A DNA stretch of 35,780 nucleotides from Candidatus Bipolaricaulota bacterium (GTDB taxonomy: Bacteria > Bipolaricaulota > Bipolaricaulia > Bipolaricaulales > Bipolaricaulaceae). Position numbers and translations under genes: made by a program. Below, one piece after another: positions 1-35,780 of the stretch (its first letter is position 1; each line of letters begins with the position of its first letter). The DNA lies in contig JAOACA010000010.1 of the NCBI GenBank assembly GCA_026418075.1, positions 1 through 35,780 of the forward strand, read 5' to 3'. The notes below the pieces were generated by a model, which searched no databases, was not told where the DNA came from, and worked only from the letters and a program-made list of their open reading frames with translations.

Positions 1-950
1 GGCTTATGTCCACCGAGGTCGTCGCCCTCCCCGCCGAGATGACCGCCGAGGAGGCGATCCGGGAGATCCGCGTTCGGGCCGAAGAGGCGGAAACGGTCTA
101 CTACGCCTACGTGACCGACGCGCAGGGCAAGCTCCTGGGGGTCCTCTCCCTCCGCGACCTCGTCCTCGCCCGCCCCGACACCCCCCTCCGGTCCCTCATG
201 AAGGCCGACGCCATCACCCTCCCCGTGACGATGGACGTGGAGGAGGTGGCGCGGACGTTCGACAAGTACAACTACCTCGCCCTCCCCGTGGTGGACGAAG
301 GGGGGCGGCTCCTGGGGATCGTCACGATCGACGACGTGATCGACGTGATGCGGAAAGAGGCCACCGAGGACGCCCTCCGAATGGGGGGAATCCCGGCCGG
401 GGAGGACCACCCCTTAGATCCCCCGGGCTCCTCGGTCCGCAAGCGCCTCCCCTGGCTCATGGCCCTCGTCCTCCTCAACATGACCGTGGCCGCGGTGATC
501 CGGGGGTTTGAGGGGACGATCGCAGAGCTCGCGTTCGTGGCGGCGCTGATGCCCCTCATCGCCGACATGAGCGGCAACGCCGCGGCCCAGGCCCTGGCCG
601 TGGCCATCCGCGGGATCGCCGTGGGCGCCGTGGACTGGCGGAACCTCCCCTGGCTCATGTGGAAGGAGCTCCGGGTGGGGGCGTTGGCCGGGCTCGCCCT
701 CGGGGTCCAAATCGGCCTCATCGCCAGCCTCCTCTGGCGAAAGCCGTTCTTCGGCCTGGTCGCCGGGATCTCCCTCGCCGGGACCACGGTCGGGGCCTGC
801 CTCACCGGGGCCGTGCTCCCGTTCCTGTTCCGGCGGATGGGCCTCGATCCTGCGATGATGTCCGGGCCGGTGGCGACCACGATCGGGGACCTCATCGGGA
901 TCGGGCTCTTCCTCGGGCTGGCCACGGCGTTTCTGCCCTACCTCGCGTGA
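1..950 (+). CDS. mgtE: Magnesium transporter MgtE, 5'-truncated by the window edge
   Basis: C-terminal two thirds of an MgtE-type Mg2+ channel/transporter of the inner membrane. The frame is open to the first base and reads Leu just before the Met at position 6. Family members have a 'GGLM(T/S)TE' junction here, so that Met is internal and the cytoplasmic N domain lies outside the window. Visible parts are a CBS pair (about residues 1-120 counted from the Met at 6), with 'VSLRDLVL'-like and 'GIVTIDDVIDVM' elements, then a membrane domain of about five helices. The pore-family motif 'DMSGNAAAQALAVAIRG' and the terminal 'SGPVATTIGDL' are both present. In this family the CBS and N domains sense cytosolic Mg2+ and close the pore. 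The stop overlaps the next start (GTGA), suggesting translational coupling. Confidence 0.93.
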   Translation, partial: LMSTEVVALPAEMTAEEAIREIRVRAEEAETVYYAYVTDAQGKLLGVLSLRDLVLARPDTPLRSLMKADAITLPVTMDVEEVARTFDKYNYLALPVVDEGGRLLGIVTIDDVIDVMRKEATEDALRMGGIPAGEDHPLDPPGSSVRKRLPWLMALVLLNMTVAAVIRGFEGTIAELAFVAALMPLIADMSGNAAAQALAVAIRGIAVGAVDWRNLPWLMWKELRVGALAGLALGVQIGLIASLLWRKPFFGLVAGISLAGTTVGACLTGAVLPFLFRRMGLDPAMMSGPVATTIGDLIGIGLFLGLATAFLPYLA

Positions 951-1426
951 GAACCATCCTGTTCTTCCTGGGAAGCCTCGTCACCGTGGCGATCGCCGCA
1001 GGGGTGGCCCCTTACCCGGTCCCCTGGCGTCTGGCAGGCGGAGGTTTGCTCCTCCTCCTGTGGGCCTACGGCCTCGCCCAGGCGGCGAGGGGGAAGCTCC
1101 GCCCAAGCTCGCCGGTCCACCTCCTCCCCGGCCACGCCCTCCTCTTCCTCGCCCTGGGCCTGGTGGGGGCCGAGGCGGGGCGGTGGGCGTGGCTCCCCGT
1201 TCCCGTCCTCACGGCAGCCCTCGATCTCACCGATGGCCACTCGCTCGCCCTTCCCCTGTACGCTATACTCTGGCTTGACCTTTTCGCCCTGCTGCACCAG
1301 GTGGTGGCGCTCGGCCGCGACCTCACGGGGATCCCGCTTCTCCTGTGGACCGTGGGCGTAGGGGCGTTCGCGACCCTCTACGTGGTGGGCGGCGTGCGAA
1401 GACGAGCCAAAGGAGTGGTGCGATGA
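947..1426 (+). CDS. Hypothetical small membrane protein
   Basis: A 159-residue protein that I do not recognise. It starts at a GTG overlapping the mgtE stop (GTGA) and ends in an ATGA overlap with yajC, so it sits inside a coupled operon. The open frame extends further upstream, but that part runs antiphase through mgtE and is a GC artefact. The sequence is very hydrophobic, with about five predicted membrane segments rich in Leu/Ala/Trp and short basic loops. It ends in a basic tail (RRRAKGVVR), which by the positive-inside rule suggests a cytoplasmic C-terminus. No catalytic motif is visible. Its position before yajC-secD could indicate a membrane-biogenesis role, but that is only context. 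Confidence 0.7.
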   Translation: MRTILFFLGSLVTVAIAAGVAPYPVPWRLAGGGLLLLLWAYGLAQAARGKLRPSSPVHLLPGHALLFLALGLVGAEAGRWAWLPVPVLTAALDLTDGHSLALPLYAILWLDLFALLHQVVALGRDLTGIPLLLWTVGVGAFATLYVVGGVRRRAKGVVR

Positions 1427-1722
1427 CCGCGTATGCGCAGACCGGGGCTGAGGCCCAGACAACCCAGTCCCTGATCACCCTGGTGGTGATGCTGGTGGCG
1501 TTCGTCGCCATCTTCTACTTCCTCCTCATCCGGCCCCAGCGCCGACGGGAGAAGGAGCACCGGAACCTCCTGAGCTCCCTCAAGCGGGGGGACCGGGTCC
1601 TCACCGCCGGGGGAATCTACGGGACAATCGAGGACATCTCCGAGGACTCCGTAACCCTCATCGTGGAAGAAGGGAAGCTCCGCCTGGCCAAGGGGAGCAT
1701 CGTGGACAAGGTGCGGAAGTAG
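1423..1722 (+). CDS. yajC: Sec translocon accessory protein YajC
   Basis: A 99-residue YajC, the small single-span partner of SecDF in the inner membrane. The ATG at 1423 overlaps the previous stop (ATGA) and has an AGGAG ribosome site at 1411. A short N-terminal stretch leads into one membrane helix (about residues 17-37), then the hallmark 'LLIRPQRRREKEH', then a small basic/acidic cytoplasmic domain with 'LKRGDRVLTAGGIYGTI'. Length and order match the family. It lies 8 bases before secD, the usual yajC-secD pairing. Confidence 0.95.
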   Translation: MTAYAQTGAEAQTTQSLITLVVMLVAFVAIFYFLLIRPQRRREKEHRNLLSSLKRGDRVLTAGGIYGTIEDISEDSVTLIVEEGKLRLAKGSIVDKVRK

Positions 1723-1730
1723 GGGGAACG

Positions 1731-3119
1731 ATGAAGCGTGCGGACTGGATTCGGCTTGGGTTCGTGCTGGCGGCGTTTCTCGCCTCCTTGGGGCTTCTTT
1801 ACCCATTTTTTCCGTTTGGAAACGTGATCAAGCTGGGCCTCGACCTCCAGGGGGGCGTCCGGCTCGTCCTCGAGGCGAAGGTCCTCGACCCCAGCACAGG
1901 GGAGATGATCCCCCTCCGGGACTCGGGGATCGACGCCGCCAAGCAGCAGGACATGGTGAACCAGCTCGTGACCATCTTCTCCGAGCGGATCGATCAGTAC
2001 GGGATGGCCAACGCCGAAATCCGCCCCGTGGGCCGGGACCGGGTCGAGGTGAAGATCCCCAAGGTCCAAAACCCCGAGGAGGCGGAGCGGCTTCTGGGGA
2101 GCACGGCGCTTCTCGAGTTCCGGAAAGTAATCGATGCCTCCTCTAGCTACGCCGACCTCGAGGCCCGGCGGACCCTGATCCAGGAGATCCTCCCCAACCC
2201 GGACCGGACGGAGTGGTACCTCGTCGAGGCCGATCCCCTCCTCACCGGAGACGTCCTGGACAACGCTGTCGTCCGGACGTCCACCGACCCCCGCCAGCCC
2301 GGGTTCTACATCGCCCTCACCTTCAACCGGGAGGGAGCCGAGCGGTTCGTGGACGCCCTCCGGCGGCTCCAGGTGGGGGATCGGTTGGCCATCGTCCTTG
2401 ACAACACGGTCTACTCCGCCCCAGCGATCCAAAAGTCGATCAAGGACGCCGCGGCCCAGGGGTGGCGGGCGGTCCAGGACTCGACCACGATCACCGGCCG
2501 CTTCAAGCTTGAGGAGGCGAGGCTCCTGGCGGTGGTCCTCCGCTCGGGAGCCCTCCCCACCCAGGTGGACGTGGTCGAGCAGCAGACGATCGGCCCGACC
2601 CTGGGGGCGGAGTACATCCGGCGGGGGATGACCGCCCTCGTCGTGAGCTTCGTCCTCGTCCTTGTCTACATGGTCGTCTACTACCAGTGGCTGGGGCTCG
2701 CCGCGGACGCCGCCCTCGTGATGACCCTGCTCCTGGTGTTCGCGGCCCTGCGGGCGTTCGGGGCCACGCTCACCCTCCCCGGGATCGCGGGGATCGTCCT
2801 CACCATTGGGATGGCGGTGGACGCCAACGTGGTCATCTTCGAGCGGATCAAGGAGGAGCGGCGGACGGGGAAGGCCCCCCGGGCGTGCGTGGCCGCGGGG
2901 TTTGCGAAATCCCTCTCGGCGGTGCTCGACGCCAACATCACCACGATCATCGTCGCGTTCATCCTGTTCCTCCTGGGGTCCGGCCCGGTGGAGGGGTTTG
3001 GGATCACCCTCGGGTTGGGGGTCGCGGCGTCGATGTTCGCTGCCCTGGTCCTCTCCCGGCTCATGCTCGAGACGACCGCGTTGGGGGAGTTCATCCCCGT
3101 CCGGGCAGCCCAAGGGTAA
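1731..3119 (+). CDS. secD: Protein translocase subunit SecD
   Basis: A 462-residue SecD, the proton-motive-force-driven subunit that helps complete protein export through SecYEG. It has an N-terminal membrane helix (about residues 9-29), the conserved 'LGLDLQGGVRLVLEA' entry motif, a periplasmic P1 region, 'VVLRSGALPTQ' ahead of the second membrane block, five more helices, and the signature 'GMAVDANVVIFERIKEE'. The start follows a GGGGGA site and lies 8 bases after yajC. secF normally follows directly or is fused. Here the next gene is holA on the other strand, so secF must be elsewhere or absent. The last 29 bases overlap the 3' end of holA. Confidence 0.96.
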   Translation: MKRADWIRLGFVLAAFLASLGLLYPFFPFGNVIKLGLDLQGGVRLVLEAKVLDPSTGEMIPLRDSGIDAAKQQDMVNQLVTIFSERIDQYGMANAEIRPVGRDRVEVKIPKVQNPEEAERLLGSTALLEFRKVIDASSSYADLEARRTLIQEILPNPDRTEWYLVEADPLLTGDVLDNAVVRTSTDPRQPGFYIALTFNREGAERFVDALRRLQVGDRLAIVLDNTVYSAPAIQKSIKDAAAQGWRAVQDSTTITGRFKLEEARLLAVVLRSGALPTQVDVVEQQTIGPTLGAEYIRRGMTALVVSFVLVLVYMVVYYQWLGLAADAALVMTLLLVFAALRAFGATLTLPGIAGIVLTIGMAVDANVVIFERIKEERRTGKAPRACVAAGFAKSLSAVLDANITTIIVAFILFLLGSGPVEGFGITLGLGVAASMFAALVLSRLMLETTALGEFIPVRAAQG

Positions 3120-3981
3120 ACCGGTAGAGGGCGGCCTCGGGGGAGAGCTGGCCCGTCTTGACAGCCCGGTCGAGCTCCTGGAGCTGGGCGAGGAGCCCGA
3201 CGAGCGCCGTCTCCCCCCACCGCCGGGCCTGGGCCAGCCGCCTTCGGACGAGCCACGGCGGCCCGGCCGGGGTTCGGCCCCCCTGTTCGGCGGCGAGGGC
3301 CGCGAGGAGGGCCCGGACGTGGCCCACGAGGGCGAAGAACAGGGCGCCCGGGTTGGCGCCAGCCTCGAGGAGGCGCCGGAGCTCCCGCAGCGCCGCCGGG
3401 ACGTCCCCGCCCCCCACCGCATCGAGGTAAGAGTAGGGCGCGCCCCCGGAGAAGAAGAGGATCCGGGACAGGTCCTCCGGGGGGAGGCGGGTCCCCTTCC
3501 ACAGGGCGAGCTTCTCCACCTCCCGCGCGAGGCGCAGGGTGTCCCCCCCGCACGCCTCGACGAGGAGGTCGAGGAGGAACGGGGGGGTGGGAAGCCCGGC
3601 CTCCCCAAGGAGCTCCGCGGCGAGCTCCTGGAGGGCCCGGCCGGTGGGCGCGGGAAACCCCCGGGCGTCGTCGGCCCGCCGGGCAAGGGCCCGGAGATCG
3701 GCCCCCAGGAGGAAGAGGGCGGTGTCGGGGGGGAGCCCGCGGGCCAAGGCCCGCTCAAGCCCCGCCTCCCCCAGGAGGGGATCGGCCCGTCGGACGACGA
3801 TCGCCCGCCCCTCCCCAAACAGGTCCACCGCGCCAAGCTCGGCAAGGAGCCGCTCCCGCACCGGCTCGTCCCCAAAGAGGACCACCTTCCGAACGGGCCC
3901 GAGGGCGGCCAGCGCCCGCTCCAGGGCCCGCTCCGCGAGGAGGGGGTCCCCCCAGTACACACCGAGCCGCACCGCCGCCAC
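3091..3981 (-). CDS. holA: DNA polymerase III subunit delta
   Basis: A 296-residue HolA-like protein, the clamp-loader subunit that opens the beta sliding clamp. The N-terminal part is a degenerate AAA+ domain lacking a P-loop, as usual for delta. Further on are 'VDLLVEACGGDTLRLAREVEKLAL', typical of the family's middle helical domain ('G.D...l..ElekLal'), and the C-terminal collar helices ending with 'ELDRAVKTGQLSPEAAL'. The length is slightly short of the family's roughly 330. It starts at GTG (3981) with a possible -10 box only 6 bases upstream. It is convergent with secD and overlaps its last 29 bases. Confidence 0.88.
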   Translation of the reverse strand: MAAVRLGVYWGDPLLAERALERALAALGPVRKVVLFGDEPVRERLLAELGAVDLFGEGRAIVVRRADPLLGEAGLERALARGLPPDTALFLLGADLRALARRADDARGFPAPTGRALQELAAELLGEAGLPTPPFLLDLLVEACGGDTLRLAREVEKLALWKGTRLPPEDLSRILFFSGGAPYSYLDAVGGGDVPAALRELRRLLEAGANPGALFFALVGHVRALLAALAAEQGGRTPAGPPWLVRRRLAQARRWGETALVGLLAQLQELDRAVKTGQLSPEAALYRFTLGLPGRG

Positions 3982-3987
3982 GCCCGG

Positions 3988-3993
3988 ACCTTA
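3988..3993 (-). promoter_or_regulatory. Putative -10 box of holA (leaderless arrangement)
   Basis: TAAGGT on the minus strand, ending 6 bases before the holA GTG. No good -35 hexamer is seen at the expected distance. The AAGG within it could instead act as a weak Shine-Dalgarno site. Confidence 0.3.
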
Positions 3994-4019
3994 CCCGGGG
4001 TTCCCAGGAAGGGCCAGTG

Positions 4020-4048
4020 TTGAGCCCCTGCCTCCCGGCGGCTACCAT
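4020..4048 (+). promoter_or_regulatory. Sigma-70-type promoter for tRNA-Leu and plsX
   Basis: TTGAGC (4020-4025), a 17-base spacer, and TACCAT (4043-4048). The tRNA begins 10 bases after the -10 box, so the transcript would start about two or three bases before the mature tRNA. Confidence 0.65.
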
Positions 4049-4057
4049 CCGCTCCGC

Positions 4058-4141
4058 GCCGAGGTGGCGGAATTGGCAGACGCGCTGTCTTGAGGGGGCA
4101 GTGGGCTTCGGCCCGTGTGGGTTCAACTCCCACCCTCGGCA
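4058..4141 (+). tRNA. tRNA-Leu (anticodon GAG)
   Basis: Class II tRNA. The acceptor stem is GCCGAGG (4058-4064) paired with CCTCGGC (4134-4140), with discriminator A at 4141. The D arm contains AATTGGCAGA. The anticodon stem CTGTC/GGCAG encloses TTGAGGG, giving anticodon GAG at 4092-4094. There is a long variable arm with a CTTCGG turn and a T arm GTGGG-TTCAACT-CCCAC. The 3' CCA is not encoded (ACCCCC follows), so it must be added enzymatically. plsX starts only 9 bases downstream. Confidence 0.96.
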
Positions 4142-4150
4142 CCCCCAGCG

Positions 4151-5077
4151 GTGAGGCCGCGGATCATCGTCGACGTGATGGGGGCCGATCGCCCGCCCGG
4201 GGAGCTCGCGGCGGGGGCCCTCCGCGCCGCGGAACGGCTTCCGATCACCCTCCTCCTCGCCGGTCTCCGCCGGGAACTTCCGCCCCTCCCCCCCGAGGTA
4301 GAGGTCCTGGAGCCTACGGAGGGCCGGTCGTCCATTGAGGTGGGCATCGCGGCCCTGGCCGCGGGGCAGGCGGAGGCGTTCCTCTCCCCGGGGAGCACAG
4401 GGGCGGTGGTCCGGGCGGCGGTCCTCGGCCTGGGGCGCCTCCCCGGCCTCCTCCGCCCGGGCCTGTGCGCCTCCCTCCCCTCCCTCAGCGGGGAAGCCCT
4501 CCTCATCGACGCCGGGGCCACCGCCGACCCCAAACCCGCCTACCTGCTCCAGTACGCGGACCTCGGCGTGGCCTACGCCCGCGAGGTGCTCGGCATCCCC
4601 TCCCCCGCCGTCGGCCTCCTCAACATCGGGGAGGAGCCCGGGAAGGGCGATCGGGTCGCCCGCGCCGCGCACGACCTCCTCGCCGCGCGGAAGGACTTCG
4701 TGGGGAACGTGGAGCCCCACGAGATCCTCACCGAGCGGCCGGTGGACGTGGTCGTGACCGGGGGGTTTTCCGGGAACCTCCTCCTCAAGGCCCTCGAGGG
4801 GGGGGCGGAGGCGGTCCTCGCCGCCACCCGGTCCGCCCTCCGCGGCTCCCTCCGGGCCCGCCTGGGGGCGCTCCTTGCCCGCCCGGCCCTCCGGGAGGTG
4901 GCCCGCCGGCTCCGGTACGAGGAGCACAACGCCGCTCCCCTCCTCGGGGTCCGGGGCCTCGTCCTCGTCGCCCACGGGCGGTCCGACGCCCGGGCGATGG
5001 AAGGGGCCCTCCGCCGCACCCACCGGGCCTGCCAAGCCAAGGTCCTCCCCAAGCTCGCCGCCTCCCTCGCCCCCTAG
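4151..5077 (+). CDS. plsX: Phosphate acyltransferase PlsX
   Basis: A 308-residue PlsX, which makes acyl-phosphate from acyl-ACP for phospholipid synthesis; PlsY uses the product. Motifs in order: 'IIVDVMGAD' (family DAMGGD), '[10 protein letters not shown]', '[11 protein letters not shown]', '[13 protein letters not shown]', 'NVEPHEIL', and '[14 protein letters not shown]'. The GTG at 4151 is chosen because it precedes the first conserved strand, while longer versions would run through the tRNA. No Shine-Dalgarno site is present, and the GTG lies 9 bases after the tRNA 3' end. acpP follows in the same direction but has its own promoter. Confidence 0.95.
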
Positions 5078-5080
5078 GTG

Positions 5081-5109
5081 TTGCACGGGCCGCCCACGCC
5101 GCTTATAAC
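5081..5109 (+). promoter_or_regulatory. Sigma-70-type promoter for acpP
   Basis: TTGCAC (5081-5086), a 17-base spacer, and TATAAC (5104-5109). It lies directly after the plsX stop and would give a leader of roughly 48 bases carrying the GAGGAGG ribosome site. Confidence 0.75.
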
Positions 5110-5163
5110 CGGCCCACGCACGAGCCCCGGGAGCGGGGGATCCGCCGAGGAGGTGTGGGATCG

Positions 5164-5427
5164 ATGAGCGAAATCGCAGATCGCGTAAGGGAGATCATCG
5201 CCGAGCAGCTTCTCGTGGACCTCGAGGAGGTCACGGACGAGGCGTCGTTCGTCAACGACCTCGGCGCGGACTCCCTGGACACGGTGGAGCTGATCATGGA
5301 GTTCGAGGACGAGTTCGGGATCGAGATCCCCGACGAGGCAGCGGAGGAGATCGAGACCGTCGGGGAGGCCATCGCCTACATCGAGGCCCGGGTCCAGGAA
5401 AAGGAAGGCGCTGCGGGGGAGGCCTAG
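5164..5427 (+). CDS. acpP: Acyl carrier protein
   Basis: An 87-residue acidic ACP, the carrier of growing fatty acyl chains and the acyl donor partner of PlsX. The phosphopantetheine site is '[13 protein letters not shown]', with the modified Ser at residue 37. Helix II '[16 protein letters not shown]' is typical. The ATG at 5164 has GAGGAGG about 10 bases upstream. The open frame upstream of this ATG lies inside plsX in another frame and is not part of the gene. asnS follows after 4 bases. Confidence 0.98.
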
Positions 5428-5431
5428 CCGC

Positions 5432-6727
5432 ATGGCGGCGGTGTACGTCGAGGAGCTGGGCCGGCACGTCGGCGCGGACGTTCTCATCCAGGGGTGGCTG
5501 TACAACAAGCGTTCCTCCGGGAAGGTCCGGTTCGTCCTCGTCCGGGACGGGACGGGGATCGTCCAGGGGGTGGTGACCCCCGACGCTGACCCTCAAACGT
5601 TTGAGCTCGCCGAGGCCCTGCCCCAGGAGGCGTCGCTTCGGATGTGGGGCACGGTCCGGGCCGAGCCCCGGGCCCCCGGGGGGGTGGAGATCGCCGTCCG
5701 GCGCCTGGAGCCGGTCCACATCCCCTCAACCCCGTTCCCGATCGGCCTCAAGGAGCACGGGCCTGGGTTCCTCATGGACCACCGCCACCTCTGGATCCGG
5801 ATGCGGCGCCAGGTCCCCCTCCTCCGGGTTCGGGACGCGGTCCTGTGGGCCATCCGGGCCTTCTTCCGGGAGCGGGGGTTCGTGGCCACCGAGGCCCCGG
5901 TCCTCGTGGGGACCGCCGTCGAGGGGACAACCACCCTCTTTCCGTTGGACTACTTCGGGACCCCCGCCTACCTCTCCCAGTCCGGGCAGCTGTACCTGGA
6001 GGCGACCTGCGCGGCCCTGGGAAAGGTGTACTGGATCGGGCCCGTGTTCCGGGCGGAGAAGTCCAAGACCCGCCGCCACCTCACCGAGTTCTGGATGGCC
6101 GAGGCCGAGCAGGCGTTCCTCGACCACGAAGGGAACCTCGCCCTTCAGGAGGACCTCGTCCGGTACGTGGTCGAGGCGGTGGTGGCCGAACGCTCTCGGG
6201 AGCTGGCCGAACTCGAACGGGATCCTGAGGTTCTGCGGAGGGAAGTGGCCGGCCCGTTCGCCCGGGTCACCTACCACGAGGCGGTGGAGGTCATCCGCCA
6301 GGCAGGGGTCCCAATGGAGGTGGGGGACGACTTCGGGGCTCCGGCGGAGGACGCCCTGTCCGCCCACTTCGGCCGGCCCGTGTTCGTGGAACGGTTCCCG
6401 GCCGCGATCAAGCCGTTCTACATGAAGCGCGACCCCGCCAACCCCGCGCTCGCCCTGTGCGCCGACCTCATCGCCCCCGAGGGGTACGGGGAGATCATCG
6501 GTGGGTCCCAGCGGGTGGACACGGAGGAGGAGCTCGTGGCCCAACTCCGGGAGGCCCGCCTCCCCGAGGAACCCTACAGGTGGTACATCGACCTCCGCCG
6601 GTGGGGCTCGGTCCCCCACGCCGGGTTTGGCCTGGGGGTGGAGCGGACCGTCCAGTGGATCGCCGGGATCCCCCACATCCGCGAGGCGATCCCGTTCCCA
6701 CGGACCCTGGAGCGCCTGTACCCTTGA
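5432..6727 (+). CDS. asnS: Asparaginyl-tRNA synthetase
   Basis: A 431-residue class IIb synthetase charging tRNA-Asn. An N-terminal OB-fold anticodon-binding domain occupies about residues 1-100 ('LIQGWLYNKRSSGKVRFVLVRDG'-type strands). Motif 2 is 'FRAEKSKTRRHLTEFWM' (about 206-222); the K-S-K-T-R form with W-M is typical of AsnRS rather than AspRS. Motif 3 is 'GFGLGVERTVQW', and the protein ends in 'PFPRTLERLYP'. The length fits the family. It follows acpP by 4 bases and is probably co-transcribed with it. Confidence 0.95.
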   Translation: MAAVYVEELGRHVGADVLIQGWLYNKRSSGKVRFVLVRDGTGIVQGVVTPDADPQTFELAEALPQEASLRMWGTVRAEPRAPGGVEIAVRRLEPVHIPSTPFPIGLKEHGPGFLMDHRHLWIRMRRQVPLLRVRDAVLWAIRAFFRERGFVATEAPVLVGTAVEGTTTLFPLDYFGTPAYLSQSGQLYLEATCAALGKVYWIGPVFRAEKSKTRRHLTEFWMAEAEQAFLDHEGNLALQEDLVRYVVEAVVAERSRELAELERDPEVLRREVAGPFARVTYHEAVEVIRQAGVPMEVGDDFGAPAEDALSAHFGRPVFVERFPAAIKPFYMKRDPANPALALCADLIAPEGYGEIIGGSQRVDTEEELVAQLREARLPEEPYRWYIDLRRWGSVPHAGFGLGVERTVQWIAGIPHIREAIPFPRTLERLYP

Positions 6728-6814
6728 GGGGCGGGGGAGGGGCGGCTACACTTTGCCGCCCCGTTCAGAAAGCACTCCGCGTGCAACCGCACTCGGGTGG
6801 GCACGCACCTCCTC

Positions 6815-6867
6815 GTGTTCCGTCGGCGGAACACCGGTGGGCGGCTGCCCACGGGCAGCCGCCCACC
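6815..6867. terminator. Two back-to-back perfect hairpins between convergent asnS and HU genes
   Basis: Hairpin 1 is GTGTTCCG-TCGG-CGGAACAC (6815-6834). Hairpin 2 has a 14-base perfect stem, 6836-6849 with 6854-6867, and a CACG loop. They are separated by one base. Neither is followed by a T-run on either strand. Position between convergent genes suggests a bidirectional terminator. The rest of 6728-6884 holds no gene that I can support. Confidence 0.6.
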
Positions 6868-6884
6868 ACGGCCCTGAAGAGGGT

Positions 6885-7208
6885 CTACCCCTTCTTCACC
6901 GTCAGTTGCCCGCGCTGGTCGACGACCTTCAGGCGCTTGGCGACGAGGGTCTTCAGGTTCTTGCCGGCCTTGAACGCCGGGACGACCTTCGCCGGGACCA
7001 TGATCCGCTTCTGGGTCTGGGGGTTGATGCGCTGGGACTGCTTCCGCGTCCGCACCTCGAACTTCCCGAACCCCGTCAGCAGGACCTCCTCGTTGGCGGC
7101 GATGGCCTCGGTGATGATGTCAATCGTGGCATCGAGCGCCTTCCGGGCATCCTTCTTCGTCAGCCCAGTCCGCTGAGCAATCCGGTCAACCAGTTCGCCT
7201 TTGTTCAT
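6885..7208 (-). CDS. hup: HU-family nucleoid DNA-binding protein
   Basis: A 107-residue HU/IHF-type histone-like protein that bends and compacts DNA as a dimer. The N-terminal helices begin 'MNKGELVDRIAQRTGL' with 'TKKDARKALDATIDIITEAI', followed by 'VLLTGFGKFEVRTRKQSQRINPQTQ' covering the beta saddle and the start of the DNA-binding arm with its Asn-Pro tip. About 15 basic residues extend past the usual 90-residue end. A GGAGGG ribosome site and a near-consensus promoter lie upstream, which fits an abundant protein. HU is preferred over IHF because the gene stands alone and matches HU length and sequence. Confidence 0.95.
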   Translation of the reverse strand: MNKGELVDRIAQRTGLTKKDARKALDATIDIITEAIAANEEVLLTGFGKFEVRTRKQSQRINPQTQKRIMVPAKVVPAFKAGKNLKTLVAKRLKVVDQRGQLTVKKG

Positions 7209-7240
7209 TCTAACACCCCCTCCCTGGTCAAAGGTGCCCT

Positions 7241-7269
7241 AGTATAGAGCGCTTTCCCCCCCTTGTCAA
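7241..7269 (-). promoter_or_regulatory. Near-consensus promoter of the HU gene
   Basis: On the minus strand: TTGACA (7269-7264), a 17-base spacer, and TATACT (7246-7241). It matches 11 of 12 consensus positions and is the strongest promoter in the window. The leader is about 25-30 bases. Confidence 0.88.
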
Positions 7270-7310
7270 GTGCGAACCCCCTTCCCATGCCCCTTTCCAG
7301 GGGGGGGCGG

Positions 7311-7339
7311 TTGACGATGCAAGCCTCGACAGGTAAAGT
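7311..7339 (+). promoter_or_regulatory. Promoter of the rpsF-ssb-rpsR operon
   Basis: TTGACG (7311-7316), a 17-base spacer, and TAAAGT (7334-7339). It is divergent from the HU promoter, about 40 bases away. The leader carries a GGAGGA ribosome site before the GTG at 7379. Confidence 0.75.
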
Positions 7340-7378
7340 CCAGGGTCAACCACGATCGCTTCCGAAGGAGGACTGCCG

Positions 7379-7681
7379 GTGGCCGGTGAGGTTCGAGAGT
7401 ACGAGCTTGTGTACATCCTCCGCCCTGACCTCGATGAGGAAGGGCGGCGGGGGAAGATCGCCAAGGTCCAAGGGATCATCGAGTCGGAAAATGGCTCCGT
7501 CCGGACAACCGAGGAGTGGGGAACGAGGATCTTGGCCTATGAAATCGAGCACTTCCGTGAAGGATACTACGTGTTCGTCGCCTTCACCCTCCCCGCAGAC
7601 CGGGTTCGCAAGGTGGAGGAGCGCCTCCAGATGGACGACGCGCTCCTGCGCTACCAGACGGTACGGGTGAGCAAGAACTAG
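7379..7681 (+). CDS. rpsF: 30S ribosomal protein S6
   Basis: A 100-residue S6, which binds the 30S platform together with S18. It starts at GTG with AAGGAGGA just upstream. The typical opening is 'REYELVYILRPDLDEE', followed by 'WGTRILAYEIEHFREGYYVF' and a basic end. It is followed 1 base later by ssb and then rpsR, the conserved S6-SSB-S18 cluster. Confidence 0.97.
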   Translation: MAGEVREYELVYILRPDLDEEGRRGKIAKVQGIIESENGSVRTTEEWGTRILAYEIEHFREGYYVFVAFTLPADRVRKVEERLQMDDALLRYQTVRVSKN

Positions 7682-7682
7682 G

Positions 7683-8108
7683 ATGAGCGACGTCAACCGG
7701 GTGGTCCTCACGGGGAGGCTCACCGCCGACCCTGAGCTCAAGTACACCCAAAGCGGGCGGGCGTTGCTGCGGTTCGACATCGCGGTCAACCGCCGCTGGG
7801 TGAACCCCGAGACCGGGCAACCCGAGGAGGAGGTCACGTTCGTCCCGATCCTCGTGTGGGGCAAGCAGGCGGAGAACTGCGCCGCCTACCTCCGGAAAGG
7901 GCGCCAAGTGGCGGTGGACGGCCGGCTCCGGGTGCGGACGTTCACCACCCAGAACGGGGATCGGAGGCGGATGACCGAGGTAGCCGCCCAAGCCGTGCAC
8001 TTTCTGGGCGGGCGCCCCGTGGGGGAGGGAGCCCCCGAGCCCCCGGCCCCGGACGAGGGGACAGACGTTCATCCGGAGGCGCCCCCGGAAGAGGAGGTAC
8101 CATTTTGA
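7683..8108 (+). CDS. ssb: Single-stranded DNA-binding protein
   Basis: A 141-residue SSB. The OB fold occupies about residues 1-105, with 'NRVVLTGRLTADPELKYTQSG' variants at the front and 'FVPILVWGKQAENCAAYLRKG' in the middle. A Pro/Glu-rich linker leads to the acidic tip ending 'EEEVPF', which recruits repair and replication proteins. The C-terminus overlaps rpsR: the last T of the Phe codon plus TGA forms the TTG start of rpsR. Confidence 0.97.
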   Translation: MSDVNRVVLTGRLTADPELKYTQSGRALLRFDIAVNRRWVNPETGQPEEEVTFVPILVWGKQAENCAAYLRKGRQVAVDGRLRVRTFTTQNGDRRRMTEVAAQAVHFLGGRPVGEGAPEPPAPDEGTDVHPEAPPEEEVPF

Positions 8109-8326
8109 CCGTTCAGCGACCCCAGAAGACGGCGTGCCGCGTGTGCGACCAGGGCCTCAAGCTCCGGTACACGGATCCGGAGACCCTGCGCCAGTTCATC
8201 AACCGGCGGGGGAAGATCCTGTCCCGGCGCGTCACCCGACTGTGCGCCAAGCACCAGAACCAGATGGCCACCGAGGTCGACCGGGCCCGCAAACTCGCGC
8301 TTCTGCCCTACGAAGAGAAGCCCTAG
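8105..8326 (+). CDS. rpsR: 30S ribosomal protein S18, zinc-cysteine form
   Basis: A 73-residue S18 starting at TTG (8105) that overlaps the ssb stop (TTGA), with GAGGAGGTAC just upstream. The start is set by this ribosome site and by family length, as no ATG lies in a suitable place. 'ACRVCDQG' near the N-terminus and 'RLCAKHQ' near the C-terminus give a Cys-x2-Cys plus Cys-x2-His set, the zinc-binding ('C+') version of S18. The core 'LRQFINRRGKILSRRVTRLC' is typical. rplI, which usually follows rpsR, is not here. Confidence 0.95.
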   Translation: MTVQRPQKTACRVCDQGLKLRYTDPETLRQFINRRGKILSRRVTRLCAKHQNQMATEVDRARKLALLPYEEKP

Positions 8327-8335
8327 CTTCCCCCC

Positions 8336-9433
8336 ATGCCCCGCACGGTGGCCTTCCTCTTCGACAGCGGGGGCACCGACTGGGTGGGGCGGGCGCGGAC
8401 GGCCGCCGCGCGGGCCCTGGCCCGGCGCCTGGCCGACCACCCCCGGGTGGGGGACGTCGTCGTGGCAGCCGCCGCGCCGGCGGGCTGGCAGGGGGAACCG
8501 GTAATCGTCGAACCCGATCCCCCCGAGGGATGGCACTTCGGGGCCCGGTTCACCGACCTCGTCCGCGCGTACAGTCCGGATCGGCTCCTCTACTTCTCGG
8601 CCGGAAGCGGGTTCCTCCTCTCGGACGCGGCGCTCGACCGCTTGGTCGAGGCCGAGCCCTGCCCCCCTCCGTTTGCCGTCCTGAACAACTTCTACTCCAC
8701 GGACTTCGCCCTCCTCGTCCCCCCGTTCCCCTTGCCCGACCTCGGGCGGGACAACCCGCTGGGGGCGCGGCTGTGGGGGGCGGGGTACGCCTGCTACGAG
8801 CTCCCCCGCTCGTACCAGACCCTGTTCGATATTGACACGCCGGGCGAGCTCCAAATCCTCGCCCTCCACCCCGAGCTTCCCCCGCCCGTGGGGGAGTCCC
8901 TCGCCGGGCTCCCCACCGGCCGGGCGGAAAAGCTCTTGGAGGTTTTGGTGGACCCGGAGCGGGAGCTGGTGCTTCTGGGGCGGGTGGGGGGGCACCTGGC
9001 CCGGGAGCTGGAGACGGGGGCAGCGTGCCGAACGCGGATCCTGTCCGAGGAGCGGGGGATGGAGTCCAGCGGCCGGGCCGAACGGGGGGCGGTGCGGTCC
9101 CTGGTCGGGGCCCTCCTCCACGGCCGAACCCCGGCCGAGCTCGTCGCGCTCCTCGCCCAGTTTGGGGACGCCGTGGTGTGGGACACGCGGGTCCTCATGG
9201 CCCACCTGGGCTTCTGGCCGCCCCCGGCGGAGCGGTTCGCCTCCGACCTCCTCGACCTCGAAGGCGTCCGCCACCCCCTCCTCCGGGAGCTCACCGCGGC
9301 CTGCGCCTCCTCGCCCGTTCCCTTCCTCCTTGGGGGCCACGCCCTCGTCTCCGGGGGGATGTACCTGGCGATCGAGCTCGCCTGGCGGGGGGAGGACCGG
9401 GAGTCCCGGTTCCGGCCGCTGCCCTTCCCTTAG
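8336..9433 (+). CDS. Uncharacterised protein, possibly with a nucleotidyltransferase-like N-terminal half
   Basis: A 365-residue protein that I cannot assign to a family. The first 175 residues look like an alternating alpha/beta domain: a hydrophobic first strand 'TVAFLFDSGG', then a predicted sugar- or nucleotide-type core, ending in 'LFDIDTPGELQIL' (residues 163-175). The D-x-D-T-P-x-(D/E)-L pattern is seen near the end of MobA/CofC-like GT-A nucleotidyltransferases. However, the usual N-terminal GGxSxRMG-type loop is missing, so activity is doubtful. Residues 176-365 are mostly helical, with no recognised motif. There is no signal peptide or membrane helix. It lies 9 bases after rpsR and 9 bases before the GlyA-GcvT fusion, where rplI is usually found. 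The link to folate metabolism is positional only. Confidence 0.75.
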   Translation: MPRTVAFLFDSGGTDWVGRARTAAARALARRLADHPRVGDVVVAAAAPAGWQGEPVIVEPDPPEGWHFGARFTDLVRAYSPDRLLYFSAGSGFLLSDAALDRLVEAEPCPPPFAVLNNFYSTDFALLVPPFPLPDLGRDNPLGARLWGAGYACYELPRSYQTLFDIDTPGELQILALHPELPPPVGESLAGLPTGRAEKLLEVLVDPERELVLLGRVGGHLARELETGAACRTRILSEERGMESSGRAERGAVRSLVGALLHGRTPAELVALLAQFGDAVVWDTRVLMAHLGFWPPPAERFASDLLDLEGVRHPLLRELTAACASSPVPFLLGGHALVSGGMYLAIELAWRGEDRESRFRPLPFP

Positions 9434-9442
9434 GAGAGGACG

Positions 9443-12400
9443 ATGACGAACGAGATGTGGGAGCAGGAGCTTTCCGCGGTCGATCCGGCCCTTGCGGCCC
9501 TGATCCGGTCCGAGGAGGAACGGCAGCGGGACAAGATCATCCTCATCCCGTCCGAGTCCTGGACCCCGCGGCCGGTGCGGGAGGCCCTGGCCTCCGCCTT
9601 CACCTCGATCTACGCCGAGGGGTACCCCCGGGAGGAGCTCCTCCGTCTCCCCGAGGACCGGATCACGGACATCGCCGAGCAGCTTGCCTACTTCCGCCGG
9701 TACAGCGACCGGCGGTTCTACAAGGGGGTGGAGCTCGCCGACCTCGTGGAGGCCCTGGCCTGCCGGCGGGCGGCCGAGGCGTTCGCCACGGAGGACGTGC
9801 GGCCCGAGGACATCTTCGCCAACGTCCAGGCCCTGTCCGGCGCCGCAGCGAACATGGCCATCTACGAGGCCCTCCTCCAGCCCGGGGACACCCTGATGGC
9901 GATGGACCTCTCCCAGGGCGGGCACCTGTCCCACGGGTCCCCGTTCCACCAGTCGGGGCGGAGGTACCGGATGGTCCGGTACGGGGTGGACCCCAAGACG
10001 GAAAAGCTCGACTACGACAAGATCGGGGACCTGGCGCGGGAGAGTCGGCCGAAGATGATCGTCGCTGGGTACACCTCGTACCCCTGGGCCCCGGACTGGA
10101 AGGCGTTTCGGGAGATCGCCTCAGGCTGCGGGGCGTTGCTGCTTGCGGACATCGCCCACACCGCGGGGATGGCCGCGGCGGGGGCGTACCCCACCCCGGT
10201 CGGGTACGCCGACGTGGTCATGTTCACGACCCACAAGACGCTCCTTGGGCCCCGGGGGGCGGTGATCCTGTCCTTCGACCCCGAGATCGCCGCCCGGATC
10301 GACGCCGCGGTGTTCCCCGGGGCCCAGGGGGGCCCCCACGTGAACAAGTGGGCGGGAATCGCCGCCGCGCTCGCCCTCGCCCGCACCGAGGCGTTCCGGG
10401 ACCTCCAGCACCGGATCGTCGGAAACGCCCAGGCCCTCGCCGACGCCCTCGCCCGGCGGGGGCTGCGCCTCGCCTACGGGGGGACGGACACCCACCTCCT
10501 CGTGATCGACCTCCGGGCGATCGCCACGCCCAACGGGGAGCCCCTGATGGGGGAGATCGCGGCCCGGATCCTCGACCTCGTGGGGATCGTGGCCAACAAG
10601 AACACGATCCCCGGGGACCTCTCGGCGGCCGATGCCCGGGGGATCCGGTACGGGACCCCCTGGGTCACCCAGCGGGGGATGGGGAGAGCGGAGATGGAGG
10701 AGATCGCCGAGGTCACCCGCGCGGTTCTCACCGCGATCCGTCCGTTCACCTACCACGGGGTGAGTGGCCCCCTCCCCCGGGGGAAGCTCCCCCTCCCCGT
10801 CCTCGAGGAGGCAAGGAGACGGGTCCAGGAGCTCGCCGCCCGGTTTGGGGGCGCGGAGCCCAAGTCCGCCCGGGCGGAGGTCCCGACCGGGGAGCTCCTC
10901 GTCCGGGGCGGTAGAGCCGGTCACCTCCTCCACGAGGCCGCCACCGCCCCCGTCCTGTCCCTCGACCCCGGCCAGGCCCGGCGGACCCTGTTCCTCACCC
11001 CCGAGGGGGAGCTCCTCGCCGAGGGGATCGTGGGCCGGCTCCCCGATGGCCCGAGCGGGCCCCGGTACGCGGTCCTCGTCCCCCGGCCCCGGGCCCAGGC
11101 CGTGGCCCGGTGGCTCGCCGCCCTCGCCGACGGCTACGTCCTCTTTGACCCCGGGGACCTCCACCGCAAGGTCCAGGGCCCGGCCGTCGTCGAGCCGCTG
11201 GCGGAGAAGGCGACCCTGCGGCTTGACGACGGAACGGAGCTCCGGGTCGGAAGCGGGGGTTCGCACCCGTTTCTCGGGGTCAAGTCCCCCGATGAGGCCC
11301 GCGAGCTTGTGGCCGTGCGGAAGCCCTACTTCGTGGGCTGCGGCCGGTTCTCCCTCCCCGAGGCCAAGGAGCGCTACACGCCCGTCTCCCCGGAGGGAGG
11401 GCTCGCCCGGACGCCCCTGGGGGACTGGCACCGGGGGGCAGGGGCCCGGATGGCCCCGTTCGCCGGGTTCGAGATGCCCCTCTGGTACAGCTCGGCCCTC
11501 GCCGAGCACCGGGCGGTGCGGGAGAAGGCAGGGCTATTTGACCTCGGGCACATGGGGGTGTTGGCGGTCGAGGGCCGGTACGCGGAGAGCTTCCTCAACC
11601 TCGTGACGACCAACTACGCGGGCTGGCTCCGCCCGGGACAGTCCCAGTACGCTTTTCTCCTCGACCCCGAGGGGAGGGTGCTCGACGACCTCCTCGTCTA
11701 CCGGGTCTCCAGGGAGCGGTTCCTCCTCGTCGTCAACGCGGTCAACGCCGGGAAGGACTGGGACTGGCTCCAGGCGGTGAACTCGGGGGGGATCCTCCTC
11801 GACCCCGATCGGCCGTGGGTCGAGCCCGACGGCCCGGTTTCCCTGCGCGACCTCCGCACCGGGCCCGAAGCCCTCGTCGACCTCGCCCTCCAGGGGCCCC
11901 GGTCCCGGGCGATCCTTCTCCCCCTCCTCTCCCGGGCCGACCGGCACCGGCTGGTGGCCCTCCGACGGACGGAGTTCCAGGAACTCGCTCTCGCGGGGGT
12001 CCCGGTCCTCTGCGCCCGGACGGGGTACACCGGGGAGCCGGTGGGGTACGAGCTCCTCGTCCCCGCGTCGGAAGCCCCTCGGGTGTGGGAGGCCCTCCTG
12101 GAGGCGGGGAAGGGCCACGGGGTTCAGCCGGTGGGCCTCGCAGCCCGGGACTCCCTGCGGACCGAGGCCGGCCTCCCCCTCTACGGCCACGAGCTTGGGG
12201 GGGACCTGGGGATCCTCCCCCACGAGGCGGGGTTTGCCCCGTACGTGAAGCTCCACAAGCCGTTCTTCGTCGGCCGAGGGGCGTACAGGCAGGCCCTCGC
12301 CTCCTGGAGCCGGGAAGTGGTGCGGTTCGCGATTCCCCCGGGAGGGCGCCCCGTGCGGGCCGGGGCCCCGGTGGTGGACGGCTCCGGCACCGTCCTGGGA

Positions 12401-12622
12401 ACGGTCACAAGCTGCGTCGTCCTTGAGGAGGGGCAGGTGGGGATGGCCCTCCTCTCCCGGCGGGGGCTTCTCCCGGAGACGCCCCTGGGGTTTGTGCTCG
12501 GGGCAGAGCGGGGGCTGCCCGCGGACCTCGCGCCCGGGGCGCGGCTCCCCCTCGTCCTTTGGGGCCGGGTCCTCCCCCGGTTCCTCCGGAAGGAGCTCCT
12601 CCCGCGGGGCGGGGAGGACTAG
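9443..12622 (+). CDS. glyA: Fusion of serine hydroxymethyltransferase and glycine-cleavage aminomethyltransferase
   Basis: A single 1059-residue frame. Residues 1-465 are GlyA, the PLP enzyme interconverting serine and glycine with tetrahydrofolate: 'LIPSESWTP', 'YAEGYP', 'ADIAHTAGM', and the PLP-lysine motif 'TTHKTLLGPRG' with Lys265. About 28 extra residues sit between 'YAEGYP' and 'RFYKG', where ordinary GlyA has 'GKRYYGG'. Residues 655-1059 are GcvT, the T-protein: 'FAGFEMPLWY', 'LFDLGHMG', 'GRVLDDLLVYRV' with the conserved Asp pair 748-749, 'RTGYTGE', 'GLAARDSLRTEAGLPLYGHEL', and 'KPFFVGRGAY'. Residues 485-650 look like a degenerate GcvT-type segment ('LFLTPEGELLAEGIVGRL', then 'KPYFVGCG'). 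An AGGAGAGG ribosome site precedes the ATG. The stop overlaps the convergent protease gene in CTAG. No frameshift is needed. Confidence 0.93.
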   Translation: MTNEMWEQELSAVDPALAALIRSEEERQRDKIILIPSESWTPRPVREALASAFTSIYAEGYPREELLRLPEDRITDIAEQLAYFRRYSDRRFYKGVELADLVEALACRRAAEAFATEDVRPEDIFANVQALSGAAANMAIYEALLQPGDTLMAMDLSQGGHLSHGSPFHQSGRRYRMVRYGVDPKTEKLDYDKIGDLARESRPKMIVAGYTSYPWAPDWKAFREIASGCGALLLADIAHTAGMAAAGAYPTPVGYADVVMFTTHKTLLGPRGAVILSFDPEIAARIDAAVFPGAQGGPHVNKWAGIAAALALARTEAFRDLQHRIVGNAQALADALARRGLRLAYGGTDTHLLVIDLRAIATPNGEPLMGEIAARILDLVGIVANKNTIPGDLSAADARGIRYGTPWVTQRGMGRAEMEEIAEVTRAVLTAIRPFTYHGVSGPLPRGKLPLPVLEEARRRVQELAARFGGAEPKSARAEVPTGELLVRGGRAGHLLHEAATAPVLSLDPGQARRTLFLTPEGELLAEGIVGRLPDGPSGPRYAVLVPRPRAQAVARWLAALADGYVLFDPGDLHRKVQGPAVVEPLAEKATLRLDDGTELRVGSGGSHPFLGVKSPDEARELVAVRKPYFVGCGRFSLPEAKERYTPVSPEGGLARTPLGDWHRGAGARMAPFAGFEMPLWYSSALAEHRAVREKAGLFDLGHMGVLAVEGRYAESFLNLVTTNYAGWLRPGQSQYAFLLDPEGRVLDDLLVYRVSRERFLLVVNAVNAGKDWDWLQAVNSGGILLDPDRPWVEPDGPVSLRDLRTGPEALVDLALQGPRSRAILLPLLSRADRHRLVALRRTEFQELALAGVPVLCARTGYTGEPVGYELLVPASEAPRVWEALLEAGKGHGVQPVGLAARDSLRTEAGLPLYGHELGGDLGILPHEAGFAPYVKLHKPFFVGRGAYRQALASWSREVVRFAIPPGGRPVRAGAPVVDGSGTVLGTVTSCVVLEEGQVGMALLSRRGLLPETPLGFVLGAERGLPADLAPGARLPLVLWGRVLPRFLRKELLPRGGED

Positions 12623-15015
12623 CCCTCCTCCTCTTCCTCTTGGAGGAGGGAGCGAATTTCCTCCAGCCGGTCGGCCACCCGCCGGAACAGGGTCCCCTCG
12701 GGGTAGTTCCCCTCCGCGTCCGGCTCGCCCGGCGGAAGGCCAAACAGGACCTCCACCCCTTCCTCCACCGTGGAGCAGGCCCAGACGTGGAACCGCCCTT
12801 CGGCCACCGCGGCCACGACCTCCTCGGGGAGCATGAGCTCGTCGGCGTTCCCCGCGGGGATGATCACCCCCTGGGTCCCGTCCAGGCCCAGCTCCCGGCA
12901 GACAAGGAAGTGGCCCTCGATCTTCTCGTTGATCCCCCCCACGGGCTGCAGCCGCCCCTTCTGGTCCACCGCCCCGGTCACCGCAACCCCCTGGCGGGCG
13001 GGCACCCCCGACAGGGCGGAGAGGAGGGCGTAGAGCTCCGCCGCCGAGGCCGAGTCCCCCTCGACCCCGGAGTAGGACTGCTCGAGGGCCAGGCTCGCCC
13101 CGAGGGAGAGGGGCTTCCGCCCCCCAAACTGGGAGGAGAGGTACCCCTTGAGGATCATCACCCCCTTCGTGTGGAGCTTCCCCCCGAGCTCCGCCTCCCG
13201 CTCGATGTCCACGACCCCGCTCTTGGCCGTGTACACGTTCGCCGTGATCCGGGTGGGCTTCCCGAACGAAAAGTCCCCGAGGTCGAACACCGCCAGCCCG
13301 TTGACCTGCCCCACCTTCGCCCCGTGGACGTCGACGATGAGCTTCCCCCGGGCGATCCACTCCCGGACCTTCTCCGCCAGGAGGGAATGGCGGTACCGCC
13401 CTTTGGCGATGGCCTGGCGGACGTGGGCGGCGTCCACCACGGACGCCCCGGCGGAGCGGGCCCAGAAGCTCGCCTCGGCCACCAGGGCCGAGAGGGCCCC
13501 GAACCGCGTGGAGAGCTTCGTCTGATCCGAAGCCAGCTCCGCGGCGTACTCCACCAGCCGCGCCACCCCGGAGGGGGAGAACGGGAGGACCTCCGGGTTC
13601 TCCTCCCGGCAGGCGCGGACGAACCCCGCCAGGGCCCGCTCCCCCTCCTCCGTCCACGGCGTCTCCGTGTCGAAGTCGGCCCGGACCCCAAACAGCTTGC
13701 GGAAGTCCTCGTCGTAGTGGTAGAGGAGGTAGTAGAGGTAGGGCGGCCCCACGAGGACCACCTTCACGTCCAGCGGAACGGGCTCGGGCCGGAGGCCCTC
13801 GGTGGAGGACAGCCCAAGCATCTGGGCCGGGTCCTCGGTCCGGATCTCCCCCGCCTTGAGGGCGGTCTTGAGGGCCTCCCAGGAGAGCGGAAACCGGAGG
13901 AGGTTCGCGGCGTGGAGGACGAGGTAGCCCCCGTTGGCGCGGTGGAGGGCCCCGCCCCGGATCTGGGTGAAGTCCGTCGTCACCGCCCCAAGCTGGAACC
14001 GCCGCTCGATCGTCCCAAACAGGTTCGTGTACGTGGCGTTCCCCTCCACCACCACCGGCGCCCCGGCCGCCCCCGTCCGGTCCACCACCACGTTCACCCG
14101 GTACCGGAGGAACCGATCTCCCTCGGGAAGGGGGAACGGAAGCCCCGGGAGGGCCTTCTTGTTCCCCCCGAAGGCGTCCACGTTCTCCAGAATGTCGGCC
14201 TGCACGTCGTCCAAGAAACCTTGCACGCGCGCTAGCCCGGCGTACTTGGCCCGCAGCGCCTCCAGCCGGGGCGCGAGGAGGACCTCCACCGCCTCCCGGG
14301 TGATCCGCCGCTGGACCTCCCCCCAGGCCTCGTCGAGGCGGGCCAGGCGCCCGAACGCGTCCCGGACGAGGGCCTGGAGCTCCTCTTGTCTCCGGAGGAT
14401 CGCCGCCCGCTCCTCTTCCGGCAGGGCCCCGTACTCCTCCTGGGAGTACGGGGTCCCGTCCCCCTTGAGGGGGATCGTGTGGATCCCAAGCGGCGTCCGC
14501 TGGAGGGCGAACCCCAGTTCCTCCGCCCGCCGCTCCAACCGGCGGAACTCCTCCTCCCGCTCCTGGGAGACCCGCTCCCGCTCCCGCTTCTCCCGGGCCT
14601 TGAACTCCTCGGACTCGAGGACCCGGGGCACCTCCTGGGCGAGGAACTCCACCAGCCGGTCCATCTCCCCCTTGAACTCCCGGCCCTTCCCCGGGGGAAG
14701 GAGGAGGTACCGGGGGACGTGGGGGACGCGGAAGTTGTGGACGTAGACGAGGTCCGGGGGCACAGGCCGGGTCGAGGAGACCTCGGCGAGGAGCCGGGAC
14801 ACGGCCGAGGTCTTCCCCAACCCCGGCTCCCCCGCCACGTACAGGTTGTACCGGTGCTGGGGATCGCGGATCCCCAAGCCCAGGCGAAGGGCCTCGAGGG
14901 CCCGCTCCTGGCCCACGATGTCCCGAAGCGGAGGGAGCTCGTCGGTGGTGGAGAAGGTGAAGACACCGGGATCGCAGGTTCGCCGGAGCCGCGCGGGAGG
15001 AACTTCGTAAGCCAT
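12619..15015 (-). CDS. Lon-family AAA+ protease (LonB/TTC1975-like)
   Basis: A 798-residue cytoplasmic ATP-dependent protease. Walker A is 'GEPGLGKT' (62-69). A long charged helical insertion (about 105-265) looks like a coiled coil. Next come 'GALHRANGGYLVL' (about 355-367) and an AAA lid. The C-terminal Lon peptidase domain has 'VEGDSASAAEL' with catalytic Ser655, and 'GGINEKIEG' with Lys698; this 43-residue Ser-Lys spacing equals that of classical Lon. The acidic tail is EEEEEG. It lacks the Lon N-terminal substrate domain, matching the AAA_32/LonB-like group rather than LonA. The ATG at 15015 is chosen because the upstream extension would run across the divergent gene. No ribosome site is visible, and a TATGAT box sits 9 bases upstream. 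Confidence 0.93.
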   Translation of the reverse strand: MAYEVPPARLRRTCDPGVFTFSTTDELPPLRDIVGQERALEALRLGLGIRDPQHRYNLYVAGEPGLGKTSAVSRLLAEVSSTRPVPPDLVYVHNFRVPHVPRYLLLPPGKGREFKGEMDRLVEFLAQEVPRVLESEEFKAREKRERERVSQEREEEFRRLERRAEELGFALQRTPLGIHTIPLKGDGTPYSQEEYGALPEEERAAILRRQEELQALVRDAFGRLARLDEAWGEVQRRITREAVEVLLAPRLEALRAKYAGLARVQGFLDDVQADILENVDAFGGNKKALPGLPFPLPEGDRFLRYRVNVVVDRTGAAGAPVVVEGNATYTNLFGTIERRFQLGAVTTDFTQIRGGALHRANGGYLVLHAANLLRFPLSWEALKTALKAGEIRTEDPAQMLGLSSTEGLRPEPVPLDVKVVLVGPPYLYYLLYHYDEDFRKLFGVRADFDTETPWTEEGERALAGFVRACREENPEVLPFSPSGVARLVEYAAELASDQTKLSTRFGALSALVAEASFWARSAGASVVDAAHVRQAIAKGRYRHSLLAEKVREWIARGKLIVDVHGAKVGQVNGLAVFDLGDFSFGKPTRITANVYTAKSGVVDIEREAELGGKLHTKGVMILKGYLSSQFGGRKPLSLGASLALEQSYSGVEGDSASAAELYALLSALSGVPARQGVAVTGAVDQKGRLQPVGGINEKIEGHFLVCRELGLDGTQGVIIPAGNADELMLPEEVVAAVAEGRFHVWACSTVEEGVEVLFGLPPGEPDAEGNYPEGTLFRRVADRLEEIRSLLQEEEEEG

Positions 15016-15023
15016 GGGTTCCG

Positions 15024-15053
15024 TATCATATCCGGCGATGAAGTTCGTCTCCA
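15024..15053. promoter_or_regulatory. Overlapping divergent -10 boxes between the protease and phospholipase D-like genes
   Basis: The two start codons are 22 bases apart. The plus strand has TATCAT (15024-15029), 8 bases before the ATG at 15038. The minus strand has TATGAT (15030-15025), 9 bases before the ATG at 15015, with TGGAGA (15053-15048) at 17-base spacing as -35. Both transcripts would start almost at the initiation codon. The plus-strand -35 is poor. Confidence 0.45.
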
Positions 15054-16090
15054 TTCTGGTCTGTCTCTTCTCGGCGGTGGGCCTGGGGATCCCCGTGGTC
15101 CCCTTGGGGACCACGCCGGAGGGGCGGACGTACCTCGGGTTCGTCCCTGGGCTCCTGGCCCGGGCCGAGCGGGAGATCGTAGCTGCCCTCTCAGATCTTC
15201 GGCTCTACGGAGGGGACGGGGCCACGGGGGACCTCGTTGCGGCCCTTGTTTCCGCCGCGGGGCGGGGGGTCCGCGTTCGGGTGCTCGTGGAGCTCCGGAG
15301 GGAGGGCCCCCTCCCCGAGCAGGAGGCGGCCGTCCGCTACCTGGAGGAGCGGGGCGTCGGGGTGAAGTGGGACAGCCCGGACGTGACCCTCCACGCAAAG
15401 TTCCTCGTCGTGGACCGGCGGTGGGTCGTGGTGGGCTCAACCCATTGGACCGCCTCCGCCCTCACCCGGAGCGTGCAAGCGGACCTCGCAATCGAGTCCC
15501 GGGAGCTCGGGGCGGCGTTCGGGGCGTTCTTCGACCTCCTGTGGGAAGGAAAGCTCAAGGTGAACCCCAGGCTTCCCCCGGAGCCGTGGCCCCGGCCGAC
15601 GATCGTCCCCCTCCTCGAGTTCCCCGGAAGCGGCCTCCACGCGGCGCTTATTCCCGCCCTCCTCCGCGGGGCGAAGGCGTCCGTGGACCTCCTCGTCTAC
15701 CGCCTGGCCTACTACCCCGCGTACGCCGACAGCCCCGCGAACCGCGTGGTGGACGAGCTCTGCCGGGCAGCGGCGCGGGGGGTGAGGGTCCGGGTCCTCC
15801 TCGAGGGGGGCGAGGAGTTCCCCGATCTTGGAGGGGACAACCGGATCGCGGCGGCGTACCTCGCCGCCTGCGGGGTGGAGGTCCGGCTCGACCCGCCCGG
15901 GACCACCCTCCACGGGAAGGTCCTCCTCGTCGACGGCCAGGACGTCGTCGTGACGTCCGCGAACGTGTCCTACGCCTCGCTCGTCCAGAACGTCGAGGCG
16001 GGGGTGGCCCTCCTCGGGGCCCGGGAGCTCGGGTTCCTCCTCCGAGGCTGGTTCGACCTGCGGTGGGGGGAGGGGCGGCCGCTCCGCTAG
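15038..16090 (+). CDS. Secreted phospholipase D-like protein with two HKD motifs
   Basis: A 350-residue member of the PLD superfamily, which cleaves or transfers phosphodiesters through a two-His site. The N-terminus 'MKFVSILVCLFSAVGLGIP' is a hydrophobic signal sequence or anchor, so the protein acts outside the cytoplasm. Both half-sites are intact: 'LHAKFLVVDRRWVVVGSTHW' (about residues 113-132) and 'LHGKVLLVDGQDVVVTSANVS' split over about 287-307, each with H-x-K-x4-D and a following Gly/Ser or Ser/Asn. A two-copy chain forms one active site. The substrate cannot be told; phospholipid or nucleic acid are both possible. A start at 15014 would add eight residues, but 15038 places the signal peptide at the terminus. 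The stop overlaps the convergent gene in CTAG. Confidence 0.9.
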   Translation: MKFVSILVCLFSAVGLGIPVVPLGTTPEGRTYLGFVPGLLARAEREIVAALSDLRLYGGDGATGDLVAALVSAAGRGVRVRVLVELRREGPLPEQEAAVRYLEERGVGVKWDSPDVTLHAKFLVVDRRWVVVGSTHWTASALTRSVQADLAIESRELGAAFGAFFDLLWEGKLKVNPRLPPEPWPRPTIVPLLEFPGSGLHAALIPALLRGAKASVDLLVYRLAYYPAYADSPANRVVDELCRAAARGVRVRVLLEGGEEFPDLGGDNRIAAAYLAACGVEVRLDPPGTTLHGKVLLVDGQDVVVTSANVSYASLVQNVEAGVALLGARELGFLLRGWFDLRWGEGRPLR

Positions 16091-16734
16091 TAGGTCACCA
16101 CGCCTGCGATCCGGGCCTCCACCCGCCGGCCCCCGCTGTAGGCGCTGGCCGTCCCCGAGAACCGGATCGCGGCCCCCGCCGCGGGCGGATAGAGGGCGTA
16201 CACGACCCGGACGCTCTTCCCCGGCTCAAGGGAGGTCGACCACAGGACCTCCAGCCCGTCGCCCCGCCGGGGGGCGTAGCCCCCGCCCTCGTCGAGCACC
16301 GAGACGACCCACCCCGGAGGGACGGTCTCCACAATCCCCGGAGCGACGAGGGGCACTTTGGCCTGGAGGACCACGGTGACCTCGAGGACCCCCCCGTTCC
16401 AGCGGGCGGTCCGAAACGCCCCAAGCTGGGGATGGGCCGTCACCGCCCCCACGATCTTCGACACCACCTTCCCGCCCTGGACGACCTCCACGGCCACCTC
16501 CCAGTAGCCGGCGGGGGCCTTCCAGGTGGCGGTGGGGACGTTCGTGGTGAGGTCCGGCCGGCCGTCCCCGTTGAAATCCCACCGGAACTGCGCCCCTGCC
16601 GGGGCCCCCACGACCTGGAACGCGACCTCCTCCCCAGGATTGGGAATCGCTGTGGACGAGACCAGGGCCGGCCCTTGGGCGAAGGTGAAGCACCCGCAGG
16701 CCAGAAGCCCCAATGCTACGAGCACGGATCGCAT
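16087..16734 (-). CDS. Secreted protein with PKD-like segment and 'PPGW' module
   Basis: A 215-residue exported protein. The signal peptide is 'MRSVLVALGLLACGCFTFAQ'; cleavage after Ala-Gln is plausible, and the Cys13 context (LLAC) is a weak lipobox. Residues 30-75 are PKD-like ('FRWDFNGDGRPDL'). The C-terminal half carries 'VETVPPGWVVSVLDEGGGY', then 'VLWSTSLEPGKSVRVVYALYPP', the same pattern found twice in the neighbouring upstream gene. This resembles the NEW3/CARDB kind of Ig-like domain, but I cannot assign it firmly. AAGGAGG precedes the ATG. The two genes are neighbours in one direction, separated by a strong hairpin. No enzyme motif is visible, so a surface or binding role is inferred. 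Confidence 0.85.
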   Translation of the reverse strand: MRSVLVALGLLACGCFTFAQGPALVSSTAIPNPGEEVAFQVVGAPAGAQFRWDFNGDGRPDLTTNVPTATWKAPAGYWEVAVEVVQGGKVVSKIVGAVTAHPQLGAFRTARWNGGVLEVTVVLQAKVPLVAPGIVETVPPGWVVSVLDEGGGYAPRRGDGLEVLWSTSLEPGKSVRVVYALYPPAAGAAIRFSGTASAYSGGRRVEARIAGVVTY

Positions 16735-16751
16735 GTTGCCTCCTTGGGACT

Positions 16752-16784
16752 GCTGGCGGGGGCTCCGGGCGAGCCCCCGCCAGC
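16752..16784 (-). terminator. Strong hairpin between the two secreted-protein genes
   Basis: A 14-base perfect GC-rich stem, 16752-16765 with 16771-16784, and a 5-base loop. It follows the stop of the upstream gene (16817) and ends only 6 bases before the AAGGAGG of the downstream gene. There is no T-run. It may terminate, or set differential expression of, the pair. Confidence 0.6.
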
Positions 16785-16816
16785 GTCGGCTTGAGGAAAG
16801 ACCAGCGCGTTCCCGA

Positions 16817-19027
16817 CTAGCGGTCGCAGATCCCCGGGGTCCGCCCGGGCAGCGCCTCGCAGATCGGGGTCCCCGTGAGCCACAGGGCGATGATGAGCTT
16901 CATCGTCTCGTAGTCGATGATCCCCGGCGCGCAGGCCCGCGGGACCTTCGTCCCCTCGAGCCAGAACGCGATCGCCCGCTGGACCTGGGGGAACGTGATC
17001 TTGTCCGACAGCGACAGATCGATCGTGTCCCGGGCCACGTCCCACCGGGAGATGGCCACGACCACGTTCAAGCAGTCGGTGAGGTCGACCCGGTTCTGGC
17101 CCGTGACCTCGACCTCGAGGCAGGGGTGACCGCTGTCGGCCCGCCCGGCGATGAGCGCCCGGGAGAGGACCTTGCACGGATCGGGCGGCGTGGACTCCAC
17201 CGTCACCGTGGGCGGGACCTCGACCTGGTAGATGATCGTCTTCGTCTGGCCGGCCTTGAGGAGGCCGGTGTAGGCCCACTGATCGACCCCCGGCTTGTAG
17301 GTGAACCCGTCGTTCTGGATCGGGGTCACCCGCCACCCGACGGGGAGGTCCTCATCCAGGCCCACCCCGTACACGTCGCGGTCGGTCGTGATCTCCACCT
17401 TGACCGTGAACTTGTTCCCGACCACGTTTCCGGCCGAGTCGTAGAACCCAATGACCACGCCCTCGCAGGGGATCGGGGTGATGATCCACCGCCGGGCCTG
17501 GAGCTTGGGGGTTGGCATCGTCGGAAGCGGCTGGTCGATCGAGGTGCAGGAGGCGGCGTAGGCGGCGATGAGCTTCAGGGTGTGGAGGTCGATCCGCTCC
17601 CCACAGGTCTTCGCGACCGGCCGGTCGGTCCGCCAGAGCTCCGTCGCCCGGGCGAGCTGCTCGGCCGTGATCGCCTCCGACAGCCGCAGGTCGACCTTGT
17701 CCTCCTCCCCGGGGTAGGTGGCCGGCACAAGGTGGGCCACCGCCTCGAGGATCGACAGGCAGTCGTTCACGAGGAAGCAGGATTCCCCGGCGACCTCGAA
17801 CGCAAACTCCGGCACCTTCGCCTGGAACGTCCCGGTGAGGCAGAACTGCTGGGGAAGCCGGATCGAGGCGAGGAGCTCCACCTTGGGAACCGTCACGTCG
17901 TAGATGATGATCCGCTCGGTTCCGGCCTTGATGGGTTCCATGAACACCCACTGGACCTCGGGCCGGTGGAAGATGGCCCCGCCGTTCTGGACCGGGGTGA
18001 TCTCCCAGCCCACGGGCGGGTTCTCATCCAGGCCCGCCCCCACGAGGTCCTGGTCGGTGGTGATCCGGACCTGGACCCGGAACGTGTACCCGGGGAGGGC
18101 CGTGGTCGTGGAGATCGAGCGGACCGCGGTCGCGGTCAGGGCGGAGACGGTGAGCGGAAGCCGGAACGTCCCCTCCATCCCGGCGTTGTCGACCACGGTG
18201 AGGCGGACGGTGTAGGAGCCCCCGGCGAGGTAGGCGTACTGAACCCGGGGCTCCGTGCTCTCCAGGTCCACCACCCCGTCCCCGTTGAAGTCCCACTTGT
18301 AGCGGACGATCCGCCCGTCGGGGTCCGTGCTCCCCGAGGCGTCGAACGTGATCTGCTGGCGGGCCCGCGGGGCCGCGGGGGTCACCACGAGCCGGGCCGT
18401 CGGGGGCTGGTTCTTCATCCCCTCGATCACGATCGTCTCCGTCGTGTTGAGCTCAAGCCTGGTCGGAACGTTGATGTTCCCCGACTTGAACACGATCTTC
18501 CCAATCCCAGAGAACGGCCCGGGGACGAGGGTCAGCTTGAACTCCTCGGGAAGGGGCCCCAGGACCCCGCCGTCGGTGCTGTTGGCGCCCCACGTCCACA
18601 GGATTTGGAACTCGTCGTTGGCGCGGATGTACTCGTCGTTGAGCTCGGGGAGGAAAATCGCGAGGAACGGGATCCCTGTGTCGTCCTTCACCACGAAGTC
18701 GGCCCCGGCAGGAACTCCCCGCAGGGTGAACCGGACGTTTCCGCTTGCCCCGGTGCCGCCCTTGTTCAGGATGAAGAAGAGGTACAGGTTCTGGGTCGTG
18801 GGCTCCCGGTACAGGAACAGGACCATGTTTCCCGTCTCGGCGAGTTCGTTCCCGCTCCGAGACTGCCCGCTATCGTAGGCGTAGAACTCCGTGGCCGGTT
18901 TCGCCCCGGCCAGGGGCGGAACGGCGGCCTTCACCGCTCCCTGGGTCACCTGGAAGTAGCCCTGGGCGCTCAAGGGCAGGGCGACAGCCAGGGAAAGCAC
19001 GAACAGTAGGCTGGTCTTCCTCACCAT
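16817..19027 (-). CDS. Secreted multidomain protein: PKD domain plus two copies of a 'PVGW'-helical module
   Basis: A 736-residue exported protein. Numbering starts at the ATG at 19027, which has AGGAGG 6 bases upstream; another ATG and a TTG lie 3 and 6 bases earlier and are possible starts. Signal peptide: 'KTSLLFVLSLAVALPLSAQG'. Residues about 25-200 are a beta-rich region of unknown kind. About 205-295 is a PKD domain ('FDASGSTDPDG', 'YKWDFNGDG', 'GGSYTVRLTVVD'). Two repeats follow (about 311-493 and 536-720). Each has a beta part ('ITTDQDLVGAGLDENPPVGW' and 'ITTDRDVYGVGLDEDLPVGW', closing 'IIIYDVTVP'/'IIYQVEVP') and a helical part ('DLRLSEAITAEQLARATELW'-like, with 'IDLHTLKLIAAY'/'IDYETMKLIIAL'). 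The Cys residues are mostly in the repeats. No catalytic motif is visible; a cell-surface role is inferred. Confidence 0.88.
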   Translation of the reverse strand: MVRKTSLLFVLSLAVALPLSAQGYFQVTQGAVKAAVPPLAGAKPATEFYAYDSGQSRSGNELAETGNMVLFLYREPTTQNLYLFFILNKGGTGASGNVRFTLRGVPAGADFVVKDDTGIPFLAIFLPELNDEYIRANDEFQILWTWGANSTDGGVLGPLPEEFKLTLVPGPFSGIGKIVFKSGNINVPTRLELNTTETIVIEGMKNQPPTARLVVTPAAPRARQQITFDASGSTDPDGRIVRYKWDFNGDGVVDLESTEPRVQYAYLAGGSYTVRLTVVDNAGMEGTFRLPLTVSALTATAVRSISTTTALPGYTFRVQVRITTDQDLVGAGLDENPPVGWEITPVQNGGAIFHRPEVQWVFMEPIKAGTERIIIYDVTVPKVELLASIRLPQQFCLTGTFQAKVPEFAFEVAGESCFLVNDCLSILEAVAHLVPATYPGEEDKVDLRLSEAITAEQLARATELWRTDRPVAKTCGERIDLHTLKLIAAYAASCTSIDQPLPTMPTPKLQARRWIITPIPCEGVVIGFYDSAGNVVGNKFTVKVEITTDRDVYGVGLDEDLPVGWRVTPIQNDGFTYKPGVDQWAYTGLLKAGQTKTIIYQVEVPPTVTVESTPPDPCKVLSRALIAGRADSGHPCLEVEVTGQNRVDLTDCLNVVVAISRWDVARDTIDLSLSDKITFPQVQRAIAFWLEGTKVPRACAPGIIDYETMKLIIALWLTGTPICEALPGRTPGICDR
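16868..18097 (-). repeat. Tandem protein-level duplication of a two-part module
   Basis: Copy 1 spans about 18097-17549 and copy 2 about 17422-16868. The copies match clearly at the protein level ('ITTDxDxxGxGLDExxPVGWxxTPxQNxG', then 'DLxLSxxIT' and 'KLIxA'). They have diverged in DNA, so the duplication is old. Confidence 0.85.
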
Positions 19028-19067
19028 CATCAACCTCCTTACCCCAATGCTACTCAGGACAGTCTAG

Positions 19068-19085
19068 CGGAAAACCCTTTTTCCG
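19068..19085. promoter_or_regulatory. Inverted repeat upstream of the secreted-protein gene
   Basis: CGGAAAA-CCCT-TTTTCCG, a perfect 7-base inverted repeat lying 35-55 bases before the ribosome site at 19034-19039. It could be an operator or a leader hairpin. No clear -35/-10 pair is seen beside it. Confidence 0.35.
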
Positions 19086-19180
19086 TCTGTAACTGGGATC
19101 ACCCCCTGCCATCGGATCCATCTCCGAACTCCTGGGGGAGCCTATGCGGGGGAAAGGGGGCGGGGGAGGAAAGTGGAGGA

Positions 19181-19213
19181 CCCCTTGCCCCCGGTTTGTC
19201 TTGGGGCGAGGGG
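19181..19213 (-). terminator. Hairpin downstream of rplM
   Basis: An 11-base stem (one G-T pair), 19181-19191 with 19203-19213, and an 11-base loop, 31-63 bases past the rplM stop. No T-run follows. It probably ends the purB-ileS-purA-rplM series. Confidence 0.5.
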
Positions 19214-19243
19214 ACCTAGATCACCGCGAGAGGGGCCAGGGGG

Positions 19244-19687
19244 TTACAGGGCGAGGGGGGTGGGGTTCTGGGCCTGGTGGGGGTGGTCGGGGCCGGGGTA
19301 GATCTTGAGCTTGCGGAGCATCCGCCGGCCAAGCTCGTTCTTGGGGAGCATCCGCCGCACGGCGAGCTGGATCGGGAGCTCGGGGTGGCGGGCCCGGAGC
19401 TCCCGGTACGGGGTGGCCCTGAGGTGGCCGATGTACCCCGAGTGGCGGTAGTGGATCTTCTGATCCCACTTCTTCCCCGTGAGGCGCACCTTGTCGGCGT
19501 TGATCACGACCACGTAGTCCCCGACGTCGAAGAACGGGGTGTAGACCGGCTTGTGCTTTCCCTGGAGGATGAGGGCGAGCTTCGAGGCCAGCCGCCCGAG
19601 GGGCTGGTCGGTGGCGTCCACCACGTACCAGTCGCGGCGGAACGTGACCCCCGCATCCTCCTTCTTGGCCATGTACGTCTTCTGCAT
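19244..19687 (-). CDS. rplM: 50S ribosomal protein L13
   Basis: A 147-residue L13 of the large subunit. It opens with '[20 protein letters not shown]' and continues with '[15 protein letters not shown]', '[19 protein letters not shown]', and '[22 protein letters not shown]', all typical. The ATG at 19687 follows GAGGAGGAAGG. An earlier in-frame ATG at 19711 would overlap the -10 box and adds a non-conserved peptide. rpsI (S9), the nearly universal downstream partner, is absent: 19034-19243 holds only a hairpin and an upstream region. Confidence 0.97.
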
Positions 19688-19710
19688 CCTTCCTCCTCGC
19701 GCAGGGCGCA

Positions 19711-19739
19711 ACTATACGGGCCGCGCCCACCCCGCTCAA
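19711..19739 (-). promoter_or_regulatory. Promoter of rplM
   Basis: On the minus strand: TTGAGC (19739-19734), a 17-base spacer, and TATAGT (19716-19711). The -35 box overlaps the last codons of purA. The leader is about 17 bases with a GAGGAGG site. Confidence 0.8.
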
Positions 19740-20956
19740 CCGCGGCCCCGGTCGATCACCGCCCCCTCCCCAGGCCCGGTCCCGACCAGGGAGACCGGAA
19801 CCCCTACCCCCTCCTCGATCCACCGGACGAACCGCTGCGCCTCTCGGGGAAGCCCTCCCCAGTCCCGCACGTCCCGGAGGGGCCCCTCCCACGCGGGAAG
19901 GGCCACGTACTCCGGCTCCGCCGCCGCCAGTTCCTCGGCCCGGGCGGGGAACCGGTCCGTCCTGTGCCCCCCGATTCGGTACGCCACACACACCTTGACC
20001 TCGTCGAGCCCCGCGAGGACGTCGAGCTTGGTGAGGGCAAGCTCGGTGAACCCGTTCACCGCGTGGGCGTAGCGGAGGGCGACGAGGTCGAGCCACCCGC
20101 ACCGGCGGGGCCGGCCCGTGGTGGCCCCGTACTCCCTTCCTCTCTCCCGCAGCCACGCCCCGACCTCCCCTGTCTCCTCGGTGGGGAACGGCCCCTCCCC
20201 AACCCGGGTCGTGTAGGCCTTGGTCACCCCCACCACCCGGTCGAGGGCCACGCGGACCCCGGTGCCCCAGCCGATCCCGTGGACGGTGGTCGCCGACGAG
20301 GTCACGTAGGGGTAGGTGCCGAGGTCGAGGTCAAGGAGGGTCCCCTGGGCCCCCTCGAACACCACGGTTTCCCGGGCGGCGAGGGCGGCGGCGATCGCGG
20401 ATCGGGCGTCGCCGATCCGATCGGAGAACTGGGCGTAGAACCGGGCGAGATCTTCCGCCACCTCGCCCACCGACTCCGTGCCCATCCGGGCCAGGTGGTC
20501 GCGGACGGAAAGGGGATCGGCGAGGTCGGCCAGGCGCAGGCCTCGGCGGGCGGCGCGGTCCTCGTAGGCCGGGCCGATCCCCCGCCGGGTGGTCCCGAGG
20601 CGCCCGGCGGCCTCCCCCTCCCGGGCCCGGTGGTGGGGGAGGACGAGGTGGGCCCGCTCGGAGAGAAGGAGCGCGGGCTCCGGACGCCCTTGGGCCCAGA
20701 GCGCAGCAAGCTCCTCCTGGAGGGCCCACGGGTCGAGGACGACCCCGTGGCCGAGGACCCCGAGGCAGCCGGGGTGGAGGGCTCCGGAGGGAACGAGGTG
20801 GAGCCGGGCCGTGCCCAGGCGGTCCTCCACGGTGTGGCCGGCGTTGGCCCCCCCGTTGAACCGAACGCACATCCGCGCCCCCCGGGAGAGGTGATGGACG
20901 ATCTTCCCCTTCGCCTCGTCCCCCCACTGGGCCCCAATCACAGCGATCGCGGGCAT
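19736..20956 (-). CDS. purA: Adenylosuccinate synthetase
   Basis: A 406-residue enzyme joining IMP and aspartate with GTP, the first step from IMP to AMP. The N-terminal GTP loop 'GAQWGDEAKGKIVHHL' has Ala where most have Gly (GDEGKGK). Then come 'RFNGGANAGHTV', 'GTTRRGIGPAYEDRAARRGLR', and 'VFEGAQGTLLDLDLGTYPYVTSS'. Near the C-terminus is 'ALTKLDVLAGLDEVKVCVAY', the guanine-recognition KxD region. The ATG at 20956 lies one base after the ileS stop, so the two are co-translated. It is slightly shorter than the usual 430 residues. PurB, the next enzyme, is two genes upstream. Confidence 0.96.
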   Translation of the reverse strand: MPAIAVIGAQWGDEAKGKIVHHLSRGARMCVRFNGGANAGHTVEDRLGTARLHLVPSGALHPGCLGVLGHGVVLDPWALQEELAALWAQGRPEPALLLSERAHLVLPHHRAREGEAAGRLGTTRRGIGPAYEDRAARRGLRLADLADPLSVRDHLARMGTESVGEVAEDLARFYAQFSDRIGDARSAIAAALAARETVVFEGAQGTLLDLDLGTYPYVTSSATTVHGIGWGTGVRVALDRVVGVTKAYTTRVGEGPFPTEETGEVGAWLRERGREYGATTGRPRRCGWLDLVALRYAHAVNGFTELALTKLDVLAGLDEVKVCVAYRIGGHRTDRFPARAEELAAAEPEYVALPAWEGPLRDVRDWGGLPREAQRFVRWIEEGVGVPVSLVGTGPGEGAVIDRGRG

Positions 20957-20957
20957 C

Positions 20958-23900
20958 CTATCCCCCCACCCGCTTGAGCCAGACCCTCCCGGTCCGGCCG
21001 TGGACCGCAAGCTCCGCCCCGTGGTCCGCCCCGTCCAGGGGGCCCGCCTCCAGGCGGACGGCGAGCACCTCGTCCCGGATCCGGTCCCCAAACCGCAGGA
21101 AAAGCTCTCCGAGGTCCCCGGCGTACCCAAGTTCGATCCGGTCCGTCACCGCAAACCCCGCCTCCTTCCGGAGGAGCTGGAGCCGGTGGACGAGCTCGCG
21201 GAGGTCTCCCTCCGCCTGGAGCTCGGCGTCGATCCGGAGGTCGAGGGCCACCGCCCCGTCCCGGTCCTCGACGAGGGCGAACCCCTCCCGGGGCTCCCAG
21301 CCCACCTTCACCTCGTCGGGCAGGAGCGCGACACCCTCGTCGGGGAGCGAAACCCGGCCGTCCCGGGCGAGGGCCGTGGCCACCGCGGCCGGATCCATCC
21401 GGGCGAGGGCCGCGGCGATCCGAGGGGCCTTCGGCCCGTGGCGGGGCCCCAGGACCCGGAACTCCGGGCTCACCTTGGGAACCCGGAACGGCCCGAGGTC
21501 GTCCACAAGGGCCACCTCCCGAACGTTCACCTCCGCCTTCACGAGGTCCCAGAGCTCCCCGGGGACCGCCTCGTCCCCCGGTCGGCGGAGGACGTGGAGG
21601 GCGGGGAGGGGCTGGCGGACCTTGACCTTGGCCAGGTTCCGGGCCCCCAGGGCGAGGGACGCCACGGCGCGAACCCGGGCCATGGAGGCCCCCAGCGCCG
21701 GATCCCGGGGAGGGGGATCCGGCCAGCGGGCGAGGTGGACGGAGTCGGGATCCCCATCCCGACGGAGGGACTGCCACAGGGCCTCGGCGAGGAACGGGGT
21801 GAACGGGGCGAGGAGGAGGGCGAGCGTCCGCAGGGCCTCGTACAGGGTCCCGTAGGCGGCGAGCTTGTCCTCGGTCAGGCCCTCCCCCCAGAACCGGGGC
21901 CGGGAGAGGCGGATGTACCAGTTGGAGAGGTCGTCGACGAACGCGGAGATCGCCCGCGTGGCCCCGAGGGGGTCGTAGGCGTCCAGGGCCGCGGTGACCC
22001 CCTCCACCGCCTCCCCGAGGCGGGAGAGGAGCCACCGGTCGAGGGCCGGCCGGGCCGCGGGCGCGGGAACCGGGGTGTCCGGGGTGAACCCGTCGATCCC
22101 GGCGTAGAGGGTGAGAAAATCGTGGCAGTTCCGGACCGTCTCCAAGAACCCGTACCGCGCCTGGCGGACCCCCTCCTCACTGTACCGCCGCTCGTTCCAT
22201 GGGGCGGACTCCGAGGCGAGGTACCACCGGACCGCGTCCGCCCCGTGGGCCTCCACGATCGGCATCGGATCCAGCACGTTCCCCCGGGACTTGCTCATCT
22301 TCTGCCCCTGGGCGTCGAGGCCCATCCCGGTCACGAGGACGTTCCGGTAGGGGGCCTTCCCGTGGAGGAGGACCCCGGTGACGAGGAGGGTGTAGAACCA
22401 GCCCCGGGTCTGATCGAGGCCCTCGCTGATGAAGTCCGCGGGGTAGGACGCCCGGAACTCGTCCTCGTTCTCAAACGGGTAGTGCCACTGGGCGGTGTGC
22501 ATCGAGCCGGAGTCGAACCAGGTGTCGAGGACGTACGGAAGACGGCGCATCTTCCCCCCGCAGGGGCAGCGGAGCTCGACCCGATCGATGTACGGCCGGT
22601 GGAGCTCGACCTTCCGGGCAAGATCGGGGTCCGCGGCCCGGGCGACGAGCTCCTCCCGGGAGCCCACGACCTCCAGGGCCCCGCAGGAGCCGCAGGTCCA
22701 CACCGGAAGCGGGGTCCCCCAGTACCGGTCCCGGGAAAGCGCCCAGTCCCGCAGCGAGGCGAGGAAGTCCGCAAAGCGCCCCGATCCCACGTGCTCGGGG
22801 TACCAGGCAATCGTCTCGGCCTGAGCGAGGATCTCTCCCTTGGCGCGGGTCGTGGCGATGAACCACGACTCCATGGCGTAGTAGAGGAGGGGGGTGTCAC
22901 ACCGCCAGCAGAACGGGTAGTCATGTTCGATCGTCTCCGCCCGGAAGAGCCGCCCCCGCGCCTTGAGGTCGGCGATGATTTTGGGATCGGCGTCCTTCAC
23001 GAACTCCCCGCGGGCAAGGGGAAAGGCGTCGGTGAACCGGCCGGCCCGGTCCACGGGCTGGAGGAAGGGGAGCTCTTGGGATTTCCCGAGCTCGTGGTCC
23101 TCCTCCCCGAACGCGGGGGCGATGTGGACGATCCCTGTCCCTTCCTCCATCGAGACGAACTCCGCCCCGACCACGGTGTACGCCCTCTCCCCTTGGGCCA
23201 AGGGGTAGAGGGGGAGGTACCGCCGGCCTACGAGCTCGGAGCCGGGGAACTCCCGAAGGAGGCGCGCCCCCTCCCCGAGGACGGCCCCGACCCGGCCCCG
23301 GGCGAGGATCAGCCGCTCCCCCTCGAAGTCGACCTCGGCATAGGTCTCCCGGGGATGGACGGCGAGGGCGACGTTGGCGGGGAGCGTCCAGGGGGTCGTG
23401 GTCCAGACGAGGAACGAAACCTGCGGGTCCTCGGCAAGGGGCATCCGGACGTAGACCGACGGGTCGGCGACCCGGTCGTACCCCTGGGCCACCTCGTGGG
23501 AAGAGAGCGACGTCCCGCACCGGGGGCAGTAGGGAAGGATCTTGTGCCCCGGGTAGAGGAGGCCTCCCTTGTGGATCTCCTTGAGCTCCCACCACAGGGT
23601 CTCGATGTAGTCGTCGCTGTAGGTGACGTAGGGGTGCTCGAGGTCGATCCAGAACCCCAGGCGCCGGATCATTGCCTCCCAGGCCCCGATGTACCGCTGG
23701 ACCGAGGCCTTGCACCGCTCGACGAACGCCTCGACCCCATACCGCTCGATCTCGGCCTTGGTGGAGATCCCCAGTTCCTTCTCCACCTCAAGCTCCACCG
23801 GAAGACCGTGGCAGTCCCAGCCGGCTTTCCGGGGGACGTAGAAGCCCCGCATTGTCTTGTAGCGGGGGAAGAGGTCCTTTTGGAGGCGGGCGAGGAGGTG

Positions 23901-24068
23901 GCCGATGTGGGGCCGGCCGTTGGCGGTGGGCGGCCCCTCGTAGAACACGTACCGCGGCCCTCCCCGCCGCTCAGCCAGGGAGCGGCGGAACACGTCCCGC
24001 TCCGCCCACAGGGCGAGGACTGCCTCCTCGCGGGCCTTCGGATCCCCCTCTAGCTTTCGCAACGCCAC
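20958..24068 (-). CDS. ileS: Isoleucyl-tRNA synthetase, type II
   Basis: A 1036-residue class Ia synthetase. 'RPHIGHL' (HIGH, residues 54-57) and 'KMSKS' (590-594) are intact. The editing domain has 'VWTTTPWTLPANVALAVHP', 'GTGIVHIAPAFGEEDHELG' and so on. The domain order, 'DCHGLPVELEVEKELGI', and the roughly 1030-residue length with an extended C-terminal domain lacking a terminal zinc ribbon match the eukaryote-like type II group, often naturally mupirocin-resistant. Cys pairs at about 181-184, 390, 459-462 and 501-503 suggest structural metal sites. It starts at GTG (24068) with GAGGAGG 5 bases upstream. purA follows after one base. Confidence 0.95.
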   Translation of the reverse strand: MALRKLEGDPKAREEAVLALWAERDVFRRSLAERRGGPRYVFYEGPPTANGRPHIGHLLARLQKDLFPRYKTMRGFYVPRKAGWDCHGLPVELEVEKELGISTKAEIERYGVEAFVERCKASVQRYIGAWEAMIRRLGFWIDLEHPYVTYSDDYIETLWWELKEIHKGGLLYPGHKILPYCPRCGTSLSSHEVAQGYDRVADPSVYVRMPLAEDPQVSFLVWTTTPWTLPANVALAVHPRETYAEVDFEGERLILARGRVGAVLGEGARLLREFPGSELVGRRYLPLYPLAQGERAYTVVGAEFVSMEEGTGIVHIAPAFGEEDHELGKSQELPFLQPVDRAGRFTDAFPLARGEFVKDADPKIIADLKARGRLFRAETIEHDYPFCWRCDTPLLYYAMESWFIATTRAKGEILAQAETIAWYPEHVGSGRFADFLASLRDWALSRDRYWGTPLPVWTCGSCGALEVVGSREELVARAADPDLARKVELHRPYIDRVELRCPCGGKMRRLPYVLDTWFDSGSMHTAQWHYPFENEDEFRASYPADFISEGLDQTRGWFYTLLVTGVLLHGKAPYRNVLVTGMGLDAQGQKMSKSRGNVLDPMPIVEAHGADAVRWYLASESAPWNERRYSEEGVRQARYGFLETVRNCHDFLTLYAGIDGFTPDTPVPAPAARPALDRWLLSRLGEAVEGVTAALDAYDPLGATRAISAFVDDLSNWYIRLSRPRFWGEGLTEDKLAAYGTLYEALRTLALLLAPFTPFLAEALWQSLRRDGDPDSVHLARWPDPPPRDPALGASMARVRAVASLALGARNLAKVKVRQPLPALHVLRRPGDEAVPGELWDLVKAEVNVREVALVDDLGPFRVPKVSPEFRVLGPRHGPKAPRIAAALARMDPAAVATALARDGRVSLPDEGVALLPDEVKVGWEPREGFALVEDRDGAVALDLRIDAELQAEGDLRELVHRLQLLRKEAGFAVTDRIELGYAGDLGELFLRFGDRIRDEVLAVRLEAGPLDGADHGAELAVHGRTGRVWLKRVGG

Positions 24069-24094
24069 CCCATCCTCCTCAACGACACAGCTGT

Positions 24095-24106
24095 AGCCAC
24101 GTGGCT
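24095..24106. promoter_or_regulatory. 12-base perfect palindrome upstream of ileS
   Basis: AGCCACGTGGCT, with an ACAGCTGT palindrome (24087-24094) directly beside it, 19-38 bases before the ileS start. It could be a protein binding site or a leader structure. No T-box consensus is present. Confidence 0.3.
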
Positions 24107-24141
24107 CCGGGAAGTTGAAACCGCAAGGGTTTGAGGTCTAG

Positions 24142-24163
24142 TTCTGCCCCCGGGGGGGCAGAA
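24142..24163 (-). terminator. Hairpin between purB and ileS
   Basis: TTCTGCCCC (24142-24150) paired with GGGGCAGAA (24155-24163), 4-base loop, about 24-45 bases after the purB stop. There is no T-run. Partial termination, or a leader structure for ileS, are both possible. Confidence 0.45.
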
Positions 24164-24186
24164 TGGGGCGTCGGATCGCCATCGGC

Positions 24187-25500
24187 TTAGGCATGGGGTT
24201 CTCCCGGCGGAGTATAGCCCGCCTTCCGCGCCCGGTCGAACGCGACCCCCACCCGGGCCAGGGCCCGCGCGAGGTCGAACGCCGCCCGAAGCTCCTCCGG
24301 GGAGAGCTTGGCCTTCACCGTGGGATCTTGCGCGGCGAGCTGGTCGAGGGGGCGCCCCTTGGCCCGCGCCTCCTCGGACAGCCGGGCCACGAGGGCGTGG
24401 GCCTCCCGCCGGGGGAGCCCGGCGCGCACGAGGGCGAGCAGCAGCCCCTCGGAGAAGGGGAGCCCAAGGGCCTCCCCGATCCGCGCGGCCATCCGCCCCT
24501 CGTCGACGACCAGCCCCTCAACGAGGGCCCGGACCCGGTCCAGCATGTAGTCCACCAGGGTGAACGCCTGGGGGAGGAGGATCCGCTCGACCGAGGAGTG
24601 GGACATGTCCCGCTCGTGCCAGAGGGCGTTGTCCTCGAGGGCTGGGCCGAGGGCGGACCGCACCACGCGGGCCAGCCCGCACAGGCGCTCGGCGAGGATC
24701 GGGTTCCGCTTGTGGGGCATCGCCGACGACCCGGCCGGCCGCCCCTCCCCCACCTCCCCCACCTCGGACCGGGACAGGTGCCGGACCTCGAGGGCGACCT
24801 TCTCCACAAGGGACGCGGCCGAGGCGAGGGCGAACAGGACCTCGGCGTGGCGGTCCCGGGAGATCACCTGGGTTGCCACCGTCGCCGGCCGGAGCCCCAA
24901 GGCGGCGAGGGCCCGCTCCTCGGCCTCGGGGGGGAAGTGGGCGTGGGTCCCCACCGCGCCGGAGAGCTTCCCCACCGCGATCCCGTCCCGGGCGCGGGCA
25001 AGCCGCTCCCGAACCCGACCAAGCTCGTCCCACCACCCGAGGGCCTTCAGGCCAAACGTCGTCGGCTCCGCCCACTGGCCGTGGGTTCGGCCGAGGAGCG
25101 GGGTCCCCCGGTACCGGTGGGCCAGCCGGGCCAGAGCGGCTGAAAGGCGTTCCGCCTTCTCCAAGACGAGGCCGAGGGCCTGGACGAGGGTCAGGGCAAG
25201 GGCGGTGTCCTTCACGTCGGACGAGGTGAGCCCGTAGTGGACCCACCGCCCGGACGGGCCGACGCTCTCCTCCAGGGCCCACAGGAACGCCACGAGGTCG
25301 TGGCCCGTCTCCCGCTCGAGCTCCTCGATCCGCCTCCGATCGAGCTTCGCCCGCGCCCGGACCTCCGCCGTGACCCCCTGGGGGACGTGCCCGAGCTCCT
25401 CCAGGGCCGCAAGGGCGGCGAGCTCGACCCGGAGCCAGGCCTCGTACTGAGCTTCCGGGGTCCAGAGGCCCTTCATCGGCTCGAGAGCGTAGCGGTCCAC
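24187..25500 (-). CDS. purB: Adenylosuccinate lyase
   Basis: A 437-residue fumarase-superfamily enzyme acting twice in purine synthesis, on SAICAR and on adenylosuccinate. It begins '[19 protein letters not shown]' (GTG start at 25500), matching the family's usual opening. It continues with '[14 protein letters not shown]' and '[20 protein letters not shown]', and the signature '[12 protein letters not shown]' on the flexible catalytic loop. The length is normal. There is no ribosome site; a TTGGCG/TATCCT promoter ends 6 bases before the GTG. It heads the purB-ileS-purA-rplM series. Confidence 0.96.
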
Positions 25501-25506
25501 GGGGAG

Positions 25507-25535
25507 AGGATAGGGGAGATCGGGACCCGCGCCAA
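25507..25535 (-). promoter_or_regulatory. Promoter of purB, leaderless layout
   Basis: On the minus strand: TTGGCG (25535-25530), a 17-base spacer, and TATCCT (25512-25507). The GTG start follows after 6 bases, so transcription would begin at or next to the start codon. Confidence 0.65.
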
Positions 25536-25553
25536 GTGCGGCCGGGGCCCGGC

Positions 25554-25559
25554 TATAAT
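25554..25559 (+). promoter_or_regulatory. -10 box of the transketolase gene
   Basis: A perfect TATAAT, 18 bases before the GTG at 25578, with a GGGAGGGGG ribosome site between. No good -35 box lies at 16-18 bases. The region overlaps the divergent purB promoter. Confidence 0.55.
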
Positions 25560-25577
25560 CCCCGCCCGGGAGGGGGC

Positions 25578-27677
25578 GTGGAATTCACCGAGCGCGATCA
25601 CCAAGCGATCCAGACGCTGCGGTTCCTGGCGGTGGACATGGTGGAGGGGGCGCGGTCCGGGCACCCCGGGCTTCCGCTGGGGGCCGCGCCCATGGCGTGG
25701 GTCCTCTGGAGCCGGCACCTCCGGGTGAGTGCCCGAGACCCCTCCTGGCCGGACCGGGACCGGTTCGTCCTCTCCGCCGGCCACGGCTCGGCCCTCCTCT
25801 ACGCCCTCCTCCACCTGTGGGGCTTTCTTCCCCTCGACGAGCTCCGGGCGTTTCGCTCCCTGGGGAGCCGAACCCCGGGGCACCCCGAGGCCGGGCTCAC
25901 CCCGGGGGTCGAGGCGACCACCGGCCCGCTCGGCCAAGGGCTCGCCAATGCGGTGGGGATGGCAATCGCCGAGGCCCACCTTGCGGCACTCTTCAACCGC
26001 CCGGGGTTCCCGATCGTGGACCACTTCACCTACGTCCTGGCAAGCGACGGGGACCTCATGGAGGGGGTGGCAGCGGAGGCGGCGTCCCTCGCTGGCCACC
26101 TAAAACTGGGGAAGCTCATCGTCCTCTACGATCAAAACCGGGTGTCCCTCGCCGGGTCCACGGACCTCTCCTTCACCGAGGACGTCCCGGCCCGGTTCCG
26201 GGCCTACGGCTGGCACGTGGCCGAGGTCGCGGACGGAACCGACCTCTTCGCCATCGACGGGGCGATCCGGGCGGCGCAGGCGGAGCGGGAGCGGCCCTCC
26301 CTCCTCTGCATCCGGACGGTGATCGGGTACGGGGCGCCCACGAAGGCGGGGACCCACCACGCCCACGGCTCGCCGCTTGGGCCCGAGGAGGTCCGGGGGG
26401 CCAAGCGGGCCCTCGGCTGGCCCGAGGAGCCCCCGTTCCTCGTCCCCGAGGGAGTCCGGGCGTACGCGGCCGAGCTCCGCGCGCGGGGGGAAAGAGCAGA
26501 GGAACGCTGGCGCCGCCGGCTGGCCGAGTACGAGCGGGCACATCCGGAGCTCGCCCGGGAGTTCTCCCGCAGGATCCGGGGGGAGCTCCCGGCGGGCTGG
26601 GACGAGGGCCTCCCCGGCTTCCCCGCGGGCGGTAAGGTCTCGACCCGCAAGGCGTCCGAGGCCGTGCTCCGGGCCCTGGGGGAGAGGGTCCCCGAGCTCG
26701 TGGGGGGCTCGGCGGACCTCAACCCGTCCTGCCTCACCTGGCTTCCGGGGAAGGGGGACTTCGGCCCAGCGGCTCCTCCTGACCGCCAGGGCGAGGCAGG
26801 GGGCGGGTGGGGCTACGCGGGGAGGAACATCCACTTCGGGGTCCGGGAGCACGCGATGGGGGCGATCGCCGTGGGGCTCGCCCTCCACGGGGGAGTGCGG
26901 CCGTTTACGGGGACGTTCCTCGTCTTCTCCGACTACATGCGACCCCCGATCCGCCTTGCCGCCCTCACCCACCTCCCGGCCGTGTTCGTCTTCACCCACG
27001 ACTCGGTCGCGGTGGGGGAGGACGGTCCGACCCACCAGCCCGTGGAGCAGCTCATGAACCTCCGCTGCGTCCCAAACCTCGTGGTGATCCGGCCCTCCGA
27101 CGCCGAAGAGGTGCGGGAGGCGTGGCGCGTGGCCCTCCAGCGGAAGGATGGCCCGACGGCGTTGATCCTCACCCGCCAGGACGTGCCGGTCCTCGACCGG
27201 GCCCAGCTCGCCCCCGCTGCAGGCCTCCACCGCGGAGCGTACGTCCTCTGGCAAGCGAGGGAGGGGATCCCGGGCGTGATCCTCCTCGCCACAGGGTCGG
27301 AGGTGGCCCTCGCCCTCGAGGCGGGACGGGCGCTTGCTCAGGAGGGGACGAACGCCCGGGTGGTGGCCGTCCCGAGCTGGGAGCTCTTCCTCGCTCAGCC
27401 GGAGGGGTACCGGGAGGAGGTCCTACCCCGGGGGGTGCGGGCCCGGGTGGCGGTGGAGGCGGGGTGCCCCGTGGGCTGGGAGCGGTTCGTGGGCCTGGAC
27501 GGAGAGGTCGTGGGGGTTTCCCGGTTTGGGGCGAGCGCCCCGGGGCCGGTGGTGCTCCGGGAGCTTGGGATCACCCCGGACGCGGTGGTCGCCGCGGCCC
27601 GGCGGGTCCTGGCCCGAGTTGCCGCCGCGGGAGGGCAGGACTACCATGGGCGGGCCGGGCCCGTAGCTCAGGGGTAG
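25578..27677 (+). CDS. tkt: Transketolase, ending inside a tRNA gene
   Basis: A 699-residue thiamine-diphosphate enzyme of the non-oxidative pentose phosphate pathway. The N-terminal PP domain has '[20 protein letters not shown]', '[17 protein letters not shown]', and the ThDP motif '[18 protein letters not shown]' to 'YDQNRVS'. The Pyr domain has 'GGSADLNPS', '[20 protein letters not shown]', and '[17 protein letters not shown]'. A third, C-terminal domain follows. The GTG at 25578 is chosen for its ribosome site and for the TATAAT upstream; the frame's extension upstream would contain that box. The last six residues (GPVAQG) and the TAG stop are encoded by the first 21 bases of the next tRNA gene. 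This gives a non-conserved tail of about 15-20 residues past the usual family end. Confidence 0.95.
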
Positions 27678-27728
27678 AGCAGCCGGCTCATAACCGGTGG
27701 GTCGCAGGTTCAAACCCTGCCGGGCCCA
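27657..27728 (+). tRNA. tRNA with CAT anticodon (tRNA-Ile2 type or elongator tRNA-Met)
   Basis: A 72-base class I tRNA. The acceptor stem is GGGCCCG (27657-27663) with CGGGCCC (27721-27727), and the discriminator is A. The anticodon stem GCCGG/CCGGT encloses CTCATAA, giving CAT at 27689-27691. The T arm is GCAGG-TTCAAAC-CCTGC. G1-C72 pairing and the lack of a GGG/CCC anticodon stem rule out initiator Met. C4-G69 and C5-G68 plus 'GGCTCATAACCG' resemble tRNA-Ile2, whose C34 is changed to lysidine by TilS, but elongator Met remains possible. CCA is not encoded. The first 21 bases overlap the 3' end of tkt. Confidence 0.94.
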
Positions 27729-27734
27729 AAGAGG

Positions 27735-28250
27735 ATGCGCAAGATCTACGTCAACGTCCACGGCACCGCCCGCGGGAACCCCGGGGAGGCGGCGATCGGG
27801 ATCCTCGTCACCGACGAGAAGGGCGAGCCCCTGAGCCAGGTCGGCCGCCTCATCGGCCGGGCCACGGCCGAGGTTGCGGAGTACAAGGCGCTCCTCGAGG
27901 GGATCCGCCTCGCCGTGGACCTCGCCCCCGAGGAAGCCGTGTTCCTCACCGATCACCCCCTCGTCGCCAACCAGATCAACGGCTTTTCCGCCCCCCGGGA
28001 ACCCCACCTCCTCCACCTCAACCGCTGCGCGCTTGAGCTCCTCGCCCAGCTCCCCCGGTGGCGGGTGAGCCTCGTGGAGCCGGAGGTCAACCACCCCGCC
28101 TGCCGGCTTGCTGACGGCGCATTCCGGGAACGGACCCGTCTGGAGCGGGAGCGGGCCGAGCTCCTCCGGGAGCTCGACCACCTCCTCGCCGCGCTCCCCT
28201 TGGACGACCTCCGCCGCGTGGTGTCCCACGTCCGGTCCCTCCGGCCGTGA
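27735..28250 (+). CDS. RNase HI-like protein with substituted catalytic residues
   Basis: A 171-residue RNase H fold. 'IYVNVHGTARGNPGEAAIGI' matches the family's 'D-G-A-x-R-G-N-P-G' opening, but the first catalytic Asp is His9. Glu49 ('AEYKALLEGI') and Asp73 ('FLTDHPLVANQ') are kept. The final Asp of 'N..AD.LA' is Cys123 ('NHPACRLA'). With two of four carboxylates gone, normal two-metal RNA-DNA hydrolysis is unlikely. The protein may only bind nucleic acid, or act differently. The C-terminal 40 residues are a charged helical extension. It starts 6 bases after the tRNA, with GAGG directly against the ATG. Its stop overlaps dtd (GTGA), suggesting coupling. Confidence 0.85.
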   Translation: MRKIYVNVHGTARGNPGEAAIGILVTDEKGEPLSQVGRLIGRATAEVAEYKALLEGIRLAVDLAPEEAVFLTDHPLVANQINGFSAPREPHLLHLNRCALELLAQLPRWRVSLVEPEVNHPACRLADGAFRERTRLERERAELLRELDHLLAALPLDDLRRVVSHVRSLRP

Positions 28251-28705
28251 GGATCGTCCTCCAGCGCGTCCGGGAGGCGGCGGTGCGGATCGAGGGCCGC
28301 GAGGTGGCCCGGATCGGCCCCGGGTTCCTCCTCCTCGTGGGGATCGGCCGGGACGACACCCCCGACGAGCTCCGGTTCTGGGCCCGGAAGGTGCCCGAGC
28401 TCCGGGTGTTCCCCGACGGGGAGGGGCGGATGAACCGGACGCTGCGGGACGTGGGGGGGGAGGTGCTGTGCGTGTCCCAGTTCACCCTGTACGGGGACGC
28501 GACCCGGGGCCGCCGGCCGGACTTCACCGGCGCCGCACCGGGGGAGAGGGCCGCGGCCCTCTACACGGAGTTCCTCGACCTCCTGCGGGCCCAAGGGGTT
28601 CCGGTCCAGAGTGGGGTGTTTGGGGCCAAGATGGAGGTCTCCCTCGTGAACGACGGGCCGGTGACCTTGATCTTGGAGCGGCCGCCGGCACAATTGGGGG
28701 CCTAA
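28247..28705 (+). CDS. dtd: D-aminoacyl-tRNA deacylase
   Basis: A 152-residue DTD, which removes D-amino acids (and glycine) wrongly attached to tRNA. 'MRIVLQRVREAAVRIEG' is the standard opening. 'SQFTLYGDATRGRRPDF' holds the conserved SQFTLxG active-site strand. 'VSLVNDGPVTLILE' is the Gly-Pro loop (usually N-x-G-P-V-T) giving chiral selectivity. The GTG start overlaps the stop of the previous gene. rpmF follows 9 bases later. Confidence 0.96.
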   Translation: MRIVLQRVREAAVRIEGREVARIGPGFLLLVGIGRDDTPDELRFWARKVPELRVFPDGEGRMNRTLRDVGGEVLCVSQFTLYGDATRGRRPDFTGAAPGERAAALYTEFLDLLRAQGVPVQSGVFGAKMEVSLVNDGPVTLILERPPAQLGA

Positions 28706-28714
28706 GGAGGGTTC

Positions 28715-28906
28715 ATGGCTGCAGTCCCAAAGTCACGGAAATCCCATCGCGAGGTCCGGCTCCGCCGCACCCACTGGCGGGCCCACGTCGCCCCGGCCAC
28801 GACCTGCCCCCAGTGCCACGAGTTCCGCCTCCCCCACCGGGTGTGCCCGTCCTGCGGGTACTACAACGGGATGGCCGTGGTCGAGATCGGGGAGAAGAAG
28901 AAGTAG
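28715..28906 (+). CDS. rpmF: 50S ribosomal protein L32, zinc form
   Basis: A 63-residue L32. 'MAAVPKSRKSHREVRLRR' opens it. A zinc ribbon has CPQC (about residues 30-33) and CPSC (43-46), followed by 'GYYNGMAVVEI'. AAGGAGGG precedes the ATG. Other L32 genes often neighbour plsX, which here lies 24 kb away. The stop abuts the stop of the convergent MFS gene (TAGCTAG). Confidence 0.97.
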   Translation: MAAVPKSRKSHREVRLRRTHWRAHVAPATTCPQCHEFRLPHRVCPSCGYYNGMAVVEIGEKKK

Positions 28907-30178
28907 CTAGGGGACCGGCCGCCCCTCCACCAGGAGGATCGGGAGCGTCACCACCATCAGCATCGCCCCGAGGAGGAACGCGGCGGGGAACCCGATGAAG
29001 TCGGCCACGAACCCGCCCGCCAGGGCCCCCAGCACGTTCCCCAGCCCCGCCACCGCGTTGTAGATCCCCAGGCCCTGGCCCTGGAGCCCTGGGGGTGAAA
29101 GGCGGGACACGATCGCCGTCACCGAGAGCTGGAAGAACGCCCACGTCGCCCCGGCGAGGGCCCACAGGGCGGGGAGGAGCCACCGGGCGACCAGGGGGGT
29201 GGTCAGGGCGAACCCCACGAACATCCCGGTTCGGCCCAGAAGGGCCAGGGCCGCCGCCGGCCGGTGCCCCCACCGCCCCACCGCCCGCCGCGCCCAGCCA
29301 AACGCAACCACGCTCACCCCGTGGTGGGCCACGTAGAGGGCGAACACGAGCTCGCTCGGCCAGCGGAGCTTCTCCCGGACGAACACCGGGAACGGGGCGA
29401 ACACCATCGAGAACCCGACGAACGCGAGGAACGCGGCGTAGTAGACGAGGACGAGGTCCGGTCCAAACGCGGTCCGCCCCTGGAGGAACCGAACGAGGTT
29501 CGCCGGCCGCAGGGCGTCGTGGAGCTCGGCTGGCCCGTAGCGGAACCGCTCGTAGAGGAAGTTCCCCACCGCGAGGGCCAGGTCGCGCAACGACTTGGTC
29601 TCGATCCGCACCCCCGGGTCCCGGACCGTCCGCGCGGCCACCGCCATCCCCCCCAGGGCGAGGGCCCCCACGACGAGGCCTAAGGACCGGAGCCCCCACC
29701 CCTCCCCCAGCCACCGCACAAGGCCCGCCGTCCACCCCGCCCCGAGGGCCAGCCCCACCGTCCACCCCACCCCGCAGTACACGTTGAACCGGGCGATCTC
29801 CTCCTCCCACCGCTCTTTGGGGAACCCAGCGAGGAGGAGGAGAATGGACACCGACGACCCCGCCATCCAGCTCAAGGCGACCCCGGCGTTCACGAGGTAC
29901 AGCTCCCGGGTCCGGGTGATGAGGGGGAGGACGAGGTAGGCGACCCCGACCCCGAAGAAGCTCAGGGCGACGAAGGCCCGCCGCCGGGGGGTGGCATCGA
30001 GGACCCTCCCCCAGAGGAGGCTCGCCCCCACGTTGACCACGCTCCCCACCGCGGCGAGGGTCCCCACGCTCCCCGCCTTGGCCCCGAGGTGGTAGGCGTA
30101 CAAGGGGAGGAGGGCCGAGGCCGCGCCCATCGCCGCGTTGCCCAGAACGTACGCCCAGTACCAGCGCGGCGCCCTCAT
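28907..30178 (-). CDS. Major facilitator superfamily transporter
   Basis: A 423-residue inner-membrane protein with about 12 membrane helices. The first half has 'LLPLYAYHLGAKAGSVGTLAAVGSVVNVGASLLWGRVLDATPRRR' split over the helix 2-3 loop, an MFS motif A variant (G-R-x-x-D-x-x-x-R-R). The second half has 'VAHHGVSVVAFGWARRAVGRWG' and 'GLGIYNAVAGLGNVLGALAGG'. The substrate cannot be told. The ATG at 30178 overlaps the stop of the TIM-barrel gene (ATGA), so it is the last gene of a coupled series after the SDR and TIM-barrel genes. A sugar- or polyol-type substrate would suit the neighbours, by context only. Confidence 0.9.
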   Translation of the reverse strand: MRAPRWYWAYVLGNAAMGAASALLPLYAYHLGAKAGSVGTLAAVGSVVNVGASLLWGRVLDATPRRRAFVALSFFGVGVAYLVLPLITRTRELYLVNAGVALSWMAGSSVSILLLLAGFPKERWEEEIARFNVYCGVGWTVGLALGAGWTAGLVRWLGEGWGLRSLGLVVGALALGGMAVAARTVRDPGVRIETKSLRDLALAVGNFLYERFRYGPAELHDALRPANLVRFLQGRTAFGPDLVLVYYAAFLAFVGFSMVFAPFPVFVREKLRWPSELVFALYVAHHGVSVVAFGWARRAVGRWGHRPAAALALLGRTGMFVGFALTTPLVARWLLPALWALAGATWAFFQLSVTAIVSRLSPPGLQGQGLGIYNAVAGLGNVLGALAGGFVADFIGFPAAFLLGAMLMVVTLPILLVEGRPVP

Positions 30179-30975
30179 GCCCGCTCCAGAAGGGCCACGG
30201 ACCGGCGAAGGGCCTCCGGGTCCGGGATCTCCAGGATCACCGGCCCCGCGTAGCCCGCCTCCTCCAGCGCAGAAACCACCCCCCGCCAGTCGAGCGTCCC
30301 CTCCCCCAGCCCCAGGTGGTCGTCCCCCGAACCGCGGTTGTCGTGGAGGTGGAGGTGGACGAGGCGGTCCCCGAGGGCCCGGACGTACGCCGCGACGTCC
30401 CCCCCCACGGTGTGGAGGTGCCCGACGTCGAGGCACGCCCCAAGGCCCGGGAAGCGCTCCAGAAACCCGCGGTGGTCGTCGGGGGTGTACACCATCTCCC
30501 AGGCCCGGCCCCGCTGCTTGTTCTCCAGGGCCACGGGGAGGTCGCCCGCCCGGCGGAGGATCAGCTCCAATGCCCACGTAAACCGCCGCAGGGCGAGCTC
30601 CCGGGCCCCATCGAGCTGGAGGTAGTCGGGGTCCACGCCCCCGGGGTGGACGATCAGCCGCTCCGCCCCGAGGTCCCGGGCGAGGTCCACCGCCCCCAGG
30701 ACCTCCCCCAGGGCCGCCGCGGCCAACGCGGGGTAGGGCGAGGACAGGTTGATCCCGTAGATCGGGGCGTGGACCGTGGCCCGGAGGCCCCGCCCCTCAA
30801 GGAGCTCCCGGAGCCGGCGCCGCCCGGCCCCGTCCAGGTCGGGGGGATAGACCGCCCCGGGATCGGCCCGCAGCTCAACCCAGCCCAGGCCGAGCTCCCC
30901 GGCCAGGGAGATCCACCGCCCGGGGCCCATCCCCGGCCAGAGGAAGGTGGAAAGCCCCATCCGGCGGCGGTCCAT
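30175..30975 (-). CDS. Sugar phosphate isomerase/epimerase-type TIM-barrel protein
   Basis: A 266-residue member of the xylose isomerase-like/AP endonuclease 2 superfamily. Metal-site candidates are spaced as in the family: 'VHAPIYGINLSS', 'LIVHPGGVDP', 'VALENKQRG' (Glu), 'ACLDVGHLHTV' (Asp and His), 'VHLHLHDNRGSGDDHLGLGEGTLDW', and 'GPVILEIPD' (Glu). It is therefore probably an active divalent-metal isomerase or epimerase, or a metal-dependent nuclease, rather than a dead copy. The ATG at 30975 overlaps the SDR stop (ATGA), and its own stop overlaps the MFS start. Confidence 0.9.
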   Translation of the reverse strand: MDRRRMGLSTFLWPGMGPGRWISLAGELGLGWVELRADPGAVYPPDLDGAGRRRLRELLEGRGLRATVHAPIYGINLSSPYPALAAAALGEVLGAVDLARDLGAERLIVHPGGVDPDYLQLDGARELALRRFTWALELILRRAGDLPVALENKQRGRAWEMVYTPDDHRGFLERFPGLGACLDVGHLHTVGGDVAAYVRALGDRLVHLHLHDNRGSGDDHLGLGEGTLDWRGVVSALEEAGYAGPVILEIPDPEALRRSVALLERA

Positions 30976-31712
30976 CAGTCCATCCGCAGGCCGCCGTTCA
31001 CGGACACCGTCTCCCCCGTGATGTACCCCGCCTCCTCCGAGCACAGGAACGCGACCACGGACGCCACCTCCTCGGGGCTCGCCACCCGGCCCAGGGGGAT
31101 CTGGGCCCGGATCTCCTCCCCCCGGGTCTCGAGGGCCTCCCGGTTGATGTCGGTGGCCACAAACCCCGGGCAGACCGCGTTCACCGTGATCCCGTACGGG
31201 GCGAGGGCGAGGGCGAGGGACTTCGTGAGCCCCAGGAGCCCCGCCTTGGCCGAAGCGTAGTGGACCCCGTGGGCTGCCCCGGTGAGGGCCCGCAGGGACG
31301 AGACGTTCACGATCCGCCCGTAGCCCGCCTCCCGCATGTAGGGGACCGCGTGCCGGGCGCAGACGAACGCCGCGGTGAGCCCCACCCGGAGCATCCGCTC
31401 CCAGTCCTCCAGCGACAGCTCCTCCCAGGGGAGGCGCTGGACGTAGCCCGCGTTGTTCACGAGGATGTGGAGGGCGCCCAGGGCTTCCGCGGCCTTGTGG
31501 ACGAGGTCCCGGGCCTGGTCGGGGTCGGCGAGGTCGGCCTGGAGGAGGACCGCCCGGGCCCCCAGGCGCTGGATCGCCGCCGCCACCTCTTCGGCCGCCG
31601 TCCGCTGGGTCCGGTAGCTTAAGGCCACGTCGTGGCCCTGGGCGGCGAGCCGGACCGCGGCCGCCGCGCCGATCCCCCGGGACCCCCCTGTGACGAGCGC
31701 GCACCGCTTCAT
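30975..31712 (-). CDS. Short-chain dehydrogenase/reductase, FabG-like
   Basis: A 245-residue Rossmann-fold oxidoreductase. 'LVTGGSRGIGAAAA' is the TGxxxGIG cofactor loop. 'NNAG' follows 'LHILV'. The catalytic set is Asn, Ser ('VNVSSLRALTG') and 'YASAKAG' (Tyr-x3-Lys). 'CPGFVATDI' and 'YITGETVSVNGGLRMD' end it. The Arg-x-x after the second strand suits NADP(H). It looks like 3-oxoacyl-ACP reductase, but the setting with a sugar isomerase and an MFS transporter suits a polyol or sugar dehydrogenase equally. It starts 2 bases after the upp stop. Confidence 0.93.
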   Translation of the reverse strand: MKRCALVTGGSRGIGAAAAVRLAAQGHDVALSYRTQRTAAEEVAAAIQRLGARAVLLQADLADPDQARDLVHKAAEALGALHILVNNAGYVQRLPWEELSLEDWERMLRVGLTAAFVCARHAVPYMREAGYGRIVNVSSLRALTGAAHGVHYASAKAGLLGLTKSLALALAPYGITVNAVCPGFVATDINREALETRGEEIRAQIPLGRVASPEEVASVVAFLCSEEAGYITGETVSVNGGLRMD

Positions 31713-31714
31713 GC

Positions 31715-32335
31715 TCAGGTCCCAAACAGCCGGTCCCCGGCGTCCCCGAGGCCGGGGCGGATGTAGCCGTGGGAATCGAGCTCCCGGTCCAGGGCCGCGG
31801 CGTAGACCGGGACGTCGGGGTGGGCCTCCTGGAGGACCTTGAGCCCCTCCGGGGCCGCAACCAGGCACAGGAACCGGACGTCCTGGGCCCCCCTGGCCTT
31901 CACGATCCCCACCGCGTGGGCGGCCGAGCCCCCCGTGGCGAGCATCGGGTCCACCACGATGACGAGGGCGTCCCCAAGGTTCCCGGGGAGCTTGGCGTAG
32001 TACTCCACGGGCTTGAGGGTCTTCGGGTCCCGGTAGATCCCGATGTGCCCGATCCGGGCGCTCGGGATGAGGGACAGGACCCCATCGAGCATCACGATCC
32101 CCGCCCGGAGGATCGGGACGAGGACCACGGGCCGGGCGAGCTCAACCCCCACCGTGGGCTCCAAGGGGGACTCCACCGCCACCTCGCGGACGGGGAAGTC
32201 GCGGGTGATCTCGTAGACCATGAGGGCGGTGAGCTCCTCGAGGATCTGGCGGAATTGCAGCCGATCCGTCCGCCGGTCCCGGAGGCGGGTGAGCTTGGCC
32301 TGGATCAGGGGGTGGTTCACGAGCACGAACGCCAT
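31715..32335 (-). CDS. upp: Uracil phosphoribosyltransferase
   Basis: A 206-residue enzyme salvaging uracil to UMP with PRPP. It begins 'MAFVLVNHPLIQAKLTRLRD' and contains 'PILRAGIVMLDGVLSLIPSARIGHIG'-type core strands, the PRPP loop 'VVDPMLATGGSA', and the C-terminal uracil site 'DSHGYIRPGLGDAGDRLFGT'. The length matches the family. The ATG at 32335 is set by the conserved opening. The SDR gene follows after 2 bases, so salvage and the SDR/isomerase/MFS genes share a transcript. Confidence 0.96.
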   Translation of the reverse strand: MAFVLVNHPLIQAKLTRLRDRRTDRLQFRQILEELTALMVYEITRDFPVREVAVESPLEPTVGVELARPVVLVPILRAGIVMLDGVLSLIPSARIGHIGIYRDPKTLKPVEYYAKLPGNLGDALVIVVDPMLATGGSAAHAVGIVKARGAQDVRFLCLVAAPEGLKVLQEAHPDVPVYAAALDRELDSHGYIRPGLGDAGDRLFGT

Positions 32336-32345
32336 CGTGGCGCCT

Positions 32346-32373
32346 AGGGTAGCTCCTCGGCCGGAGGGCGCAA
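32346..32373 (-). promoter_or_regulatory. Possible weak promoter of upp
   Basis: On the minus strand: TTGCGC (32373-32368), a 16-base spacer, and TACCCT (32351-32346), 10 bases before the upp ATG. No ribosome site lies between them. Read-through from the upstream gene is equally possible. Confidence 0.35.
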
Positions 32374-32376
32374 CCC

Positions 32377-33261
32377 CTAGAGGAGGGAGAGGTACTCGTG
32401 CCGCTCGCCGAGGGCCCCGTCGAGGTGGACGAGCCAGAGCTTCAAGGTCTTGTACAGGGACGCCACGAGCCAGGTCCGGATCGGATCCCGGGGCCCGATC
32501 AACCCGTGGACCCGGCGCTCCAGGGGGCTGCAGGCTGGGCTCCCCTCGAGCCACCGGGCGAGGGCCTCGGCCACGGTGCGGAGGGTTGGGATCCGGTCGG
32601 GGTCAAGCTCCGGGGCGGCCCGGAGGGAAGGAAGGCAAATGAGGACCTGGGGCGCTTCGCCACTTCCGATGCTCCGGACGAGTTGGGCCACGTTCCAGCG
32701 GAGGGTGTAGGCGCAGGGGTGCCGGGCGAGGAGCCCCAGGGGAGCGGTTTCGTCCGCGACCAGGGACTGGGTGAGGGGGGACCGGGCCTCCTCCGCCCAC
32801 CGCTCGAGGAGGGCGTCGAGGGCCGCCGGGCCGTTCCCCAGCTCCCGGATCACCTCGCCCACCGCCCGCGCCGCCTCCGCCTGCTCTGTGGTGGGGGCCC
32901 GGGGAAGCCCAGCCAGGGGGGGAGCCGCTTTCCCGTCCTCCGCCCACCGGAGGAGGGAAGCCCCGAGCTCGTCGAGTCCCCGCTGGACCGCCAACGGGAG
33001 GTCCCCGCAGCCCCCGAACCGGGGGCCGGCCCGGCCCGAGCCGATCATGTGGAGGACCTGCTCCAGCCCCTCGAGGAAGCGGTGGGCGCAGGGCTCGAAC
33101 CCCCAGCGGGGCATCCGGTCCCGAACGAGGATCGCCCACCGGGGGAGGGAGAGCTCCTCGAGCTGGCTGTTGAGGTAGAGGATCTCCTCGTCGAACGCCT
33201 CCCGGCCGTCGATCCCCGGGGCCTCCCACCACTCGGCGATCCGCCGCTCCGAGACCTTCAC
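32377..33261 (-). CDS. Hypothetical cytoplasmic protein
   Basis: A 294-residue protein from the GTG at 33261, which directly follows AAGGGGGGAGG. A TTG at 33282 would add seven residues. I do not recognise it. It is largely helical, without signal peptide, membrane helix or known catalytic motif. Visible landmarks are 'ISERRIAEWWE'-type acidic/Trp patches near the N-terminus, a Gly-rich 'GSGRAGPRFGGCGDL' in the middle, and 'RTWLVASLYKTLKLWLVHLDG' near the end. A promoter and a leader of about 66 bases precede it. It lies 41 bases before upp, so it may head the upp-SDR-isomerase-MFS series. Coding is supported by codon pattern, by the ribosome site and by the fit between neighbours. Confidence 0.75.
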   Translation of the reverse strand: MKVSERRIAEWWEAPGIDGREAFDEEILYLNSQLEELSLPRWAILVRDRMPRWGFEPCAHRFLEGLEQVLHMIGSGRAGPRFGGCGDLPLAVQRGLDELGASLLRWAEDGKAAPPLAGLPRAPTTEQAEAARAVGEVIRELGNGPAALDALLERWAEEARSPLTQSLVADETAPLGLLARHPCAYTLRWNVAQLVRSIGSGEAPQVLICLPSLRAAPELDPDRIPTLRTVAEALARWLEGSPACSPLERRVHGLIGPRDPIRTWLVASLYKTLKLWLVHLDGALGERHEYLSLL

Positions 33262-33333
33262 CCTCCCCCCTTGGAACGCCAAGCCCGCGCGAAAGGCGTG
33301 CGGGTCTGAAGTCGCTTCGGCGCGCGACGGAGG

Positions 33334-33361
33334 ATTCTACCCCCCGCCCCCGGGCGGGCAA
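33334..33361 (-). promoter_or_regulatory. Promoter of the hypothetical gene before upp
   Basis: On the minus strand: TTGCCC (33361-33356), a 16-base spacer of almost pure G/C, and TAGAAT (33339-33334). The leader is about 66 bases. Confidence 0.5.
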
Positions 33362-33380
33362 CGGGACCTTTGACCGGGGG

Positions 33381-34016
33381 TCAGCCCCGCCGCTCCCACG
33401 GCCGGCGGAACCGGTTCTCCGTGCCCAAAAGGAGCCGCCGGACGTTCCCCCGGTGGGTCCAGACGACGAACGGCACGAGCCCCACCGCCAGCCCCTGCAC
33501 GGCGGGATGGACCGGGATCCCCGCGAAGCGGTCAAGGAGGAACGCCGCGAGGGGGAGGGCCGCCGTAGCCCCAAGGGACCCCACGGACACGATCCCCGTG
33601 GAGAAGGCGAGGACGAGGAACACGCTGGAAGCGATGAGGGTCGGAAGCGGGGCCAGGGCGAGGAGAACGCCCGCTCCGGCCGCCACGCCCTTCCCGCCGC
33701 GGAACCCGAGGTAGGGGGTGAACACGTGCCCCAGGACTGCCCCCAGGCCCGCGGCGAGCCCGAGGTACACTGGATCTCCAACCCAGGGGAGCCGGGGGAG
33801 GAGCCCCCCCGCGGCGTAGCCCTTGAGGATGTCGAGGGCGAGGACCGGGATCCCGACCCGCCACCCCAGGACCCGGACGGCGTTCGTGCCCCCCACGTTC
33901 CCCGACCCGTGGCGGCGGAGGTCCACCCCCTTGAGGCGTCCGGCGAGGTACGCCGTGGGGATCCCCCCGAGGAGGTAGCCCGCGATCGCGATCCCAGCGT
34001 AGCTTCCCACGCTCAT
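33381..34016 (-). CDS. plsY: Glycerol-3-phosphate acyltransferase PlsY
   Basis: A 211-residue integral membrane enzyme that transfers the acyl group from acyl-phosphate (made by PlsX) to glycerol-3-phosphate. It has about five to seven hydrophobic segments. The three conserved loops are 'HGSGNVGGTNAVRVLG', 'GHVFTPYLGFRGGKGVA', and a C-terminal 'RRLLLGTENRF' (usually R-x-L-x-G-x-E). The start at 34016 has no ribosome site but a TAACAT box 6 bases upstream. The region 33262-33380 between it and the next gene holds only the promoter and leader of that gene. Confidence 0.96.
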   Translation of the reverse strand: MSVGSYAGIAIAGYLLGGIPTAYLAGRLKGVDLRRHGSGNVGGTNAVRVLGWRVGIPVLALDILKGYAAGGLLPRLPWVGDPVYLGLAAGLGAVLGHVFTPYLGFRGGKGVAAGAGVLLALAPLPTLIASSVFLVLAFSTGIVSVGSLGATAALPLAAFLLDRFAGIPVHPAVQGLAVGLVPFVVWTHRGNVRRLLLGTENRFRRPWERRG

Positions 34017-34022
34017 GGCCGG

Positions 34023-34028
34023 ATGTTA
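34023..34028 (-). promoter_or_regulatory. Putative -10 box of plsY (leaderless arrangement)
   Basis: TAACAT on the minus strand, ending 6 bases before the plsY ATG. No convincing -35 is present at 17 bases. Confidence 0.3.
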
Positions 34029-34085
34029 CCCCCTTCCGGGAACCCCCGCTCCGGGGCCGGTGTACATCTGGGCGAGGTGATCGCG

Positions 34086-34838
34086 ATGAAGAACACGGTC
34101 CTCCTGATCCTTCTCGCCGCCGGGGCCACCCTGGGCCTCGCCCAGTCCGGGGTGTCCCCCTTGGGACTGATCCCGACCCCGGTCCCCGGGCTTTCCGCCT
34201 CGATCTGGACCGACAAGCCCCAGTACACGGTGGGGGAGACGGCGCGGGTCCACTTCTACCTCTCCCAGCCCGCCTACGTCTACATCTTCGACATCGAGCC
34301 CACGGGGAACGTCCGCCTCATCTTCCCGAACCCCTACTCCCCGAACCCCTACCGCCCGGCGGGGACCCACGTCCTCCCCGATAACCCAAGCTACCAGTTC
34401 CGGGTCGCCCCGCCCACGGGGACGGAGACCCTCCAGCTCGTCGCCTGCACCCGGCCGCTTCAGGTTCCGATGGGGACGTACTCCGACCCGTATCCCCTCC
34501 TTGGGCCGGATCCCCAGTCGGGGAAAGCCCGGGCGCTGGGGCTCGTCCCCGAGCCGGGCTGCGGCTGCTGTGTCACGGCCTGGACGACGTTCCAGATCGT
34601 GAGCGCCCCGAGCGGGGGCGGGTACTGGCCGTGCCCGCCGTGCTGGGGGTACACGCCGTGTCCCCCGTGCTGGGGGGTGGGGTACATCGGCCCCGGGATG
34701 GGCTGGTTCTGGAACCCGTCCACGGGGTGGCAGTTCTTCGTGGGCGAGTGCCCGAGCGGCCCGGGGTACTGCTGGTACATCGGGCCCGATGGGCAGTGGA
34801 AGTTCAAGGTGCAGATCTGCTTTGGGAACTGCCCCTAA
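34086..34838 (+). CDS. Secreted DUF4384-like protein with Cys/Trp/Pro-rich tail
   Basis: A 250-residue exported protein with signal peptide 'MKNTVLLILLAAGATLGLAQ'. Residues about 35-120 match the DUF4384 pattern: 'IWTDKPQYTVGETARVHFYL', 'YVYIFDIEPTGNVRLIFPNP', and 'PTGTETLQLVACTRPL', a beta-sandwich found in surface proteins. The tail (180-250) is unusual: 'PCPPCWG' occurs twice (182-188, 191-197), then Gly/Trp/Tyr-rich sequence with further Cys at 222, 229, 245 and 249. There are 12 cysteines in total, which in the cell envelope suggests disulfides or metal binding. A GTG 9 bases upstream is an alternative start. A hairpin cluster follows the stop. Confidence 0.87.
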   Translation: MKNTVLLILLAAGATLGLAQSGVSPLGLIPTPVPGLSASIWTDKPQYTVGETARVHFYLSQPAYVYIFDIEPTGNVRLIFPNPYSPNPYRPAGTHVLPDNPSYQFRVAPPTGTETLQLVACTRPLQVPMGTYSDPYPLLGPDPQSGKARALGLVPEPGCGCCVTAWTTFQIVSAPSGGGYWPCPPCWGYTPCPPCWGVGYIGPGMGWFWNPSTGWQFFVGECPSGPGYCWYIGPDGQWKFKVQICFGNCP

Positions 34839-34848
34839 GCGGGAGCCA

Positions 34849-34888
34849 CCCCTCCCTTCGGGGGAGGGGCCCCCCCGGGCCCCTCCCC
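34849..34888 (+). terminator. Two mutually exclusive hairpins after the DUF4384-like gene
   Basis: Hairpin A: CCCCTCCC (34849-34856) with GGGAGGGG (34862-34869). Hairpin B: 34861-34872 with 34877-34888, a 12-base perfect stem and CCCC loop. They share 34862-34869, so only one can form at a time. They lie 11 bases past the stop; no T-run. Confidence 0.55.
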
Positions 34889-34919
34889 CCCTCCCTCCCA
34901 AGCCCGCGTGAGGGAACGA

Positions 34920-34945
34920 CGCGCCTCTCCTCCCCGAGAGGCGCG
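34920..34945 (+). terminator. GC-rich hairpin between the two secreted-protein genes
   Basis: CGCGCCTCTC (34920-34929) with GAGAGGCGCG (34936-34945), 6-base loop, followed by CGCTTTG. Together with 34849-34888 it probably ends transcription before the next gene. Confidence 0.6.
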
Positions 34946-35030
34946 CGCTTTGTGGGAATCGGTTTTTCACGCGCTCCATCGCCCTGCCACGGGTCTGGAG
35001 TCGGTCCTCCATGGGGCGGGGCGATCCTCC

Positions 35031-35067
35031 CCTTGCCCCCGCAGGTTGGGGGCAAGGAGGTAGCACG
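35031..35067 (+). promoter_or_regulatory. Leader hairpin covering a ribosome binding site
   Basis: CCTTGCCCCC (35031-35040) pairs perfectly with GGGGGCAAGG (35048-35057). The latter includes the AAGG of the AAGGAGG ribosome site (35054-35060) for the ATG at 35068. CCT at 35026-35029 could also pair with the remaining AGG if two bases bulge. Translation would be low when folded. Confidence 0.5.
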
Positions 35068-35520
35068 ATGACGAGACGGAAGAAGATCTTGCTGGGCGGA
35101 ATCCTGGCGCTTGTGGCCGGGCTCTCGGTGGCCCTGGTGGCGCTCGGGCAGACGACGGGGAGCCAGCCCGCGGCGAAGACGCGCCCGGACCTCTGGGCCA
35201 AGGTGGCGGCGAACCTCGGGATCTCGAAGGACGCCCTGGTCGCGGCGTTGGACAAGGCCGAGATCGAGCTGATTGACGAGGCCCTGGCCGCGGGGACGAT
35301 CACCGCGGAGCAGGCCGCGGCGATGAAGGCGCGGATCGAGGCCCGGAAGGCGATGGACGCGGTCCTCTCCCAGGCCGTGGCCGACGGGAAGATCACCCAG
35401 GAGCAGCTTGAGCTCCTGGGCGTCCGCGGTGGACCCGGGCCGATGATGGGCCGCGGGTTCATGGGCCAGGGGAAGGGCGGCGGGGGCCCGGGCCCGCTGG
35501 GCCGCTGCATCGGCCGCTAA
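35068..35520 (+). CDS. Small secreted DUF2680-like protein
   Basis: A 150-residue exported protein. It has a basic N-terminus and hydrophobic core 'KILLGGILALVAGLSVALVAL', divided from the mature part near Gly-Gln at residue 28. The mature part resembles the DUF2680/YckD group: 'VAANLGISKDALVAALDKAE', 'IDEALAAGTITAEQAAAMKA', and 'AVADGKITQEQLELL', helical segments with repeated 'aGxITxEQa'. The tail is Gly/Met-rich ('GPMMGRGFMGQGKGGGG'). The function of this family is unknown. Expression may be limited by the hairpin on its ribosome site. A terminator follows at 35572. Confidence 0.85.
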   Translation: MTRRKKILLGGILALVAGLSVALVALGQTTGSQPAAKTRPDLWAKVAANLGISKDALVAALDKAEIELIDEALAAGTITAEQAAAMKARIEARKAMDAVLSQAVADGKITQEQLELLGVRGGPGPMMGRGFMGQGKGGGGPGPLGRCIGR

Positions 35521-35571
35521 AGGGAACTGCAGAGCGCTTGCTACCAGCCGCCTTCCCTCCCCCTCCGAACG

Positions 35572-35600
35572 GCGGGGCCCCTCTGGGCCCCGCTGTCTTT
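35572..35600 (+). terminator. Intrinsic terminator after the DUF2680-like gene
   Basis: GCGGGGCCC (35572-35580) with GGGCCCCGC (35585-35593), loop CTCT, then TGTCTTTGT. This is the only hairpin in the window with a partial T-run and the best Rho-independent terminator candidate. Confidence 0.8.
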
Positions 35601-35780
35601 GTCGCGAGAACTCAACCCCTACACCTCAAAACAACTCTCTAAAACAACTCTCTACAACCCCCACCACCTGACAACACATCTAAGAGACACCGCATGAGCT
35701 TCGTCCGAATGAAACGCGATGAACAGACGTAACAACTGTTTCGCCAGTCTCTAGCCTGTGGCACTGTCGTCAATCCGACG
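35601..35780. other. Non-coding, compositionally distinct tail of the window
   Basis: No gene is visible in the last 180 bases. From 35611 to 35683 there is one G in 73 bases (32 C), a marked C-over-G bias. The overall G+C is far below the rest of the window. 35684-35780 has normal base mix but still lower G+C. It could be a Rho-binding region, an upstream region of a gene beyond the edge, or recently gained DNA. Confidence 0.5.
35628..35653 (+). repeat. Perfect tandem repeat, two copies of 13 bases
   Basis: AAAACAACTCTCT occurs twice in direct succession (35628-35640, 35641-35653), inside the G-poor stretch. Confidence 0.9.

Follow-up and report, generated by a model that had tools for sequence, protein, structure and literature searches.

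The stretch of DNA analysed here (the window, 35,780 nucleotides from a Bipolaricaulota genome) carries on its forward strand a gene of 1059 codons with an ATG start (9443-12622), which encodes a serine hydroxymethyltransferase (SHMT) joined, through a middle domain resembling part of a T-protein, to a glycine-cleavage T-protein (GcvT, aminomethyltransferase). Translation of this interval yields a single open frame whose sole stop is terminal, as the original prediction had claimed, and its AGGAG-type ribosome site overlaps the stop codon of the upstream ORF. The SHMT domain spans residues 1 to about 466 (9443-10840) and includes the PLP Schiff-base lysine, Lys265, within a TTHKT motif (10235-10237). 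It is followed by the middle, pseudo-T domain at residues 484 to about 633 (10892-11341), in which an alignment of 33 fusions delineates a signature at residues 557-580 (WLAALADGYVLFDPGDLHRKVQGP; 11111-11182), and by the GcvT domain at residues 653-1059 (11399-12619) with its Asp748-Asp749 pair (11684-11689). Pfam searches, which had been proposed as a check, return SHMT for the front, GCV_T for the back and GCV_T also for the excised middle. An AlphaFold model of the full-length protein has a mean pLDDT of 88.6 and a pTM of 0.86, and among the best 50 Foldseek matches listed for it there are SHMTs only.

The upstream ORF is a conserved gene of 365 aa (8336-9433, forward strand) without an assigned family, for which searches of the PDB, Pfam and NCBIfam gave no convincing relatives; its DIDTPGEL and NNFYSTDF stretches may resemble MobA/CofC-like nucleotidyltransferases. 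It is paired with the fusion in metagenome-assembled genomes (MAGs) of three phyla, its relatives being likewise placed in Bipolaricaulota, in Chloroflexota (L053 and L032) and in an Actinomycetes MAG (L058). On the other side, a LonB/LonC-like AAA+ protease frame (12619-15114, reverse strand) is convergent with the fusion gene and overlaps its stop codon by four bases. Further along lie a phospholipase-D-fold protein whose DrmC-like and cardiolipin-synthase-like matches all score under the curated cut-offs (15014-16090, forward strand), and PKD-domain and weak FG-GAP proteins that are likely surface-exposed or secreted (16817-19033 and 16087-16734, both reverse strand).

Distribution of the three-part gene

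Because the window comes from an incomplete MAG (1.25 Mb, 85.6% complete), an assembly or reading-frame artefact had to be considered. We read all relatives from assembled DNA, leaving annotation aside, and found the uninterrupted fusion as one full-length match in 35 Bipolaricaulota genomes, including the single-contig genomes G005 and G010, which therefore excludes a stop or frameshift splitting the frame and an assembly error. With the same fusion recurring in dozens of independent assemblies, several of them single-contig, we rejected the artefact explanation, the probability of which we regard as negligible.

The genome survey suggested in the original prediction found the same architecture in Bipolaricaulota, in Chloroflexota and in MAGs of further phyla, amounting to more than 100 genomes spread over six or more bacterial phyla. 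Within Bipolaricaulota, the gene occurs in four families (f1, f2, f4 and f5), whereas in five others (f3, f6, f7, f8 and f9) the frames are of SHMT size and stand alone; it is fixed in several families, mostly as the only SHMT and T-protein, and among the 35 genomes that gave a full-length match a second complete SHMT is present in G027 alone. Approximately 78 of 400 sampled Chloroflexota genomes possess the fusion, a piece of it or a split form, a count obtained from 80 genomes at E <= 1e-95 minus two stand-alone SHMTs. Other carriers are labelled Spirochaetota, Thermodesulfobacteriota, Myxococcota, Bdellovibrionota and Actinomycetota. Nearly all named records with the fusion are MAGs, and single odd placements may thus be binning errors, which the bulk pattern cannot be. 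One contig labelled Thermotoga sp. (L025, DYGJ01000036.1) carries a fusion that groups inside Bipolaricaulota and probably belongs to a mislabelled MAG.

The SHMT and T-protein domains

At the N-terminus, residues 83-423 match Pfam SHMT (PF00464) with an E-value of 6.9e-113 and 377.7 bits against a cut-off of 27. SHMT is the best family match of the domain, the curated model NF000586 scoring 409 bits against a cut-off of 335, and Foldseek aligns the AlphaFold model to solved SHMTs with TM (target) values of 0.94-0.95. The complete PLP site predicted at the front of the protein is present: Lys265 aligns with the THKT motif of T. thermophilus SHMT (2dkj) and is invariant in the 33 aligned fusions, as are Asp236, His239, Arg402, Tyr57, Glu59 and Tyr93, such that the PLP lysine, the PLP Asp/His, the carboxylate Arg and the active-site Tyr/Glu of SHMT are all accounted for. 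It is also the best conserved of the three domains, with a mean column identity of 0.73 across these fusions compared to 0.64 for the T part and 0.47 for the middle.

Stand-alone SHMT (GlyA; PF00464) shares its fold, its PLP lysine and most of its substrate residues with the fused domain. By contrast, the fused SHMTs form a distinct clade, are about 27 residues longer between YAEGYP and RFYKG, carry IPSES where the canonical enzyme has IASEN, and replace the PLP-stacking His of VQPHSG with Leu (Leu131 in the window), the latter in 54 of 54 fused sequences with a readable motif. This His is usual in SHMT though perhaps not defining. The two substitutions suggest that the kinetics or specificity of the fused SHMT may differ from those of the canonical enzyme. 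Taken further and combined with the separate clade, they could mean that the N-terminal domain is an SHMT relative preferring another aldehyde or amino acid, fused to the T-protein for one-carbon supply. We consider this quite improbable in light of the NF000586 score, the seven invariant active-site residues and the fact that the domain is usually the genome's only SHMT. Separately, second, stand-alone SHMTs are encoded in two Bipolaricaulaceae genomes (L125 and L126; G014 and G027); these also have Leu in place of the PLP-stacking His, together with IPSEN, and constitute a separate long-branched clade.

At the C-terminus, Pfam GCV_T (PF01571) matches residues 661-931 with an E-value of 2.2e-82 and 276.6 bits, and the domain aligns with solved T-proteins of B. 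subtilis (1yx2, 187 bits), T. maritima and E. coli. The GcvT motifs that had been described as complete within residues 655-1059 are indeed intact, including DD748-749, of which Asp749 aligns with D96 of the T. maritima T-protein, and RTGYTGE. Asp748, Asp749, Gly861, Glu865 and Arg902 are invariant in the 33 aligned fusions, where the catalytic Asp, RTGYTGE and GxxARDxxR motifs are invariant or nearly so; among 61 C-terminal domains, 60 have DD and all have [RHS][TRA]GY[TS]GE. The fusion scores below the NCBIfam gcvT cut-offs (216.5 versus 235.9 for TIGR00528 and 280.5 versus 300 for NF001567), which are naming thresholds rather than a functional test and point to a divergent T-protein. While the catalytic motifs are those of stand-alone GcvT (PF01571), the fused T differs from it in sitting behind an SHMT and a second T-like domain and in an insertion of about 20 residues ahead of the ALQGP strand, where the gap is typically 44 instead of 24.

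The genomic setting of the fusion speaks to the same functions. In the window's genome, where the fusion is the only SHMT- or GcvT-like locus, gcvH, gcvPA and gcvPB lie side by side (G000:C19) with no gcvT in the cluster, and GCV_T has no match besides the two domains of the fusion protein, which should therefore be the genome's T-protein. Elsewhere the three genes adjoin the fusion itself (L043, L034, L042 and L054, the last from Desulfarculaceae); the hosts of such arrangements are Anaerolineae, an unclassified bacterium, Spirochaetota and Desulfarculaceae, and one Anaerolineae MAG has the gene order fusion-gcvH-gcvPA-gcvPB. Glycine riboswitch aptamers precede two fusion clusters (L032:4624-4724 and L043:517-596); a search of the window for a riboswitch found none. 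Given the gcv clusters and riboswitches, the assignment of the protein to glycine metabolism does not hang on what its domains are called. Judged from these sequence data, the fusion is very probably bifunctional, with an SHMT and a T-protein on one chain.

The middle domain and its origin

The excised middle matches GCV_T and no other Pfam family, at 27-29 bits against a cut-off of 25.6, and a GCV_T match was obtained for all 28 middle domains aligned; a profile built from these 28 retrieves B. subtilis T-protein 1yx2 as its first PDB match (E 8e-9). In agreement with this, an AlphaFold2 model of the middle (mean pLDDT 86.6) matches 1yx2 in Foldseek with an E-value of 2.6e-6, and the leading matches all belong to the T superfamily (T-proteins, IBA57, YgfZ, sarcosine oxidase, DMGDH and LigM). 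The structural similarity to the GcvT fold on which the original prediction depended is thus found, and by its sequence and modelled fold the middle is T-derived. Its limits, given before as residues 485-650, are better placed at about 484-633, an interval that covers only the front half of a T-protein, the half that binds folate (profile positions ~48-154 of 255), together with a KPYFVG segment. Because the T-fold proteins of Fe-S maintenance, YgfZ and IBA57, share this fold by Foldseek, we considered whether the middle is one of them. KPYFVG resembles the YgfZ signature, but the Cys-bearing signature itself is absent from the middle. We rejected this assignment since the best sequence match is GcvT, the insertion of the C-terminal T is shared and KPYFVG is missing from the split forms described below.

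The middle does not qualify as an active T-protein when judged by the catalytic Asp and RTGYTGE. The Asp pair is changed from DD to AE in the window and replaced in most members, varying elsewhere, and is retained in the middles of L032, L033, L143, L144 and L058, while the RTGYTGE part is absent from compact middles and altered in long ones. These losses, along with the lowest mean conservation of the three domains and a stretch between SHMT and T that ranges from about 440 to about 195 residues among relatives, could indicate a decaying relic or a spacer without a function of its own. Against such a reading stands the signature WLxxL-S/A-DGYxxFDxxDxxxKxxGP, which is nearly invariant across several phyla: G564, F568, K576, G579 and P580 are found in 33 of 33 fusions, and W557, D563, Y565, D569 and D572 in 31-32. 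Since the middle is, in addition, confidently modelled as folded and stays with SHMT when the gene is split, we argue that it has not simply decayed and deem the relic explanation improbable. The original description of a decayed GcvT copy is accordingly half right, in that descent from a T-protein holds and the catalytic residues are gone, yet the signature is kept, and kept on the SHMT.

Relatives with longer middles inform the origin of this domain. Whereas the Bipolaricaulota middle has shrunk to about 150 residues and no longer has the catalytic Asp, some relatives have an almost complete middle T-domain: that of L143 gives one 152-bit match to positions 2-278 of a 374-position stand-alone T profile, and those of L058 and L144 cover much of this profile, compared to about 50 positions, weakly matched, for the window. 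The gap between a conserved Trp and the QGP strand is 23-25 residues in stand-alone T-proteins, one longer case being a fusion cut by a contig end, but mostly 42-47 in fused C-terminal T domains and 43-44 in both long middles in which it is measurable. Long middles and fused T domains also have a similar ...LFD/LID...GPV.(V/L).DL pattern. An alternative alignment of the middle's KVQGP with the ALQGP strand of the T was rejected because L143, L058 and L144 carry both GP motifs. The insertion of about 20 residues common to the middle and the fused T and absent from stand-alone T-proteins therefore suggests that the fused T itself was duplicated. A tree agrees, though weakly given its long branches: the middles cluster together at the point where fused T-proteins diverge from stand-alone ones. 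Overall, the middle likely arose by internal duplication of the fused T, consistent with the earlier suggestion that the fusion gained a second GcvT, and recruitment from an unrelated T is less likely.

In six Chloroflexota genomes (L153-L158), the gene is split, with SHMT and middle in one frame and T in another. The SHMT-middle frame (591-639 aa) ends just past the signature (...LSDGYVIFDD...PGPVAV) and lacks the KPYFVG segment entirely; the T gene lies directly downstream in four genomes and on another contig in two (L153 and L154). In an SHMT tree, the split forms nest among fused Chloroflexota sequences (SH-aLRT 98), so that fission of the fusion is their likely origin, although an exclusive fused clade is also compatible with the data (AU p 0.17). 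Fused and split SHMTs together form one clade apart from all stand-alone SHMTs in our limited sample (SH-aLRT 100), and a single origin followed by transfer and loss would be the simplest account of the fusion.

A proposed function for the fused enzymes

Both SHMT and T-protein use tetrahydrofolate (THF) and methylene-THF, and their reactions are established family biochemistry. In the fusion, the C-terminal T would transfer the aminomethyl group from H-protein to THF, releasing ammonia and 5,10-methylene-THF, and the N-terminal SHMT would combine this methylene-THF with a second glycine to give serine and regenerate THF, or both would run in reverse. Local cycling of THF would thereby couple 2 glycine <-> serine + CO2 + NH3 + 2 electrons. 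As each site on the one chain makes what the other consumes, whichever way the reactions run, folate could act as a captive carrier. The middle, a duplicated, shortened and non-catalytic T domain that would functionally belong to the SHMT, most likely docks the T domain, or H-protein, against it; its conservation and its tie to SHMT are the best hint of such a role. We infer the two activities, the local transfer of folate and the scaffold role, and on balance we favor, with some reserve, a bifunctional SHMT/T-protein of the glycine cleavage system in which folate cycles locally and the middle serves as scaffold. True channelling of methylene-THF between the sites we hold to be somewhat less likely than not.

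A tentative extension of this model is that the T copy duplicated inside the fusion became an adaptor binding SHMT to T or H-protein, thereby building a glycine/serine metabolon on one chain with internal transfer of folate, and that the adaptor remains on SHMT and works in trans after the gene is split. The split genes also indicate that covalent linkage is dispensable and, with T unlinked in two of the six genomes and with most bacteria carrying SHMT and T as separate enzymes, they lend weight to a bifunctional fusion without channelling, in which joining the domains serves no more than matched expression and co-localisation, and folate passes by way of the bulk solution. Balanced expression leaves unexplained why a split SHMT should still carry a conserved middle, and we find this alternative somewhat unlikely. 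The middle might, beyond a pure scaffold, hold folate or dock H-protein and so relay THF between active sites, as could be expected from its correspondence, in Pfam and Foldseek, to the half of the T fold that binds folate and from the five middles that keep DD; with DD replaced in the window and most members, and RTGYTGE missing or changed, we judge such a relay unlikely.

There is precedent for several elements of this arrangement. Sarcosine oxidase alpha, dimethylglycine oxidase/dehydrogenase and TMAO demethylase likewise fuse a folate-binding T-fold domain to an enzyme producing one-carbon units, and in PDB searches each T part of the fusion retrieves sarcosine oxidase, dimethylglycine oxidase and TMAO demethylase. 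The partners of the T-fold domain in this group are flavin- or metal-dependent oxidases or demethylases, whereas here the partner is SHMT, and we know of no pseudo-T middle in any of these enzymes. Formiminotransferase-cyclodeaminase and DHFR-thymidylate synthase unite two consecutive folate enzymes per chain, and their channelling has been studied experimentally; the domains of the fusion are unrelated to theirs and its channelling is conjectural by comparison. In searches of an open-access full-text library, we found no description of an SHMT-GcvT fusion; nor did searches there for genes of glycine cleavage or SHMT from Bipolaricaulota, Acetothermia or Anaerolineae give any paper with such a fusion in its title or abstract. 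An Acetothermia genome paper mentions the glycine cleavage system (PMC6092417), and its main text does not contain the words 'fusion', 'fused' or 'serine hydroxymethyltransferase'; glyA, gcvT and hydroxymethyltransferase are absent from the Biga Bipolaricaulota paper (PMC9992828), and the Acetothermum paper contains none of these terms (PMC3267732). The gene thus appears to combine familiar enzymes in a conserved layout that is new and includes a domain put to another use, one undescribed within that library.

Whether methylene-THF is handed over directly between glycine cleavage and SHMT is a question for photorespiration, for acetogen metabolism and for the engineered reductive glycine pathway, and a natural single chain with both enzymes makes it testable on one purified protein, with the split relatives as controls. 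The series of middles, from nearly complete to half-size, offers a clear case of an enzyme copy becoming a non-catalytic part, and where such a gene is annotated from one end, one of its two functions would be overlooked.
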